From Lactobacillus xujianguonis (lineage in GTDB: Bacteria > Bacillota > Bacilli > Lactobacillales > Lactobacillaceae), in assembly GCF_004009905.1 (NCBI RefSeq), contig NZ_ML136881.1:1-64000 (forward strand): 64,000 nucleotides of DNA, in the 5' to 3' direction. The notes beneath the pieces are model-generated. The model did no database searches, was not told the origin of the DNA, and saw only the letters and a program-made list of their open reading frames with translations. Positions 1 to 64,000 of the stretch are shown one piece after another (position 1 is the stretch's first letter; every line of letters starts with the position of its first letter). A program made the translations under genes and the position numbers.

Positions 1-1
1 T

Positions 2-55
2 ACAAGCACATTCGATGACAAATTAGTTGATAAGATTAACGAGTTATTCAACTAA
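2..55 (+). CDS. 3' end of an unidentified gene (partial)
   Basis: An open frame enters the window from the left and stops with TAA at 53-55. Its last residues read STFDDKLVDKINELFN. It is followed 12 bases later by a strong intrinsic terminator, which supports a real gene end. The remaining 17 codons are too few to assign a family. It probably belongs to the chromosome next to the phage-like module, or is its last gene. Confidence 0.45.
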   Translation, partial: TSTFDDKLVDKINELFN

Positions 56-66
56 TTATTTGATGA

Positions 67-108
67 AACAGATACAAGCTATTTACTCTGACTTGTGTCT
101 GTTTTTTT
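67..108. terminator. Intrinsic terminator, 12-bp stem plus T run
   Basis: AACAGATACAAG (67-78) pairs with CTTGTGTCTGTT (92-103) with one wobble, followed by a run of T on the plus strand. It ends the gene whose tail is at 2-55. The last codons of the minus-strand gene at 79-276 lie inside this hairpin. Confidence 0.8.
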
Positions 109-276
109 GTATTCGTCATTAATTTGATTGCAGAATAAGAACTCATTTTTTGCATTAATTACTCCAATTAACGGTTTGGAATATGACTTATATGTTTTGT
201 CATCTTCTGCTGAAACTACAGCTGACAGGTTTTGGATTAATTGATTAAACTCTTTTAAAATTAATTTTTTATCCAT
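79..276 (-). CDS. Small phage-type protein of unknown function (65 aa)
   Basis: A 65-residue protein beginning MDKKLILKEF. The start at 276 is preferred over a longer frame because an AGAGGG ribosome site lies about 9 bases upstream of this ATG. It follows a 43-residue gene with 16 bases between them, so both are probably co-transcribed early genes beyond the Cro-like gene. No family is recognised. Its 3' end runs into the terminator hairpin of the neighbouring plus-strand gene, so the C-terminus may have been created at an element boundary or deletion junction. Confidence 0.5.
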   Translation of the reverse strand: MDKKLILKEFNQLIQNLSAVVSAEDDKTYKSYSKPLIGVINAKNEFLFCNQINDEYKKTDTSQSK

Positions 277-292
277 TTGCTTTCCCTCTTTC

Positions 293-424
293 TTACTTAG
301 TGAACTCAAAGTCATTAATCTTTTGTAATGTCTTTTTTAAGTCCATTGTTTGGATTAATGCATCTGAGATTAGACTTTGTAAGTCATCTAATTGATTGAT
401 ACTTTTATCTAATTTCTTACTCAC
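293..424 (-). CDS. Small GTG-start protein (43 aa), phage early region
   Basis: Reading leftward, AAAGGATG lies upstream of a GTG at 424 and opens a 43-residue frame beginning MSKKLDKSINQLDDLQ and ending NDFEFTK. The composition is helical and charged, compatible with a short coiled coil. It sits between the Cro-like gene and the 65-residue gene on the same strand. Function is unknown. A copy of a 16-bp operator-like sequence (449-464) lies just upstream, as it does before the CI-like gene. Confidence 0.5.
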   Translation of the reverse strand: MSKKLDKSINQLDDLQSLISDALIQTMDLKKTLQKINDFEFTK

Positions 425-448
425 AAAGCTGCATCCTTTCTTTTTAAC

Positions 449-464
449 TACACGTATCAACTAG
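449..464. promoter_or_regulatory. Operator-like repeat, copy 1
   Basis: On the minus strand this reads CTAGTTGATACGTGTA. It differs by one base from 776-791 on plus. Each copy lies shortly upstream of the ribosome site of the next gene. Inferred to be a CI or Cro binding site; overlaps the 3' end of the Cro-like gene. Confidence 0.5.
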
Positions 465-657
465 TCTTAGAGTAAAAAATAAGTTGATCTAATGGTATTT
501 CGACCATTTTAGCGAATCGTTTTGCCATACCGATTCTCATTTCCACATCGCCCCATTCGTAACCTTGATAGGTTGCTAGGGCTATTCCCAGTTGCTTAGC
601 CGCTTCACGTTGAGTTAAATTTCGATACTCACGTGCTTGCTTAACTGTGAATTTCAT
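457..657 (-). CDS. Cro-like HTH XRE regulator (66 aa)
   Basis: A 66-residue protein that is almost entirely one XRE/Cro helix-turn-helix: residues about 5-60 contain RNLTQREAAKQLGIALATYQ followed by the recognition-helix region. Size and divergent position relative to a CI-like repressor fit a phage Cro or early switch protein. Its minus-strand promoter is readable: TTGCAT at 709-714 and TATACT at 686-691 with a 17-bp spacer. An AAGGAGG-type ribosome site precedes the ATG. The role in the lysis-lysogeny switch is inferred from position. Confidence 0.85.
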   Translation of the reverse strand: MKFTVKQAREYRNLTQREAAKQLGIALATYQGYEWGDVEMRIGMAKRFAKMVEIPLDQLIFYSKTS

Positions 658-685
658 ATCTTTGCCTCCTTCCGATTACACATAA

Positions 686-761
686 AGTATAGTACACGAT
701 TCGTATTTATGCAACACTTTTTAACTACTTTTCTAGTTTTTTTGTGTAAATGCTCTATACT
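686..761. promoter_or_regulatory. Divergent lysogeny-switch promoters
   Basis: Minus-strand promoter: TTGCAT (709-714), 17 bp, TATACT (686-691), driving the Cro-like gene. Plus-strand promoter: TATACT at 756-761 with a poorer -35 near 733-739, driving the CI-like gene. The imperfect palindrome TACACGATTCGTA lies between the minus-strand -35 and -10. Confidence 0.65.
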
Positions 762-775
762 CAAAGCATAGAAAC

Positions 776-791
776 CTAGTTGATACGCGTA
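776..791. promoter_or_regulatory. Operator-like repeat, copy 2
   Basis: CTAGTTGATACGCGTA immediately before the AAGGAGG ribosome site of the CI-like gene. It contains the palindrome TACGCGTA. It is a 15/16 match to the copy at 449-464 on the other strand, so the two copies bracket the switch. Confidence 0.5.
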
Positions 792-804
792 AGGAGGTAA
801 TCCT

Positions 805-1158
805 ATGAATCTAGCTGAGCGTATTAAAAACGCACGAACTAATAAACACTATACTCAAAAAGAATTAGCAGAACTGCTAAATGTTAAATCAACAACTGTA
901 TCCGGCTGGGAATTAGGGAGAAATGAGCCATCAATCGAGACACTAAAAACCTTAGCTCAAAAGCTTAACGTTAGTTTTGATTATTTAGCAGGTGTCAATG
1001 GTCAAGCTCCAAATTCTGATACAGCTCTTACATGGTCAGATCTGGACATGCCGATGCCCTACGGTGGCAAATTACCTGACGAATTAAAAAGCACTTATGC
1101 AGATATAGCAAAGGGCTACTTCAAGCGTCATCCTGAAATGCTTAATAAGAACGAGTAG
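805..1158 (+). CDS. CI-like XRE repressor (117 aa)
   Basis: Residues 1-65 form an XRE helix-turn-helix (NARTNKHYTQKELAELLNVK, then SGWELGRNEPS). Residues 66-117 are a short C-terminal part with no S24 protease domain. This is the short repressor type that works with an ImmA-like protease, which follows 6 bases later. It is expected to keep the phage genes off by binding operators between itself and the Cro-like gene. The ribosome site AAGGAGG is ideal. The functional pairing is inferred from family knowledge and adjacency. Confidence 0.85.
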   Translation: MNLAERIKNARTNKHYTQKELAELLNVKSTTVSGWELGRNEPSIETLKTLAQKLNVSFDYLAGVNGQAPNSDTALTWSDLDMPMPYGGKLPDELKSTYADIAKGYFKRHPEMLNKNE

Positions 1159-1164
1159 ATAATT

Positions 1165-1605
1165 ATGATTATTACATCTATAGAAGATATGTCACTGGAA
1201 ACGCGCCAAAACTACGATCAATTAATGCGATACCTAATGAACTATGCGATATTTGATTGTCATATTGGTGTTGAATTTACTAATAAGCTTCCAGCATATG
1301 CCCCTTCCGTTAGTTATAACGAGCCTGGAAAATTAATCATCATGAATGCCAATTGGCCTTTTCCTACTCAAACGCCTTTTCTTTTAGCTCATGAAATAGG
1401 ACATGTTCTGCATGAATATGAGGCTTATTTCAATTTAAATGACAAAACCAGATACAGTGGTGAAGCACGTGAGAATATCTTTGCAATTAAGCTGCTGCAA
1501 AAATACTGCGATGAAAACGAATTTAATTTCAGCAACATTTACCAGTTTGCTAGATGCTTCGGCATTCCGCAAGAATGCTACTACCTATTAAACAATGTTG
1601 CATAG
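1165..1605 (+). CDS. ImmA/IrrE-family zinc metallopeptidase (146 aa)
   Basis: Contains the signature HEIGH at residues 76-80 (LLAHEIGHVLHE), the zinc-binding HExxH motif of ImmA/IrrE peptidases. Proteins of this family inactivate the cognate short CI repressor, as in ICEBs1 ImmA-ImmR. It lies six bases after the repressor, almost certainly in one transcript. The length fits phage-encoded versions of the family. No trans-acting DNA-binding domain is visible. Confidence 0.88.
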   Translation: MIITSIEDMSLETRQNYDQLMRYLMNYAIFDCHIGVEFTNKLPAYAPSVSYNEPGKLIIMNANWPFPTQTPFLLAHEIGHVLHEYEAYFNLNDKTRYSGEARENIFAIKLLQKYCDENEFNFSNIYQFARCFGIPQECYYLLNNVA

Positions 1606-1671
1606 TAACTAGTCCACGACGCCAGCGACTATAAACCTACGGTAATATCTATTTTGGAGGATATAAGCAAT

Positions 1672-2160
1672 ATGAAAGTAGAAATCAAAATACCAGAACA
1701 TACAATTATTGATGCTGATGACACTGGTGTAACAATTACTAGAAAAGGTTTAAGAAACTTGGCAAATCGTGGAAAACTTGGAGCAACTAAAATTCCCTAT
1801 TGGGCTATTGCCTCTATTTCTTACAGAAAATCAACAGTGTTTGGCGGCAAACTTGAATTAAATACTGTAAGTGGTCCACAACACAACGGTGGTCTTGGCG
1901 GATTAGATCCAACAACTGCCTTTACCGCTTACGGTAGTGCAACAGCCGTACCATTTAGAAACGGTAAGAATAAAGAAATGGCTGAATTAAAAGACTTCAT
2001 TCAAAATAAAATTGATGAAGCACACAAACCACAGCCTGCTCAACAAATTAACACTACTAACCCTGCCGATGAAATCGCTAAATTAAAGAAACTAGCTGAT
2101 GAAGGAACTATTACTCAGGAAGAATTTGAAGCTAAGAAGAAACAATTATTAGATCTTTAA
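1672..2160 (+). CDS. SHOCT-domain protein with PH-like N-terminus (162 aa)
   Basis: The N-terminal part (about 1-115) resembles the beta-rich DUF4429/PH-like domain. The last about 30 residues are a SHOCT motif (DEIAKLKKLADEGTITQEEF, ending KKKQLLDL). The start at 1672 is chosen because GGAGG at 1656-1660 lies upstream of this ATG; a TTG at 1654 would overlap it. Proteins of this type are common between immA and int in Lactobacillus prophages. The molecular role is unknown. Confidence 0.75.
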   Translation: MKVEIKIPEHTIIDADDTGVTITRKGLRNLANRGKLGATKIPYWAIASISYRKSTVFGGKLELNTVSGPQHNGGLGGLDPTTAFTAYGSATAVPFRNGKNKEMAELKDFIQNKIDEAHKPQPAQQINTTNPADEIAKLKKLADEGTITQEEFEAKKKQLLDL

Positions 2161-2176
2161 AAGAAAGGCTACAGCA

Positions 2177-2536
2177 ATGAAACATCGAATTTTAATTACT
2201 GCTTTAGCTTCTGTAATGTTAGCTGGTGGCGTTGGTGCTGTTGCCACACCTGCTCAACCGGTGCAAGCCATTAGCAAACTTGCCGCCGTTAGTTATGCTA
2301 GAGGCTATCGTAAAGTTAAAATCACTAAACGCATTAATGTCGCAAAAATTCACTTGCGTATTCCTAGATACAAAAGCACGATTTCAGATAATTACTATGT
2401 AGCAAAAGGCACAACCGTTTATATTTGGAGAACCGGTACAGATTTTGGTTGGTATTTAAAGCCACGTCGTCACAGCAAAGTAACTTATACAGTAGATAAG
2501 CGCTTGAATGATAGTTCATGGTATAAGCTCAAATAA
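2177..2536 (+). CDS. Small secreted protein (119 aa)
   Basis: A classical signal peptide covers residues 1-31 (MKHRILITALASVMLAGGVG, then a cleavage context PVQA-IS). The mature part of about 88 residues is basic and rich in Tyr, Lys and Arg and ends SSWYKLK. Such secreted products are often encoded in the lysogeny modules of lactobacillus phages and may be lysogenic-conversion factors. No enzyme motif is seen. It starts 16 bases after the SHOCT gene. Confidence 0.7.
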   Translation: MKHRILITALASVMLAGGVGAVATPAQPVQAISKLAAVSYARGYRKVKITKRINVAKIHLRIPRYKSTISDNYYVAKGTTVYIWRTGTDFGWYLKPRRHSKVTYTVDKRLNDSSWYKLK

Positions 2537-2570
2537 AAAAACCGCCCGGAGGCGGCGGAAAGGATATAAA

Positions 2571-2991
2571 ATGAATCAGATTTTAGAGTTCTTGCAATCA
2601 ATTAATGATGGGAAAATTCATCAGTTAAAGAATAAAGACGCTTTCGCTGTTTTTGATGGTAACAACGACGAAGTTATGATGATTATGAAGCTCCATCAAC
2701 AAGGCCTCGTTGATATAAATGAAGCATTTGTTAATGGTAGTCCAACAATTACTGGTTACTATATTACCGATAAAGGGCAACAATACATTAAAGACCACAC
2801 TTCAAAAAAATTAGGCAATAAAATTAAAAAGATTTTTTGAAAAACAGTTGTTGCAATTGTAATTCCTGTAGTAGTTGGCTTAGCTATCGCAGGATTTACC
2901 CACTTTTTACACTGGAATTAATGAAATAAGAAGTCAATTAAAAGATGGCTTATCCAAAGTCCAATTGCAACTTGAAATTCATAAAAAATAA
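2571..2991 (+). pseudogene. Broken membrane-anchored phage protein (stop plus frameshift)
   Basis: An 89-residue frame starts at 2571 behind GGAAAGGAT and ends in TGA at 2838-2840. It resembles YjcQ-like winged-helix phage proteins (GYYITDKGQQYIKDH near its end). The same frame continues past the TGA as a clear transmembrane helix (TVVAIVIPVVVGLAIAGF). In a +1 frame after a run of five T at 2904-2908 it continues as a charged tail (NEIRSQLKDGLSKVQLQL) to TAA at 2989-2991. Both continuations look coding. The parsimonious reading is one gene of about 138 residues inactivated by a nonsense change and a T-run indel. A GC-rich hairpin (2542-2557) sits before the ribosome site. Confidence 0.6.
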
Positions 2992-3020
2992 TTTTTACAT
3001 ATATCTTTATATCTTCAATA

Positions 3021-3215
3021 TCATCTTTCATTTGAAAGTTCCTTCTGTAATTGTTCCAACAGCTTTTGGGGCGAACCTACTTCCGTGCATTTTTTAAGCA
3101 AGGATAAAATAGCCCATGTCTGTTGTGAATCTAGTACTACATGACTTACATGCCTATATTTGTCATTAAAAACTATGCCTGAATAATCTAGTTCATATTC
3201 TTCACTTAATTTCAT
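3021..3215 (-). CDS. Hypothetical acidic protein (64 aa)
   Basis: A 64-residue frame beginning MKLSEEYELDYSGIVF. The start context is GGATGGGTGATTTAA before the ATG, a usable ribosome site. It is the only minus-strand gene between the repressor and integrase and may be a later cargo gene. No domain or signal is recognised. A hairpin at 3261-3296 precedes it. Confidence 0.45.
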   Translation of the reverse strand: MKLSEEYELDYSGIVFNDKYRHVSHVVLDSQQTWAILSLLKKCTEVGSPQKLLEQLQKELSNER

Positions 3216-3260
3216 TTAAATCACCCATCCTAATTAAAAGTAAATTCATCATAGCACATA

Positions 3261-3296
3261 AAAAGCCTGCTGTCAGAACTGGCTAGTAGGCTTTAT
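3261..3296. terminator. Hairpin before the integrase gene
   Basis: AAAAGCCTGCT pairs with AGTAGGCTTT with one wobble and is followed by TATTTAT. It probably ends the lysogeny-module transcript and insulates the integrase. Confidence 0.6.
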
Positions 3297-3345
3297 TTAT
3301 ACAGATTCAAAGAACATTCGTTTTAATGGAAAGGAGGTGAAAACT

Positions 3346-4545
3346 ATGCCTAGAAGAAAAGACCCAGAAATCACTCAATATACTTTAAAGAATGGTCAAA
3401 CATACTTCCGGCTAAAGACTTACGTTGGGACAAACCCAGAAACAGGCAAGCCAGTTAAAGTTACTAGAAGTAAGCTTAAATCCAGAAAAGAAGCTGAACT
3501 GCTCCGTAACCAGCTAAAGGCACAAGGACCAGCAGCAATTTCTAACAAGCTTGAAATTAAGAAAGGACGTAAAACTGTTGCTGAAGTGTATGCTGTTTGG
3601 CTAGAAAACATGAAGTTAGAGGTTCGGGGATCCACTATTAATAACCATCAAGATATATGGAAAAATCACACTGAACCAGAATTTGGTAATAACTTCATTG
3701 ATAATATTTTGCCAGATCACATACAGAAGTATGTTAACGATTTGGCTGCAGAATACATTAGTTATAAACGAATAATTAATCAATTACAGCGCCTAATCTC
3801 CTATGCTAAATTTAGGCATTGGTGTGATGAAAATCCGTTTGACTATGTTTTAATTCCTAAAAAATCAGCAAAGGTTGGAAGAGATACCTCTAACAATTTT
3901 TATGAACTTGACGAGTTAAAGCAATTTTTAGAAGTAGCAAAAGCCTACAGTATAAAAAAATATACTTACTTTTTAACCGTAGCTTCACTTGGTTGCAGAC
4001 GTGGTGAAGCTTTAGCCCTTAAATGGTCTGATATTGACTTTGAACGCAAAGCAGTTATGATCCAAAGAACGGTTGCTAAAGATGAAAATGGGCATAAGAC
4101 AATCGATGATGTAAAAAATGGCGTTCATCACCTTGTGCCAATGTCTGATAACTTATATCAAGTGTTGATAGATTACAAGCAAGATTGTGAGAATAAGGGC
4201 ATTAACTATGAATGGGTATTCCCTAATAGTTTAGGTAGCTATAACTGGGCACCGGCACCAGGAATATGGATTAGATCCCTATATAATTTTGATGAAAAAA
4301 GATGTCAAAAATGGAATGCTGAACACCCAGATGATCCTAAAAAACCATTACGCAGAATAACTCCTCACGGATTAAGACACACACTTGCCACACTGCTTTA
4401 TGATGGTAAGGAAAATATTACACCTAAAGATGTCCAATTCATTCTAGGTCACAGAACTTCAAAAACGGCTATGGAAATTTACACGCACGTAACAGAAAAA
4501 CAAAAGAAAGATATTAAAGGATCAATCAATAATTTAGACTTTTAA
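3346..4545 (+). CDS. int: Phage-type tyrosine integrase (399 aa)
   Basis: Full-length lambda/Tn916-type integrase. The N-terminal arm-binding part is about residues 1-60, the core-binding (SAM-like) domain about 65-165, and the catalytic domain 180-395. Catalytic residues are visible: Arg in LGCRRGEALAL, His and Arg in HGLRHT, His in LGHRTS and the nucleophile Tyr in EIYTHVTEKQ. The ATG at 3346 is chosen because AAGGAGG (3331-3337) precedes it at proper spacing; a GTG at 3337 overlaps that site. It closes the lysogeny module. No excisionase was seen and no convincing att direct repeat was found within the window. Confidence 0.93.
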   Translation: MPRRKDPEITQYTLKNGQTYFRLKTYVGTNPETGKPVKVTRSKLKSRKEAELLRNQLKAQGPAAISNKLEIKKGRKTVAEVYAVWLENMKLEVRGSTINNHQDIWKNHTEPEFGNNFIDNILPDHIQKYVNDLAAEYISYKRIINQLQRLISYAKFRHWCDENPFDYVLIPKKSAKVGRDTSNNFYELDELKQFLEVAKAYSIKKYTYFLTVASLGCRRGEALALKWSDIDFERKAVMIQRTVAKDENGHKTIDDVKNGVHHLVPMSDNLYQVLIDYKQDCENKGINYEWVFPNSLGSYNWAPAPGIWIRSLYNFDEKRCQKWNAEHPDDPKKPLRRITPHGLRHTLATLLYDGKENITPKDVQFILGHRTSKTAMEIYTHVTEKQKKDIKGSINNLDF

Positions 4546-4740
4546 CGGTCACTTTTACGTAGACTTTACGTAAATTTGCAAAATAAAAGCGCATTAGCAT
4601 CGCTAAACGTTGATACTACTGCACTTCTCTAAATTATTAATTACCTCCACATACGTGGAGAATACTAAAAAGATCCCAGTCTTAAGCCATTTCATTTTAG
4701 ATTAAACTATAAATTACATGACTTTGCAAAATTTTCTAAA

Positions 4741-4767
4741 TAAAAAGCCGTGCAAATTAATGCACGG
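4741..4767 (-). terminator. Intrinsic terminator of the 4774-5073 gene
   Basis: Read leftward, CCGTGCA, a 6-base loop and TGCACGG are followed by CTTTTTA. A perfect 7-bp GC-rich stem. Confidence 0.85.
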
Positions 4768-4773
4768 AATAGA

Positions 4774-5073
4774 TTAATCTCTCTTAATATATGGACCTAC
4801 GATATCAAGCAATTCTTGTAAAGCTTCAACACCGTCACTTGTTTGAACTGAAAGTGGCTTGCCTGGCTCAGCTGGCGTTCCGTTATCAAGGAATAGATAA
4901 ACGTTGCCCTTAAAAATATCAATGTTGACGCCCAAGTCGTTTGCACTTGTATTGGTCTCTCGTAACATGATTGCTGGAGAACCCAAATTATCAGTCAAGT
5001 GGTGATAAACACTCCAATTATCTGAAGCCTTAATTTTAGTTTCAATCTCTTTAAGAATTTCTTTATCTGTCAT
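4774..5073 (-). CDS. Conserved hypothetical protein (99 aa)
   Basis: An acidic soluble 99-residue protein beginning MTDKEILKEIETKIK and ending DIVGPYIKRD, with its own terminator. GAAAGGAAATAGTT precedes the start. No signal peptide or membrane segment is seen. It is a monocistronic chromosomal gene at the right edge of the integrated element. The family is not recognised. Confidence 0.65.
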   Translation of the reverse strand: MTDKEILKEIETKIKASDNWSVYHHLTDNLGSPAIMLRETNTSANDLGVNIDIFKGNVYLFLDNGTPAEPGKPLSVQTSDGVEALQELLDIVGPYIKRD

Positions 5074-5213
5074 AACTATTTCCTTTCAATTGATTTCTCA
5101 CATTCATGATAACATTATTTCAATGTAAGCGCTTGTCTAGGATTTTAAGAAATCACTTTTTTAAATAAAGATTTATAATCTTTCTAGTTTACTAAATATA
5201 AGGAGATCGAATT

Positions 5214-5339
5214 ATGAAAAAGAAAGCTTTAAAGCACCTTCTAAAATTATTTACCAGCGAAAAATCATATTGCGTTCAAAAAAGGTTTACTTCTAGACTA
5301 GAAAATAAGTCTAATGCCGGAAAAGAAATAGACCATTAA
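5214..5339 (+). CDS. Small basic protein (41 aa)
   Basis: ATG at 5214 lies 8 bases after AGGAG (5201-5205) and opens a 41-residue frame beginning MKKKALKHLLKLF and ending NAGKEIDH. It is Lys-rich with an amphipathic N-terminus. The stop overlaps the 3' end of the convergent phosphatase remnant by four bases. A weak cre-like motif lies at 5124-5137. Real expression is plausible from the ribosome site; function is unknown. Confidence 0.4.
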   Translation: MKKKALKHLLKLFTSEKSYCVQKRFTSRLENKSNAGKEIDH

Positions 5340-5880
5340 ATTCTCTTCCTCCCATAGTACTGTGGCAAGGTCGAATTATAGTTGCGCAAAAATGGCTTAA
5401 ATTCGTACTTCTCATCAAAATAAACTTCGATAAATCCAACATTCTTTAAATTGGTAATATCATTCATTTCTTGATCAAAGATCACCGACATCATTGCTCG
5501 CAAAAGAATGCCATGCACAGCGACTAACACGGTTTGACCAGCATGATTTTGCTTCAAATCAGCTAAGAAACTCTGACACCGTGCTTTAATTTCAGCAAAG
5601 CTTTCGGCGCCATCGGCAAATTTCACATAGTTGCTTTGAACATCCCCAAGCTGGTTGAAACAATCAGCATACTCCACATCTTTCTTCCAAGTACCCATGC
5701 GCAGCTCAAGTAATCTTGAATCTTTAATAATTTTCTTCTTCCCTTTGGTCAAAATTTTTGCAGTTTTATACGCACGTTGCAAGGTACTAGCAAAAACTAT
5801 ATCAAACTGCGCCTCATTAAGATAAGGTGCCACTTTCTCAACTCCTGCAACACCAGCTACAGTCAGATCATTATCACTGT
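5336..5880 (-). pseudogene. Histidine phosphatase lacking its RHG end
   Basis: The reading frame matches the phosphoglycerate-mutase-like histidine phosphatase superfamily from the loop before helix 1 onward: LTVAGVAGVEKVAPYL, then FDIVFASTLQRAYKTAKIL, and later the second catalytic His in LVAVHGILLRAMM. The N-terminal strand with the essential RHG motif is missing. Upstream the frame runs into the end of the FN3 surface-protein gene and meets a TAA near 5920 without a good start codon. A deletion has evidently fused the two genes. The shortest usable start would be a GTG at 5833. Catalysis is not expected. Confidence 0.7.
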
Positions 5881-7296
5881 CACCATCTTTCCCGCTGGAG
5901 TTACCGTAACTGTTGCCGTTTTAACTGCAGACCAAGGACTCTTTAAATTACTCCGTAAAGCGCGAACTTTGACTTCATAAGTTTTGCCCTTAGTGAAGTA
6001 GCAAATATTATCCTTATCTTCTGAGTTATCAATTTGTTCGCCGCCCTGTTGCTTGCTAAAGAAAGTGGTCCATTCTTTTTGACCCTTTACGCGGAAAGCA
6101 ACTTCGTAACTATCAATGTCGACTTGCTTTTGCCAGTCAAGATCAATATATGGCTCGTCACTACCGTGATCATCATAGTAACTTACCTTCAGATTTGGCA
6201 TAGCCGGAACTTGATGATTCTTACCTAAAGGAGCGTAGTAAGTAAAACTGTATGGTTCAGAAACTGGACCATAAACTTTCCCTGAACCAGCAACTTCTTT
6301 TTCTCCACGGACAGCTAACTGGTAAGTAACCCCATTAACTAAGTAGTTAGTTTTAATCGTTTGACTCAAATCATTGTTTTGAATTAACCAATTACGATAA
6401 ATTGGTGAGGTTTGATCTGATAATTTATTCTTGAAAGGATTGTTGTAAAGGTAAAGGCTGTAGTTCTCTGCACCTTCAGCTTGATCATAATCTACTTGTA
6501 GACCATCTTTGGTAGATTTGGCAGCTGTAATCTTACCTTGACAAGGCAATTGATCAGTGTCTTCGCCAGCTAACTTAAAGTCAAACCGGCCTCGAACACT
6601 GACGCTCATGCGGTAAGTTCCTTCATCAAGGTACCAGACATGCTTTTGATTGTACGCTTCACCCTTAACCTTGAAATTACTTGGGTCAAAAGTATATCTC
6701 ATTTGCGGATCAAGGCTGACATTAGTATCACTAACATTGCTACTAGCCTTGCCGGTATAAAGCGGCATCCCTGACATGGTCAATGTCACCTTTTGCGGTT
6801 TAGTTAAAGTAAATTGGTAGTAATGCACCCCGCCATTGCGGTAACTCTTGAACAAATCGGTGAAGCCTTTTACCTCTTGGCCTAATTTAATCTTAGCAGG
6901 ATTATGAATTGGCCAATCTTTCTTATAAATTGGGTAATCATCAATTTGCTTTCTGATTTTTGTTAACTTGGTAAAACTAGTCTTGAAACTTTTCGCAGAT
7001 TTACTACTAGTCGTCAACTTATAATTACCTGCGCGCAAGTAAAACTCTTTGGTATTCTTTCTGCTAGTCTTATAAGGGATGCAGTTCCAGTCAATTGAAT
7101 TACCCAACTTGTATTTAGCTTTGGTCGTAATTCTGACTCTACCTGCTTCTTTCAAATGAAGTTTATAAGTGTTGCCCTTTCTAAGGTAACTAGTTCCGTG
7201 ACTTGACACAGAAATTGTTGCAGCTTGTGCTTGATTAGCTGAAAAGCCTAGCAATGCGGCACTGATCACTGCAGTAGCCAATATTTGTTTTTTCAT
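5863..7296 (-). CDS. Secreted FN3-domain surface protein (477 aa), altered C-terminus
   Basis: Signal peptide at residues 1-25 (MKKQILATAVISAALLGFSA, then NQAQA). Residues 25-240 contain beta-rich segments typical of lactobacillus surface proteins. Residues about 255-470 form two fibronectin type III-like units (GAENYSLYLYNN; IDSYEVAFRVKGQKEW) ending in VKTATVTVTPAG. The start at 7296 is favoured because AAGGTG lies 7 bases before it. The final residues (KMVTVIMI) do not continue the fold. A one-base slip after PAGK would enter the phosphatase frame, so the C-terminus was probably changed by a deletion. Wall or matrix attachment is unclear. Confidence 0.7.
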   Translation of the reverse strand: MKKQILATAVISAALLGFSANQAQAATISVSSHGTSYLRKGNTYKLHLKEAGRVRITTKAKYKLGNSIDWNCIPYKTSRKNTKEFYLRAGNYKLTTSSKSAKSFKTSFTKLTKIRKQIDDYPIYKKDWPIHNPAKIKLGQEVKGFTDLFKSYRNGGVHYYQFTLTKPQKVTLTMSGMPLYTGKASSNVSDTNVSLDPQMRYTFDPSNFKVKGEAYNQKHVWYLDEGTYRMSVSVRGRFDFKLAGEDTDQLPCQGKITAAKSTKDGLQVDYDQAEGAENYSLYLYNNPFKNKLSDQTSPIYRNWLIQNNDLSQTIKTNYLVNGVTYQLAVRGEKEVAGSGKVYGPVSEPYSFTYYAPLGKNHQVPAMPNLKVSYYDDHGSDEPYIDLDWQKQVDIDSYEVAFRVKGQKEWTTFFSKQQGGEQIDNSEDKDNICYFTKGKTYEVKVRALRSNLKSPWSAVKTATVTVTPAGKMVTVIMI

Positions 7297-7350
7297 ATTG
7301 TTCACCTTGTGTATTTATCAATAATCTTATTTCTTCTATTATAAATTGTT

Positions 7351-7414
7351 TTAATGAAAAACGCCCGAAAATCCCCGCATTAAAATACGGGGATTTTCGG
7401 GCGTTTTTCATTAA
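7351..7414. repeat. 27-bp perfect inverted repeat
   Basis: Arms 7351-7377 and 7388-7414 are perfectly complementary with a 10-base loop. Each arm has a GC-rich core (CGCCCG and CCCCG) flanked by runs of A or T, so it can act as a bidirectional terminator. The right arm encodes the last residues of the GH3 stump, so the repeat marks the point where GH3 homology ends. Confidence 0.9.
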
Positions 7415-7643
7415 AGCCTTCTTCAACGGTGACAAAGTGGCGCACATTGACATCTCCTGAGCCAGTACCACCTTTAATCGTATTTCGGGCACCACTACCG
7501 TATAAAGCTACTCGATGACAGTCTTTTAATGGTAAAACTCCTTCATTTTTGAGGAGCACCATGCTTTCAGGTGCACCTTTTCTGACAATTTCTTCATGCT
7601 TAATTTCAAAATCTTGAATTTTATCAGTTGTAATTCTTTGCAT
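7380..7643 (-). pseudogene. GH3 beta-glucosidase/xylosidase stump (N-terminal 87 aa)
   Basis: Residues 1-77 match the N-terminus of family 3 glycosidases of the circularly permuted type: ESMVLLKNEGVLPL followed by GGTGSGDVNVRH. A complete enzyme is about 700-850 residues. Homology ends at VEEGF, and the last ten residues are encoded by the right arm of the 27-bp inverted repeat. It follows the GH120 gene by 12 bases on the same strand, so the two once formed a xylo-oligosaccharide operon. It cannot be active: the (alpha/beta)8 domain with the nucleophile is gone. Confidence 0.85.
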
Positions 7644-7655
7644 GCGATTCCTCCA

Positions 7656-9686
7656 TTAATTAAATAATGACTTTGTCTGATCAAAACTGCTAATAAATGG
7701 CCCCGCCATTACCTCTGTCCCTGAACGCAAATTACCAAAGACATCAGTATTAAATGTAATTGGCGAACCATCAGGATTCTCATATTTCTCTTCTGATTCA
7801 AAAGCCATCGGAATAGATTGGGTTGAAACTGGATCACAGGTTGCTCGTTGCAAAACTTTATCCAAATTGGTCCGCAGGAATAAGCCATGTTCATTTCTTT
7901 CAAGCTTCACAAAAACTTTTTCAGGCAAAAACAGTGGCTCGACTTCATGTTGGTAAGACTTCGCACCATTAAGATAAACATTTTCCTTAATCCACACTGG
8001 TAAATGCTTATAATAGCGGTCTGGATCAGGATTGGGTTCAGTAAATTGTTTTTGCCATTTTTCAAAAGTCGGAAAAGCATCAAATTCACTAGTTCCCGCA
8101 ATTAAGTTATTATCATCCCAATCATTCGGCCCACTCTGAGAAATTCGCGCCAGCTCTTTCATTTCGGGTCGAGTTTTTGCTTGCACAAACACATTATTAT
8201 AAAACTTGTCATCCCCATGTAAGATGGTCATGAAACCTGCCACTTGAGTATCATGAGCCTGATGATATGGCGAATATCGATTAGATGGCAAAGTCTGCGC
8301 ATTATTATTGGTTCCTTTACCTACTGCCGTAATTACTCCAGCAAATAAGTTATGCACGCAAGCAACCCCTTCTGTCGCAAAACGAATCGAGCGGTCAGAC
8401 AAGAAGATATTATTATCGAGCAAGGTTGGACCATGAGAGAGTTCAATCCAAATATCCTCACCTAGGCCATCAAGATATTGACTCGCATTCTGCTTAGTTA
8501 CTTTAAAGCTAAACGGTAAGCTATTGCAGTCAAAAATATTTTGCGTAATACGTGTACCTTGTGCTTGCCAATCAAGCCAAAGGCCACGAGTACAATCATG
8601 AATATAATTATGGCGAATGATCACGTCAATTGCGGCATGTAGTTTGATTCCCGCAATTTCAGCACCACTTAAATTACGTCGAATATTGATATTGTAAATT
8701 TCATTATCTGCGATGGTAGAGAAAACAGCGCCTAAATGGCCAACAATTCCCGTCTGACCACAGTCATGGATCACATTATGACTAATTAAATGTGAGCCAA
8801 CATGTTCTTTGTCCCAACCTTCATAAGAGGCTTGGCAAATTGCATCCCGCTCAGTCTGGGTTCCATCTTTATATTTCCATTTGGACCACTTATTGTCATT
8901 GTTGGCTTGGAAATACTTGCCTAAGGAAATACCAGCACATTTTGAGTGTGATAGATCACAGTTTTCAATGATCCAGCCTTTTGACCAGTGAGGACCAACC
9001 ATACCTTCTTGATAAGCAGTTGGTGGTGCCCATTGAGTCGCAGCTTTCGTAATGGTAAAACCATTCAAAGTTAGATAGCTAATGCCCTCTTCTTGCGGAT
9101 AAAAGCAACTCTTTCTGACATTGATTTCAACCTGTTCAAGATTAGGATTCTTGCCTTGAAAGTTAGCCCAAATAATCGTCGCATCTTCTGCTTTATCTTG
9201 CTGAGTAAACCAAGTGTAAATAGTGTCTTCGGGATGCCATGAAGCATTATTCTTCTCTGGGTTTTCAACTTTTGCTAAACTATCCACTTCATACAAAGCT
9301 TGGTCATTCAAGTAAACTTCACCGGTATGAGCTAAGGAATCATTATTAAACCAGTCGCCAAAAATTCTAGTTGTATAAGGGTTACGCTCAGTAAAGAAGG
9401 AGTTGGGAATTATTACCTGCCAAACTTGATCATTAATTTTCTGCCAATTAGTAATGCGCTCAGCTCCTGTAATTACCGCTTTTTTAGGAATAACCGATTG
9501 ATAGGTAATACGTTGATCAGCGGTACCCGCATATTTGGGATTAACATTTTCGTGATAAACACCAGGATAAACTAAAACCGTATCACCTGCTTGTGCGATA
9601 TTAGCTGCCGATTGTATCAGCTTGAAGGGATGCTGTTTAGTTCCATCCCCATTAAATTGAACTTGTTGATTAACATAAATTTTCAT
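7656..9686 (-). CDS. GH120 beta-xylosidase (676 aa)
   Basis: Right-handed beta-helix glycosidase closely resembling family GH120 beta-xylosidases such as XylC of Thermoanaerobacterium. Hallmarks in order: GDGTKQHPFKLIQSA near the start, HTGEVYLND (about 120), WAPPTAYQEGMVGPHWSKGW (about 219-238), HDCGQTGIVGHLGAVFS (about 307), and GLWLDWQAQGTRIT and GEDIWIELSHGP, which hold the likely nucleophile Asp372 and acid/base Glu415. No signal peptide, so it acts on imported xylo-oligosaccharides. GAGGTG precedes the start. No xylose isomerase or kinase is in the window, and its GH3 partner is truncated. Confidence 0.9.
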   Translation of the reverse strand: MKIYVNQQVQFNGDGTKQHPFKLIQSAANIAQAGDTVLVYPGVYHENVNPKYAGTADQRITYQSVIPKKAVITGAERITNWQKINDQVWQVIIPNSFFTERNPYTTRIFGDWFNNDSLAHTGEVYLNDQALYEVDSLAKVENPEKNNASWHPEDTIYTWFTQQDKAEDATIIWANFQGKNPNLEQVEINVRKSCFYPQEEGISYLTLNGFTITKAATQWAPPTAYQEGMVGPHWSKGWIIENCDLSHSKCAGISLGKYFQANNDNKWSKWKYKDGTQTERDAICQASYEGWDKEHVGSHLISHNVIHDCGQTGIVGHLGAVFSTIADNEIYNINIRRNLSGAEIAGIKLHAAIDVIIRHNYIHDCTRGLWLDWQAQGTRITQNIFDCNSLPFSFKVTKQNASQYLDGLGEDIWIELSHGPTLLDNNIFLSDRSIRFATEGVACVHNLFAGVITAVGKGTNNNAQTLPSNRYSPYHQAHDTQVAGFMTILHGDDKFYNNVFVQAKTRPEMKELARISQSGPNDWDDNNLIAGTSEFDAFPTFEKWQKQFTEPNPDPDRYYKHLPVWIKENVYLNGAKSYQHEVEPLFLPEKVFVKLERNEHGLFLRTNLDKVLQRATCDPVSTQSIPMAFESEEKYENPDGSPITFNTDVFGNLRSGTEVMAGPFISSFDQTKSLFN

Positions 9687-9707
9687 CAGGAAATCACCTC
9701 AATTTCC

Positions 9708-9743
9708 AAAAAAGAGATGAACATAGTTTGCCCTACATTCATC
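9708..9743 (-). terminator. Hairpin with T run in the GH120 leader
   Basis: On minus, GATGAATGTAG pairs with CTATGTTCATC (two wobbles) and is followed by TCTTTTTT. It lies between the transporter stop (9830) and the GH120 start (9686). It may simply end the transporter transcript. A TATAAT at 9796-9801 upstream of it would make it a leader attenuator for GH120. Confidence 0.6.
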
Positions 9744-9829
9744 CCTTCCAAATCAATATGTAATTTTAGTTATCATTTTTTACTTTATAAACTCAATTAT
9801 AGACTAGTTCTACTAAACTAACACCTAAC

Positions 9830-11200
9830 TTAAGCAAATTCCTTACGATCAGTCCGCAAAAATTGAGCAAACACTAAGGCAATCAGTAAAATGACGAAAC
9901 AAGTCATAAAACCAACTTGAATCCCGACTTGTGAAATTCCAATGTGAAAATGGGCATCTGCAACATTGACCATCGCTACTACGAAGGCCATGCCAAAACT
10001 AGCAGCAATCATGCGCGTGGTATTATACATCGCCACGGCATCAGGCAATAATTCTTTCTTAGTAATGGCTAAAGCCTGCGTCTGCAAAGGAATCAGTAAC
10101 ATGACAATTCCAAATTGGCGCACCCATTGCCAAAAAGCTGCGAAAACGGCGCCACTGTGAACACCGAAGAAGGCCTGCATCGCAGTCCCAAACAAGTCAA
10201 CGATTAAGCCGTAAGTAACCATCCAACGGACTGGATACTTATCAAACAATTTTCCTGAAATCGGTGAAAGAATCCCTGTTGAAATTGCCCCTGGCAAAAT
10301 AACCAAACCAGTGACAAAAGCACTGTCGTGCATGACGTCCTGAATTAGCAACGGTAACAAGATAGTATTGCCATACATGGTAGCAACCAAAAGACAGTTA
10401 ATGATTGTCGCAATCCGGAATTGCTTATTTTCAAAAACATGCAAGTTAACAAATGGGGTCTTGCTTGGCCATTGAGTAACTACAAAAATAATCAAAAAGA
10501 TTACCCCAATGATAAATGAACCGAGCACTTGAAAACTCATAATTGGCAAGGTGCCGAAGTTGGAAAAACTATCCAGCAAGAACCACAGTCCAAGTGAACA
10601 AGATACCATGCCCCAATAATTGAATTTTCCTTGTTGACTCTTGGCAATATTCGGCATTAACCAGATTGAAAAGATCAAAGTCAAAATCGTGAATGGCAAA
10701 ATTAAAATGAACAAGTACCGCCAACTAAGATTGTCCAAAATAATCCCTGAAATTGATGGCCCAATAATTGGTGAAAAGTTAAAGGCTAATCCAACTAAAC
10801 CCATCACTTGCCCCTGCTTACCTTTAGCAGCATAATTCATCGCCATCACGTTAACTAGCGGCATCATGATCCCGGTTCCCATCGCTTGAATCATCCGCCC
10901 AAGAACTAACATGGGAAAACTATTGGCAACAGCTCCTAAGATAGTTCCAACGCCAAATAAGGCAGTGAAGAAGACAAACAACCACTTATAGGAATACTTC
11001 TTAATCAAATGCGCACTAACGGGAATCATAATCGCATTCACTAAGAGGTAGCCATTACTTACCCATTGCACCCGACTTGAACTAATATGGAAAACTTTCA
11101 TTAAGACCGGTAAGGCCAAATTAGTCATCGTTGAACACATGACTCCGAAGAAAGTTCCAATAATCATGATAATTAAAACAAAACTCTGTTTTCTCGACAT
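9830..11200 (-). CDS. MFS drug exporter, DHA2 family (456 aa)
   Basis: A multi-pass membrane protein with about 14 hydrophobic segments, the DHA2 (EmrB/QacA/LmrB) arrangement. The N-terminal half has the motif GRMIQAMGTGIMMPLVNVMA and, at the equivalent of motif C, FNFSPIIGPSISGIILD. A proton-driven multidrug export role is the family expectation; the substrate cannot be read. The start at 11200 is preferred: AAAGGA abuts an earlier ATG at 11212 with no spacing but suits the second ATG. Monocistronic, divergent from the nuclease gene. Confidence 0.88.
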   Translation of the reverse strand: MSRKQSFVLIIMIIGTFFGVMCSTMTNLALPVLMKVFHISSSRVQWVSNGYLLVNAIMIPVSAHLIKKYSYKWLFVFFTALFGVGTILGAVANSFPMLVLGRMIQAMGTGIMMPLVNVMAMNYAAKGKQGQVMGLVGLAFNFSPIIGPSISGIILDNLSWRYLFILILPFTILTLIFSIWLMPNIAKSQQGKFNYWGMVSCSLGLWFLLDSFSNFGTLPIMSFQVLGSFIIGVIFLIIFVVTQWPSKTPFVNLHVFENKQFRIATIINCLLVATMYGNTILLPLLIQDVMHDSAFVTGLVILPGAISTGILSPISGKLFDKYPVRWMVTYGLIVDLFGTAMQAFFGVHSGAVFAAFWQWVRQFGIVMLLIPLQTQALAITKKELLPDAVAMYNTTRMIAASFGMAFVVAMVNVADAHFHIGISQVGIQVGFMTCFVILLIALVFAQFLRTDRKEFA

Positions 11201-11341
11201 AAAACTATTCATTCCTTTAAAAAACCACCTATCTATTAAAGCAGATTGACCACCAAGAAAACAAATAGAATTTAGGATTTTTTCTCTGAGTAATGGACTA
11301 TAATTAAGTTGTTATCGTGTAATACTCAGAGGAAAAGAAAA

Positions 11342-12292
11342 ATGAAACATAAAAAATTTCTACGATTTGCCGTCTCGTTAATCGCTGCTCTGGGTTTGTC
11401 TTCAGCTAACTTTTTAGCTAAGCCAAATCAAGCTCCTGTTGCAGCTCAAAGTTATAGTGATAAGTCACTTTCTCATTTGAAATTCCATAAACAAGAGATT
11501 GTGACCGTTGATCATAATAAGCCGCAGTTTTCTAAGAAAACGAAATCAAAAAAGCATGGTCCTTGGCAACATTTCAGTGAACTCGATTATTTAAATCGTG
11601 CTCACACCGCTAATGCCTTGCTCAATAAGAAGTTAATGCCACATAGTCAAAGACAAGCCTTAACTTGGGATCCAACTGGTTGGCATAATAAGAGAATTAA
11701 GGGTGGCTGGCTTTACAATCGCTGTCACCTGATCGGTTATCAATTAACTGGACAAAACAACAATCCCCGGAATTTGATTACGGGAACCCGTGAACTAAAT
11801 GATCCGGATATGCTCAAGTATGAAGACAAAGTTGCCGACTACATTCGCAGATCTGGTAAGCACTATGTTCGTTACCGCGTAACGCCAATTTATCAAAGTA
11901 ATAATTTGTTGGCCAACGGTGTGGAGATGGAAGCACAATCCATTGGTGATAATAGTATTCACTTCAATGTTTTCATCTTTAACGAACAACCTGGAATGGT
12001 CCTTAATTATAAGACTGGGACCAGTAAGGTTAAAAAGAGCGGACAACAGGCTGTTGCGAAAATAAAAAAGACGCACAAAAAAGTGCGTCATGCTCGTAAA
12101 GCCAAAAAGCGAGTAATCCATCATCAAGCTGGTAGAATCAGTACTGCTAACTACCGGATAATTGGTAATAAGCGTTCCAAGATTTACCATGTTGCTAATG
12201 GTCAAAATTATCATATGAGTTCAGCCAATGCAGTTTACTTCAAATCTGAAGCTGCTGCCCGCGCTGCTGTATATCGAAAATCATTGAGATAA
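11342..12292 (+). CDS. Secreted DNA/RNA non-specific endonuclease (316 aa)
   Basis: Signal peptide about residues 1-35, then a beta-beta-alpha metal nuclease domain (about 60-215) with GGWLYNRCHLIGYQLTGQNN carrying the catalytic His and metal-binding Asn, and NNPRNLITGTRELN. This matches the EndA/DNA-entry nuclease family. The C-terminal about 95 residues are Lys/Arg-rich and end in a small domain of unknown role, possibly for wall or DNA binding. The ATG at 11342 is chosen because AGAGGAAAAG precedes it. It probably degrades extracellular DNA or takes part in uptake. Confidence 0.85.
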   Translation: MKHKKFLRFAVSLIAALGLSSANFLAKPNQAPVAAQSYSDKSLSHLKFHKQEIVTVDHNKPQFSKKTKSKKHGPWQHFSELDYLNRAHTANALLNKKLMPHSQRQALTWDPTGWHNKRIKGGWLYNRCHLIGYQLTGQNNNPRNLITGTRELNDPDMLKYEDKVADYIRRSGKHYVRYRVTPIYQSNNLLANGVEMEAQSIGDNSIHFNVFIFNEQPGMVLNYKTGTSKVKKSGQQAVAKIKKTHKKVRHARKAKKRVIHHQAGRISTANYRIIGNKRSKIYHVANGQNYHMSSANAVYFKSEAAARAAVYRKSLR

Positions 12293-12302
12293 CAAATATA
12301 CG

Positions 12303-12336
12303 AAAAAAGCTTCGATCAACTGTGATCGAAGCTTTT
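12303..12336. terminator. Bidirectional terminator after the nuclease gene
   Basis: A perfect 14-bp stem, AAAAGCTTCGATCA and TGATCGAAGCTTTT, with a 4-base loop between the convergent nuclease and oxidase genes. Confidence 0.9.
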
Positions 12337-12357
12337 CTATATCTATATCTTTTATAA

Positions 12358-12723
12358 TTAAGCATCAATTTCTTCAATATCGATGACTACAACGTATGGG
12401 TTCTTAGCATCATCACTGCCGTTAACCTTTTGTGCGTATTCGTCATTTTCGTGCACATGAGCAGTACCCTTAACTCTTACGTTAGTGTGACTTGGCTTGT
12501 CAGCAACTACAACAGCTACTTTTGAGCCGTTCTTAATGTTGTCATATGCATGTGCCTTAGTCTTTTCAAGGTAAGTCAAGTGACCTTCATCAAGCACCTT
12601 CATTGATTGCTTAGGACCAACTTGTGGTTCACCGTTAGCATCTACAGTTGATAAGAATGCAAGGTGGTTTGCGAAAAAGTCTTGTTGTTCTTGAGTAAGT
12701 TTGTTTGAGTCTAATTTCTTCAT
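12358..12723 (-). CDS. Pyridoxamine 5'-phosphate oxidase-family flavoprotein (121 aa)
   Basis: Short split-barrel FMN-binding protein: FFANHLAFLSTVDANGEPQV, then GPKQSMKVLDEGHLTYLE and ARVKGTAHV-like strand pattern (NVRVKGTAHVHENDEY). At 121 residues it is a minimal member of the PNPOx-like family rather than PdxH. FMN- or F420-like cofactor binding is likely; the reaction is unknown. GAAAGGAAC precedes the start. Single gene between two terminators. Confidence 0.82.
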   Translation of the reverse strand: MKKLDSNKLTQEQQDFFANHLAFLSTVDANGEPQVGPKQSMKVLDEGHLTYLEKTKAHAYDNIKNGSKVAVVVADKPSHTNVRVKGTAHVHENDEYAQKVNGSDDAKNPYVVVIDIEEIDA

Positions 12724-12851
12724 AATATTTAAAGTTCCTTTCTGTTCTTAACTTTGTACATTAAGTATATAAGATATGTTATCTCAGATAATTGATTTAA
12801 GTCAAGAAAATTGACTTTTTTAATAAATAATTTGAGACTAAATTTTTTAAC

Positions 12852-12887
12852 AAAAAAAGACGCTATCCGTTTTTTAGAATTAGCGCC
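12852..12887 (-). terminator. Terminator of the 12896-13246 gene
   Basis: On minus, GGCGCTA and TAGCGTC pair around a 15-base loop, followed by seven T. Confidence 0.75.
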
Positions 12888-12895
12888 GGTAAATG

Positions 12896-13246
12896 CTAGT
12901 TTTCAAACCAGTTCCAGTCATTGCCCATCACATGAACATTTGAATCTGGAGCTGGTGCAGCTTGAATCTTTTCTGCTTGAGTTGGCCGCTCAACAGAGAA
13001 GCCACCTTGATTATCTTTCTTAACTAAACCTTCGAATTGAATGACATCGCCAGGATTTAAATCTAAATCCTTAAATGCTTTCGTGTAGTGCATCGCAATC
13101 TTGTTCACTACTACTTCATCCATACTATCAACCTTTAAATCAGTAAATATAGCTTGCCGGTCATTCGGTTGTAAAAAAGTGGCGGTAAAAACATGTCTGG
13201 TACCGTCGTCATATTTTTCCAATTTTTCATTATAAATATCGATCAT
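12896..13246 (-). CDS. Conserved hypothetical protein, OB-like (116 aa)
   Basis: A 116-residue soluble protein beginning MIDIYNEKLEKYDDGTRHVF. The middle (LDLNPGDVIQFEGLVKKDNQ) looks like an OB-type beta-barrel strand pattern, and the end is Trp/Asn-rich (GNDWNWFEN). GAAAGAGGATTTCA precedes the start. It lies downstream of the C1 peptidase gene on the same strand, separated by the structured repeat at 13309-13482. No enzymatic motif; nucleic-acid binding is only a guess. Confidence 0.65.
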   Translation of the reverse strand: MIDIYNEKLEKYDDGTRHVFTATFLQPNDRQAIFTDLKVDSMDEVVVNKIAMHYTKAFKDLDLNPGDVIQFEGLVKKDNQGGFSVERPTQAEKIQAAPAPDSNVHVMGNDWNWFEN

Positions 13247-13308
13247 TGAAATCCTCTTTCCTACGGGACCAGTATAGACCTTTTATTGCCGAAAATTAAG
13301 AAGAAAAA

Positions 13309-13482
13309 AGTAAGTGGGAAGAAACTTCTCGAGAAATAGCCGAGATAGTGTAGAACCGAATTAAAGCACGTAGTGCTTAATTCGTGTTCGTAACTATAGT
13401 CGGCTATTTCTGTTTCTGACCACGATAATTCTGGAATGGAGAATGCCAAAAGAGTCTAGGAAAATATTTTCCTAGACTCTAA
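13309..13482 (-). repeat. Structured dispersed repeat, copy A
   Basis: Nearly the same sequence occurs at 60318-60490 in the opposite orientation, ungapped over about 135 bp. Copy A contains a perfect 30-base palindrome (13451-13480) directly after the peptidase stop codon; a 12-bp stem formed by AGAAATAGCCGA (13331-13342) and TCGGCTATTTCT; and an inner stem around GCACGTAGTGC. Differences from copy B fall mainly within the paired arms and keep the pairing. It begins right after the upstream gene and ends before the next promoter. Function unknown; it could be a transcribed 3' element or a DNA element. Confidence 0.85.
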
Positions 13483-13489
13483 GGTATCT

Positions 13490-14806
13490 CTATAAGCCAA
13501 TATGTTGCCAAGGTTTCAAATCAATTGCAGGTTGATCAAGCAATGCTAATTGATCCTTGCTCAAGTACTTCTTGTTCACAATTACATCGTAAACATATTC
13601 CTTGAACCATTCATGACTGGCACTGTAGAAACCTTTATCACCGAACTTGTCGCCCCATGAATTTTCTACTTTCCACTTAATAATCTCACCATGATCTTCA
13701 TCGACACCAACTAAGGTCATATCGTGAGTTGCGGAGCCTTCACCTGTTGCCAAACGATCAGCCTTACTCATTTGCGTATTAACGTGGAATAAGTCATCAG
13801 TCTTGTAAAGTTCAGTATCAAGAAAACCAGTCTTTCTTTCCATTTGCTTCAAGACATCGTTACCAAACATTACTGGGTCGCCGCCCTTCAATTGAGCAAC
13901 GGCAGCTTGAGCTAAATCTTCAATTGGTAAGTTCAAGCCAACGATTTGACCACCACCAGCGACGTTATCGTAAATGCCTTGGTGGTAACGTTTGCCATAT
14001 TCAAAGTTAGGACTATTGAGCAAAACAACATAGTCATCAAATGGGAAGTCGCCCAAGTACTTTTGCATAAATTGACGAGGAGTTAAATCCTTTTCCAAGT
14101 GATACTTCTTATCATCATCACGGTATTCAAGGTCAAACTTCTTAGGTGGTTCACCCAAAGCAACAGCCACCATGCGGTAAACTTCGTTCAAGAATTGTTT
14201 CTTGGTCTTTTCAGCTTCATCAAACTTGCCTTCTTGGACTAATTTACGCAAAACCAAGGCGTCTTTTCTTTCCTTACGTGCCAAAGAATCAATCAAAGCA
14301 GTTGTGTTATTAGAATTAAAACTTTCTGGCATAGCGTATGAAGGAACGACACCATACTTCTTGAATAAGTTAACAGCCATTTGCCATAAACCACCGTCTT
14401 GACCAGCAAAGCCTAACCATTCGTCAACTTCTCGATCATCTAATGGCTTTACACCAAGTTCAATCATCTTGTTGTAAAAGGCATTAGCACGTTCAATCTT
14501 ATCCCAGAAGAAGTTAAAAGCTTGTGAGAAGGTAAAGTTCTTAACGTGATACTTCTTACCGAAGTAGTGCCGTAAAATGTTTAAACTTGAAAATTCCCAA
14601 CAACGACCAGAATGCTTTTGATCAGTAACATCACCAATGTCTAATTCAGTTGAGAAAACATGGTTTTGGCGTTCAGAAACACGATCGTTAAAAGAAGCTT
14701 CAAGTAAGCCGCTACGACGAGCAGCACGGGAAGCGATTTGAGTGTCCTTGTTCTTGTTGAAATCGGCAGAAAAGGCTTCAAGTTCTTGTTCTGTTAATTC
14801 AGTCAT
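13490..14806 (-). CDS. C1-family cysteine peptidase, PepC/PepE/PepG type (438 aa)
   Basis: Bleomycin-hydrolase-like cytosolic peptidase. The catalytic Cys is in DQKHSGRCWEFSSLN (about residue 69), the His in SATHDMTLVGVDED (about 361) and the Asn in KVENSWGDKFGDKGFY (about 382). The 438-residue length fits lactobacillus endopeptidase PepE/PepG at least as well as aminopeptidase PepC (about 449); the exact specificity cannot be read. It releases peptides or amino acids from milk- or host-derived oligopeptides. AGAGGAATAATTA precedes the start. Its terminator palindrome is part of repeat copy A. Confidence 0.9.
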   Translation of the reverse strand: MTELTEQELEAFSADFNKNKDTQIASRAARRSGLLEASFNDRVSERQNHVFSTELDIGDVTDQKHSGRCWEFSSLNILRHYFGKKYHVKNFTFSQAFNFFWDKIERANAFYNKMIELGVKPLDDREVDEWLGFAGQDGGLWQMAVNLFKKYGVVPSYAMPESFNSNNTTALIDSLARKERKDALVLRKLVQEGKFDEAEKTKKQFLNEVYRMVAVALGEPPKKFDLEYRDDDKKYHLEKDLTPRQFMQKYLGDFPFDDYVVLLNSPNFEYGKRYHQGIYDNVAGGGQIVGLNLPIEDLAQAAVAQLKGGDPVMFGNDVLKQMERKTGFLDTELYKTDDLFHVNTQMSKADRLATGEGSATHDMTLVGVDEDHGEIIKWKVENSWGDKFGDKGFYSASHEWFKEYVYDVIVNKKYLSKDQLALLDQPAIDLKPWQHIGL

Positions 14807-14990
14807 TAATTATTCCTCTTTTCCTAATTTGCTTTTATCATTTTTTTAGTTACTTTTAATATTATCGCACTTTAGGCTTTTAGCAAAGTAATTACAAAGA
14901 TATTTAGCATTAATTAACTGCACTCAACTATCTTTTTTAATTTAGTAAAGTATAATAATTGCAGATAGTTCATAAAGAAAGAGGCTTAGC

Positions 14991-15827
14991 ATGGAACTTA
15001 ACAAAATTAAGGCGCTATTTCCCACAGCAAAATTACAACCTGAAAAAGATGACACTGAGTTTTCTTTTCCATATCAAAATCAATGGTTAGTAATTCCTAA
15101 GATTTCTGACCGCGAAAAAGACATCATCAATGCTCTTCTTGCTAAGCCATTGAATCAACATCAAGGTCCATGGCAACAGTATTTGCAATCAAATGGCAAT
15201 AAGCCTGAATTTACTGGAAAAGTTCGCTTCCTTTTCTTTGCCTGCACCGGTGAGCAAGAAGATCATCAACTATGGTTAGAAGCAATTAAGAATATGTTCA
15301 ATACGCAAATTCTGGCTTCATTTGCTTTAAAAGAAGATAATTTCTGTTTGGTTGAACAATATAATGAAAAAACTAGCTATTCCGCTGACGATTTTATTGG
15401 AATTGTCCAAACAGTGGCCGACGATACTGGCATTGACTCAAGAGCCTACATTGGACATCCTTGGCCAGACACTGAGCAATTAGTGCAATACTTCAACGAA
15501 GAAAGCTACCTTTTCCAAGAAGAAATTACTAATTCTTCATCTTCTGTCATCACCTTTTCTAACATCGCCTTACCCTTCTTTACCAAAAAAGCCCTCAGAC
15601 AAAGTAACATTATTCGCTACTATCATAAGGAAATCATCAAGGATAAACAACTGCCTGAAATCATTAAGGCATTATATAAAAATCAAGGCAATATCTCTTC
15701 AACTGCTAAAGATTTGTATTTGCATCGAAATACCTTGATGTATCATATCGATAAGGTTAAGCAGCAACTCGGCCTTGATCTTAAGCAAATGGATGACTTG
15801 TTGCTAGCTTACTTAGCAATCATTTAA
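14991..15827 (+). CDS. PucR/CdaR-type transcriptional regulator (278 aa)
   Basis: The C-terminal about 60 residues form the PucR-type helix-turn-helix (GNISSTAKDLYLHRNTLMYH, then KVKQQLGLDL). The N-terminal about 210 residues are a sensory part without a recognised ligand domain. Conserved in lactobacilli beside the sugar ABC ATPase gene. It may control that gene or itself: AACTATC (14925-14931) and GATAGTT (14964-14970) form an inverted repeat around its likely -10 region. The target and signal are unknown. Confidence 0.78.
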   Translation: MELNKIKALFPTAKLQPEKDDTEFSFPYQNQWLVIPKISDREKDIINALLAKPLNQHQGPWQQYLQSNGNKPEFTGKVRFLFFACTGEQEDHQLWLEAIKNMFNTQILASFALKEDNFCLVEQYNEKTSYSADDFIGIVQTVADDTGIDSRAYIGHPWPDTEQLVQYFNEESYLFQEEITNSSSSVITFSNIALPFFTKKALRQSNIIRYYHKEIIKDKQLPEIIKALYKNQGNISSTAKDLYLHRNTLMYHIDKVKQQLGLDLKQMDDLLLAYLAII

Positions 15828-15864
15828 AAAAGACAACGTCATTTTACTAGACGTTGCCTTTTTT
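15826..15864. terminator. Bidirectional terminator after the regulator gene
   Basis: AGACAACGTC and GACGTTGCCT form a stem with A run before and T run after, between convergent genes. Confidence 0.85.
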
Positions 15865-15888
15865 GTGCTTTCAACATATAAGAAACAA

Positions 15889-16218
15889 TTAGAATTCAAA
15901 TAACCGGTGGTTAACAATGATTCTAAACTTGCGATCTTCTTCATCAGCCAACACGCTTGTTACCAGTGGTTCATAACTGCGCTTTTCTTCATCGTATTCA
16001 TTTTTCTGCGCATCTAAATCTTTGAAGACCTCATCTGGCAATTTATCTGTTGGAATCTTAGCTGCTTTAGCTAATTCATCGAAATCAACGACCACACCAT
16101 CTTGAAGAACATCATCGTCTTTGCTCTCGTTATATTTCTTAACCAATAACTTCATAATCGCTAAAGTTTCCGGCTTTAAGTAACTTAATGAAGAAAAATC
16201 AATTACATAATCGTCCAT
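15889..16218 (-). CDS. Conserved hypothetical acidic protein (109 aa)
   Basis: A highly acidic 109-residue protein beginning MDDYVIDFSSLSYLKPETL and ending RIIVNHRLFEF. No signal or membrane segment. GAAAGGATTGAAATCAA precedes the start. It stands alone between a terminator and the sugar ATPase promoter, transcribed away from the ATPase. Family not recognised. Confidence 0.6.
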   Translation of the reverse strand: MDDYVIDFSSLSYLKPETLAIMKLLVKKYNESKDDDVLQDGVVVDFDELAKAAKIPTDKLPDEVFKDLDAQKNEYDEEKRSYEPLVTSVLADEEDRKFRIIVNHRLFEF

Positions 16219-16397
16219 TTGATTTCAATCCTTTCGTTTAAACTCAACTTTTTCACATTCAGTATGTATCTTTTTTGAGAAATAACCAAATAAGACGACC
16301 TAGAGAATTCTTTAAATTAATCTTTTTAACAAATTCCATATAAATACAAACTGCACAAAAAATGATCAAATAATTTGTGCAACTTTTGCTATTTTGT

Positions 16398-16411
16398 AGA
16401 AAGCGGTTTCA
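16398..16411. promoter_or_regulatory. CcpA cre-like site upstream of msmK
   Basis: AGAAAGCGGTTTCA lies 41 bases before the start codon. It is close to the cre consensus TGNNANCGNTNNCA and palindromic around GAAAGCGGTTTC. Confidence 0.65.
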
Positions 16412-16451
16412 ATATAATCTAAGTATAAGGTTTTGAAAGGACATCAAAAAA

Positions 16452-17564
16452 ATGGTTAAAGTAGATTTAGATCACGTATACAAAAAATATAAAGGTAATG
16501 ACAAATACTCAGTAACAGACTTCAACTTACACATTGACGACAAGGAATTCATCGTTTTCGTTGGTCCTTCAGGTTGTGGTAAGTCAACTACTTTGAGAAT
16601 GATCGCTGGATTGGAAGATATCACCAAAGGTACCTTGAAGATCGGTGGTAAGGTTATGAACGATGTTGCTCCAAAGAACCGTGACATCGCCATGGTATTC
16701 CAGAACTACGCTTTGTACCCACACATGAGTGTCTTCGACAACATGAGCTTTGGTTTGAAATTAAGAAAATACCCAAAGGACGAAATTAAGAAGCGTGTTG
16801 ATCGTGCTGCTAAGATTTTGGGCTTAACTGAATACTTAAACCGTAAGCCAGCTGCTTTGTCTGGTGGTCAACGTCAGCGTGTTGCTTTGGGACGTGCGAT
16901 CGTCCGGGATGCTCCTATCTTCCTAATGGACGAACCATTATCAAACTTGGATGCTAAGCTTCGTGTTTCAATGCGTGCCGAAATTGCTAAGTTGCACCAA
17001 CAATTGAACACTACTACCATCTACGTAACTCACGACCAGACTGAAGCCATGACTTTAGCCGACCGAATCGTTATTATTAAAGATGGTGTTCAACAACAAG
17101 TTGGTTCACCAATGGAAGTTTACAACAAGCCTGCTAACGTCTTTGTTGCTGGATTCATTGGTTCACCTGCGATGAACTTCTTCCACGTAATTTTGAAAGA
17201 CGGCAAGATTATCGACAAGGACAACCATGACTTCGAAATTCCAGTTCCAGAAGGTAAACTTAATATCTTGAAGGAAAAGGGTTACGAAGGTAAGGAATTA
17301 ATCTTCGGTATCCGTCCAGAAGACGTTCACACTGAACAAGTCTTCCTTGAAAGCTTCCCAGAAAACGTTGTTGAAGCAACTGTTGTTGTTTCTGAACTTT
17401 TGGGTGCTGAAACTCAACTTTACTGCAAGGTTGGTAACACTGAATTGGTATCTAAGGTTGATGCTCGTGACTTCACTAAACCAGGTGCTAAGGTTAAGAT
17501 GGGCTTTGAAATGAACAAGGCACACTTCTTCGATCCAGAATCTCAAATAACTTTGGATAATTAA
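16452..17564 (+). CDS. msmK: Sugar ABC transporter ATPase, MsmK/MalK type (370 aa)
   Basis: Complete carbohydrate-importer ATPase: Walker [10 protein letters not shown] (about 37-45), Q-loop [10 protein letters not shown], signature [14 protein letters not shown], Walker [13 protein letters not shown], switch His THDQTEAM, and a C-terminal TOBE domain (about 290-365) as in MsmK/UgpC/MalK. The gene is alone. The importer at 29244-32448 has two permeases and a binding protein but no ATPase, so this is the likely shared energy module, as MsmK is in streptococci and lactobacilli. A cre-like site precedes it. Confidence 0.93.
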
Positions 17565-17595
17565 ATTTATCTTCCCCACTAAATTCTAAACAACT

Positions 17596-17640
17596 AAAAT
17601 AGCAGATTGCATTAAATTGATGCAGTCTGCTATTTATTTT
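17596..17640. terminator. Bidirectional terminator between msmK and the GH42 operon
   Basis: A 16-bp stem (AAATAGCAGATTGCAT with ATGCAGTCTGCTATTT, one mismatch) and T run. It can end both convergent transcripts. Confidence 0.9.
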
Positions 17641-17705
17641 GGCTTATCTTTCTTGATATAATTTTACTAAATTATAGAAGGAATTTTTAAAAATGAAAAA
17701 TCTTA

Positions 17706-19739
17706 TTAGTTATTCTTCACAAAATTTTTTATTGCCCACGGTTTTAAATCAGCTACAACTTTGTGCTTACCAAGCAAATCATGATAACCAGTTAAAAACT
17801 TTTGTGGTAATGGTTTAACTTCATTTGTCATATTTAAAACAAAGAATAATGCGTAACCACTTTTAGTGACTCTCTTCGTAACTTCTACTCCATTTATAGA
17901 ATCAGCTAAAATTGGCAACTTTAATTCTTCAATAATTTTATCAAAGAAGTTAGTCATACCTGCCTGATCTAATTGACCCCCTAGATACCAGACATGTCCA
18001 TTCTGATAAGTATTTTTCGTAATCGCAGGCATTCCTTGATAAAATTCAGAATCATAAGTTGCAAGTACTTTTGCACCGTTTAACCGAATCAAATCACAAA
18101 TTAAATCAAAGTTGCATACCTTACCGTTTTTAAATTTCACTTTGACTTGATGCTCCGGCACAACCGCATCACTTTCTTCAACCCACATCCCTGTTAAATG
18201 TTTCAACGGCCCTGGATATCCACCTAAATAAACATTATCAGATAAATCAACCATGCCAGAAAGATAAGTAGTAACTAAATTACCACCATGCGCAATATAA
18301 GATTTGAATTTATCCGCCAAATTAAGATCCAACATATACAACACGGGAGCGACAATCAAATCATATTTACTAAAGTCAGCATCTGCTCCAATCACATCAA
18401 CAGCAATATTTCGTTCATAAAATACCCGGTAATATTTGAGCATCACTGCTACATAACTTTGTTTAGGAATAATGCCATCGATATATTCAAAAGCCCAATA
18501 ATTGTTCCAATCAAAATAAAGTGCAACTTTAGCAGACGAAGTTGAGCCTTTAATAGTTGACCCGACTTTGGCTAAAATATCACCTAATTGCTTTACTTCA
18601 CAAAAGACTCTGGTATCTGTTCGTCTTGAGTGAGCAATAACTGCACTATGAAACTTCTCAGAACCGCCTTTTGCTTGTTTTAATTGGAAGAATTGAGCCG
18701 AATCAGCACCATGAGCAATTGCTTGAAATTCCGTTGCTGCCATTTGACCTGGCCGTTTCAATGGACTGAATTTTTGCCAATTAACCTGAGACGGGGTTGA
18801 TTCCATTAACAAAAAGGGTTTTTGTTTTAAGCTTCTCATCAAATCATAAACAAAAGCTGCTTTATAACTTGGTTCATTATATGTAGGATAACTATCAAAA
18901 GAAACCAGATCTTCTTCCTTGGCCCATGCTTGATAATCAATGGTTTTTAATGGTGTACCATGAAAATTAGTCGTTACAAGAGCATCAGGATGATATGCTT
19001 TGATGATGTTTCTCTCCATGATATACAGCTTTTTCATACTTTCAGATTGGAATCTAAAGTAATCAATTGATAGACCTGGAACAATCGTCTCTTTGCCTTC
19101 AACTGCACCCCACTCATCACCTAATTTATTAGGAGCCATGATTTGATCCCAATCAGTGAGAGTATGACTCCATACATTCATACTCCAAGCCTCATTCAAA
19201 TGTTTAAGAGTATGATACTTTTGCTTTAACCAACTTCTAAACTCTTTTGCACATTTGTCACAGTAACAATTACCATCATAGTTACCGCTGTATTCATTAT
19301 TAATATGCCAAAGAACAATATGAGAATTTTTACTGTAACGTTTAGCAAGTTCAGTCACTAAACTACGCATTAGACGTTGATAATTCGAACTGTTTGGGTA
19401 AAAATTTTCTCTTTTGGCAAAAACATGACGCTGGCCATAATAGTCAACTCGTGCTATATCAGGATATTTCTTAAACATCCAAGCTGGCATTGCTGCTGTT
19501 GAAGTCCCTAAAACAATCTGAAAATTTGCTTCTGAGAGCTCATCAATAATTTTATCTAATCTACTAAAATCATATTTGCCTTCTTCTGGCTCAAGTAAAG
19601 CCCACGAAAAGACATTGATGGTAGCGGAATTGATTTTAGCTTCTTTAAAAACCTTGATATCCTCACTCATCTCTTCTGCTGGCCATTGTTCTGGATTATA
19701 ATCGCCACCATACAAAAACTTAGTTAATTCATTCTTCAT
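17706..19739 (-). CDS. GH42 beta-galactosidase (677 aa)
   Basis: Family 42 glycosidase. Starts with the typical LYGGDYNPEQWP strand; acid/base Glu in WHINNEYSGNY; the zinc site CYCDKC follows; the nucleophile Glu is in PFLLMESTPS; trimerisation and C-terminal domains complete the usual length. Cytosolic (no signal). The start at 19739 is chosen because it aligns with the family start; it overlaps the symporter gene by 11 bases, implying translational coupling. Substrate is probably galacto-oligosaccharides from galactan or arabinogalactan, taken up by the adjacent GPH symporter. Confidence 0.9.
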   Translation of the reverse strand: MKNELTKFLYGGDYNPEQWPAEEMSEDIKVFKEAKINSATINVFSWALLEPEEGKYDFSRLDKIIDELSEANFQIVLGTSTAAMPAWMFKKYPDIARVDYYGQRHVFAKRENFYPNSSNYQRLMRSLVTELAKRYSKNSHIVLWHINNEYSGNYDGNCYCDKCAKEFRSWLKQKYHTLKHLNEAWSMNVWSHTLTDWDQIMAPNKLGDEWGAVEGKETIVPGLSIDYFRFQSESMKKLYIMERNIIKAYHPDALVTTNFHGTPLKTIDYQAWAKEEDLVSFDSYPTYNEPSYKAAFVYDLMRSLKQKPFLLMESTPSQVNWQKFSPLKRPGQMAATEFQAIAHGADSAQFFQLKQAKGGSEKFHSAVIAHSRRTDTRVFCEVKQLGDILAKVGSTIKGSTSSAKVALYFDWNNYWAFEYIDGIIPKQSYVAVMLKYYRVFYERNIAVDVIGADADFSKYDLIVAPVLYMLDLNLADKFKSYIAHGGNLVTTYLSGMVDLSDNVYLGGYPGPLKHLTGMWVEESDAVVPEHQVKVKFKNGKVCNFDLICDLIRLNGAKVLATYDSEFYQGMPAITKNTYQNGHVWYLGGQLDQAGMTNFFDKIIEELKLPILADSINGVEVTKRVTKSGYALFFVLNMTNEVKPLPQKFLTGYHDLLGKHKVVADLKPWAIKNFVKNN

Positions 19740-21225
19740 TTTTTTGCTTTCTATACGTATTTTCATATTTAATTCCCGTCAGATCCTCAACAACTGCTTT
19801 GGTTTGAGGATCAACGTCTTCTTTTTGACCACCATTTTTTAAGCGCTCGATTTCACGGGTAATCAGCTGATGACTGGTTTTATTTAAATTAAATCTCGTT
19901 GCAATTAACCAAGCTAAGATGATTAACAAAGCCCCCATCAACATCACTTCTAAAATTGCATTCTTGGCAGACAGGCTTTGCACATTTGCACCTTTCACAA
20001 AACCATTTTGATCCAGAAAGATGCCGACTAAAACCGTTACCAGCGCAGATGTTGAATTACGAAGCAAATTAATCAGGGATGCAAGACTGCCAGCCCGATT
20101 TTCACCGCTTACTATTTCATCGATATCAGGCAAAAAAGCATACACTTGCCATGGTACAAAGCCCACTAATGACGAAGCAATTTGATAAACCAACATCGCA
20201 AGATACATCAATAATAAAACCTGTTTAAACTTAAATTGATAGATCAAATAAAAAGCTAATATTGCAAGCAGAATCACCATGTAAGCTAATTCATACAGTC
20301 TTTTAGGACTAATGCGAGTAAATAAATACCCACCAACTAAGGTCACCACAATTCCTACAATTGACAAAGCCATTAAATTGGCTGCATCAGTAGCAGTCAA
20401 ATGCAAGCAATATAGACAAAAGAAGGTAAAGACCATGTTAACCATGTCACGCCCAGTAAAGGAAGCTAAATAAATACCAAAATGCTGGCGACAGCTTTTC
20501 ACTTTAAAGAAACTTAAGTAGTCCTTGATAAGCATCAAAATATTTTTACGTTTATCAGAGACTGGCATCGTTAACGAACTAACTGGCAATTCCCATGTAT
20601 TCCAAGCGGTAATCAATAAAGCTAAGCAAAAGATTGTACTAAAAATCAAACCGTTAATAAAGAATGGCAAAGCCGTTCTTGTACCTAAAATTTTAAATAA
20701 TTGACCTGGAATAAAAGTCGCTAAACTACCGGCAATAGAAGAGAAAAACATTCTCGCTGTTGAAAGTTTAGTTCGTTCATCATATTGATTGGTCATCTCA
20801 GTTGGCAAAGTTTGATAGGGAATCATTACTGTTGAGATGACACAAAAGGAACAATAAATTAATAAATAATACCAGAAATTCTGCTCGGCTAGCCACATCA
20901 AAGCAAAAGTAAACATTAACGGTGCACTAAGATAAATAAAAAAGTGGCGACGACCATATTTTTTACCCCATTTAGTCTGACCAAAATTATCAGAAATTCC
21001 ACCAATTAGTACGCCAGAAACAGCTGATACAATCTGACCACAACTCACAATTAAAGCTGCTTGCGTAGCTGACAAATTACAATATCTAACGTAAAAATAG
21101 AGTAACCAGGCACTAATTACTGCTTGGGCACCACCACCCATAAAGTCAGTACAGCCAAAGGACACTGCTGTGAGTAAAGTGATTTCTCGTTTCTGATATA
21201 CTCTCTTTGCAATTTTATTAAACAT
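19729..21225 (-). CDS. GPH-family sugar:cation symporter (498 aa)
   Basis: Twelve-helix MFS/GPH (glycoside-pentoside-hexuronide) transporter. The N-terminal motif GCTDFMGGGAQAVISAWLLY and the cytoplasmic loop DNFGQTKWGKKYGRRHFFIY fit this family. There is no C-terminal IIA domain of the LacS type. It lies between GH27 and GH42 genes (14-base gap upstream, 11-base overlap downstream), so it probably imports a galactoside for them. Substrate inferred from neighbours only. Confidence 0.86.
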   Translation of the reverse strand: MFNKIAKRVYQKREITLLTAVSFGCTDFMGGGAQAVISAWLLYFYVRYCNLSATQAALIVSCGQIVSAVSGVLIGGISDNFGQTKWGKKYGRRHFFIYLSAPLMFTFALMWLAEQNFWYYLLIYCSFCVISTVMIPYQTLPTEMTNQYDERTKLSTARMFFSSIAGSLATFIPGQLFKILGTRTALPFFINGLIFSTIFCLALLITAWNTWELPVSSLTMPVSDKRKNILMLIKDYLSFFKVKSCRQHFGIYLASFTGRDMVNMVFTFFCLYCLHLTATDAANLMALSIVGIVVTLVGGYLFTRISPKRLYELAYMVILLAILAFYLIYQFKFKQVLLLMYLAMLVYQIASSLVGFVPWQVYAFLPDIDEIVSGENRAGSLASLINLLRNSTSALVTVLVGIFLDQNGFVKGANVQSLSAKNAILEVMLMGALLIILAWLIATRFNLNKTSHQLITREIERLKNGGQKEDVDPQTKAVVEDLTGIKYENTYRKQKNEE

Positions 21226-21239
21226 TGGTTAGCCTAATC

Positions 21240-22486
21240 TTATCTTTTAACTAAACATACATCATGCTTACCTAATTGCATCCCGGAAACCGGCTCTTTA
21301 GACCAGACATCAATAGCTTGATCAGAAATTTTAAATTTAGCCAATATAGAATCATTAAGCTCTAACTCTTGCTCAGATAAATTGAAAAGAGCAGTATAAT
21401 GATGCTTATTGGTCCGACTTTTCCAGACAACCATCTGAGCATCACGGTAAATTTGTTCCTTTTCTAGCCCTTCATTATCCATTTCAAGAATGTCGGGTTG
21501 TGTCAATAAGGCCAAAGTGCCCTCATCAAGATCAGGTAACTCACTACCAATAATCAATGGTGACTGCAACAACGACCATAACGTCAACATGGTGCGTTGT
21601 TCTGCGCGAGTAAAACGGGTGTAACGCTCACCATCTACCGAGCGTAACGCCAAATGTCCTAATGGCAACATATCACAATCCGACCAATTACCCAAACGAG
21701 AAATTGGTGACCATTCATTGGCTCGATCAAACATCTTAAGTAGTAGTTCCCATTGATCCCAAAAATCATCCGTAATTCGCCACATATTGGCGTTTTGCTG
21801 AAAGAAGGAAGCATGCTTTAGTGGAGCTGGACCAGGAGACAAAGATAGTACCATTGCTCTCCCTGTTTGATCAATCGCTTTTCTTAAGGCATGGACTTCT
21901 GCCAAATGTGTATCACGTAAATTTCTTGAATAGGCAATGTCATCACATTTGATAAAGTCAACACCCCATGAGGCATACAAATCCATGACCGAATTGTAAT
22001 ATGCCTGTCCTTCGGGCAAAGCAACATTTACGCCAAACATATCACTATTCCAGGGACAGATATTATTAGCAGCAATTTCTCTTGCTGTTTTATGAGTTCC
22101 TTTAATTGGAATATCTTGATAAACTGCTTGTCGTGGTATTCCGCGCATCATGTGAAGGCCAAATTTTAACCCTAAACTATGTACATAATCAGCTAATGAC
22201 TTAAAGCCTTGGCCATTTTTAGCAGAAGGAAAGCGGATTGGATCTGGGATTAGTCTGGCATATTGATCCATCAATAAGGGCGCAAAATTATGATAATCCG
22301 CAGAGTCCGCTGTGGGTTCATACCATTGAATATCAACTGTCACATAGTTATAGCCATATTTTTGCAAATACTTGGCCAAATATTGCGCATTTCTTTTTAC
22401 CTCATCTTCTCTGACAGACGCCCATAAACATCCCAACTGTTCCAGCCTTTAGGCGGCACAGGAGCATATTTTCTAAAATCTTGCAT
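21240..22486 (-). pseudogene. GH27-like alpha-galactosidase with early frameshift
   Basis: From about residue 20 on, this is a GH27/melibiase-type enzyme: YGYNYVTVDIQWY, GVDFIKCDD (nucleophile Asp) and RITDDFWDQW (acid/base Asp region). The natural N-terminus (MQDFRKYAPVPPKGWNSWD) starts at 22486 in a different frame. The two frames meet at GGGCG around 22420-22423, where one missing G explains the break: with it the protein would read NSWDVYGASVREDE. A start at 22436 would give a protein lacking the GWNSWD substrate-binding strand. Either a true inactivation or a sequencing error. Confidence 0.8.
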
Positions 22487-22502
22487 TCAATATCATCACT
22501 TT

Positions 22503-23950
22503 CTATTTTCTTCCAAATCTATTCTTCAATTTATCTAACATCAAAAAGGCAATCTCATTCTTAAACAAAAACAAAGTTGTCAGATAAATAATCATGGAAA
22601 TGACAATGACTAAGATGGTCCGTAAAACTAATTGCGGACAAAGCAGTTTACAGATGAAATAAACTACTACAATACCTAAGCAGCCTACCACTGAAGAAAT
22701 AATATTTTTGACTGTCGATTTCGCTAAAATAATTGGTTTAATGATATCCCATGTTGAACCGATGTTAAGACTCATGACCATGAATTCTGCAATAACCGTA
22801 CTTAAAGAAGTCCCATCATAAGACCAAATAGGAATTAAGATAAAGTTCAAAGCCACATTAACAATCCCCGTAATGAGCGTATTTCGTAAAGAAAGATTTT
22901 CTCTTTTCGCAGGAATCAACACACATTGGTTAAAAATCCAACTAAAAATGGAAAAGATAATTGCCCACGTGATGATCCTTAAAGAATTAACTGATTCCAA
23001 ATATTTTGGTCCAGCAATTAACAAGATAACTTCTTTACTGAGCATAATGACAGTCACAGAGACTGGTAAGACCAACATAGAGAGAGCATTAATTACTTTA
23101 CTAAGGACGATGTGATATTCTTTCAGTCGTCTTTTACCTAATAACATTGCCAGCCGCGGAATTGTGACAACCAAGATGCCACTAATTAAACCTTCAGCTA
23201 GATTATAGATTCGCACTGAGACGCTATAAATCCCAACGGCGTGTTCACCTTTTAATAAACCTAAAATAGTCGTATCAGAAGAAACATACAGAGTAACGGC
23301 CACTGCAGAAGCAAAAATGGTCAAAATTGGCTTTAAATGATACTGCCAGTTGGTCTTTTTAACTAACTTAATCTGACAATATTTCTTAGCATGCAAAAAA
23401 TTCAGCAGGTTAGCCCCAACACTAGCAAAAAACGTAATTCCTGCATAGAGCAAATAGTCATTTGGTTTCTTCACAATCACAAACAACAGAATCATCGATA
23501 GAACCTGAAAGGCAATACTTCTAACCGTGATGTAGGAGAAATCCTCATATCAGTTCCTAAAGTCGTAAAGAACAACTGTAAACTGAAAATCAAAATACAA
23601 GAAACGTAATTATGAAGATTACCAAAGATCAGCAAACTCAAAATTAAGAGTAAATATGCACCAAGAGTGGCAATCATATTGATCGTAAAAACCTGACTGG
23701 CAAATTCACCTATCTTGGCCTGATCATCACGGTATTTGGCCCCTTCACGGACAGCATAAGTAGCTACTCCAAGTCCTGCTAACAGCAAAAAATAATTAAC
23801 GTAGGTATTTGAAAAATTATAAATCCCAATCCCATCAACAGATAAAACTCTTAGAACATACGGTAAAGTAATTAGTGGAAATAAGAGGTTAATGATACTT
23901 CTTAAGCCATTTAACAGCGCATTAACTGTTAACGATTTTCCAGTTTTCAT
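22503..23950 (-). pseudogene. Polysaccharide flippase (Wzx-like), split
   Basis: Two frames make one oligosaccharide flippase (MATE/RfbX-type, about 480 residues). The N-part starts at 23950 (KSLTVNALLNGLRSIINLLF; PLITLPYVLRVLSVDGIG) and breaks after FFTTLGTD. The C-part resumes as YEDFSYITVRSIAFQVLSM and continues through about nine helices to 22503. Flippases usually carry a few residues including Trp between GTD and this point (as in GTDWV), so a small out-of-frame deletion near 23547 is the likely lesion. No other capsule or EPS genes are nearby. It is five bases from the AKR gene. Confidence 0.8.
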
Positions 23951-23955
23951 TTTCT

Positions 23956-24933
23956 TTATCCAACATGACGTTCAAAGCGATGAAAGTCCAAAATTTGATC
24001 AATTTCTTTCATGGCATCTTTAGGGATTACAAAGCCTGATGCCTTTAAGTTATTTTGCAATTGACTTGGCTTGGAAGCACCGGCAATGACACAACTAATT
24101 TCAGGACGTTGCAGAATCCAAGCCATAGCCATAATTGGCATATTGGTGCCTAATTCTTCAGCCATTTTACTTAGTTTAGCCACTTTATCTAAATTCTCAT
24201 CCGTTAACATTTTATTAATCTGATGATCTGCTTGATGAGTAGCCCGTGAACCCTTAGGCAACGGTTGTCCTTTTTTATATTTACCGGTTAGCAAACCTTG
24301 TGATAAAGGAGAAAAGGTCGTTAAGCCAATACCATAATCACGACAAGTAGCAATAATTGAGTTTTCAATATAACGATCCATCATGTTGTATTGTGGTTGC
24401 ACCACGGTTAAGGGATGCAAATGCTCCTCACGAATAATTCGTTCAGCCTTTTCAATCCGAGCACTACCCCACTCTTCGCTGACGCCGTAATACAACACTT
24501 TGCCTTGATCAACCAAATCACTCATTGCTCTGAGCGTCTCTTCCATTGGAGTAGATTCATCATAACGATGGCAGAAGTACATATCTAAATACTCAGTCTG
24601 AAGATTAGTTAAACTACGATCGATACTGTCAAAAATATGCTTGCGCGAAAGTCCGCGATCATTAATGCCATTACCTGTTGGGTAAAAGACTTTACTAGAA
24701 ATGACCAATTCTCGCCGGGGATATTGTTTCAAAACCTTACCTAAAAATTTCTCAGCACCACCAGCACTATAAGCATCAGCACAGTCAAAGAAATTTACGC
24801 CATTTTCATAGGCCAAATCAACAATCTCTTTTGCTGTTTCTTCTTGGGCAGTACCACTTAAATCGGTCATCCAACTCCCAAGAGCAATCTCACTAATCTT
24901 TAAACCTGATTTTCCCACATTTCGATATTTCAT
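23956..24933 (-). CDS. Aldo/keto reductase (325 aa)
   Basis: Complete AKR of the voltage-gated potassium channel beta-subunit/YajO type: MKYRNVGKSGLKISEIALGS, catalytic Tyr in FFDCADAYSAGGAE, Lys in SSKVFYP, His in FCHRYDE, and NADPH-binding AGASKPSQLQNNL near the end. It reduces aldehydes or sugars; the physiological substrate is unknown. It is located inside the glycan island, just after a terminator that follows the mutarotase gene, with no room for its own promoter; readthrough transcription is likely. Confidence 0.9.
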   Translation of the reverse strand: MKYRNVGKSGLKISEIALGSWMTDLSGTAQEETAKEIVDLAYENGVNFFDCADAYSAGGAEKFLGKVLKQYPRRELVISSKVFYPTGNGINDRGLSRKHIFDSIDRSLTNLQTEYLDMYFCHRYDESTPMEETLRAMSDLVDQGKVLYYGVSEEWGSARIEKAERIIREEHLHPLTVVQPQYNMMDRYIENSIIATCRDYGIGLTTFSPLSQGLLTGKYKKGQPLPKGSRATHQADHQINKMLTDENLDKVAKLSKMAEELGTNMPIMAMAWILQRPEISCVIAGASKPSQLQNNLKASGFVIPKDAMKEIDQILDFHRFERHVG

Positions 24934-24944
24934 AATTTCACCTT

Positions 24945-24976
24945 TTAAAAAAGGCCCAAGGTTTCCCTCGGGCCTT
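24945..24976 (-). terminator. Terminator between mutarotase and AKR genes
   Basis: On minus, GGCCCGAGG and CCTTGGGCC pair around GAAA and are followed by TTTTTT. Because the AKR gene starts 12 bases later, it must act as a partial terminator. Confidence 0.8.
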
Positions 24977-24986
24977 TTCCATCTAA

Positions 24987-26012
24987 TTAATAATCAATAT
25001 GCCAATTAACATTACGCTCGAATTTTTCACCTGGTACTAAAACAAAAGCATCTAAATCCGCTCCCATTTCCGGAGCAACTTGAGCTTCAAGAGTAACACC
25101 ATCGTGATTACCCAAATTCCGCATCGCACCTTGGTGATTAAAGCCGTTAGCAGTAAAGACAACAACTGATGGTGCATCGGTTGTCATAGTCAACTTTCGT
25201 TTTGATTTAGCTGATTCAATGACAGCAGCTGGACCATTACCATTTAAAATAAATGGATGATCTAAACCGCCACGAACAGCAATTTGATGCTCTTTCTTAT
25301 CATTAATTACATCACCCAAACGCTTAGCTTTTCTGAAGTCAAAGACACTATTGTCAACTTTTCTTATTCCTTCAACTGGCATTGTTGTGTCATCTACTGG
25401 TACATAGTAGTCAGCATTAATTTGCATCTTTAAATCTTCAACATTTGCGTGTGGCCCATCCAATCTGAAGTAAGTGTGATTAGTTGGATTGAATAAAGTT
25501 GTTTTATCAGTATAGGCAGTGATGTTATAGTGCAAATTATTATCGTTATCTAATTCATAGGTAACCATAATTTTCATATTGCCTGGATAATTGTTGGAAC
25601 CATCAGGATCATACAAAGTAAAAATTGCTTTAGCGCTGTGGTCATCACATGCAGTTCTAAAATCCCATGGTCGATTATCTAAACCATGATCACCACCACC
25701 GTGAAGTGAGTTTTCTCCTTCGTTGATTGGTAACTTAGTAAAGGTGTGATCATGATGCCATAGCCCGCGGCGAATTCGTCCAGCTACTCGGCCAACTGTA
25801 CCACCTAAGTAGTTTCTTTCCTTGCTGTAGTTTTCAGGCGTTTCCAAAGACATGATGATATTTTCTCGACCTGTTGGGGTGGGAATTTCAAATCTTTCTA
25901 GTGTTGCCCCATAATTCAAAATAGTAGCATGAACATCATTATCATTGATTAAAGTGATTTCACAGAGATCTTTGGTCCCCATCATGCCATATTTGCGAAT
26001 CATTGTTTTCAT
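24987..26012 (-). CDS. galM: Aldose 1-epimerase (mutarotase, 341 aa)
   Basis: GalM-family beta-sandwich: YGATLERFEIPTP, NYLGGTVGRVAGRI with the conserved Arg, HGGGDHGLDNRPW (His), NPTNHTYFRLDG (catalytic His) and LEAQVAPEMGAD (catalytic Glu). It interconverts sugar anomers. In this operon, last after arabinofuranosidases, it probably equilibrates released L-arabinose (or galactose) anomers for the isomerase. AAGAAGG precedes the first ATG at proper spacing. Confidence 0.92.
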   Translation of the reverse strand: MKTMIRKYGMMGTKDLCEITLINDNDVHATILNYGATLERFEIPTPTGRENIIMSLETPENYSKERNYLGGTVGRVAGRIRRGLWHHDHTFTKLPINEGENSLHGGGDHGLDNRPWDFRTACDDHSAKAIFTLYDPDGSNNYPGNMKIMVTYELDNDNNLHYNITAYTDKTTLFNPTNHTYFRLDGPHANVEDLKMQINADYYVPVDDTTMPVEGIRKVDNSVFDFRKAKRLGDVINDKKEHQIAVRGGLDHPFILNGNGPAAVIESAKSKRKLTMTTDAPSVVVFTANGFNHQGAMRNLGNHDGVTLEAQVAPEMGADLDAFVLVPGEKFERNVNWHIDY

Positions 26013-26028
26013 TACTACTTACCTTCTT

Positions 26029-27534
<1,506 letters not shown>

Positions 27535-27538
27535 CTAT

Positions 27539-28483
27539 TTATTGAATTTGATTTTCATCCCCTGGCTTACCAAAGTCTGGTAAACCTTCGTCAGTCCAAG
27601 TGAAGTACTTGGCATATGCATGGCGGTCTGGATTATCCAGCGGATCACCATCAATTTGCGTATATGGACGAGCATGATAAATCAAAACATCTTTACCATT
27701 TAACTTGGTAAAACTGTTATGTCCTGGTCCCCATAGTTTGTTTTCGGCAGCACTCTTAAAGACTGGTTCGGTTGACTTATGCCATGAATAGCCATCCAAT
27801 AAGTCAGCATCTTTATCAGCCCAAAGCATGCCCATTACATAGTTTTCATCAGTAGCACTAGCAGAATAAGTAATAATTACCTTATTCCCATGAGTGATTT
27901 CTGCAGGACCTTCATTAACTTTGAAGCCAACTTGTTCCCACGGATATTCTGGAATTGATAATAATAATTCCTTTCCTTCAATCGTCCAAGGATTCTTCAT
28001 CTTAGCTAGAAACAAGTTAGAATTATTATGAATTGCTGGTTCAAGTTGAGCCCAGCACATATAGAGATCACCATTATGTTCAAAGACAGTCGCATCAAGT
28101 GAAAAGCTATCTTGGTGGGTTTTAACTTGCCCCTTTTCAGTCCATTTAGCCGTTAATGGGTTATCCCCTTCACCTTCTAAAACAAAAATGTTGTGGTGAT
28201 GCTTAGCATCTCTGACATTTTCATCATCTGAAGCAGCGAAGTAGATACACCACTTTCCTTGCCAGTAGTGTAACTCCGGTGCCCAAATTAATTTGCTCAT
28301 TGGGCCTTCATCATGTGCATGCCAAATGTTAACAGTTTCTGCGTTCTTCAAATCGGTTAACTTCTTAGCCCGACGAAGTTCAATTACTTGATAACCTGGT
28401 ACAGAACCACAGAAATAGTAGTAACCATCTGTGTGTAAATATACCCATGGATCCGCTCTTTTTTCTACTAATGGCGTATTCAT
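27539..28483 (-). CDS. Intracellular GH43 exo-arabinofuranosidase-like enzyme (314 aa)
   Basis: Five-bladed propeller GH43: general base Asp in EKRADPWVYLHTDGYY, pKa-modulating Asp in FSLDATVFEHNGDLY, acid Glu in KVNEGPAEITHG. The single-domain, signal-less form resembles the subfamily that includes exo-1,5-alpha-L-arabinofuranosidases (GH43_26). Exact subfamily is inferred from overall pattern. It is between YesL and GH51 genes in the importer operon; AGGAGG precedes the start. Distinct from the two long extracellular GH43 proteins in the window. Confidence 0.87.
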   Translation of the reverse strand: MNTPLVEKRADPWVYLHTDGYYYFCGSVPGYQVIELRRAKKLTDLKNAETVNIWHAHDEGPMSKLIWAPELHYWQGKWCIYFAASDDENVRDAKHHHNIFVLEGEGDNPLTAKWTEKGQVKTHQDSFSLDATVFEHNGDLYMCWAQLEPAIHNNSNLFLAKMKNPWTIEGKELLLSIPEYPWEQVGFKVNEGPAEITHGNKVIITYSASATDENYVMGMLWADKDADLLDGYSWHKSTEPVFKSAAENKLWGPGHNSFTKLNGKDVLIYHARPYTQIDGDPLDNPDRHAYAKYFTWTDEGLPDFGKPGDENQIQ

Positions 28484-28506
28484 TTAATAAAATCCTCCTA
28501 AAAATA

Positions 28507-28543
28507 AACGGCGAAAACCTGAATTACTCAAATTTTCACCGTT
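28507..28543 (-). terminator. Intra-operon hairpin before the GH43 gene
   Basis: On minus, AACGGTGAAAA pairs with TTTTCGCCGTT (one wobble) and is followed by TATTTTT. It could lower expression of the enzyme genes relative to the transporter or process the mRNA. Confidence 0.6.
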
Positions 28544-28559
28544 ATAAAAATCTCGCGTT

Positions 28560-29237
28560 TTACTTTTTAATAACTACTTCTTGTTTGAGCAATGTAAAAT
28601 CTTTCAAAGTCATTTTCCAAAGAACATAAGCAGTCAAAGGAATGATGAATAAAACTGCGTATTGCGGAAACATCTTAAAAGAAATGTAATCCCCAAAAAT
28701 CAAAAGTATCATCATCAATGAAACAAGTGGTTTTTTCATTAATAATTTTGTTGCAAAGGTAAATCCTTCTTTTAAATCAACATAAAAGTAATTTTGAACT
28801 AATAGGTTCCACATCGCATGAATAAGAGTTAGAACAACTAACAACATTAATAATGGTAAGAAGAATTGACCATTCTTCATTAACTTATTAGCAGAGGCAA
28901 TATCAACCAACAAGAAGATAATTACAACTTCATAAATTAGTCCACTTTGCCAACCTGTCTTAAAAGCGTCTTTAAAACTATTGAAATAAACTTTAGCACC
29001 TAATCCTATTTTGTCTTCAACTTCGTCATTACGTAAATAACTAACTAAAGCAACTAGAGAGGGGAATACCGTAATGGAAGCAACTAAATAGAAGATTGTC
29101 GTCATTAAGGTAAACTTAACACTGAAGCTTAAGATTAATAATACTAAATTACTAATTAGGAAAAAGATATTTCCTAAAATTAAGCGCCATGCAATTTGGA
29201 TACCAGTATAGATAAAATTCTTTCGATGTTGATTCAT
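28560..29237 (-). CDS. YesL/DUF624-family membrane protein (225 aa)
   Basis: Five to six transmembrane helices; the N-terminus (IQIAWRLILGNIFFLISNLV) and the first loop match the YesL/DUF624 family. These proteins are habitually encoded beside MalF/MalG-type permeases and plant-polysaccharide enzymes; their role, perhaps in assembly or regulation of the importer, is unproven. Here it follows the second permease by 6 bases, confirming the association. Confidence 0.82.
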   Translation of the reverse strand: MNQHRKNFIYTGIQIAWRLILGNIFFLISNLVLLILSFSVKFTLMTTIFYLVASITVFPSLVALVSYLRNDEVEDKIGLGAKVYFNSFKDAFKTGWQSGLIYEVVIIFLLVDIASANKLMKNGQFFLPLLMLLVVLTLIHAMWNLLVQNYFYVDLKEGFTFATKLLMKKPLVSLMMILLIFGDYISFKMFPQYAVLFIIPLTAYVLWKMTLKDFTLLKQEVVIKK

Positions 29238-29243
29238 AATAGA

Positions 29244-30092
29244 TTATCCCTTCACACCACCAACAACGAAGCCGTCTTGGAAGGCCTTTTGGTTGAAGAT
29301 GAAGACAAGCATAATTGGTAAAACAGACATTACTGAACCAGCGAACAATAATTGGTAGTTGTTACCGTAAGGTGTCATGGCTGACATCAAACCTGCTGGA
29401 ATAACGAAGTTTGTATCTGACTTCATAACAATCAAAGGCCATAAGAATGCATTCCAAGCACCCATCGTTGTCAAAATTGTCATCGCACCAAAGGCTGGTT
29501 TCATCAATGGTAAATAGATTTGCCAGAAAATTCTGAATTCACCACAACCATCAAGTCGTGCAGATTCAGCATAGTCTGGTGCAAGTCCCATACAGAACTG
29601 TCTAAAGAAGAAGATCGTTCCGGCCGGGACAATCCCTGGTAAGATAACACCAGCGTAAGTGTTCAATAAACCTAATCTAGTAATTAATTCATACATAGGA
29701 ATAGTTAAAACATCACCTGGGAACATCATCATTACTAAGACGATGACGAAGATCACATTACGACCTTTAAAGTTATACATGGCTAAGCCATATCCAACCA
29801 TTGAAGTGAAAATTAAAACTAAAACAGTTTGCACAATCGTAATTACTAATGAGTTACGATACCATAACCAGTAAATCCCATTTCTGTTAGTCCATAATGA
29901 TTTATAGTTATTAAGATTCATCTTAGAAAAGTCAAGATTTACGTTCAACCCATTGGAGAAGATATCTTGTACATTCTTAAATGAAGAAATAATCATAAAG
30001 TAGAACGGAATTAGGACTGCGATAGCAATTATTGCTAAGAAAATAAAAGCTAACGTATTATTGATAATGTTTTGCTTTTTTATGCTGTGCAT
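29244..30092 (-). CDS. ABC sugar permease, MalG/AraQ type (282 aa)
   Basis: Six transmembrane helices with the permease EAA loop (YAESARLDGCGEFRIFWQIYLPLMKPAF). It starts at MHSIKKQNIINNTLAF. Typical CUT1 family second permease; the closest functional analogue is AraQ of arabino-oligosaccharide importers. It is 14 bases downstream of the partner permease. The missing ATPase is most likely MsmK at 16452-17564. Confidence 0.9.
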   Translation of the reverse strand: MHSIKKQNIINNTLAFIFLAIIAIAVLIPFYFMIISSFKNVQDIFSNGLNVNLDFSKMNLNNYKSLWTNRNGIYWLWYRNSLVITIVQTVLVLIFTSMVGYGLAMYNFKGRNVIFVIVLVMMMFPGDVLTIPMYELITRLGLLNTYAGVILPGIVPAGTIFFFRQFCMGLAPDYAESARLDGCGEFRIFWQIYLPLMKPAFGAMTILTTMGAWNAFLWPLIVMKSDTNFVIPAGLMSAMTPYGNNYQLLFAGSVMSVLPIMLVFIFNQKAFQDGFVVGGVKG

Positions 30093-30106
30093 AATTATTC
30101 TCCTCT

Positions 30107-31021
30107 CTAATCTTTATCGTACAATCCCATTAACTTAGTTTGAATAGCATTTACCACAGTTACAATGATAAATAGCATTACCCCGACGGCACATGATAAA
30201 CCAAAGTTACCATCAGTGAAGGCCGTCTTATAAATTAAGGTTACTAAAGTAGTACCAATGTTGTTTGGTGATTCGGAACCCCAGTATACGTATGATTCAT
30301 TGAATAGTGAGAAACCAGCTTGAATTGAAATAGTCAAAACATAAATAGTAATTGGTTTCAACATTGGAATGGTAATATACCAGAATTTTTGCCAACCGTT
30401 GGCACCATCCATGTCGGCAGCTTCGTACAAGTCAGGTGAAATGCCTTGCAAACCTGAAAGGAAGTAAATCGCATTAACACCAATCCAACGCCATACACAA
30501 ATGATAACCAAAGCGAACATAGCAGTATGTGCTTCTTCCAACCAATCAAGTGGTCCAAGGTGAATTGCTGCTAACCATTGGTTAAATACACCGGTCTTGT
30601 CTGAACTGAAAGCATATCTGAAGATCAAACCAGCGATAACTGTTGAAGTTAAAACTGGTGCGAAGTAAACTGACTTGAAGAAGCCTGTCAGAGGTGTACC
30701 TTTACGGTTAATAATGAAAGCAACAAACATTGGTAATGGAATCAAAATTACTAATGTCCAAATTGTATAACGTAAGACGTTCCACAAAGCTGCTTTGAAT
30801 TCTGTCATTGCAAACAATTGCTTATAGTTAGTCATACCAATCCAAGTTGAATTGGCAACACCATTAACTTGTTCAAAACTCATCTTGATAGCCGAGAAGA
30901 ATGGGTATACCGAGAAGAGTAAGAACGAAATGATGAATGGTAGAACAAATAAATATGGAGCAACTTTTTGCCAGTTGATAGTCTTTTTGCGAGGAACGCT
31001 TCCAGCTACTGAATCATTCAT
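30107..31021 (-). CDS. ABC sugar permease, MalF/AraP type (304 aa)
   Basis: CUT1 family permease with six helices and the EAA motif (YEAADMDGANGWQKFWYITI). The N-terminus carries a short cytoplasmic tail before the first helix (PYLFVLPFIISFLLFSVYPF). AAAGGAGCG precedes the ATG. It pairs with the MalG-type permease downstream. Expression relative to the binding protein is probably reduced by the hairpin at 31045-31093. Confidence 0.9.
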   Translation of the reverse strand: MNDSVAGSVPRKKTINWQKVAPYLFVLPFIISFLLFSVYPFFSAIKMSFEQVNGVANSTWIGMTNYKQLFAMTEFKAALWNVLRYTIWTLVILIPLPMFVAFIINRKGTPLTGFFKSVYFAPVLTSTVIAGLIFRYAFSSDKTGVFNQWLAAIHLGPLDWLEEAHTAMFALVIICVWRWIGVNAIYFLSGLQGISPDLYEAADMDGANGWQKFWYITIPMLKPITIYVLTISIQAGFSLFNESYVYWGSESPNNIGTTLVTLIYKTAFTDGNFGLSCAVGVMLFIIVTVVNAIQTKLMGLYDKD

Positions 31022-31044
31022 TTTTTCTCGCTCCTTTTATTTTC

Positions 31045-31093
31045 TAAAAAATAATGGAACTCCATCTTTATTAACGATTAGCGAGTTCCATTA
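31045..31093 (-). terminator. Hairpin between binding protein and permease genes
   Basis: A perfect 11-bp stem, TAATGGAACTC and GAGTTCCATTA, with a 20-base loop and six T after it on minus. Typical of importer operons where the binding protein is needed in excess. Confidence 0.75.
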
Positions 31094-31104
31094 CTTCCTT
31101 AAAC

Positions 31105-32448
31105 CTAATTTTGAGTCTTAAATTGCTTAGTTAAAGCCTTTTGAGCTTGATTCAAGGCAACTTTAGCAGTTGGTTTACCTTTACCAATTACGTTAGGCAA
31201 GGTGTATCTTAACAAGTAATCGTTCAAAGCTGGTGATCTCTTATTAGTAGTAGTTACGTGGCCAGTTTGATCTTGTAATTTAACTAAGACATCAAAGATT
31301 CCTTTACCAAAGTATCTTGTGTATTGGTTGTCTTCCTTAACAACTGGTGAAGTCCAAACATCCTTACGGATTGGGTCAAATCCAAGCAAACTCCATTGCT
31401 TACCTGCCATTGTCTTGTTAGCTTTACCGAAGACAACAAACTTCTTAACAAGGCTTTGTGAAGCCTTAGGGGTTTGGTTAGTTACCATAGTAGCAGTACC
31501 ACCACCATCGGCTGAAGTACGGTTACCCTTTTCAAAGACAGGCATTGGAGCAATAGCAATCTTGCCCTTTAACTTAGGCATGAAGCTTACCATCCGGCTC
31601 ATGTACCATGCTGGCATAGTTACTGAAGCAACATTACCCTTGTTAAATTGTGCATAAGCTTGGTCGTTATCGATGTTACCACCTGGACTCTTTCTAGCAA
31701 TCTTGTCCTTGTAGATCCAGTCTTGACCCATTTGCAATGCTCTTACAGCAGCTGGGTTGTTAACATTTGGCTTTGTGAATGACTTGTTGAACATATCAGC
31801 ATGTTGTTGTGAAATTTGTGCGTACCATTGGAAGTTAGCATTTGGTGAATACCAAGTCATGTACTTGCCAGTCTTAGCCTTAACTTGCTTACCAGCATCA
31901 GTATATTGCTTCCAGGTCTTAATGTTCTTGTAGTTTACACCGGCCTTCTTAAGCAAATCAGTGTTGTAGTAAGTTACAACCGTACCTACGTGGTAGTCAA
32001 GTCCGTAGTATTTACCATCTTTCTTATAGTTGTCCAATCTTGATTGAATCAACTTGTCCTTATAAGGAGCTAATTCCTTGTTTAATGGTAAGTAAGGTGG
32101 CTTCTTGTTCTTTAATTGAATAGCAGCTTGACCTAATTCGATATCAACGATATCTGGTGCACCACTACCACCTTGTAAGGCAGTAGTTAACTTTTCGTTT
32201 TCTTGTGCGAATGGTAATACAGTCGTCTTTAACTTAATTTGTTGCTTTGGGTGTTCCTTGTTCCAAAGCTTAGCGGCTTGCTGCCAGTACTTGGTGTGCA
32301 CTTGGGTGAAAGTCCAATACGTAACGATAGTTTTACCATCTTTAGTCTTAGTTGGCTCAGAATTACTCTTATTACCACAAGCACTTAAAGAAAAGGCTGC
32401 AAGTAATGAGGCTCCAACAAGAGCTACTTTTCTCCATTTACTATTCAT
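31105..32448 (-). CDS. Sugar-binding lipoprotein of the ABC importer (447 aa)
   Basis: Lipoprotein signal with lipobox LSAC around residues 21-24 (ASLLAAFSLSACGNKS). The mature part is a family 1 extracellular solute-binding protein: VTYWTFTQVHTKYWQQAAKL and ALQGGSGAPDIVDIELGQ. The ligand is inferred as arabino-oligosaccharide because the operon continues into GH43 and GH51 enzymes. It is the first gene of the left-going operon, with a clear -35/-10 promoter and a cre site over the start region. GGAGGATTTAATA precedes the ATG. Confidence 0.92.
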   Translation of the reverse strand: MNSKWRKVALVGASLLAAFSLSACGNKSNSEPTKTKDGKTIVTYWTFTQVHTKYWQQAAKLWNKEHPKQQIKLKTTVLPFAQENEKLTTALQGGSGAPDIVDIELGQAAIQLKNKKPPYLPLNKELAPYKDKLIQSRLDNYKKDGKYYGLDYHVGTVVTYYNTDLLKKAGVNYKNIKTWKQYTDAGKQVKAKTGKYMTWYSPNANFQWYAQISQQHADMFNKSFTKPNVNNPAAVRALQMGQDWIYKDKIARKSPGGNIDNDQAYAQFNKGNVASVTMPAWYMSRMVSFMPKLKGKIAIAPMPVFEKGNRTSADGGGTATMVTNQTPKASQSLVKKFVVFGKANKTMAGKQWSLLGFDPIRKDVWTSPVVKEDNQYTRYFGKGIFDVLVKLQDQTGHVTTTNKRSPALNDYLLRYTLPNVIGKGKPTAKVALNQAQKALTKQFKTQN

Positions 32449-32486
32449 TATTAAATCCTCCTACAACTTATACACGTTTTAAAGAT

Positions 32487-32500
32487 TTAAAGCGCTTTCA
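32487..32500 (-). promoter_or_regulatory. CcpA cre site of the importer operon
   Basis: On minus TGAAAGCGCTTTAA, nearly ideal, positioned just downstream of the -10 so bound CcpA would block transcription. Confidence 0.8.
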
Positions 32501-32512
32501 GTGATTACACTT

Positions 32513-32543
32513 ATAATACTAGCAGTCTTTTTAAATTTGTCAA
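32513..32543 (-). promoter_or_regulatory. Promoter of the importer operon
   Basis: TTGACA (32538-32543) and TATTAT (32513-32518) on minus, spacer 19 bp. Two 14-base palindromes, ATTTATTGACAAAT over the -35 and ATTTGTGAACAAAT about 25 bp upstream, may be regulator sites; their centre is two bases shorter than the araA-type operator. Confidence 0.6.
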
Positions 32544-32670
32544 TAAATTTTGGCAAGTTATTTCAAATTTGTTCACAAATTGTCTGATTACTTGCTAAAG
32601 TCGTATTGTAAGGCATGCTAAATTGTTATAAACTGAACATAACAATTAAACAAATTAAGGGATGACTTTT

Positions 32671-33282
32671 ATGAAAACTGCCGTTCATGATGAATTAGCT
32701 AAAAGAACCAAGCTAATTGATAAGATTAAATACCTACTCTACGCCTATAAAGCAGGAATTATCATTACAATCTTTTGTATTGCATGTATCGCCTTCTTTG
32801 GTGGTTCAATTCTTTCCAGAACCAAACCAGTTCTTAACGTTGCTGTTTTTACAACTGAAAAAACAATAACTTCTGGACCAAACGAGCCAATTCAGAACAA
32901 GTTAAATCAAATCTTAGGTGTTAACCACTTCAATAAGCGCGAATCAGTACAAATAATGAGTGGTTCAACTAAAAAGATTGCTGATGAGATGAAATTACAA
33001 AGTGTTTTGTCTGCTGGCCAAGTAGATGTATTAGTAACTAATCTAAAGCAATTCAAACAACTAAATAAGCAAAAGAAAGGCTTTAACGCCTTACCTAATA
33101 AATTTGTCCGTCATTATAGTAAAAAAGATCTAATTTATAACGGTCAAAAACCAGTTGCCATCAAAGCTAGATTGGTACCAGTCTTTAAGAAAACTATTAA
33201 CGCAAATGATGATATCTTGTGTTTGCCAACAAAAGGCGAACACGCAAAAGAAGCTATTAAATTATTGAATAATTTACAATAG
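32671..33282 (+). CDS. Single-pass membrane protein, unknown (203 aa)
   Basis: One transmembrane helix at about residues 30-52 (AGIIITIFCIACIAFFGGSI), with a basic cytoplasmic N-terminus and an external domain of about 150 residues. The external part reads like one lobe of a type II binding fold (VLNVAVFTTEKTI; SAGQVDVLVTNLKQFKQL), but this is only a resemblance. Start at 32671 is set by AAGGG upstream. It diverges from the importer operon, so it could be a membrane sensor or accessory factor for it. No known family assigned. Confidence 0.6.
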   Translation: MKTAVHDELAKRTKLIDKIKYLLYAYKAGIIITIFCIACIAFFGGSILSRTKPVLNVAVFTTEKTITSGPNEPIQNKLNQILGVNHFNKRESVQIMSGSTKKIADEMKLQSVLSAGQVDVLVTNLKQFKQLNKQKKGFNALPNKFVRHYSKKDLIYNGQKPVAIKARLVPVFKKTINANDDILCLPTKGEHAKEAIKLLNNLQ

Positions 33283-33283
33283 C

Positions 33284-33326
33284 AAAAAGGCCCAAGTGAG
33301 AGATAAGTTCTTACTTGGGCCTTTTT
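33284..33326. terminator. Bidirectional terminator
   Basis: A 14-bp stem AAAAAGGCCCAAGT with ACTTGGGCCTTTTT between convergent genes. Confidence 0.92.
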
Positions 33327-33343
33327 ATTTGCTCTTCTTAACT

Positions 33344-34792
33344 TTACTTAGGAATAATCATAGTTACGATGCTCTTATCCTTTAAAGCAGCTTCCAATGA
33401 ATTGTCCTTGATTTGATAATCTTGATATTCAGCCAATTTAACATGCTCTGGATCATCAAAGGTGTTGCAGGCATCTATTTCATCTGCATGCAAAACTTTG
33501 CTGTAGCTCGGCTTATTAACCTTGCCAGCAAACTTAATAGTTACATTGTTACTTTGTTCTTTATCAGTGTTGCAGACTGAAACAATATAATTGCCATCTT
33601 TTTCTGAGATGGTGTAGTTAATTGGATCGCCATTATCACTATAAGCCTCAATCAAATCAGCATCTTGGTGATACTTATACATATCAAAGACATAGTAAGT
33701 TGGTGTTAAAATCATATGCTTACCATCAGTTAAGATCATTGATTGCAAAACATTAACTGTTTGAGCAATATTAGCCATCCCTACCAAATCAGCATGTTTG
33801 GCAAAGATATTCAGCGTAGTAGCTGCCATGACAGCATCCCTAATCGTATTTTGCTGACGTAAGTGAGCTGGGTTAGTACCTGGATCATTGTGAAGCCAGT
33901 CTCCCCACTCATCAACAATTAATTTAACGCGATGATCAGGATCCCAGTGAGCCATTCTTAAGCCGTGTTCATGGATGAAGTAATCCATCTTCCGGATACT
34001 GTAAAGAAGTGAATCCCATTCTTTTGGTTCAAAGCCAGTAGCATAGCCCTTCTTGTCCCAAAGATCTGTTAAACCATAATGGTGTAAGCTAAGGCCATCC
34101 ATAAATTGACTGGCCTTTTCCATGACAACATTAGTCCAATTAAAGTCATCAATGTTTGGTCCACACCCAACTTTAAATAAAGGCTTTTGATCAGCATCGT
34201 ACTGACGAACGAAACATTGCCATAATCGATACAAGTCAGAGTAGAATTCCGGCGTCATTTGACCGTCTTCACCCCACTCTTCGTTACCTACACCAACAAA
34301 GCGCAATTTCCATGGCTTTTCATGCCCATTCTTGGCTCTTAATTCAGCCATTGGACCAACAGGAGCAGTAATATATTCAAGCCAATCAGTCATCTCATGA
34401 ATGGTTCCACTAGACATATTAACGTTCAAGTATGATTCAGCTCCAATTTGTTCGCACAAATCAAAGTATTCATTCGTACCAAATTCATTACTCTCTAAAG
34501 AGCCACCCCAACTGGTATTAAACAATGGACGGCGGTTTTCACCAATTCCGTCTTTCCAGTGATAGATATCTGAGAACCAACCACCTGGCCAGCGTAAAAC
34601 AGGTACCTTAATTTCTTTAAGGGCATCAACAACGTCCTTACGAATGCCGCGGACATTTTCAATCTCGCTATCTTTGCCTACCCAAATACCACCATAGATT
34701 CCAGTTCCTAAGTGTTCACTAAATTGTCCTTGTAAGTATTTGGACAACTTAGTACCTGCCTTTTTATCTTGAATATCAATTATCTTTGTCAT
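33344..34792 (-). CDS. Second GH51 alpha-L-arabinofuranosidase (482 aa)
   Basis: GH51 enzyme of the shorter type: QGQFSEHLGTGIYGGIWV, PVLRWPGGWFSDIYHW; acid/base Glu in FVGVGNEEWGED; nucleophile Glu in LIVDEWGDWLHN; C-terminal sandwich. The ATG at 34792 is chosen because GAGGATTAAGAAA precedes it; it lies four bases after the GH127 stop. Cytosolic. Coupling to GH127 suggests the two act on the same imported oligosaccharide with alpha- and beta-linked arabinofuranose. Confidence 0.92.
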   Translation of the reverse strand: MTKIIDIQDKKAGTKLSKYLQGQFSEHLGTGIYGGIWVGKDSEIENVRGIRKDVVDALKEIKVPVLRWPGGWFSDIYHWKDGIGENRRPLFNTSWGGSLESNEFGTNEYFDLCEQIGAESYLNVNMSSGTIHEMTDWLEYITAPVGPMAELRAKNGHEKPWKLRFVGVGNEEWGEDGQMTPEFYSDLYRLWQCFVRQYDADQKPLFKVGCGPNIDDFNWTNVVMEKASQFMDGLSLHHYGLTDLWDKKGYATGFEPKEWDSLLYSIRKMDYFIHEHGLRMAHWDPDHRVKLIVDEWGDWLHNDPGTNPAHLRQQNTIRDAVMAATTLNIFAKHADLVGMANIAQTVNVLQSMILTDGKHMILTPTYYVFDMYKYHQDADLIEAYSDNGDPINYTISEKDGNYIVSVCNTDKEQSNNVTIKFAGKVNKPSYSKVLHADEIDACNTFDDPEHVKLAEYQDYQIKDNSLEAALKDKSIVTMIIPK

Positions 34793-34796
34793 TTTC

Positions 34797-36752
34797 TTAA
34801 TCCTCACTTTGTCTGATCCAAACATGCATTGAACCTTTCTCACGGTTAGCCCAAGCATAATAAGGTATTAACTTCATTGTTGTTTTTTGCTTTTTGACAT
34901 CGGCTTGCTTACTGTACAGCTTATCCATTTCAGAATATTGTGCATTATCAACTTGCAAGGTAGTAACTCCACCAAGTAAATTGCTTTCAAATTCTGAACT
35001 TAGCTTAGAGTTGTTTGAAATACTGTAAGCCGCATAATTACCTGGATTATCGACTTCTTCAGCACAATAAATGATCGGTCCACGACTGAAGGCAACTTTG
35101 CCTTGATCCGCAACCACCAATGGATTAGCAGTGATTTGACGCACGCTTAAATCCAAATTCATTTCTAACTCGGCATCTTCTGCAATTGTGCAAGAAGCGA
35201 TCCCGTCAGTAATCGCCATCTTAATTTCATGGTTATTTAACTTAAAACTTGTTTGCTCACTCCATGAAGGGATGCGCACTTTAAAGTTAAGTTCTTCACC
35301 TGCAGGAATTGAAAAGTGGATCTTAACTGTTCCCTGCCACGGCAAGTCGCTTTTTACCTCAACTTTGATGCCATTACCTAATTCAACTTGGTTAGAAATT
35401 AATTGATCTAGTAAAATATATTTATCTTTATCATTATAATCATAAATATACTTTGACAAACTGGCAATTAAACGGGTGATATTAGCTGGGCAACAAGCAC
35501 AGGAGAACCATGACAAACGCCGCATTGATAAGTGCGAACTAGCTGGATTAAATTGGGAGTTTTCATCAATTTCTAGTGGATTAGCATAGAAATAATGCTC
35601 TCCGTCCAATGAAATTCCAGCTAAAGCGCCATTATAAAGTTCTCTTTCAATTACATCCCCATATTGTCCAGACAAATCACTAGCTAACATTTGCTTGGCA
35701 AACATTGTCATAGCTACTGAGGCACAGGTTTCACCATAATCAGTTCGATTTGGTAAATCATAGTCACATGTAAATGCTTCTCCAACAGCAGTTTGACCTA
35801 CATTGCCCGTGACATACATTTGCCTTTGCGTAATATCTTGCCACAAGCGTTTAGTAGCAGCTAATAATTCTTTATCATTAGTCAAACGCGCTACATGAGC
35901 TGCACCAGTTAAATAATAAAGAACTCGTACTGCGTGTCCCTGCGCCATTTTTTCATCTTTTAATGGACGGTCATCAAAGAAATAATTATCTTTAGCTTGT
36001 CGCATATCAGGGAACGGATCGTCCTTAAGATCATTTTTAGCATTTTGTTGACTGAAGAAATCAGGTTCTGTCCCACGAATTTTGACAAAATAGTCAGCTA
36101 AAGTTAAATATTTCTTATTTTGCGTGCAATCGTAAAGTTTAGCTAAAGCCATCTCGATTTCTGGGTGACCATCATAGCCATGAATTTTCCCATTCTCTTG
36201 ACCAAAATTGTTTGCAATACAATCCGCCATTTTTTCAGCGATTGTTAACGCGGCTTTATTGCCTGTACTTTGGTAATAAGCTACCCCAGCTTCAATATAG
36301 TGTCCCATCGAGTAAAGCTCATGAGATTGCTGCAGTTGCTGAAATTTTAGGTTAGGCGTATCTATCTGATATCTAGTTGATAAATAGCCATCTGGAGCTT
36401 GAGCATCCGCGATTAAGTCAACAACTTGATCAGCAAGTTGCTTTAATTTTTCATCAGGATAATTTTTCAAGCTATAAGCAACTGTTTCTAGCCACTTATA
36501 AACATCTGTATCTTGAAAGATCATTCCATGATGGTGTCCCTTCAATTTCCCAGCAGCAATCTTCAAATTATTAATTGCACTACTTGTATCAGAAGCACCA
36601 CCGGCAACTGTCGTACTTGTTACTTCTGGTTTTTCTTGATCTGAGATCATTTTCCATTGGAATGGAATTGCCTTCTGGGCGACCATTTTTTGATATCGTT
36701 GCCAAAAAGGTGAAGTAATTTTAAGTTGTCGAATTTTAAAATTTTCTACCAT
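34797..36752 (-). CDS. GH127 beta-L-arabinofuranosidase (651 aa)
   Basis: Matches the HypBA1-type family with its (alpha/alpha)6 barrel. The Cys-based active site is visible: SWFSCACCPANITRL near residue 410 and GETCASVAMTMF upstream provide the zinc/nucleophile cysteines, with Glu in VGEAFTCDYDLPN. No signal peptide. ATG at 36752 follows GGGGGGAAAG. It removes beta-L-arabinofuranose caps, as in extensin-type or RG-I-linked arabinans; no GH121 partner is present. First gene of a two-gene operon with GH51. Confidence 0.92.
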   Translation of the reverse strand: MVENFKIRQLKITSPFWQRYQKMVAQKAIPFQWKMISDQEKPEVTSTTVAGGASDTSSAINNLKIAAGKLKGHHHGMIFQDTDVYKWLETVAYSLKNYPDEKLKQLADQVVDLIADAQAPDGYLSTRYQIDTPNLKFQQLQQSHELYSMGHYIEAGVAYYQSTGNKAALTIAEKMADCIANNFGQENGKIHGYDGHPEIEMALAKLYDCTQNKKYLTLADYFVKIRGTEPDFFSQQNAKNDLKDDPFPDMRQAKDNYFFDDRPLKDEKMAQGHAVRVLYYLTGAAHVARLTNDKELLAATKRLWQDITQRQMYVTGNVGQTAVGEAFTCDYDLPNRTDYGETCASVAMTMFAKQMLASDLSGQYGDVIERELYNGALAGISLDGEHYFYANPLEIDENSQFNPASSHLSMRRLSWFSCACCPANITRLIASLSKYIYDYNDKDKYILLDQLISNQVELGNGIKVEVKSDLPWQGTVKIHFSIPAGEELNFKVRIPSWSEQTSFKLNNHEIKMAITDGIASCTIAEDAELEMNLDLSVRQITANPLVVADQGKVAFSRGPIIYCAEEVDNPGNYAAYSISNNSKLSSEFESNLLGGVTTLQVDNAQYSEMDKLYSKQADVKKQKTTMKLIPYYAWANREKGSMHVWIRQSED

Positions 36753-36774
36753 CTTTCCCCCCAATCTACATCAT

Positions 36775-36788
36775 TGTAAACGATTTCA
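36775..36788. promoter_or_regulatory. CcpA cre site of GH127-GH51 operon
   Basis: On minus TGAAATCGTTTACA, a full match to TGNNANCGNTNNCA, just downstream of TATAAT (36795-36800 complement). Confidence 0.8.
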
Positions 36789-36864
36789 AGATGAATTATA
36801 CCATATAAATAATAATAAAAAATCTTATTCATGATATTTGTATGATATATTTTCCTTTTTGAGA

Positions 36865-36893
36865 TTGATTTATCCGAATAAATATAATATTGT
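36865..36893 (+). promoter_or_regulatory. AraR-type operator within the GH43 lipoprotein promoter
   Basis: TTGATT (36865-36870), 17 bp, TATTGT (36888-36893). The palindrome ATTTATCCGAATAAAT at 36868-36883 fills the spacer, so a bound repressor would block RNA polymerase. The same 16-bp pattern is at araA and araB. Confidence 0.75.
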
Positions 36894-36901
36894 TAAGGTA
36901 A

Positions 36902-36915
36902 TGATAGCGTTTTCT
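36902..36915 (+). promoter_or_regulatory. Cre-like site of the GH43 lipoprotein gene
   Basis: TGATAGCGTTTTCT just downstream of the -10; differs from consensus only at the last base. Confidence 0.55.
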
Positions 36916-36937
36916 AAGATGGGAGGATATAGAAACT

Positions 36938-38602
36938 ATGCATCTATCTAAAAAAAGAAAACACCAAATTTTAATTGGCGGTAGCGTCCTAGCAGCTGCT
37001 TTATTAACTTTTGGTTTATCCGCATGTAGTAAACAAGCTCAATTTAAGCCTTCAAAATGGAAGACTACCGAAGAAGATCATCCAGCAATTCATGATCCCT
37101 CAGTTGTAATGGTTAAAGGCAAAAATGGCAAAGCGCATTATTATGTCTTCGGTACTCACGTTACTGAAGCCGAGTCTGACGACCTAGTTCATTGGAACGT
37201 ACCCTTTAAATCAACTTATGACAATCCCAAGAACAATATTATCTTGGGGAATTTTGCTAAGAATTTGAAAGTGCCATTCAAATGGGCTGGACACAATGAT
37301 GCTGATTCAGCTGGTGGTTACGCAATTTGGGCCCCAGATGTTCACTATGATCCTGATTATGAATGGTCAGACGGTAGCAAAGGTGCTTACTTGTACTACT
37401 TTGCTAACTCATCAACTTGGCGCAGATCAGTAACTTCAGTTGCTGCCTCTAAATCGATTAAGGGTCCTTACACTAACGTCAAACCAATTGTTTACTCAGG
37501 TTTTACTAAAAATGACGCTACTGACGGTAGTGACCGCAATATTAAATACACTAAGACTAACCTGCCTAAACTGATTAAAGAAGGTAAAGTTAGCGGTTGG
37601 AGTAATAAATGGAATAATGCTACAGGAACAGAATGGAACCACTTATATGCTCCTAATGCAATTGATCCATGTGTCTTCAATGATGCACACGGCAAAATGT
37701 GGATGGTCTACGGTTCATGGTCAGGCGGGATTTTCCTATTAAAGATAAATCCTAAGACTGGTACGGCTATCTATCCAAAGAAAGATGGTAAAACTAAAGA
37801 CGGTCGAATTATTGATCGCTACTTCGGAATTAAGTTACTCGGTGGTTATCACCAATCTGGTGAAGGTCCATACATTATGTATGATAAAGCCACTAAGTAC
37901 TACTATCTCTTTGTGACCTATGGTGGTTTAGACTACCAAGGTGGTTACAACATGAGAATGTGGCGTAGTAAATCTCCTGAAGGTCCATACGTTGATGCCA
38001 AAGGCCAAGATGCACCAAGTTATACTGAAAATTCTGACGATAAGGCCAACACTAAATACGGTATTAAAATCAGTGGGAACTATAAATTGCCAGGAATGGA
38101 TACTTCATACAAATCCGGCGGTCACAACTCATTTATGAAGAACAATGACGGCAAGTATTTCTTGGTATATCACACCAGATTTTCTTACGACAACAATTAC
38201 CAACTTCGAGTTCATGAAATGATGATGAACAAAGATGCTTGGCCAGTTAACTTGCCATTTGCTTACACCGCTAAAAAGCCGTCTGCTTTGGCTGAAAGTA
38301 AGATTCCTGGTAAATACACCTTCTATAACTTAGGAACCAAGACATCGGCTGCTAACGTCCCTAGAAAAGAAGTTACCCTTACTTCTAACCACAAGATTAC
38401 CGGTGGCATGACGGGAACTTGGAAATTGAGTAAGAAGAACTCTACTAGCTATTACCTATCAATCAAATCAGGCAAGACTAACTACGAAGGTGTTGCTACT
38501 ACTCAATACGATAAAGAAGAAAAGCCTGCTGGTTGGAAAGTTGTCTTCTCTGCAATTGGTAATAACAATGAAACTATCTGGTGCTTTAAGGATTTAAAAT
38601 AA
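36938..38602 (+). CDS. Surface GH43 endo-arabinanase lipoprotein (554 aa)
   Basis: Lipoprotein signal with lipobox LSAC near residues 27-30 (LLTFGLSACSKQ). GH43 propeller: base Asp in HPAIHDPSVV, Asp in PNAIDPCVFND, acid Glu in QSGEGPYIMYD; also NYAPN-like and HNSF motifs (GGHNSFMKNNDGKY). C-terminal about 110 residues are a beta-barrel domain as in Abn2/AbnB-type endo-arabinanases. Expected to cut alpha-1,5-arabinan outside the membrane. It resembles the SLAP enzyme at 40633-43254 along its length. Regulated by the AraR-type and cre sites upstream. Confidence 0.88.
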   Translation: MHLSKKRKHQILIGGSVLAAALLTFGLSACSKQAQFKPSKWKTTEEDHPAIHDPSVVMVKGKNGKAHYYVFGTHVTEAESDDLVHWNVPFKSTYDNPKNNIILGNFAKNLKVPFKWAGHNDADSAGGYAIWAPDVHYDPDYEWSDGSKGAYLYYFANSSTWRRSVTSVAASKSIKGPYTNVKPIVYSGFTKNDATDGSDRNIKYTKTNLPKLIKEGKVSGWSNKWNNATGTEWNHLYAPNAIDPCVFNDAHGKMWMVYGSWSGGIFLLKINPKTGTAIYPKKDGKTKDGRIIDRYFGIKLLGGYHQSGEGPYIMYDKATKYYYLFVTYGGLDYQGGYNMRMWRSKSPEGPYVDAKGQDAPSYTENSDDKANTKYGIKISGNYKLPGMDTSYKSGGHNSFMKNNDGKYFLVYHTRFSYDNNYQLRVHEMMMNKDAWPVNLPFAYTAKKPSALAESKIPGKYTFYNLGTKTSAANVPRKEVTLTSNHKITGGMTGTWKLSKKNSTSYYLSIKSGKTNYEGVATTQYDKEEKPAGWKVVFSAIGNNNETIWCFKDLK

Positions 38603-38634
38603 GGACCTTCTAGAATGAACTGAACAACATAATC

Positions 38635-38677
38635 AAAAGAGCTGATATGCAACAAGCGTTGATATATCAGCTCTTTT
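38635..38677. terminator. Terminator of the GH43 lipoprotein gene
   Basis: AAAAGAGCTGATAT pairs with ATATCAGCTCTTTT around a 15-base loop. Confidence 0.9.
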
Positions 38678-38706
38678 AGTTATGCTTCCTAAATTAATTT
38701 GAGTAC

Positions 38707-38736
38707 AAGAAAAGCCATGAACAATTTATTCATGAC
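38707..38736 (-). terminator. Terminator downstream of araA
   Basis: On minus, GTCATGAA and TTCATGGC pair around 7 bases, followed by TTTTCTTG. It is about 110 bases past the araA stop; the AT-rich stretch between shows no gene. Confidence 0.6.
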
Positions 38737-38848
38737 TTAAAAACTATTGATTTATTTAAGAGGGATTTGTTAGTTTGTTTAGTTTATTTAATTAGGGATA
38801 GTTTTATTTTGATTATTTAGAAAAGGGATATATGAAATTTAATCGAAA

Positions 38849-40276
38849 TTACTTTTCAACATCAACAAAATCAACACCGAATAAGCGGGTCAATTCTCTC
38901 AATTGTTCTTCACTTGCGTTGAATGAGATAACTGAGTGGTGACCACCACCGGCATACATCCAGCCTTTAGCACCTTCTGCTAAGCCAGCTTTAGGTGTCC
39001 ATAATTGCTTAGCAGTTGGAAGTTTAGGCATTGGCTTTTCAGGTAACTTACCTTCAACTGGGTAAGAAACAATCTTATAGCCATTCTCAAAGTATGACAA
39101 GGTAAGACAAATTGCGTCGCCTTCTGAACCAGTAAATACTAATCTAGCTGGGTCAGCCTTACCACCAATACCTAATGGGTGAACTTCAACCCGTGGCTTA
39201 TCTGATGCCAAAGTTGGGTCAACTTCAAGCATATGAGAGCCCATGATGGTTTCATGACCATGACGTAAGTCTAAAGTATAGTCTTCCATCAAACCAGTCT
39301 TCTTGTTAGATGCTAAGATCTTCATCAAACGACTTAAACCAGCAGTCTTGAAGTCACCTTCTGGACCAAAGCCATAACCTTCAGCTTCAAGCATTTGAGC
39401 TGACAAACCAGGTAATTGTTCCAAACCTTCAAGGTCTTGGAAGTTATCACAAACAACATTGTAATCATGTTCGTCCATGAACTTCTTCATAGCAAGGTAT
39501 TCACGTAATTGGTAACGAACAGCGTGAACATAATCTTCATGACTATTGTCGCCTTCAACCATGTCATACTTTTCTTCAAGTTTCTTGTACTCTTTATCAA
39601 TATCACTTTCAGAAACGGCATTTACGTATTTAACCAATTCTGATACTGGCCAGTAGTCTACAGTCCAACCAAGTTTGATTTGGGCAGCTACCTTGTCACC
39701 TTCAGTAACAGCTACATCACGCATCGTGTCACCGAAACGAACAATTCTGATGTGGAAGCTTTCGTTGTAGGCTACTGCAACATGTTGCCAATCAGCAATT
39801 TGCTTTTGAACATCTTCATCCTTCCAGAAACCGTAAACAATGGTGTCTGGAACGTGTAAACGTTGATTGATGTATTCATATTCACGATCACCGTGTGCAC
39901 TTTGGTGCAAGTTCATGTAATCCATGTCAATAGTGTCGAATGGGATGTAGTTCAAGAATTGGGTAGCCAAGTGAAGTAATGGCTTTTGCAATAATTGAGT
40001 ACCACGGATCCAGTTCTTAGCAGGTGAGAAAGTATGCATCCAAGTAATGACACCAGCTACTTCATCACGATAGTTAGCTTCCTTCATAAACTTAGTAATA
40101 CTTTCTGCAGTGGTTGCTACCAACTTAAATTCAACTGGATAAGGCAAGTTACCACTATCATTTAAGCCCTTAACAATTTTTTCTGCATCGTCTTTTACTT
40201 CTCGTAAAGTTTCTTCACCGTAAAGAGGTTGGCTCCCTACGACAAACCAAAATTTGTAATCTGGCATTTTACGCAT
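38849..40276 (-). CDS. araA: L-arabinose isomerase (475 aa)
   Basis: Full-length AraA ([20 protein letters not shown] after a short start; [46 protein letters not shown] with metal-binding residues). It converts L-arabinose to L-ribulose in the cytosol, with Mn2+ as usual cofactor. Length is standard. AAGGAG lies 9 bases before the first of two close ATGs (40276 and 40267). It is transcribed alone, apart from araBD, from a promoter carrying an AraR-type operator and a cre site. Confidence 0.97.
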
Positions 40277-40306
40277 TTTTGATTTCTCCTTTTTTATTTC
40301 GTTCTA

Positions 40307-40320
40307 TTTAATCGCTTTCA
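40307..40320 (-). promoter_or_regulatory. Cre-like site of araA
   Basis: On minus TGAAAGCGATTAAA, a few bases past the -10; one mismatch at the end of consensus. Confidence 0.65.
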
Positions 40321-40326
40321 TATTGT

Positions 40327-40355
40327 ATTTTAGAATATTTATACGGATAAATCAA
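40327..40355 (-). promoter_or_regulatory. araA promoter with embedded AraR-type operator
   Basis: On minus TTGATT (40350-40355), 17 bp, TAAAAT (40327-40332). ATTTATACGGATAAAT (plus strand, 40337-40352) fills the spacer. Confidence 0.8.
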
Positions 40356-40536
40356 TACAAATTGCATAAATTTGTCTGATTATTAGTGCTGAATCATAAA
40401 TTATTTATTTGAATAATTTATAAAACTTTATTACTATCTTAGACAATATATTTTTCTTTTCTGAGAAAATTCTTTCTACGCTTTTTAGATGCCTACAGCG
40501 AGTAGTCTATAAATTGCATACGATTTAAATAACATA

Positions 40537-40586
40537 TTGATTTTTTATTTTTTTGATTTTATAATATGGATTTGAAATCGGTTTCA
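40537..40586 (+). promoter_or_regulatory. Promoter and cre site of the SLAP endo-arabinanase
   Basis: TTGATT (40537-40542), 17 bp, TATAAT (40560-40565), then cre TGAAATCGGTTTCA at 40573-40586, a full consensus match. No AraR-type palindrome overlaps this promoter; the nearest is at 40337-40352. The rest of 40277-40632 holds no gene. Confidence 0.8.
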
Positions 40587-40632
40587 TAAAATCAACAAAG
40601 TGTTTAAGAGATTTATCTTCAGGAGTCGAATT

Positions 40633-43254
40633 ATGACAAATAAACATAATCTTCGGTTTTTCAATACTGAAAAACAACGTTTCTCACTTAGAAAACTAAG
40701 TGTTGGCGTAGCATCAGTTTTATTGGGAGTCACTTTTCTCTCATTCAGCAACCATGCTGTTGATGCCAGTGTAGAAAATATCTCATCTATTCAAAATACT
40801 GATAACCAAATAGATAAAACGGATGAGAATACGGAGATTGAAACTGAAACCACTACCAATTCCAATCAAACAAATGAAATAGATAGTCAAGAAACCGAAA
40901 CAAGTAAGACCTCAGAGAAAGTTAGTGCTTATAATCAAAAAAATTTGGATAATGTAGATACCAACAACACGAAAACAGAAAAGTTGACTACAAATGTTAG
41001 ACCTACTAAAAACAATCAACTATCAAAAGCAACTACTAACAATAAAGTTGAAACAAGCAAAAAGTCTGTAAATGTTGAGCAACCAGAACGGGTTTCTGTT
41101 CATGATCCATCAATCTTTAAGGATCCAAAAACTGGGAAATATTACATATTTGGTTCTCATCAAGCTGAAGCAGAATCTGATGATCTATACAGTTGGAAGC
41201 CTTTATTCAAAAAAGAATACGAGCAGCCGTCATATATTTTCAATAATTATGACAAAGATTTAAAGCAAATTTTTAAATGGGCTGGAAGCCATGATGGTGA
41301 TAATCCCAACGGATATGCAATTTGGGCACCTGATGAAATTTATAACTCCGATTACAAATGGGCTGACGGTAGCAAAGGTGCATACATGTATTATTTCTCC
41401 ACCTCTGACAGCTGGATACATTCAGCAATTGGATTTGCAATTTCTAAAACAGTTCATGGACCGTATAAATTTGTTGATACAGTAATTTATTCTGGATTTA
41501 CAAAGGACAAGGAACACAACGGTGATTCAAGTAAAAAGAACGACATATACACAAATACTAATCTAAAGAACTTAATTGATAGTGGCAAAGTTGATGGTTT
41601 CAGTAGTAAGTGGGTTCGTCCAGACGGTACTTACAACAATGACTATGCCCCAAATGCAATCGATGTCAACATTGTAACTGATAAAGATAATAATCTTTGG
41701 ATGTCATATGGTTCTTGGTCAGGCGGTATTTATCTCTTACCGCTTAATAAAGAAACCGGATTACCGATATATCCCGGAAAGGATAGTACAAATAAATATG
41801 GTCAAAGAGTTGACCGTTATTTTGGAACACATTTAATCGGTGGTTTCCACGAATCTGGTGAAGCTCCTTATATCAAATATGATAAAAACACAGGTTATTA
41901 CTACCTATTTACAACTTATGGTGGTCTTACCCGTGAAGGTGGCTACAATATGCGGATTTTCAGATCCAAAGAAATCAATGGGAAATATGTCGATGCTTTG
42001 GGACAACATCCCGTATACACTGAATGGAAGACGAACGATTCCACTAAACAAGAGAACCAGAAATATGGTCTGAAGCTAGAAGGCAACTATGATTTTACAT
42101 GCTTGCCTTATACTTACATGTCACCTGGACACAATTCAGCTTATATTGATAAAGATGGTAATTGGTTCTTAATAAACCACACTCGTTTCAATCATGGAAC
42201 TGAATATCACGAGGTTAGAGTAAAGCCAATGATTATGACAAATAATGGTTGGCCAATACCACTTCCATTCGAATATACCGGACATGAACAAAAAATTGAT
42301 TCTAATAATGTATTAAATGTTTTAAAACAAATAAGTGGTAACTATGAATTTGTTAATAATGGCAGAAATACTAGCGGAAAACCTATTCCTAAAGCAAATA
42401 TAACCCTAAGGGACAACCATCAGATTACTGGTGATTTTAGTGGTACTTGGTCAACAAATGTTAAAGATAATCATATTTATCTAACACTCAAAGCAAAAGA
42501 TGGTTCTGAATATATTGGTGAATTTAAATTACAACAAGATGAATCTAAAAAACATGTTCCAGTTCTTGTCTTTGCGGCTGAAGGCAACAATGAAGTTTTG
42601 TGGGGCGTAAAGTCTTATCAAGAACAACACAAGTCAGAAAATAAAGATAACGATACACAAGAGCCTACTGATTCACAAAGCGGTACATCAAGTTCAGATT
42701 CAGAAATTCCATCTCATACTGGTTTTGCTTCAGATGAAGTTGACAGTAGTATTAATACTCAAACAACTCAAAGTATTAATACCCCTATAACTCCAAATTC
42801 AAATGTTTCTTCTAAAGTTGATTCAAATCTCACTAACAACTCTGCTAACGAAGTACCTGACAAAAAAGTTGTTTCGGCAACACAACAAAATATAAAATTG
42901 ATACATGCGGCATTTATTTATAATGAAAAAGGAGAAAGAATTAAAAATATTCCTAAACTTAAGGCTTATAAACACTTTACTGTAATAACACCTGCTGTAA
43001 CAATAAACGGAAGAAAGTTTTATCAATTAGCCAATAATAAAGGTCATTACATTGCAGTAGGAAACGTTAGTGGTAAGAAGCGTATACTTAGTCACAACGC
43101 ATATCTTTACAATAATCATGGCAAGAGAGTTAAAAAGATCATCTTTAAGAAAGGCACTAAAAAGTTAACTTACGGGTCTCCAATAAGGATTGGAAAACAC
43201 CTGTATTACAGAATTGGACACAATAAATATATTAGATATTCGAACTTCCAATAA
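40633..43254 (+). CDS. S-layer-associated GH43 endo-arabinanase (873 aa)
   Basis: YSIRK-type signal (KQRFSLRKLSVGVASVLLGV, residues about 16-35), a Ser/Thr/Asn-rich linker to about 150, a GH43 propeller (SVHDPSIF; PNAIDVNIV; ESGEAPYIKYD with the acid Glu) and its C-terminal barrel to about 660, another low-complexity linker, and about 125 C-terminal residues forming two SLAP-type repeats (AAFIYNEKGERIK; NAYLYNNHGKRVK). No LPXTG. It should bind the wall through SLAP, as S-layer-associated proteins do, and attack arabinan outside. Start at 40633 follows AGGAG by 7 bases. Confidence 0.92.
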   Translation: MTNKHNLRFFNTEKQRFSLRKLSVGVASVLLGVTFLSFSNHAVDASVENISSIQNTDNQIDKTDENTEIETETTTNSNQTNEIDSQETETSKTSEKVSAYNQKNLDNVDTNNTKTEKLTTNVRPTKNNQLSKATTNNKVETSKKSVNVEQPERVSVHDPSIFKDPKTGKYYIFGSHQAEAESDDLYSWKPLFKKEYEQPSYIFNNYDKDLKQIFKWAGSHDGDNPNGYAIWAPDEIYNSDYKWADGSKGAYMYYFSTSDSWIHSAIGFAISKTVHGPYKFVDTVIYSGFTKDKEHNGDSSKKNDIYTNTNLKNLIDSGKVDGFSSKWVRPDGTYNNDYAPNAIDVNIVTDKDNNLWMSYGSWSGGIYLLPLNKETGLPIYPGKDSTNKYGQRVDRYFGTHLIGGFHESGEAPYIKYDKNTGYYYLFTTYGGLTREGGYNMRIFRSKEINGKYVDALGQHPVYTEWKTNDSTKQENQKYGLKLEGNYDFTCLPYTYMSPGHNSAYIDKDGNWFLINHTRFNHGTEYHEVRVKPMIMTNNGWPIPLPFEYTGHEQKIDSNNVLNVLKQISGNYEFVNNGRNTSGKPIPKANITLRDNHQITGDFSGTWSTNVKDNHIYLTLKAKDGSEYIGEFKLQQDESKKHVPVLVFAAEGNNEVLWGVKSYQEQHKSENKDNDTQEPTDSQSGTSSSDSEIPSHTGFASDEVDSSINTQTTQSINTPITPNSNVSSKVDSNLTNNSANEVPDKKVVSATQQNIKLIHAAFIYNEKGERIKNIPKLKAYKHFTVITPAVTINGRKFYQLANNKGHYIAVGNVSGKKRILSHNAYLYNNHGKRVKKIIFKKGTKKLTYGSPIRIGKHLYYRIGHNKYIRYSNFQ

Positions 43255-43284
43255 GATTCAAAAGTTATAATAAACTTCACTAAC

Positions 43285-43327
43285 AAAAAAGATCAATAAA
43301 TCTATTTAAGATTTATTGATCTTTTTT
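43285..43327. terminator. Bidirectional terminator
   Basis: AAAAAAGATCAATAAAT pairs with ATTTATTGATCTTTTTT between convergent genes. Confidence 0.9.
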
Positions 43328-43333
43328 AATCTG

Positions 43334-44431
43334 CTACTTTTTCTTGCGATCTTCATCAGTCTTTTTAATTGAATCATTATAAATCAAGTTTAACTTATAT
43401 TTCTTAGATTCAACTTTCTTACCATTGATCATATCGATAATCATCTTTGCAGCATCAACACCCATTTTTTCCTTTGGGTGTTGAACCGTCGTTAACTTCG
43501 GAATCACATAATGTCCCATAATGAAATCGTCAAAGCCAACAATTGAAACATCATCAGGAATTTTCAAATCAAGTGACTTAATAACGTTCATCATTTGAAT
43601 CGCCAATTCATCGTTATAACAGATAACTGCAGTTGGCGGTTCATTACTTTGCAAAGCACTGACTGCCCGTTTAAAAATTGGGTTCATGTCTTGCGTCGAT
43701 TGATACATAATTGTTTGACTCATATATGAAATTTCCGGATGAGCTAAGTATGCATCTAAGAATCCTCTTAATCGATTTGCACCTTGCATGTCATCTACCT
43801 GAAACATTCCCAAAATTCGTTTATGACCCATTTCAATTAAATGATCTGTCATTTCTTGCTCGGCTTGCAAATCATTAACTTCCAAATATGGAAAATCAAG
43901 TTCAGGATAATGCGCATTGATAAACAAAGCTGGAATATTAGCATCTTTTATTTTTTGATAATATTCCATATTTCGATAAGGCAACGCACTTTGACTTGGT
44001 TCAATGATAATACCATCTACTTGGTTGCCAATCATTCGCTGAATAGCACGATTTTCATTTTCACGATCATTATGTGTATTACTCAATATTAAAGAATAGC
44101 CATTCCCTGATAAGATCCGGTCAGTTCCACTAATAATTCGTGGGAAAATGTAATCTGCTAAATGAGTAGTAATAATACCGATCATTTTGGTATTATTACC
44201 CACTTTGCGCTGTTTTTGCCATTCATCAACATACATTCCGCCACCTTGAATGCGGTAGATATAATGCTCATTTTCAAGTTCTCCAGCAGCGCGGCGAATA
44301 GTGTAGCGACTAACATCGAACTTTTTCATCAGTTCTGATTCAGTTGGCAACTTATCACCAGCTGCATATTCGCCATTCTCAATCAGAGACTTTAATTTTT
44401 TTTTAACTCTATCATATTTAATTTCTGACAT
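43334..44431 (-). CDS. araR: Arabinose repressor AraR (365 aa)
   Basis: Chimeric architecture typical of AraR: a GntR-type winged helix at 1-70 (YAAGDKLPTESELMKKFDVS; RYTIRRAAGELENEH) and a LacI/periplasmic-binding-like effector domain at about 80-360 (IGIITTHLADYIFPRIISG; DGIIIEPSQSALP; DVSIVGFDDF). L-arabinose is the expected inducer. It is monocistronic and lies between the SLAP enzyme and araDB. A variant of the 16-bp operator lies in its own promoter, suggesting autoregulation. Targets are inferred from palindromes at araA, araB and GH43. Confidence 0.95.
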   Translation of the reverse strand: MSEIKYDRVKKKLKSLIENGEYAAGDKLPTESELMKKFDVSRYTIRRAAGELENEHYIYRIQGGGMYVDEWQKQRKVGNNTKMIGIITTHLADYIFPRIISGTDRILSGNGYSLILSNTHNDRENENRAIQRMIGNQVDGIIIEPSQSALPYRNMEYYQKIKDANIPALFINAHYPELDFPYLEVNDLQAEQEMTDHLIEMGHKRILGMFQVDDMQGANRLRGFLDAYLAHPEISYMSQTIMYQSTQDMNPIFKRAVSALQSNEPPTAVICYNDELAIQMMNVIKSLDLKIPDDVSIVGFDDFIMGHYVIPKLTTVQHPKEKMGVDAAKMIIDMINGKKVESKKYKLNLIYNDSIKKTDEDRKKK

Positions 44432-44466
44432 AATAATCCGTCCTTAGTGATATAGCTTAATATGTT

Positions 44467-44482
44467 GTATCTGCGTACAAAT
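44467..44482 (-). promoter_or_regulatory. AraR-type operator in the araR promoter
   Basis: On minus ATTTGTACGCAGATAC. The left half equals the Bacillus AraR half-site ATTTGTACG. It sits in the 17-bp spacer between TTGATT and TATTAA of the araR promoter, exactly as at araA. Confidence 0.7.
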
Positions 44483-44562
44483 CAAGTATAACATTTATTA
44501 TATTTTTCTAATATAATACGCATTGGTAAATAAATCAACCGATATGTCAATAAGCTATACCG

Positions 44563-44590
44563 AAAAAAGCCTGGGAAAAGCTCCCAAGCT
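44563..44590 (-). terminator. Terminator of araBD
   Basis: On minus AGCTTGGGA and TCCCAGGCT pair with a short loop, followed by TTTTTTC. Confidence 0.85.
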
Positions 44591-44607
44591 TTCAAGCATC
44601 TATTTAG

Positions 44608-45336
44608 TTAAGCATGCTTCGCATGATCTTTGGAGTGTGCATTATTTTGACCATAGTAGGCGTTTTTACCATGCTTACGGTAATAGTGCTTATCTAATAA
44701 GTATTGTGGTAAATGACTATCTGCACGAGTCAGTTGTAAAGCGTGGTAGTCTTCTTCTGCAACTACTTCAAGCACCTTGGCATTGTAAACGGCCTTAGCA
44801 GGCGTTTCACCCCAAGTAAATGGACCGTGTTGTGAAACTAATGCACCTGGTGTTGCTTCATAATCTAAGCCACGTTCTTTAAAAGTCTTAACAATGGTTA
44901 CCCCAGTGTTACCTTCATAGTCTTCTTCAATTTGTTCTTTAGTTAAAGCATCTGCAGCTGGCACGTCAGTGTAGAAAGTATCAGCGTGAGTAGTATTCAA
45001 AGCTGGGATGTCCATCTTGGCTGCGGCAAAGGAAACAGCCCATGGTGAGTGGGTATGAACAATCCCACCAATCTTTGGGAAGTGATTATACAGATAAGTA
45101 TGAGTAGGTGTATCTGAGGATGGATTTCTCGTTCCTTCAACTACTTCACCTTTTAAGTTAACAACTACCATATCATCTGGTGTTAATTCTTCATAAGGTA
45201 CACCAGAAGGCTTAATTACGAATAAGCCTTTTTCACGATCAATTCCTGACACATTACCCCAAGTAAAAGTAACTAAGCCTAACTTAGGCAATTGCATATT
45301 AGCTTCATAAACTTCTTTTTTAAGATCTTCTAACAT
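44608..45336 (-). CDS. araD: L-ribulose-5-phosphate 4-epimerase (242 aa)
   Basis: Class II aldolase-like zinc epimerase: GLVTFTWGNVSGIDREKGLF, KPSGVPYEELTPDDMVVV, SSDTPTHTYLYNHF, and zinc ligands in GGIVHTHSPWA plus a later His (SQHGPFTWG). It turns L-ribulose-5-phosphate into D-xylulose-5-phosphate for the phosphoketolase or pentose-phosphate route. Its start is 6 bases after araB. Length is standard. Confidence 0.96.
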   Translation of the reverse strand: MLEDLKKEVYEANMQLPKLGLVTFTWGNVSGIDREKGLFVIKPSGVPYEELTPDDMVVVNLKGEVVEGTRNPSSDTPTHTYLYNHFPKIGGIVHTHSPWAVSFAAAKMDIPALNTTHADTFYTDVPAADALTKEQIEEDYEGNTGVTIVKTFKERGLDYEATPGALVSQHGPFTWGETPAKAVYNAKVLEVVAEEDYHALQLTRADSHLPQYLLDKHYYRKHGKNAYYGQNNAHSKDHAKHA

Positions 45337-45342
45337 TATTCA

Positions 45343-46950
45343 TTAGTTCCTTTCTTCTACATCTTCACCTGCTAAAGCTTCTACTGGAAGACCAGCCTTA
45401 TAGCGTTTAATAAATTCTTCGTAACCCTTAACTCCATCTGGTTCAGGCGTCAAAGTCATGGTTTCTGGTTTCTTAAAGACGTCTTCATCCAAGAAATCAG
45501 CTAAACTCTTTTGACCCTTTGTTTCAGCATATTTAGCCAAAACAGCCATTCCCCATGGTCCACCTTCGCTGGCAGTACTCATGATAGTAATTGGAATATT
45601 CAAAGCGTTAGCCAAAACTTGTTGACCAATAACGGGAGTACCGAATAAACCACCTTGAGCAATCATGACATCAGTTTGGACATGTTCTTCCTTAAGCAAA
45701 ATATCCATACCAATCTTTAATGGGGCAAAGGCAGCATAAAGTTGCGTTAAGAAGAAGTTAGCCAAGTTCATCTTGCTATTTTGGGTTCTAACAAATAATG
45801 GACGACCAGCTTTAATCTTAGTAATGTTTTCACCAGACAAATAACTATAGTTAATTAAGCCGCCAGCATCAGGATCTGAACGGGCTGCTCGATCAAATAA
45901 GGTACCGTAAAGATCATTAGTACTAATTTTGACTCCAATTGCTTGAGCAAATTCTTTAAACAAGCCAACCCAGGCATTAATGTCAGATGAACAGTTATTA
46001 ATATGCACCATTGCGACAGGTTCACCACTTGGAGTGGTTACCATATCAATATCTCTGTGTAACTTCTTTAATGGCTTGTCCAAAACATTCATTGAAAAGG
46101 CAGAAGTACCGACAGAAATATTACCGGTTCTTTCACGAACACTATTCGTAGCCACCATACCAGTACCAGCATCACCTTCTGGTGGAGCGATAATACTACC
46201 AGCTTGCAATTTACCAGATGGATCAAGCAGTTTGGCTCCCTCTTCAGTTAAGGTTCCTGCTTGATCACCGGCAACTAAAACCTTTGGCAAAATTTTTTCA
46301 ATATGCCATGAATATTGCTTCACTTCTGGCAATGCAGCAAACTTCTCTAAGAAATCTTGACGGTAGGTGTGTTTCTCACTATCAATTGGGAAAATCCCAG
46401 AAGCATCCCCAATTCCTGTAACCTTTTGACCTGATAATTTCCAAGTCACATAACTATCTAAAGTTGTCACAAAGTCGAGTTGATTAACATGTTCTTCTTT
46501 ATTCAAAATTGATTGATAAATATGAGCAATTGTCCAACGTTGTGGAATATTAAAACCAAATAATTCAGTTAATTTATCTGCAGCTTCTTCAGTAATATTA
46601 TTCCGCCAAGTTCTAAATGGAACTAATAACTTGTTGTTCTTATCAAAAGCCAAGTATCCGTGCATCATCGCACTAATTCCTAACGAACCAAGTTTAGTCA
46701 AAGAAGTGTGGTAAGTACCACTTACATTTGCACTTAACTCACGATAGGCAGTTTGTATGCCTTCCCAAACTTGATCAATTGGATAAGTCCAAATACCATC
46801 TTTTAATTGGTTCTCCCAGGTATAACTACTAGAAGAAAGAACTTCGTATTGATCATTAATTAAGACAGCTTTGATTCTAGTAGAACCGAGTTCAATACCA
46901 AGCGTTGTCTGACCACTTTTTATTTGCTTTGCAGCCTCCGAAATATTCAT
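45343..46950 (-). CDS. araB: L-ribulokinase, FGGY family (535 aa)
   Basis: FGGY carbohydrate kinase: N-terminal ATPase strand LGIELGSTRIKAVLI, ISAMMHGYLAFD, PEGDAGTGMVATNSV, and C-terminal MIAQGGLFGTPVIGQQVLAN. The position in an arabinose operon with araD makes ribulokinase the specific call; family members also include xylulokinases. GAAAGGATAAATT precedes the start. Promoter: on minus TTGAAT (47033-47038), 17 bp, TAAGAT (47010-47015), with the AraR-type palindrome 25 bp further upstream. Confidence 0.94.
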   Translation of the reverse strand: MNISEAAKQIKSGQTTLGIELGSTRIKAVLINDQYEVLSSSSYTWENQLKDGIWTYPIDQVWEGIQTAYRELSANVSGTYHTSLTKLGSLGISAMMHGYLAFDKNNKLLVPFRTWRNNITEEAADKLTELFGFNIPQRWTIAHIYQSILNKEEHVNQLDFVTTLDSYVTWKLSGQKVTGIGDASGIFPIDSEKHTYRQDFLEKFAALPEVKQYSWHIEKILPKVLVAGDQAGTLTEEGAKLLDPSGKLQAGSIIAPPEGDAGTGMVATNSVRERTGNISVGTSAFSMNVLDKPLKKLHRDIDMVTTPSGEPVAMVHINNCSSDINAWVGLFKEFAQAIGVKISTNDLYGTLFDRAARSDPDAGGLINYSYLSGENITKIKAGRPLFVRTQNSKMNLANFFLTQLYAAFAPLKIGMDILLKEEHVQTDVMIAQGGLFGTPVIGQQVLANALNIPITIMSTASEGGPWGMAVLAKYAETKGQKSLADFLDEDVFKKPETMTLTPEPDGVKGYEEFIKRYKAGLPVEALAGEDVEERN

Positions 46951-47062
46951 AATTTATCCTTTCTAAGCTATAGATTTTCTTTTAATGTAGTCGCATTCAT
47001 TCACTTTTTATCTTAGCTTAGAATTCAAATTAATTCAATACAAATTAATCACAAATTTGATT

Positions 47063-47078
47063 ATTTATACGGATAAAT
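47063..47078. promoter_or_regulatory. AraR-type operator upstream of araB
   Basis: ATTTATACGGATAAAT, identical to the araA site, centred about 120 bases before the araB start and upstream of its -35. Also about 70 bp upstream of the xerS -35. Confidence 0.75.
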
Positions 47079-47139
47079 ATAAAAACAGATTAATCTATCT
47101 ATCTTTTTTCTTAAAACATACATTTTAATGAACTTCCTT

Positions 47140-47168
47140 TTTACATCTGATCAAATGTTCGCTATAAT
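47140..47168 (+). promoter_or_regulatory. xerS promoter
   Basis: TTTACA (47140-47145), 17 bp, TATAAT (47163-47168), 36 bases before the ATG at 47205. Confidence 0.75.
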
Positions 47169-47204
47169 ATGTATTATACAAAACTCTAGTAAGGGATGAA
47201 TTTT

Positions 47205-48299
47205 ATGGAAGCGAAACAGTATTCACGTTTAATTGATAAAGAATTACAAAACATGCCGAGTTACGTCTTTTACTATTCTCAGCAGCCAAATCTAGCCGTG
47301 ACCACGGTCTATCAATATTTGACGGAATTTCGCCGCTTTTTCGATTGGTTAAGAGAGGCACCAGCTGATGTTGAGCATCCCGACCAAGGTGCTATCAGCC
47401 AGGCCAAGAGCAATCGTGAGATTGAGCTATCAACTTTGGAACACTTGCAGGCTGCGCAAGTCCAAAGTTTTCTCAAAGAATTAAGCATTCGCGAAAATAA
47501 ACAATCAACCCGCGATAGCAAAAAGACGATCAACCGGACTATTAATGCTTTGCGTTCACTTTTTCATTACCTTACCGTCACCGCTGATCTCAAAGATGGT
47601 GAGCCCTACTTCTATCGCAACGTAATGTTGAAAGTGCCACTAGTTAAAGGCAGCAAAGAATCAATTGCTTACCGGAATGCCAAGTTCTCGCCCATGCTAT
47701 ATATGGGTCAAAAGAAGCATGACTGGATCGATTTTTTGGAAAATCAATATGAAAACACTCTGAGCAACCGCGCTCGTTCTTCTTTTAAATTCAATAAAGA
47801 ACGTGACATCGCCATTATTGCCTTGCTGCTTGCCTCCGGCATTCGGGTGTCTGAATTAACTCGTCTTAACTTAAAAGATTTAAATAAACGCGACCGCAGC
47901 ATCTTAGTCGTGCGTAAAGGTAACAAAAAAGACGCTCCACTAATTGCTGATTGGGCAATGCCGTACATTAACGCTTATTTAGAAATTAGAGAGCGGCGTT
48001 ACCAACCACAAAAGAGCGAGCAGGCCTTCTTTTTAACTCGTTATGCAGGACAAGCAAGACGAATTGCCTCAAACACGATCGAACGCTTTGTCAGCAAATA
48101 CTCAGAAGCCTTTCCTAACGGCAACCGCACTACCCCGCACAAACTGCGCCACTCGCTAGGGACTGAACTTTATGATGAAACTAAAGATGTGATGGTCGTT
48201 GCCACGCAACTCGGTCATACCGGTATTTCTGCCACTGACCAATACATCCAACAGACCAAAGTTGACCAGCAAAGAAGTGAATTGAACAAAACCGATTAA
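47205..48299 (+). CDS. xerS: Tyrosine recombinase XerS (364 aa)
   Basis: Single-recombinase Xer protein of streptococci, lactococci and lactobacilli. Core-binding domain about 10-160 (VTTVYQYLTEFRRFFDWL), catalytic domain 185-355 with Arg in ASGIRVSELTRLN, Lys in RKGNKKDAP, His-x-x-Arg in HKLRHSLGTELYD, His in QLGHTGIS and nucleophile Tyr in DQYIQQ. It resolves chromosome dimers at a dif site. AAGGG at 47191 favours the ATG at 47205 over 47196. A dif-SL site is normally next to xerS; I could not recognise one with confidence. Confidence 0.9.
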   Translation: MEAKQYSRLIDKELQNMPSYVFYYSQQPNLAVTTVYQYLTEFRRFFDWLREAPADVEHPDQGAISQAKSNREIELSTLEHLQAAQVQSFLKELSIRENKQSTRDSKKTINRTINALRSLFHYLTVTADLKDGEPYFYRNVMLKVPLVKGSKESIAYRNAKFSPMLYMGQKKHDWIDFLENQYENTLSNRARSSFKFNKERDIAIIALLLASGIRVSELTRLNLKDLNKRDRSILVVRKGNKKDAPLIADWAMPYINAYLEIRERRYQPQKSEQAFFLTRYAGQARRIASNTIERFVSKYSEAFPNGNRTTPHKLRHSLGTELYDETKDVMVVATQLGHTGISATDQYIQQTKVDQQRSELNKTD

Positions 48300-48358
48300 T
48301 GCAGCAGATTTTTTCAAAAAAGTTCATTTGCACCCTACAAATCATTTTGTTTGTATGC

Positions 48359-48718
48359 TACAATATGAGCTGAACAGTTGTGAATCACACCTCTTCTGAT
48401 TAGTAAATCTATCGGACATCTGCTTGATTGCAATTCTCAATTAAAATCATAGCTAAAATTCATTTTGTTTATTGAGACTAGTGTTTCTGAAGAATTCAAG
48501 TATAGCTTGTTTAGTCAGGTGCAACCTTTTCAATGAATGGCTTCATGATTTTTCTTTATTACTTTTGGCAGACGATAAATTTGTCGGTGACTAGTAAACA
48601 GCAGATTAATACATGATGCTCGATGATTTACTTAAAATGATTTTTAATTTTTTAAACGACATTTGCTAATACATACAAAAAAGAAGTAGAACTTTTCATT
48701 AAGCTCTACTTCTTTTTT
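48359..48718 (+). ncRNA. Candidate non-coding RNA or leaderless intergenic transcript
   Basis: A 540-bp stretch without a credible gene follows xerS. It has an extended -10 (TGCTACAAT at 48356-48364) and, 313 bases later, a strong intrinsic terminator (48677-48718). Bases between are AT-rich with no long frame. It does not contain recognisable RNase P, tmRNA or SRP RNA signatures. An independently transcribed RNA is possible; the -35 is poor. Confidence 0.35.
48677..48718. terminator. Strong terminator in the 48.3-48.8 kb intergenic region
   Basis: AAAAAAGAAGTAGA pairs with TCTACTTCTTTTTT around a 14-base loop. Confidence 0.9.
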
Positions 48719-48734
48719 AGCTAAAATTATATAC

Positions 48735-48792
48735 TTTTAAATCTTTTTAAATCTGTATTTTTGTTTTAAATCCTTTTAAACCTTTTTAAATC
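48735..48792. repeat. Short tandem repeat TTTTAAAYCY
   Basis: Five degenerate copies of the 10-mer (TTTTAAATCT, TTTTAAATCC, TTTTAAACCT and variants) in about 58 bases, one spaced off. Lies between two terminators; no gene. Confidence 0.7.
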
Positions 48793-48800
48793 TCATATCA

Positions 48801-48834
48801 AAAAAATTGCCTAGTCATTTTCAACTAAGCAATT
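48801..48834 (-). terminator. Terminator of the malonate decarboxylase operon
   Basis: On minus AATTGCTTAG and CTAGGCAATT pair around 10 bases, followed by TTTTT. Confidence 0.85.
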
Positions 48835-48842
48835 CTAAACAA

Positions 48843-49664
48843 TTAAATTATTCCCCGTTCAAATCCCATAAAGATCGTCAAAATCAACAGATCAGCGCTA
48901 CCACCTAAGCTGTAGTTCTTCTCTTTAAAAATTCGATTTAATTCCAATAAAAGCTCTTTGCCTGCCTCAGTTTGATAACCACCAAGACACAAATACTTTT
49001 CCGCTTGTTCATGCGCCCATGGAATGACCTCAAGATTGCCGGCCCGCTTAATCAAATTCGAATCTTCAATTTGACTGACAATTTTCATCAAGGTATCCAG
49101 CAAACGACTATTTAAGTCACCAGAGGTTTGTGCTAAAAATGGTAATGCCACATCCCTCACCAATGGATAACCAGCCTCGGCTTCCGCACGAACGCCGCCT
49201 TTGCCGTATTTCAAAAACTGCTGCTCACCAGCCGTCTCATGCTTCTGCCCTAAATCATGTTTAACTAAGCCAGCGGTCATCTGCTGGATCACCGCAAATT
49301 CATCGTCATTTTCATGACCTCGACAATAAGCTGCCGCACAGACAAACAAACCAAGTGAAAAAACTGCCCCTTTATGCGTATTAACATTGTTAGTCGCCTT
49401 AAACATGGCTTTTTCCGCATCAATCCCGGCCTGGCGTAATTGCGCAAACATTTCTCGCAAGTCGCCACCGTCGAATCTCGACCCGATTTTAACTGCTTGA
49501 CTAAAGTAATTTTCTATACTCAAGCTGCTATCAATGAAAAGATAAACATCCATATCTGGATGAGACCCTACATCAGCGGGATCTACCAGGCCTGGCTTGG
49601 GATTGGTTACTACTTCGTAAAGCAGCGCCTTTAACGCATTTTGGGTAATTTTTTCATCTTCCAT
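48843..49664 (-). CDS. mdcB: Triphosphoribosyl-dephospho-CoA synthase (273 aa)
   Basis: CitG/MdcB family: LKALLYEVVTNPKPGLVDP, NVNTHKGAVFSLGLFVCAAA (nucleotide site) and GGSADLLILTIFMG at the end. It makes the 2'-(5''-triphosphoribosyl)-3'-dephospho-CoA precursor of the prosthetic group carried by the malonate decarboxylase acyl carrier protein. Last gene of the mdc operon, 10 bases after the hydrolase. No citrate lyase genes are present, so MdcB rather than CitG. Confidence 0.9.
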   Translation of the reverse strand: MEDEKITQNALKALLYEVVTNPKPGLVDPADVGSHPDMDVYLFIDSSLSIENYFSQAVKIGSRFDGGDLREMFAQLRQAGIDAEKAMFKATNNVNTHKGAVFSLGLFVCAAAYCRGHENDDEFAVIQQMTAGLVKHDLGQKHETAGEQQFLKYGKGGVRAEAEAGYPLVRDVALPFLAQTSGDLNSRLLDTLMKIVSQIEDSNLIKRAGNLEVIPWAHEQAEKYLCLGGYQTEAGKELLLELNRIFKEKNYSLGGSADLLILTIFMGFERGII

Positions 49665-49674
49665 CTATTTTCTC

Positions 49675-50472
49675 CTAATTGTACAAATAACGATTTTTCA
49701 GCAAAAAGTGGCGTAAAATCTGATTAAACTGGTCTGGAACTTCGGCCATCACATCATGACCACAATTATCGACCACTGAAGTTAACACTGCTGGATTTAC
49801 TTGCTTCATCCACTCAGTAAATTCCGTATCATAATAAGGACTTTGCTTGGCAGCGATCACGCCCAAAGGAACGGGACAATTTTTCACCACCGGTCGCCAA
49901 TCATGGACAATATGCTCTTTTAGTAAATCAAAATTATCCGACCGGCTAAACGGATGCGCCACCCAGGCATTGTTTAGCTCCAGCGCCACTTCCGGGGCCA
50001 ATCCGTGTAAAGTTTCATGTACTGCTGGCGGCTTAGCAGCTGCAACTGCATAATTATCAGCCGTGTAATTCATAAAGCCGTAAGGCCAATCACTCGTATT
50101 TAACATGAAGGGCGTCTGATCGACGATCACGGCCAAAGCCACCACTTCTGGCTTGGTTTGAATTAAATCATACAGCAAACTGCCACCCATTGAATGCCCG
50201 ACAAAAGCGGCCTGCTTAATCTTTAAAAAAGAAAGCAATTCAATTAGATCATCCGTTAACTGCTGCAAGCTGTGGCCTTTTTCCGTGCGCTGACTGCGCC
50301 CAAAATTGCGATGATCATAGGTCAACACTTGATAGCCCATCTGCGCAAAATATTCTACTTGCGCACTCCAAACTTCTTGGTAGCCACCAAAACCTGTCAC
50401 AAAAACCAACGGCTTGCCTTTGCCGGTAAGCTCATAGTTTAACTTTACACCATCACTTGTTAAAAAATACAT
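49675..50472 (-). CDS. Alpha/beta hydrolase inside the mdc operon (265 aa)
   Basis: Complete alpha/beta-hydrolase: oxyanion region KPLVFVTGFGGYQEVW, nucleophile elbow AFVGHSMGGSLLYDL (Ser about 94), Asp in the C-terminal third and catalytic His in VVDNCGHDVMAEVPD. Sits one base from mdcG and 10 from mdcB on the same strand, so it is co-transcribed. Not part of the known malonate decarboxylase complex; it might hydrolyse a malonate ester or amide precursor, or a stray thioester. The substrate is unknown. Confidence 0.85.
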   Translation of the reverse strand: MYFLTSDGVKLNYELTGKGKPLVFVTGFGGYQEVWSAQVEYFAQMGYQVLTYDHRNFGRSQRTEKGHSLQQLTDDLIELLSFLKIKQAAFVGHSMGGSLLYDLIQTKPEVVALAVIVDQTPFMLNTSDWPYGFMNYTADNYAVAAAKPPAVHETLHGLAPEVALELNNAWVAHPFSRSDNFDLLKEHIVHDWRPVVKNCPVPLGVIAAKQSPYYDTEFTEWMKQVNPAVLTSVVDNCGHDVMAEVPDQFNQILRHFLLKNRYLYN

Positions 50473-50473
50473 C

Positions 50474-51136
50474 TTATTCCTCGTTAATTGCTACAAAAGG
50501 ATCTTTGACCAAGATTGGACCAGTTGCCGTTTTAAGTAAGATCTTTCTACCAGGATTTAAAGCATATTCTTCTAAAGAAAAGCCGCGTTGTTCATGCACG
50601 ATTTGCATATCCGCGTGCACTCCGAACTGGTTCAAATCATGTAAAAAATCGCCGGCCGCTTGCACCGTCATCTTAGGTAAATTTGGCATAATCAAATCTA
50701 AATCACTAACATGTTCTGGCAACTCTTTGACCATCTTGACGTGGGTGGCCATTTCATAAGCAAGCGAGCCGCTAATGCCCCAATGATAATTCTTTAAAGA
50801 ATCAGACAATACAGCCAAAGCTTTAAACGGCGTTAAAGCTTGTCGGTCAGCTGGCAGTTTTTGCCAGGATTGATGTTTAATAAAGTAATCAGGATGATAC
50901 TGCTGCACGATTTTAGCTTTTGGTAAAAATCCTGCCAGTCGTTGATTGCGTTCATAACCACGCAAGCCCACTGGAATTAAATCATCTTTAATCAAGCCAC
51001 GTCTGACCACCACAATTTTGGCCTTAGACAAAGAATCCTTTGCCCATTCAGGTAAAGGATTCTTTTCTAATATGAGGTCATCATTGCTGGCAAAGGTTAA
51101 CAAGTCATGTGGCCAAATATTAGTTACTTGTCCCAT
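50474..51136 (-). CDS. mdcG: Phosphoribosyl-dephospho-CoA transferase MdcG (220 aa)
   Basis: MdcG family: N-terminal PHDLLTFASNDDL, WGISGSLAYEMATHVKMV with the nucleotidyltransferase GS motif, and the metal-binding VSDLDLIMPN (DxD). It attaches the prosthetic group to the Ser of MdcC. It overlaps the mdcDE gene by 13 bases. Length fits the family. Confidence 0.9.
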   Translation of the reverse strand: MGQVTNIWPHDLLTFASNDDLILEKNPLPEWAKDSLSKAKIVVVRRGLIKDDLIPVGLRGYERNQRLAGFLPKAKIVQQYHPDYFIKHQSWQKLPADRQALTPFKALAVLSDSLKNYHWGISGSLAYEMATHVKMVKELPEHVSDLDLIMPNLPKMTVQAAGDFLHDLNQFGVHADMQIVHEQRGFSLEEYALNPGRKILLKTATGPILVKDPFVAINEE

Positions 51137-52791
51137 TGATCATCAACCATTTCTCTCATTTTAATGGTAGCTTTACGTCCACTTGCCATGGCAATTGGCG
51201 TTTCATAACGGAAATGCAAGTCAGTTGGTTGATCCTTGGTGCTGGCAATTGCCTCATCAATTAAATCATGAACTTCCTTGACGGCATCGTCGTTTGCATC
51301 CCAAGATGAAACATCATGCACCAACTTGTATAAAGCCCCTAATTTTTCATAATTGAAGATATCATAGGCCATCGCAGGTACATGCTTAGTAGCTTCTTCC
51401 AGTTCCGCAATCGTTCTTTGAGTAATCCGAGCAGCTGAGGCCTTAGACATGGCTTGGATAGTAATTGATTTATCAGCCAAGGCAATCATTCTGTTAGATT
51501 GCAAACCGTGAGCTAAGAAACCACCTGAAACAGCATCCCCAGGAATAAAGTCAATCACTGGGTGCCCTGCTTGACGAGCCTTAGCATAGGCAGCAGCACT
51601 CGAAGCCAAACTGATGTGAATTCCAATTAATTCTTCCTTGTAGCCGTAAGCTTGACTTGGTACATCAACGATTAAAATAATTGGTCGTTTAACTTCTTTA
51701 TCCTTGTCTTCATCAACGATCTTGTTCACGATCTTAGAAATGACAAAGCCTTCTTGCAAACCAACTTCACCATTGCGTACCCGTGGGAAACGGTTATGCT
51801 TGTCAGGCACGATGGCAATATATTCTTTACCATCAACTTCAGCTGCTAAAACCGTTGGATATTCTGACTTAGCATTCTTAATGCCAGTTAATTTTTCAAA
51901 CCATAAGCGGCCACGACTCTTGTCCCCTGGGGTATCACTAGCCACAGTCACCGGAATTTCATGCTTTTCAGCCTTTGTTTCACTAAAAATCTTACGATAT
52001 TCATCAGTAGTCAAAGGCTTAGAAAAATCGATCTTGTCTAGCAAAGTCAAGTAGAAGTCAGCTTGGTCAGTTCGATGAGCATCCTTCTTTTGATCGATAG
52101 CTGCTGAAATTGCAGTTCTAATCGTTTCCACATCATCTTCAACTAATTCGTCAGCAATCCCCGTCTTCACTCTTTGACGCGTACCTAAGGTATCCCAGAT
52201 CAAGTCTTTATCACTAGAATCAAATTCACGCACGCCAGCTTCTTGTTCGATAACTTCTGGACCGTTCAAGGCAATTCTGGCCTTTTGCGTGGTAATCAGG
52301 TATGACAAAACGGCACTAGTAATTGACATCCCACCAAAACTACCAACTCGACCTGGAACTAAACCAATGACCGGCACATACTTCTTCAAGGCAATTACCG
52401 CGTTTTGAATTTCAGAGATTGATAATAGGCCGTAGTTTGCTTCTTGTAAACGGACACCACCCGTATCCAAAATGATGATGGGATAAATAGTCTTACCGTT
52501 CTTATTATCATCTAAGGCTTCTTCCAAAGCGGCAACGATCTTGGCACCGGATACTTCACCGATCCCACCACCTTGGAATTTACCTTCAATAGAAATGACA
52601 ACAACGTCTTTACCGTTAAGCTTACCTTTAACTAAAATAACCCCGTCATCACTTTCAGGTACGATATTTTGTGGCTCAAGGTGAGGTGAAATCATATCAT
52701 ATTCTGGACCGACTAATTCACGACCAGAATTTTCATCAACTAAGGCAAAGGCACGCTGACGGCCATTTAATTCAACAAAACTATTTTTCAT
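51124..52791 (-). CDS. mdcDE: Malonate decarboxylase beta-gamma fusion (555 aa)
   Basis: Two carboxyltransferase-like (crotonase-fold) halves in one chain. Residues about 1-280 match the beta subunit MdcD (GGGIGEVSGAKIVAALEEAL; GRVGSFGGMSITSAVLSYLI) and about 290-555 match the gamma subunit MdcE (IPGDAVSGGFLAHGLQSNRM). In Klebsiella and Pseudomonas these are two proteins. Together they decarboxylate malonyl-S-ACP to acetyl-S-ACP. It overlaps mdcC by 11 bases and mdcG by 13, implying tight coupling. Confidence 0.92.
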   Translation of the reverse strand: MKNSFVELNGRQRAFALVDENSGRELVGPEYDMISPHLEPQNIVPESDDGVILVKGKLNGKDVVVISIEGKFQGGGIGEVSGAKIVAALEEALDDNKNGKTIYPIIILDTGGVRLQEANYGLLSISEIQNAVIALKKYVPVIGLVPGRVGSFGGMSITSAVLSYLITTQKARIALNGPEVIEQEAGVREFDSSDKDLIWDTLGTRQRVKTGIADELVEDDVETIRTAISAAIDQKKDAHRTDQADFYLTLLDKIDFSKPLTTDEYRKIFSETKAEKHEIPVTVASDTPGDKSRGRLWFEKLTGIKNAKSEYPTVLAAEVDGKEYIAIVPDKHNRFPRVRNGEVGLQEGFVISKIVNKIVDEDKDKEVKRPIILIVDVPSQAYGYKEELIGIHISLASSAAAYAKARQAGHPVIDFIPGDAVSGGFLAHGLQSNRMIALADKSITIQAMSKASAARITQRTIAELEEATKHVPAMAYDIFNYEKLGALYKLVHDVSSWDANDDAVKEVHDLIDEAIASTKDQPTDLHFRYETPIAMASGRKATIKMREMVDDQWDK

Positions 52792-53080
52792 CTTTAAGGA
52801 CCTCCATTGCTTGAGTCAAGCGCAAGTTTACCACACCAGGAGTTGCACCAAAGTCGTGCACAATAAACTTGCCGTTTAATGGGTAGCGGGCAAAGAAACG
52901 GTCCAAAACGTTTTGCCAAACTTTACCGAAGCCATCACTACCAGTAGTAATATCCAAAGTTGTCTTTTCTCCATCTGCTGGGTAAACCAAAATTTCAAGG
53001 TCACCGGAGGCAACAGCCCCAACATGGGCGAACTTTTCAACTGGTTCTGAATTTTGATATTCAAAATGTAACTTTTCCAT
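52781..53080 (-). CDS. mdcC: Malonate decarboxylase acyl carrier protein (99 aa)
   Basis: Small MdcC/CitD-like carrier: KFAHVGAVASGDLEILVYPA contains the Ser that bears the dephospho-CoA-type prosthetic group (in VASGDLE), and FIVHDFGATPGVVNLRLTQA closes the fold. AAGGAGG precedes the start. Position between mdcA and mdcDE is the usual one. Confidence 0.93.
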   Translation of the reverse strand: MEKLHFEYQNSEPVEKFAHVGAVASGDLEILVYPADGEKTTLDITTGSDGFGKVWQNVLDRFFARYPLNGKFIVHDFGATPGVVNLRLTQAMEVLKDEK

Positions 53081-53098
53081 TCTTTTGACCTCCTTAAA

Positions 53099-54742
53099 TT
53101 ATGACCAAGATCTGAATTTTGCAGGTGGATTGTACAAGCCATGTGACCATTCAACCAAATCATCCATGGTTTGGGCAGCAAGTAATGACCGCTTGGCATC
53201 TTCACGACGAACGCCTAGGTCTTCTGGCAGAGCAACGATCCCGGCCTCTCGCAACTTCTTAACTTCTTTAGGGTCTGACCGCAAACCAACTGGAGTTACA
53301 CCGGCAATGGCTTCAATGGCAGCTTTTCTTTCTTCCATACTGTCAGTCTTGTAAAGGTAAGCAATTCCTTCTTCAGTGACAATGTGAGTGGTGTCTTCTG
53401 AATAAATCATGATTGGCACATTAGCCAACTTAGCTTCTTTTCTCACTTCTTCAGCATCCAAGTGATCAACAAAGACCGGTTTCTTGTTAGCACCAAAGGT
53501 TTCGACCATTTGGACAACTAACTTTTGACCCTTGGCTAATGGATCATCATCTGGTTTCAAACTTTGCCAAGCAGGAGTTGAGTGGCGGCGACCAGTTGGG
53601 TTAGAACCCATGTTAGGTGCCCCACCAAAGCCGGACAAACGACCATTAGTAACGGTTGAAGAGTTACCCCATTGGTCGATTTGCAACGTTGAACCAACGA
53701 ACATATCAAGGGCATATTGACCGGCAACTTGACCTAAGGCCCGGTTAGAACGCATGGTACCATCTTTACCGACGAAGAAAATATCAGGACGAGCCGCAAT
53801 GTATTTTTCCATCCCGACTTCCCCACCAAAGGAGTGAATGGATTCTACCCAGCCGCTTTCAATCGCTGGAATCAAAGTTGGCGTTGGGTTTAATTCCCAG
53901 TTGCGGCAGATTTTACCTTTAAGTCCTAACTGTTCACCGTAAGTTGGCAAAAGAAGTTCAATCGCAGAAGTATTAAAACCAACCCCATGGTTCAAAGTTT
54001 GGACCTTGTGTTTAGCATAGATCCCCTTAATAGCCATCATGCCCATCAAGATTTGTAATTCAGTAATAGCTTGTGGGTCACGAGTAAATAATGGTTCAAG
54101 TTGATATGGCTTGTCAGCTGGAATGACTACATCCACCCAATCCGCAGGAATATCAACTCGTGGTAATTTATCGACCACTTCGTTAGCTTGCACAATTACA
54201 ATTCCATCGTGGAATGCCGCAGCTTCCACAATGGTTGGTGTTTCTTCAGTATTAAAGCCGGTGTAAAGATTACCTTCGCGGTCAACCTTATCAGCAGCAA
54301 CTAACACTACATTTGGAATTAAGTCAATGAATAAACGACCAAACAATTCCAGGTAAGTATGAATATCACCAACCGTCATTGTCCCATCGGCAATCATTTG
54401 TGAGACACGGGTACTTTGTGGACCCGCAAAGGAGAAGTCCATCTTAGAAGCAATTCCTAAGTCAAAAATATCAAGGTGTTCAGGACGAGAAATACTGGAC
54501 ATAATCATATGTAAGTCATGGACTTGATCTGGATCAACCTTGGTTAAAGCTTCTGATAAGAATGAAGCTTGCTTTTGGTTATCTCCTTCTAGTACCACCT
54601 TATCGCCCGGTTTGATTAAAGTATTCAAAACTTTAACAACGTCTTCGGTTTTAGCAAATTTACCATTCAATAATGAACTGGCACTTGCTAAACGGGCATT
54701 CTTTGCATCTCGATGCGTATGCCAATTTCTTTCTTCTGTCAT
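53099..54742 (-). CDS. mdcA: Malonate decarboxylase alpha subunit, acetyl-S-ACP:malonate transferase (547 aa)
   Basis: Full-length MdcA: RNWHTHRDAKNARLASASSL, VVLEGDNQKQASFLSEAL, NSSTVTNGRLSGFGGAPNM (conserved CoA-transferase-like glycine loop) and HIVTEEGIAYLY. It swaps acetyl for malonyl on MdcC. The start at 54742 is chosen because GGGAG precedes it and it aligns with the family; its ATG overlaps the mdcH stop in TAATG. Confidence 0.95.
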   Translation of the reverse strand: MTEERNWHTHRDAKNARLASASSLLNGKFAKTEDVVKVLNTLIKPGDKVVLEGDNQKQASFLSEALTKVDPDQVHDLHMIMSSISRPEHLDIFDLGIASKMDFSFAGPQSTRVSQMIADGTMTVGDIHTYLELFGRLFIDLIPNVVLVAADKVDREGNLYTGFNTEETPTIVEAAAFHDGIVIVQANEVVDKLPRVDIPADWVDVVIPADKPYQLEPLFTRDPQAITELQILMGMMAIKGIYAKHKVQTLNHGVGFNTSAIELLLPTYGEQLGLKGKICRNWELNPTPTLIPAIESGWVESIHSFGGEVGMEKYIAARPDIFFVGKDGTMRSNRALGQVAGQYALDMFVGSTLQIDQWGNSSTVTNGRLSGFGGAPNMGSNPTGRRHSTPAWQSLKPDDDPLAKGQKLVVQMVETFGANKKPVFVDHLDAEEVRKEAKLANVPIMIYSEDTTHIVTEEGIAYLYKTDSMEERKAAIEAIAGVTPVGLRSDPKEVKKLREAGIVALPEDLGVRREDAKRSLLAAQTMDDLVEWSHGLYNPPAKFRSWS

Positions 54743-55650
54743 TATTTTTTCTCCCATTTATTAAATAAAAAGTCTGCATCATCAATCGACATGGTCTCTA
54801 GCGTCACAGTCTGCAGTTGATCCATTTTAGCTTTCAACAACCTAGTAAAAGCCGTTCCAGGTGAAAATTCACACGAAACTGTTGGCTCATATTCCAGCGC
54901 GACTTGCATCATCGTTTCCCAATAAACTGGATGAATCAAGTTGTTGCCTAGATCATAAGCCACATCTTGCAGCTTGCGGGTGGCGTGACCATTAAAATTG
55001 GTCAAGTAAATACACTCAGGTGCCTGCAAAGTTAAAGTCTGTAAAAACTCTTGCAACTTCTTAGCAGCTGCCGCCATGAGGGGCGAGTGTGAAGGATTGG
55101 GTACCTTTAAGAGTTTAGCTTTCGCTGCTCCATTTTCTTTAGCTAGCTCAAGGACGGACTGAATTGCCGTAATCTTGCCAGAAATCGTGTTTTGCATTTC
55201 GGCATTTTGGTTTGAAAGATAAACTGGATTGTCATCTGCGTGAACTTGCTCAACCAACTTTTTAACTGCTGGTCGACTGAGTCCCACGATGACTCCCATG
55301 CCATAACCTGCAGGACAAGAGTCTTGCATCAGCTTTGCCCTTAACGCCACCAGTTTAAACACATCTTCCTTGCCAATGACTTTAGCCGCATAAGCGGCGC
55401 CAAAAACGCCCAACGAATGACCAGCCACTAGATCAGGCTGCCAACCTAGCTGTTGCAATTGATCAATTTGTTCAACTTGTAAAAGCAAGATGCTTAACTG
55501 AATTTGTTGCGAATCTTGATAGCCTTCTTCCGTATCAAGCAACTTAACTCCAGTCCAAGTTTCAACTTGGGCTTTTAATTCTGGATCCACTTCAGCCAGC
55601 ATCCTCGCTTTTTGCCCACCTTGACCAGGCATTAACCATAAACTGCGCAT
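54742..55650 (-). CDS. mdcH: Malonyl-CoA:ACP transacylase MdcH (302 aa)
   Basis: FabD-like fold: N-terminal LWLMPGQGGQKARML, nucleophile Ser in VAGHSLGVFGAAYAAKV, QNAEMQNTISG and catalytic His in NPSHSPLMAAAAKKL. It primes the carrier protein with malonyl (or acetyl) from CoA. First gene of the operon; AAGAGGTGATTCA precedes it. In Klebsiella mdcH is last, so the order differs here. Confidence 0.92.
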   Translation of the reverse strand: MRSLWLMPGQGGQKARMLAEVDPELKAQVETWTGVKLLDTEEGYQDSQQIQLSILLLQVEQIDQLQQLGWQPDLVAGHSLGVFGAAYAAKVIGKEDVFKLVALRAKLMQDSCPAGYGMGVIVGLSRPAVKKLVEQVHADDNPVYLSNQNAEMQNTISGKITAIQSVLELAKENGAAKAKLLKVPNPSHSPLMAAAAKKLQEFLQTLTLQAPECIYLTNFNGHATRKLQDVAYDLGNNLIHPVYWETMMQVALEYEPTVSCEFSPGTAFTRLLKAKMDQLQTVTLETMSIDDADFLFNKWEKK

Positions 55651-55760
55651 TGAATCACCTCTTTGGATCTCACACTAACTAGTTTAAATCCTTCTTATGA
55701 TTTTTTATAATAGATAAAAAGAAAGATACTTAACCATGTGGTTATGAAAGAAGGACCTAA

Positions 55761-56636
55761 ATGAATCTGACTAACCTCAAATATTTTATCGCGGTCGCCG
55801 GGCTGGGTTCAATTACTGAGGCTGCTAAAGAAGCCTATGTCAGCCAATCCGCGGTTAGTAAGATGATTAAGCAGCTCGAAGATGAAATTGGGGTGCAATT
55901 ATTTGACCGTGAAGGTCGCACGATCAAGTTGAATCAACAAGGCAAGCTCTTTTATTCTTATGTTTCTGACAGTCTTAACCTGCTCGATCGCGGCATCAAG
56001 GCCGTCCAAGGATCGAAAAATATTAATCAAAAGCCGTTAAATGTATTGTTTACGGTGGCTTCGCCTTTGATTGCCAAAATCATTACTCGCATGCAGGAAG
56101 TGCTGCCCCATGTGAGTTTGAACATTCATCAAAAGAATGCTTTTGCCAAGGACTTAGAACAATTTGATTTCATTATTTCCACAAAGCCGATCCCTAACTT
56201 TACTAGTATTCCCTTAATTACTGAGGAAATTATGATTGCTGCTAAAAAAGGGATTCTGCCTAATCAAGATTTCATCGAAATCAAAAGTCTGAAGAATTAT
56301 CCGTTCATTGGTTTAGATCAAGATACAGAATTGCAGCAGACGATTGATCAGTTTTTATTGAAAGAAAACACCAAACTGAATTATCAGTACCAATCTGATG
56401 AGCCAGCAACCGTTAGACAATTAATTACTAGCGGACTGGGCATGGGCTTTGTTCCTGCAATCAGCTGGCACAGTTTTGAAGCACAAGATATTGTTACAGC
56501 TCACCTGTTGCCGACAACGCCTCAGCGGACGATTTATTTAAACTCGCCACAAAAAATCTTGAGCGATGAACAGCGCTTATTTAGTAATGAAATTGCCAAG
56601 GTCTTTGTTGAAGAGCGGGAAAAGGTGCAAGGCTGA
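55761..56636 (+). CDS. mdcR: LysR-family regulator, divergent from the mdc operon (291 aa)
   Basis: N-terminal winged helix (LKYFIAVAGLGSITEAAKEA, then YVSQSAVSKMIKQLEDEIGV) and a C-terminal effector domain (about 90-285). The length and divergent arrangement 110 bases from mdcH support a malonate-responsive activator like MdcR of Klebsiella. The assignment of the effector is by position only. TATAAT near 55707 is its likely -10. Confidence 0.85.
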   Translation: MNLTNLKYFIAVAGLGSITEAAKEAYVSQSAVSKMIKQLEDEIGVQLFDREGRTIKLNQQGKLFYSYVSDSLNLLDRGIKAVQGSKNINQKPLNVLFTVASPLIAKIITRMQEVLPHVSLNIHQKNAFAKDLEQFDFIISTKPIPNFTSIPLITEEIMIAAKKGILPNQDFIEIKSLKNYPFIGLDQDTELQQTIDQFLLKENTKLNYQYQSDEPATVRQLITSGLGMGFVPAISWHSFEAQDIVTAHLLPTTPQRTIYLNSPQKILSDEQRLFSNEIAKVFVEEREKVQG

Positions 56637-56727
56637 AAATTATGTTTGCGTTTTCGTCGTAATTCAGCTAAATTAAAATTGAACTCTTTTTGGATCTCAC
56701 CATTCAAAAGAAAAGAGTTGAGTTTCA

Positions 56728-57846
56728 ATGAAACAATATCAATTTAAAAGCTATCAAACTGCTGATATTGGAGACTATTTAAAGGTTTTTGCTTGTACCG
56801 CGGTAATGTCGCAGCCCATCATGTCACTGATCATGGGAGTCCAGCAACCGACAAATGTGCAAGATATCTTTGGCGTCTTCTATAATCTGGTCAAATATAC
56901 AGCCCCAGCCTTCATTTTTGGGATTTTGTATACTACGATTCGCACCAATGACGAACAAGGAAGTTTTTCTTATCGAAAGCATATGCGTGCTAATTGGTCG
57001 AATTTGTTCGTGCCAACAATCTGGTGGACGCTAATTTACTTGCTTGGTATGCCTTGGCTGCAACAAGTCAATCAATATCACAACTTTGGCTCTTTCTGTT
57101 GGCATTTTATCAATGGTAATGCGGCACCGCACCTGTGGTATAACACCATGATGCTCCAGTTTATCATCTTGATGCCTATTTTCTGGGCCATTAGCCGCTT
57201 TGTTGGTAATAACCTGACACGTGGAATTTGGGTAGCCGTCATTACCTTCGTGTTCTACTTTACTTGGCTTGGGTTCTATGACTATTATGTTTTCCATGGT
57301 ATCCATGAACATGACTGGTATTTACTTGACCGAGTCTTTATCTCCTTCTTCATTTACGGTGTTTATGGGGTCTTAGCTTGGCAATTGCGGGGATACTACA
57401 ATAAAATTGTCAGCAAATTATGGTGGTTGATTGGCATTGCTTTTGTGGCTTGCTTTATATGGACAAACTACGAACTGCAACAATTCGGTCATCCTGTTAA
57501 CTTTAACAATACACCATATTACAAGCCTTCGATGACTTTGTATTGTTTAGCTGTGATTGCACTTGTTTCCGCCATTTGCTTACATCAAGTTAAAAAGAAC
57601 TCCCAAACCAGTTTGAAAGTTTTCCATTTCTTAGCCACTTATGCTTACCGAGCATATTTGTCTAATGTCTTTTGGAATCAACTAGTCTGGCGCGGCCTTA
57701 ACATGCAATATCATGCCACTTATCATCCAGTTTTAACTTTATTTGAAACTTGGCTTTTAACTTGGATTCTTTCCTTTATTTCTGCTTACTGCTTACATAT
57801 CTGGTGGAGTAAAACCAAGAGTTTTTTATTTAAAAAAGATGTATGA
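56728..57846 (+). CDS. Membrane acyltransferase 3-family protein (372 aa)
   Basis: Ten or so transmembrane helices with the acyltransferase 3 (OafA/NolL-like) pattern: DIGDYLKVFACTAVMSQPIM at the N-terminus, with the usual conserved His replaced by other residues near this position, FCWHFINGNAAPHLWYNTMM and QFIILMPIFWAI. Such proteins O-acetylate cell-surface glycans. It follows the LysR gene; a shared 12-base motif (TTTGGATCTCAC) lies upstream of it and of mdcH. The acceptor is unknown. Confidence 0.78.
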   Translation: MKQYQFKSYQTADIGDYLKVFACTAVMSQPIMSLIMGVQQPTNVQDIFGVFYNLVKYTAPAFIFGILYTTIRTNDEQGSFSYRKHMRANWSNLFVPTIWWTLIYLLGMPWLQQVNQYHNFGSFCWHFINGNAAPHLWYNTMMLQFIILMPIFWAISRFVGNNLTRGIWVAVITFVFYFTWLGFYDYYVFHGIHEHDWYLLDRVFISFFIYGVYGVLAWQLRGYYNKIVSKLWWLIGIAFVACFIWTNYELQQFGHPVNFNNTPYYKPSMTLYCLAVIALVSAICLHQVKKNSQTSLKVFHFLATYAYRAYLSNVFWNQLVWRGLNMQYHATYHPVLTLFETWLLTWILSFISAYCLHIWWSKTKSFLFKKDV

Positions 57847-57856
57847 GGTGGTCACA

Positions 57857-58000
57857 ATGCAAAGAACAAATAATACCAATGCAACAGAACACGATCACAA
57901 AATGATTGAAGCTAGTTTTCAAGATTTTGAAAACCAAGGCTGGCTGGCTGAACAAGAAATGTGTGATAAGTTTGGCAAATTTGGCTGGACTGAAGATTAG
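57857..58000 (+). CDS. Small acidic protein after the acyltransferase (47 aa)
   Basis: GAGGTGG sits 5 bases before an ATG at 57857, just after the acyltransferase stop. The 47-residue frame begins MQRTNNTNATEHDHK and ends KFGKFGWTED. A hairpin terminator follows. The ribosome site and position support translation; function unknown. Confidence 0.5.
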   Translation: MQRTNNTNATEHDHKMIEASFQDFENQGWLAEQEMCDKFGKFGWTED

Positions 58001-58011
58001 ATGATTTGAAA

Positions 58012-58050
58012 AAGTGCTACTTCTTAGGATTGAAGTAACGCTTATTTTCT
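58012..58050 (+). terminator. Terminator of the acyltransferase transcript
   Basis: AAGTGCTACTTC pairs with GAAGTAACGCTT (two wobbles), followed by ATTTTCT. Confidence 0.7.
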
Positions 58051-58085
58051 CATGTCTTACAAAATTTTTTTAGCGTAAATTATTT

Positions 58086-58787
58086 TTACATGTTTTTTAT
58101 TGGAAAGAAAAAAACGAGCCAAAATTCTGACTCGATCTCTTCCTTATATTTTTCTTCTAACAACCAATCCAAAATGTTCTTCTTTTGAATTCCATAATAA
58201 TTGGCATCCTTATTCAAAGTGTCCATTGTAAGTAAAAATTTAGGATAAGAATCATTAATTTTATTCAGCGGACGCAGTTCTCTTGATAATACATGCTCAT
58301 CCAATGTTGTTAAGGCAACTTGGAAATATCGCGCTTCATTCTTATTATTCAAGGCCACAAAATCAACTTCTAATTTTGAAGTTTGACCAACATAAACATT
58401 CGGATAGCGTCGCTTTAATTCCAAGAAGACGACATTCTCAATTATGTGTCCGTAGTCTTCTTGATAATCTGGCAACAGCAACTGTCGTAACCCTGGATCG
58501 ACAACATAATACTTGCTGTTTGCGCGCAAAATCTCGCGTCCATGAATATCGTAAGGCTTGGCTTCATACATTAACAAGCTCTGCAAGATTCCCGCCAAAT
58601 AAAGTTCAATAGTTTTTCGGTCTGCTGGAAATTGATGGTGATAATTTGGTCAGATGAGACGCCATTGTCTTTTAGATATTCTCTAAAAAGTAAGAAAAGC
58701 GTTGTCTTACCAACACCTTTGATCCCAGAAACAACCTTAATTATTTCTTTATTCTGATGTCGCTTGAGAAAATTAATATAGCACGAA
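58086..58787 (-). pseudogene. AAA/DUF4143 ATPase, internally deleted
   Basis: The N-part reads YINFLKRHQNKEIIKVV followed by a Walker A, GIKGVGKTT, and stops matching after SDQIITINFQQ. In a shifted frame the C-part resumes as KTIELYLAGILQSLLMYEAK and continues as the DUF4143 domain (YYVVDPGLRQLLL; IIENVVFLELKRRYPNVYVG; LEVDFVA) to 58086. The roughly 200 residues normally between are gone and no start codon is evident for the N-part. Complete members are about 400-450 residues. A decayed gene. Confidence 0.8.
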
Positions 58788-58845
58788 TTGGGATTATACT
58801 CCCAACTTTTAACAAAAATCAGATTATTTGGGAGTACAATCCCAA
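58788..58845. repeat. Pair of 18-bp palindromes upstream of the ATPase remnant
   Basis: TTGGGATTATACTCCCAA (58788-58805) and TTGGGAGTACAATCCCAA (58828-58845) have perfect 6-bp arms. The first, read on minus, differs from the second by one base and contains TATAAT. A promoter-overlapping operator is possible. Confidence 0.7.
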
Positions 58846-58848
58846 GCT

Positions 58849-59688
58849 TTACTTCTTTTCGTATCCAATTAACAAGCCACCAGCTTCGGCGTAGTAACTA
58901 CACAAACCGCCACACTCAGTAATTGAAATTTCAGCATCAGGATATGCGGCTAAAATCGCATTCTGCATCTTTTCTGCCTTGTCTGGCGTCCCGACGTAAT
59001 CGATCAGAACCTTGCCGCCCTCATAGCCGGACTCTTCCATCAACTTCACCATCTTGGCAAAAATCTTCTTACTACCACGTGTCTTGCCCAGCATTTCCAG
59101 CTTACCTTCATCGCTAGCTGTTCCATAAATATTCAGCTTCAAGGCATGAGCAATCTTCGCCATTGCAGGATTAATTCGGCCGTTATTTGCCAGGTTATCC
59201 AGATTTTCCAAAATAAACAACAGATCCGTCTGCCGCATCTTGTACTTCATTGTTTCAACAATTTGCTCAAACTTGAAGCCTTTGTTAATCAATTGCGCAA
59301 TTTCTTCAGCTAACAGGCGAATTTGTGGACCAGCCGACCGCGTATCGAAAACATGAATCTTCACTTGCGGATGACTTTCTTGATAAATTTTGGCGGCTTG
59401 CACTGCTGAGTTATAAGTTCCTGACAAAGCACTAGTAATCGTCAAGACAAAAATTTCATCCCCACCCACAAAGGCATCCATCCAATCTTGGACACTTGGG
59501 CAAGCTGTAGAGCTCCGTTCCTTAGTCTTTTTCAAAGCATCAACAAACTTCGGCAAATCAATTTCACCATTATCAAGCCAAGAAAGAGCCCCTGCTCTAA
59601 TCGTTAACGGTACACTAGTGTGTGCGACACCGTCCATTGCACTAACAAAAGCATCAGCACCAGAATCTGTAATAATCTTCATTGTCAT
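58849..59688 (-). CDS. DegV-family fatty-acid-binding protein (279 aa)
   Basis: Complete DegV fold: KIITDSGADAF at the start, the fatty-acid head-group Ser/Thr loop (ALSGTYNSAVQAAK), FDTRSAGPQIRLLAEEIAQL and NGRINPAMAKIAHAL. Members bind fatty acids, some as FakB partners of FakA kinase; no fakA is nearby. GAGG precedes the first ATG by 9 bases. Monocistronic. Confidence 0.9.
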   Translation of the reverse strand: MTMKIITDSGADAFVSAMDGVAHTSVPLTIRAGALSWLDNGEIDLPKFVDALKKTKERSSTACPSVQDWMDAFVGGDEIFVLTITSALSGTYNSAVQAAKIYQESHPQVKIHVFDTRSAGPQIRLLAEEIAQLINKGFKFEQIVETMKYKMRQTDLLFILENLDNLANNGRINPAMAKIAHALKLNIYGTASDEGKLEMLGKTRGSKKIFAKMVKLMEESGYEGGKVLIDYVGTPDKAEKMQNAILAAYPDAEISITECGGLCSYYAEAGGLLIGYEKK

Positions 59689-59832
59689 TTTGCATTACCT
59701 CACTTATGTGTCTGTATCTTATCGAGTTTTTAAAATTATGTCAACGGTTTTTCAAAAACTTATTCAAAGATATCGATTGACAGCACTCAAAAAATGACTA
59801 ATAATAAAACTACTATTGTGAGGTGCAAAGTA

Positions 59833-60318
59833 GTGAAAAAAGAAGTAGCAATTAAAGATTTTCAATTACCAACTTACAGCGACATCCCTGAGATGGGACT
59901 TTATCTAAAACAAGTCGTCGACTATCTCAATCAACATTTGGCGCCTTTGGGCAATCTTAAACTGACTAATTCCATGGTTAGCAACTATGTCAAGCATAAG
60001 TTGATCACCCCGCCGCAAAGTCGGCTCTATCAGCGCGAGCAAATTGCCACCTTGTTCTTTATCGCCATTGCCAAAAACGTCATGGATCAAGAGGACTTAC
60101 GCAAGGCACTGGCTATTCAAAAAGACACTTACCCGATCGAGGTTGCTTATGACTATTTTGCCAAAGAATTAAAAAATGTCCTGCTCTACGTCTTCGATCA
60201 ACAAGAGCAATTACAAAAAGTCGGTCACGATCACACTAAGCAAAAGCAGATGCTGCGCAACGTGATTATGGCTTTTGCCTATCGTGAATACCTGTATCAA
60301 TTTTTTAGAGAAGTGTAA
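59833..60318 (+). CDS. DUF1836 protein with GTG start (161 aa)
   Basis: Matches the DUF1836 family (PEMGLYLKQVVDYLNQHLAP; TNSMVSNYVKHKLITPP, a helix-turn-helix-like segment; RLYQREQIATLFFIAIAKNV). Possibly DNA-binding. The GTG at 59833 is preferred over an ATG at 59794: GAGGTG lies 7 bases before it, and TTGACA (59777-59782) with a -10 near 59800 would place the transcript start after that ATG. Repeat copy B follows the stop directly. Confidence 0.78.
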   Translation: MKKEVAIKDFQLPTYSDIPEMGLYLKQVVDYLNQHLAPLGNLKLTNSMVSNYVKHKLITPPQSRLYQREQIATLFFIAIAKNVMDQEDLRKALAIQKDTYPIEVAYDYFAKELKNVLLYVFDQQEQLQKVGHDHTKQKQMLRNVIMAFAYREYLYQFFREV

Positions 60319-60490
60319 AAAAATCCTGGGAAAACATTTTTCCCAGGATTTTTACATTCTCCATTCTAGAATTATCGTGGTCAGAAACAGTCAAAGCCGA
60401 CTATAGTTACGAACATGACTTGAATACTTTGTATTCTACGTCAGTTCTACACTATCTCGGCATTGACTCGAGAAGTTTCTTCCCACTCAC
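60318..60490 (+). repeat. Structured dispersed repeat, copy B
   Basis: Same element as 13309-13482, inverted. It starts with a terminator hairpin (AATCCTGGGAAAA with TTTTCCCAGGATT, 60322-60352), then conserved ATTCTCCATTC, a stem AGTCAAAGCCGA with TCGGCATTGACT (one mismatch), an inner stem built from GAATAC and GTATTC, and conserved GAGAAGTTTCTTCCCACT. It reaches the nrdG stop codon (60490), so it fills the whole gap between two convergent genes. Confidence 0.85.
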
Positions 60491-61203
60491 TACTTCAGTA
60501 ATTTATCCCAAATCACAACTTTACCAGCCTTAAGTGACTTCGGTACATCAATAATTCTTTGATTACTCGACCCGCGGAACTGCAAAGTCAGATCTTTCTG
60601 GCTTTCCAAGAAACGACCATCCACTAAAATATCAATCTTAGACAGCATTTCTTTCTTATCTGGAGTTTCTTGTTGCAACTCATCCCAAGTATAACCGGAC
60701 CAGGACCAAATATCCTTGGTGTGGCCAAATTCCTTACGAATCCGGTTAATCACCCGTAAACAGACATTGGTATTCAAGAATGGTTCTCCGCCCAGAAAGG
60801 TTAAACCTTGCACATAAGGTTGCGCCAGATCATTCATAATCCGATCTTCTAGTTCTTGCGTGTAATCAAAACCATAATTAAAATTCTGCGCTGCTAAATT
60901 GTAGCAACCAGGACAATCAAACAAGCATCCCGACACATACAGACTGCATCTAACCCCTTCCCCATCAACGAAGTTAAAAGGTTTATAGTCTGCAATTTTA
61001 TTTAAGCTATAATCTTCAGCCTTCCATTCCTGCGGCTTGGGATTCTTCGGCAAGCGCTTTTGGCGTAATAACTTCTTGGCATGATCAACCTGCATCTTAT
61101 ATTGATTGGAATCAACAAACATCGTGTCGCCATCAATGTTAACTTTGATCATACTTCCGCGCACATCAGGGCCTTCTTGTGTATTTTTATCTTTTTCTGG
61201 CAT
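60490..61203 (-). CDS. nrdG: Anaerobic ribonucleotide reductase activase (237 aa)
   Basis: Radical SAM activase with CLFDCPGC (CxxxCxxC, residues about 93-100), GLTFLGGEPFLN (GGE) and ILVDGRFLESQKDLTLQFRG. The N-terminal about 80 residues exceed the usual 155-200-residue NrdG. It generates the glycyl radical on NrdD. Overlaps nrdD by one base (ATGAGTA-type junction), so translationally coupled. Confidence 0.95.
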   Translation of the reverse strand: MPEKDKNTQEGPDVRGSMIKVNIDGDTMFVDSNQYKMQVDHAKKLLRQKRLPKNPKPQEWKAEDYSLNKIADYKPFNFVDGEGVRCSLYVSGCLFDCPGCYNLAAQNFNYGFDYTQELEDRIMNDLAQPYVQGLTFLGGEPFLNTNVCLRVINRIRKEFGHTKDIWSWSGYTWDELQQETPDKKEMLSKIDILVDGRFLESQKDLTLQFRGSSNQRIIDVPKSLKAGKVVIWDKLLK

Positions 61204-63410
61204 TAATACTCATCATTCTTTCTGATTTCAGTATTTGCTAAACTACTCTCTAAGCCGCTGCCCATGTGTTTTACTCGGTGGACGATTTCTTCATGGCGCC
61301 CGTGAACCATTGGCCGGCGTAATGGATTGCCCAAGTAACCACAAGTCCGCTTGACACAATCACAAGTCTTCGGATCATGGTTACCACATTGCGGACATTC
61401 AAAACCTTTAGCAGTTGCTTTAAATTCTCCAGCAAAACCACACTCGTAGCATTTATCAATTGGCGTGTTAGTACCTAAGTAGCCAACTTGGTCATAAGCC
61501 CAATCCCAGACGGCTTCAAGAGCTGCTGGATTTTGTTTCAAGTTCGGGTATTCGCAGTAGTGAATAAAGCCGCCCGCTGCATACTTAGGATATTCTTTTT
61601 CAAAGGTCAACTTTTCAAAAGGCGTTGGGTGCTTACGGACATCGTAGTGGAAGGAGTTGGTGTAGTATTCCTTATCCGTAATGTCCTTCACCTTGCCAAA
61701 TTTGGCTGTATCCAAACGACAGAAACGATCAGTTAAACTTTCACTTGGGGTTGAGTATAAGCTGTAGTGGTAGTGGTTAGGATCTTCCTTTTCCCACTTA
61801 GCACACATGTCGTGCATCTTTTTAACGATTTCAATGGTGAAAGCATGCGCTTCTTCATTGTGTTCCCAATCAGGACCATAGAAGACGGTGCCAACTTCAT
61901 ATAAGCCAATGTAGCCCAGGGACACGGTTGCTCGGCCGTTCTTGAAGAGATCATTAACATTGCCATCTTCAGGTAAACGAATCCCGAAAACGCCATTTTG
62001 ATACAAAATCGGGGCATTAAGCGGGGTAGCTTCGGTCACGCGGTGTGCTTTGAACTTCAAGGCGTCATGCGCAGTTTTCATTCTCGTGTCAAAAATCTTC
62101 CAGAATAAGTTCATGTCGCCATGACTTTCCATCGCAATTCTTGGCAAGTTGACAGTTACAACACCCAGATTCATCCGACCAGAGTTGACTTCCTGACCAT
62201 GTTCATCCTTCCAACCTTGTAAAAATGAACGACAACCCATCGGACACTTGAAGGAACCAGTGATTTCCTTAATCTTGTCATACATTAAGACATCGGGATA
62301 CATACGCTTGGTTGAACATTCAATGGCCAATTGCTTCACATCGTAATTAGGATCGCCTGGGTGCAAGTTTAACCCGCGCTTAATGGTAAACAACAGCTTA
62401 GGGAAAATCGCAGTCCGGTGTTCTTTTCCTAAACCTTTGATCCGAATCCGTAAAATATCTTTTTGGATTTCTTTTTCAATCCAAGAAGTTCCTAAGCCAA
62501 AGCCAACGGAAGTAAATGGTGTTTGTCCTTGGCTTGAAAACATGGTGTTAATTTCATATTCCAAGCTTTGCATGGCATCGTAGATGTCCTTTTTCGTCCG
62601 TTTTTTGGCAAAAGACTCCGCAATTTCTTCATCATCAACTAATTCTTTGGCCTCAGCTAGGTGCTTGTCATAATTCTTCTGGGCAAATGGGGCTAAGACC
62701 TCATCAGCGCGGTCAAAGGAACAACCACCATATTGACTGGAAGCAACATTCGTGATGATTTGGGCCACTTGACTAGTTGCGACCCCAATTGAGTTTGGAC
62801 TTTCCATAAAGGCGTTACCGATCTTAAAGCCATGCGTCAACATTTCTTTAAAATCGATTAGGCAGCAATTAGACATTGGTGACAATGGTGTGTAATCCAA
62901 GTCGTGCCAGTGAATATCACCCCGTAAATGAGCTTTTGCCAGGTGCTCCGGCATCATGGTTAACCCCACCGTTTTGCCAACTGTTCCGGCCGTCAAATCC
63001 CGCTGCGTGCTGAAGACATTACTATCTTTGTTGGCATTTTCGTTAACAATCGTTGGATCTTTATGCACTAAGCGTTCCAAACGGTTTTTGGTATCAGTTT
63101 GCTTTTTAAATTCCGCCTCATCTTGCTTGCGGTAGGCCACATATGCTTTAGCTTCTTCTAAATAGCCCAATTCATTTAAACTATCGTGGAAAGCCATCGC
63201 TACGTCTTGGGCGGATACTACATCTTGTGGTGCTAATTTAGCAGTGATTTTTTCAAGTACCGCCAACTTGACCTCATCAAGAGCGAGTGCGTGCAAAACC
63301 ATCTCTAATTTAAACAATTCAAAAGGATACTTTGCCCCATCGCGCTTTATGAAAGTGGTTGGTGTTTCTAATTTACTTACAATTTCATGGTTTACTTCTG
63401 GTTTTAACAT
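61203..63410 (-). CDS. nrdD: Anaerobic ribonucleoside-triphosphate reductase (735 aa)
   Basis: Class III reductase: N-terminal ATP-cone (TFIKRDGAKYPFELFKLEMV), HWHDLDYTPLSPMSNCCLID, zinc site CYECG and CPQCG near the C-terminus, and glycyl-radical loop RTCGYLGNPLRRPMVHGR. It makes dNTPs from NTPs without oxygen. Length and order (nrdD-nrdG) are normal. NrdR-like boxes lie about 50-90 bases upstream. Confidence 0.97.
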   Translation of the reverse strand: MLKPEVNHEIVSKLETPTTFIKRDGAKYPFELFKLEMVLHALALDEVKLAVLEKITAKLAPQDVVSAQDVAMAFHDSLNELGYLEEAKAYVAYRKQDEAEFKKQTDTKNRLERLVHKDPTIVNENANKDSNVFSTQRDLTAGTVGKTVGLTMMPEHLAKAHLRGDIHWHDLDYTPLSPMSNCCLIDFKEMLTHGFKIGNAFMESPNSIGVATSQVAQIITNVASSQYGGCSFDRADEVLAPFAQKNYDKHLAEAKELVDDEEIAESFAKKRTKKDIYDAMQSLEYEINTMFSSQGQTPFTSVGFGLGTSWIEKEIQKDILRIRIKGLGKEHRTAIFPKLLFTIKRGLNLHPGDPNYDVKQLAIECSTKRMYPDVLMYDKIKEITGSFKCPMGCRSFLQGWKDEHGQEVNSGRMNLGVVTVNLPRIAMESHGDMNLFWKIFDTRMKTAHDALKFKAHRVTEATPLNAPILYQNGVFGIRLPEDGNVNDLFKNGRATVSLGYIGLYEVGTVFYGPDWEHNEEAHAFTIEIVKKMHDMCAKWEKEDPNHYHYSLYSTPSESLTDRFCRLDTAKFGKVKDITDKEYYTNSFHYDVRKHPTPFEKLTFEKEYPKYAAGGFIHYCEYPNLKQNPAALEAVWDWAYDQVGYLGTNTPIDKCYECGFAGEFKATAKGFECPQCGNHDPKTCDCVKRTCGYLGNPLRRPMVHGRHEEIVHRVKHMGSGLESSLANTEIRKNDEY

Positions 63411-63454
63411 CGCACATCACTCCTCAAAATCTATGTCTTAATAATAGCATAAAT

Positions 63455-63502
63455 CACAACATCTTGTATTCTATATGGATTTGCGTAACATGATCTTGTA
63501 TT
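63455..63502. promoter_or_regulatory. Pair of NrdR-like boxes
   Basis: ATCTTGTATT occurs at 63461-63470 and again at 63493-63502, 32 bases apart (three helical turns), each preceded by ACA-type bases (ACAACATCTTGTATT; ACATGATCTTGTATT). This matches the paired 16-bp NrdR box layout before nrd operons. Confidence 0.7.
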
Positions 63503-63563
63503 TACGAAAAGTGTGACTAGACCAACGTGGAACAAAAGATTTTACTTTTTTGAAAAAGTTTTC

Positions 63564-63603
63564 AAAAAAATACGCGACCTCCAAATTGCAGATCGCGTAT
63601 TTC
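63564..63603 (-). terminator. Terminator of the PTS gene
   Basis: On minus AAATACGCGA pairs with TCGCGTATTT around 15 bases, ending in a T run. Confidence 0.9.
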
Positions 63604-63634
63604 TAATTGATGTTAATTCAGAATAAATTGTTGT

Positions 63635-64000
63635 TTAGTTAGGCATATTTAAATTATCAGCTTGCTTTTCAGCAGCTCTTCTTTCAATGACGTCAGTGCC
63701 ATCTTCGTTCTTAGCTAACATCGCATCCTTTGGGGTACCAAAGAAGTATGTAGCCACGAACCCACCAGCATAAGCAGCAAGCAAGCCTAAGCAGTAAGCC
63801 CACCACATATTGTTAGCGATCAATGGAATCATGGCCCAGCCTGAAGCACCAATGGCAATGGCACCAACATGACTGAAGCAGCCAATCACAGCACCACCGA
63901 TACCACCACCGACACAGGCAGTAATAAATGGACGTCCCAATGGAAGGGTAACCCCATAAATCAAAGGTTCACCAACCCCAAGGATACCTACAGGTAAGGC
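63635..64000 (-). CDS. PTS EIIC component, C-terminal part (partial)
   Basis: The frame runs off the right edge. It contains [19 protein letters not shown], the GxGEP motif of the glucose/beta-glucoside/MurNAc EIIC superfamily, followed by membrane segments and a charged end ([19 protein letters not shown]). There is no EIIA domain after EIIC here. The [10 protein letters not shown] form suggests a beta-glucoside, sucrose or MurNAc-type permease; the substrate cannot be fixed from this part. Confidence 0.88.

Follow-up and report, generated by a model that had tools for sequence, protein, structure and literature searches.

The question raised by this locus, positions 13,309 to 13,482 of the window (the whole 64,000-nucleotide stretch of Lactobacillus xujianguonis DNA that was analysed), is what kind of element a structured repeat lying directly at a gene end might be. 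An earlier note, made from the letters of the window, described two such copies with compensatory changes and proposed a non-coding RNA, a 3' processing element, or a MITE-like sequence spread between gene ends. The comparisons described below suggest that both copies, referred to as A and B, probably belong to a family of miniature, non-autonomous mobile repeats that lie between a stop codon and a terminator.

Copies A and B and their setting

The two copies are found where the earlier note placed them, in opposite orientations, and align without gaps over a 136-bp core. The strand that begins T(G/A)AGTGGGAAGAAAC and ends GAGAATGC or GAGAATGT, here called the R strand, is the plus strand for copy A and the minus strand for copy B. 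The unit spans about 136 bp and forms one long, interrupted palindrome; its outer arms are of the type GTGGNNAGAAAC, a conserved tail extends from one side only, and a terminator hairpin is often present past this tail. The 136-nt core of copy A, TAAGTGGGAAGAAAC ... GAGAATGC, occupies 13311..13446 (+) and scores 168.6 bits with the covariance model of the family. Its outer arm GTGGGAAGAAAC (13314..13325, +) is matched by the partner arm at 13412..13423, which reads GTGGTCAGAAAC on the minus strand, and the conserved tail, outside the long hairpin, follows at 13424..13446 (+). The 136-nt core of copy B is located at 60354..60489 (-) and scores 155.3 bits.

Each core is separated from a stop codon by a terminator-like palindrome, as had been claimed. 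Next to copy A, a palindrome of the CTAGGAA type (13451..13480, -) lies between the core and the stop codon (13490-13492) of a pepC-like gene (PF03051; 13490..14806, -), this stop preceding the palindrome. Beside copy B, a CTGGGAA-type palindrome with a T-run (60320..60353, +) adjoins the stop codon, ending at 60318, of a DUF1836 gene (59794..60318, +). At its far end, copy B abuts the stop codon of nrdG, a convergent gene (60490..61203, -). This stop codon lies 2 nt away from the copy's AGTG, and copy B follows nrdG in the R sense, an arrangement shared by most of the family. A mechanical list of terminators in the window has 11 entries, includes neither the A nor the B hairpin, and flags none as the CTGGGAA type; a plain motif listing places that type at A, at B, and at 44571. 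The terminator-like hairpin with the CTGGGAA motif at 44565-44593 (-) has no element adjoining it. Beside copy A, a 116-codon frame (12896-13246, -) is without a Pfam or NCBIfam match.

A repeat family at gene ends of two species

A BLAST-type search with copy A retrieves 16 near-full copies, along with shorter matches, from the genome of the window (G000; 2.2 Mb in 81 contigs). The further copies whose absence the earlier note would have taken as a refutation exist: A and B belong to a family with 14 other near-full members in this genome. Six full copies are found in the metagenome-assembled genome of “Candidatus Lactobacillus pullistercoris” (G002). A covariance model built from 21 copies recovers the same 16 copies in G000 at 130 bits or more. 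Core length is nearly constant: among the 21 cores cut (16 from G000 and 5 from G002), 15 are exactly 136 nt long and 19 fall within 135 to 137 nt. The two outliers, L015 (122 nt) and L016 (140 nt), both deviate at the tail; these are mirror-oriented copies that flank one bidirectional terminator (G000:C28:12408-12703), either copy lying behind the stop codon of its own convergent gene, and one of them without a tail. Eleven additional loci in G000 (L017, L018, L021, L022, L024, L046, L064, L173, L175, L176, and L178), called by eye, appear to be remnants that retain an outer arm, the tail, or both. L173 (G000:C2:121853) and L175 (C4:28978) are short hairpins made of the two outer arms and followed by T-runs; they may be collapsed elements or terminator-like ancestors, and could also be independent short hairpins.

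The family shows a narrow distribution. With strict filters and with some genomes incomplete, the covariance model matches 2 of 75 genomes of the genus (G000 and G002) and 1 of 301 sampled genomes of the family, which is G000 itself; G002 is absent from the same-genus genomes listed for the latter draw. A DNA search of 60 genomes including G000 yields matches in G000, G002, and G018, the last being a 35-bp match to the terminator end of the query only. When 84,980 species genomes, possibly without the window's own, were scanned for an exact pattern, only three stretches in the “Ca. Lactobacillus pullistercoris” genome and one in Marinicaulis were found; the latter is a single exact pattern match with no further likeness by eye and is not regarded as a family member. 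Searches of phage and plasmid collections with blastn give no match, nor do viral contigs contain an exact match to one 18-base pattern, and an origin from phages or plasmids represented in these collections was rejected. Copy A is 81 to 89% identical to the six G002 copies versus 75% identity for pepC DNA, and in a tree of this one gene, pepC, the two species fall in different groups.

Most of the copies lie close to stop codons. Apart from A, every G000 copy (15 of 16) has an open frame in the R sense that ends -1 to 19 nt ahead of its AGTG core. The R-sense stop is at most 12 nt away in 14 of the 16, and L010 and L012 supply the stop codon themselves, through the TGA of the element. In G002, three of the six copies lie within 21 nt of an R-sense stop and two within 12 nt. 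Taken together, 16 of all 22 full copies are within 12 nt, compared with 4.3% of random spacer points (7.9% given the R sense; binomial P of about 7e-18 and 1e-13, respectively), under a null model that uses the spacers of the window, takes its genes from mechanical ORFs, and leaves selection against insertion at other places out of account. For G002 alone, the respective P values are 0.024 and 0.075. Seven of the eleven remnants start within 11 nt of a stop codon, L046, L064, and L173 have none there, and L021 is outside this measurement. The upstream genes are diverse and include, from translations read by eye, those for GreA, universal stress protein, signal peptidase, DegV, and aldehyde dehydrogenase; nrdG is the only one that was tested against family models. 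The insertions show no shift in stop codon usage (7 of 15 non-TAA versus 17 of 52 ORFs of the window; Fisher P of 0.37), and such a shift was discarded. The adjacency to stop codons may reflect a target preference, follow indirectly from a preference for T-runs or terminators, or mean that copies persist where they do no harm; L008 and L013 sit 5 to 6 nt from the stop codon in long spacers, which argues against harmlessness alone. Of the earlier note's proposals, a dispersed element at gene ends, whether MITE-like or 3'-UTR-like, is supported.

The same gene ends look different in other genomes. No copy is found at the nrdG end in eleven relatives, ten of which have, as judged by eye, a hairpin with a T-run near the stop codon. 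The G002 counterparts of 12 full-copy sites of G000 (identity over 36 compared residues of 0.47 to 1.00, with weaker orthology for L010 and L011) were likewise read by eye, and none of the 12 has a full copy. At 10 of them a terminator-like hairpin is found near the stop codon; at L010 there is no clear one, and at L008 it is farther off or absent. The L006 site has the lowest identity, 0.47, and its next gene and promoter region also agree between the two genomes. Here, a phosphoglycerate mutase-like gene is followed by a full element in G000 and by a terminator containing 15 bases of the outer arm in G002. The reverse is seen at nagA, with a full element in G002 and a remnant in G000. In a comparison of flanks only, those of the other five G002 copies match no flanks of the G000 copies. 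In G000, convergent PAP2-like and DegV-like genes have their own copy each, on either side of one terminator, and G002 and G007 have the terminator alone. With two gene ends, perhaps three, carrying the element or a remnant in both species, part of the set may have been inherited.

Fold and paired changes

Copies A and B each fold into one long interrupted hairpin, and their differences are mostly located in stems. Compared with dinucleotide shuffles, the z scores on the two strands are -8.16 and -8.64 for A and -6.32 and -6.89 for B, and none of 200 shuffles folds as well. Of the two strands, R is the more stable, at -57.3 kcal/mol against -49.5 kcal/mol for the complement in A and -50.4 against -42.3 kcal/mol in B. 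In the consensus structure, 43 pairs are distributed over three helices, internal loops are present, and the tail remains unpaired; standard pairs make up 98.7% of the 901 cells in the alignment of consensus pairs. The statement that the differences between A and B preserve pairing is mostly correct: A keeps 43 of the 43 consensus pairs, and two are broken in B (alignment columns 28/96 and 52/71), so that the B stem quoted in support, AGTCAATGCCGA/TCGGCTTTGACT, has one mismatch.

The proposed test for covariation gives a strong signal. Changes on both sides affect 18 of the 43 pairs and 64 cells, against shuffled means of 7.3 and 17.8, and none of 500 shuffles reaches either value; these shuffles overstate the case, because the copies share ancestry and themselves served to derive the structure. 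One of the five covariation measures, further pair types, does not exceed the shuffles, 200 of 500 of which reach the same value. The signal is lost when the partner columns are slid by 1 to 3 positions. Several pairs have changed more than once on the tree of copies, the forks of which are mostly weak, and in L013 one base is missing in both arms. In L034 and L035, both from G002, the arms of the inner stem are of different types that are combined in no other copy, which suggests exchange or recombination between copies.

One-sided changes show no strand preference, with 3 G.U and 5 A.C cells on the R strand and 5 and 3 on the other, so that a wobble asymmetry in either direction as proof of an RNA strand was ruled out. 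Since the paired changes have no RNA-strand signature, homogenization at the DNA level, by copying from arm to arm, explains them as well as RNA selection does and is a sufficient alternative. Template switching has been described as a source of hairpins (PMC8794818). The covariation noted earlier is therefore statistically strong, and the step from it to selection on structure, and so to a non-coding RNA, is not established: there is no strand preference, and A keeps all its pairs without the usual gene ahead of it.

These data bear directly on the foremost alternative, which has an appreciable but clearly smaller chance of being correct than mobility: a cis-acting RNA element of the 3' UTR under selection, whose hairpin behind the stop codon would interact with the terminating ribosome or protect or process the 3' end of the mRNA. 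The strong covariation, the better folding of the R strand in both A and B, the two convergent genes with a copy each, and the 14 of 16 G000 copies close behind R-sense stops, where about 4 to 8% would be expected from the spacers of the window, all agree with such a role. However, the wobble pairs have no strand bias, the gap to the stop codon varies from -1 to 19, the genes are unrelated and their orthologs lack the element, and A and three G002 copies are behind no R-sense stop, and A retains every consensus pair.

Probable mobility, terminators, and known repeats

Several non-coding copies at unrelated loci assign the element to the general class of small dispersed intergenic repeats. That these repeats are mobile is suggested by their dispersal at unrelated genes, near-constant length, placement next to stop codons, shortened remnants, and the differences between species, which have the full element, nothing, or a remnant at the same site. 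An enzyme supplied in trans might spread the copies, favoring the A/T-rich stretch that links a stop codon to its terminator; once inserted, the element would become a 3' UTR or intercistronic RNA with its base within reach of the terminating ribosome. Matching of the arms might be maintained by a need for the fold in mobility, by copying of one arm from the other, or by a combination of the two, and, by analogy with known repeats, effects on neighboring genes would be expected. Against mobility, the ends, a target duplication, and a precise empty site are not definable, and inspection by eye shows T-rich flanks at either end. The inverted repeats are not at the very ends, where a strict definition of MITEs places them: unlike in a classical MITE, the conserved tail outside the arms on one side only makes the ends asymmetric.

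Identity to a known transposon end, which the earlier note named as evidence against its proposal, did not turn up in the collections searched. No partner insertion sequence with the same ends was recognized in the 81-contig draft, where motif matches are copies, remnants, or other sequence. The Y1 transposase domain (PF01797) has no matches in G000, and mobilization by IS200/IS605 elements or RAYTs was rejected for this genome. IS110 was also set aside, on position: its two matches in G000 and one in G002 are at other places than the copies. Reverse-transcriptase-like frames are present, interrupted by stops in G000 (C1:163469-164088) and open in G002; they show no link to the element, and targeting in the style of group II introns was set aside.

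The terminators beside the element suggest another, unlikely origin, an expanded class of native terminators similar to SPRITEs, in which stop-adjacent hairpins have grown by arm duplication and template switching with no transposon involved. It would fit the short forms L175 and L173, which consist of outer arms only and then T-runs, the G002 terminator at the mutase site that is built with arm sequence, and the CTGGGAA/CTAGGAA-type hairpins at the tail end, found by a pattern search in 8 of the 21 full copies (L037 was left out, and the pattern missed L009, where a hairpin is seen by eye). In contrast, no T-run directly follows the long core in the R sense, the core is mostly located beside a separate terminator, and the conserved sequence and tail at unrelated loci require copying between sites. 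The CTGGGAA/CTAGGAA hairpin, counted at the copies rather than genome-wide, might either travel with the unit or be a target that the unit prefers. No downstream terminator in the R sense is recognized for 8 of the 21 copies, including L004 and L005; G002 and G007 have one at those gene ends, as if the element had replaced it.

A more specific version of mobility, which we consider similarly improbable, is that the element is locked to its position: it would be inserted or retained where the terminating ribosome touches its base, would thereby link the termination of translation to what happens at the 3' end of the mRNA, and would be spread by an enzyme that recognizes the linker between stop codon and terminator, outside the known pairs of transposases and repeats. 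A multicopy gene for an independent small RNA is very unlikely: the element is structured, with conserved unpaired segments and weak promoter-like matches, but these matches are near the shuffled number (2 versus means of 1.0 and 0.9), the position is tied to gene ends, and Rfam, with no matches in the window and only matches far below the gathering scores at copy A, provides no support for a known RNA family.

The mobile repeat family has partial parallels in other bacteria, by description rather than by sequence in the case of the pneumococcal and bcr repeats. According to excerpts of PMC3049150, the pneumococcal BOX, RUP, and SPRITE repeats are over-represented in the spacers of convergent genes and close to the 3' ends of genes and are rare beyond close relatives, and BOX provides the stop codon in 36 genes, with truncation not strongly evidenced. 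The Lactobacillus element is, like these, a small structured repeat near gene 3' ends; unlike BOX, it is not modular, and it is longer than SPRITE and shows no terminal inverted repeats with target duplication. Compensatory changes are common in REPINs, and the termini of GTAG REPs often supply a stop codon, as stated in parts of PMC3116915 and PMC3733652, respectively. The element shares with REPs and REPINs an inverted unit in one hairpin with compensatory changes, as well as reduced remnants, but is larger, has a one-sided tail, and lacks a Y1 (RAYT) transposase in G000. Repeats bcr1 to bcr18 of the Bacillus cereus group are described, in the portions of PMC3446304 and PMC6542083 consulted, as dispersed non-coding repeats of 100 to 400 bp that are limited to this one group, with bcr1 to bcr3 being MITE-like; roughly every second copy is transcribed as part of a UTR or an operon (PMC3446304), and mobility is tied to TTTAT motifs (PMC6542083). 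The Lactobacillus element is likewise a dispersed non-coding repeat limited to one group, but is associated with stop codons and T-rich flanks instead of TTTAT.

A limited search of the open-licence literature found no comparable repeat family in Lactobacillus. The element adds a well-delimited Lactobacillus family, with an unusually tight placement at stop codons, to the known class of small dispersed repeats. The same gene end with a full copy, a remnant, or nothing across two species represents a natural experiment on a hairpin behind a stop codon and also on the origin of paired changes in repeats, by RNA selection or by copying between DNA arms.
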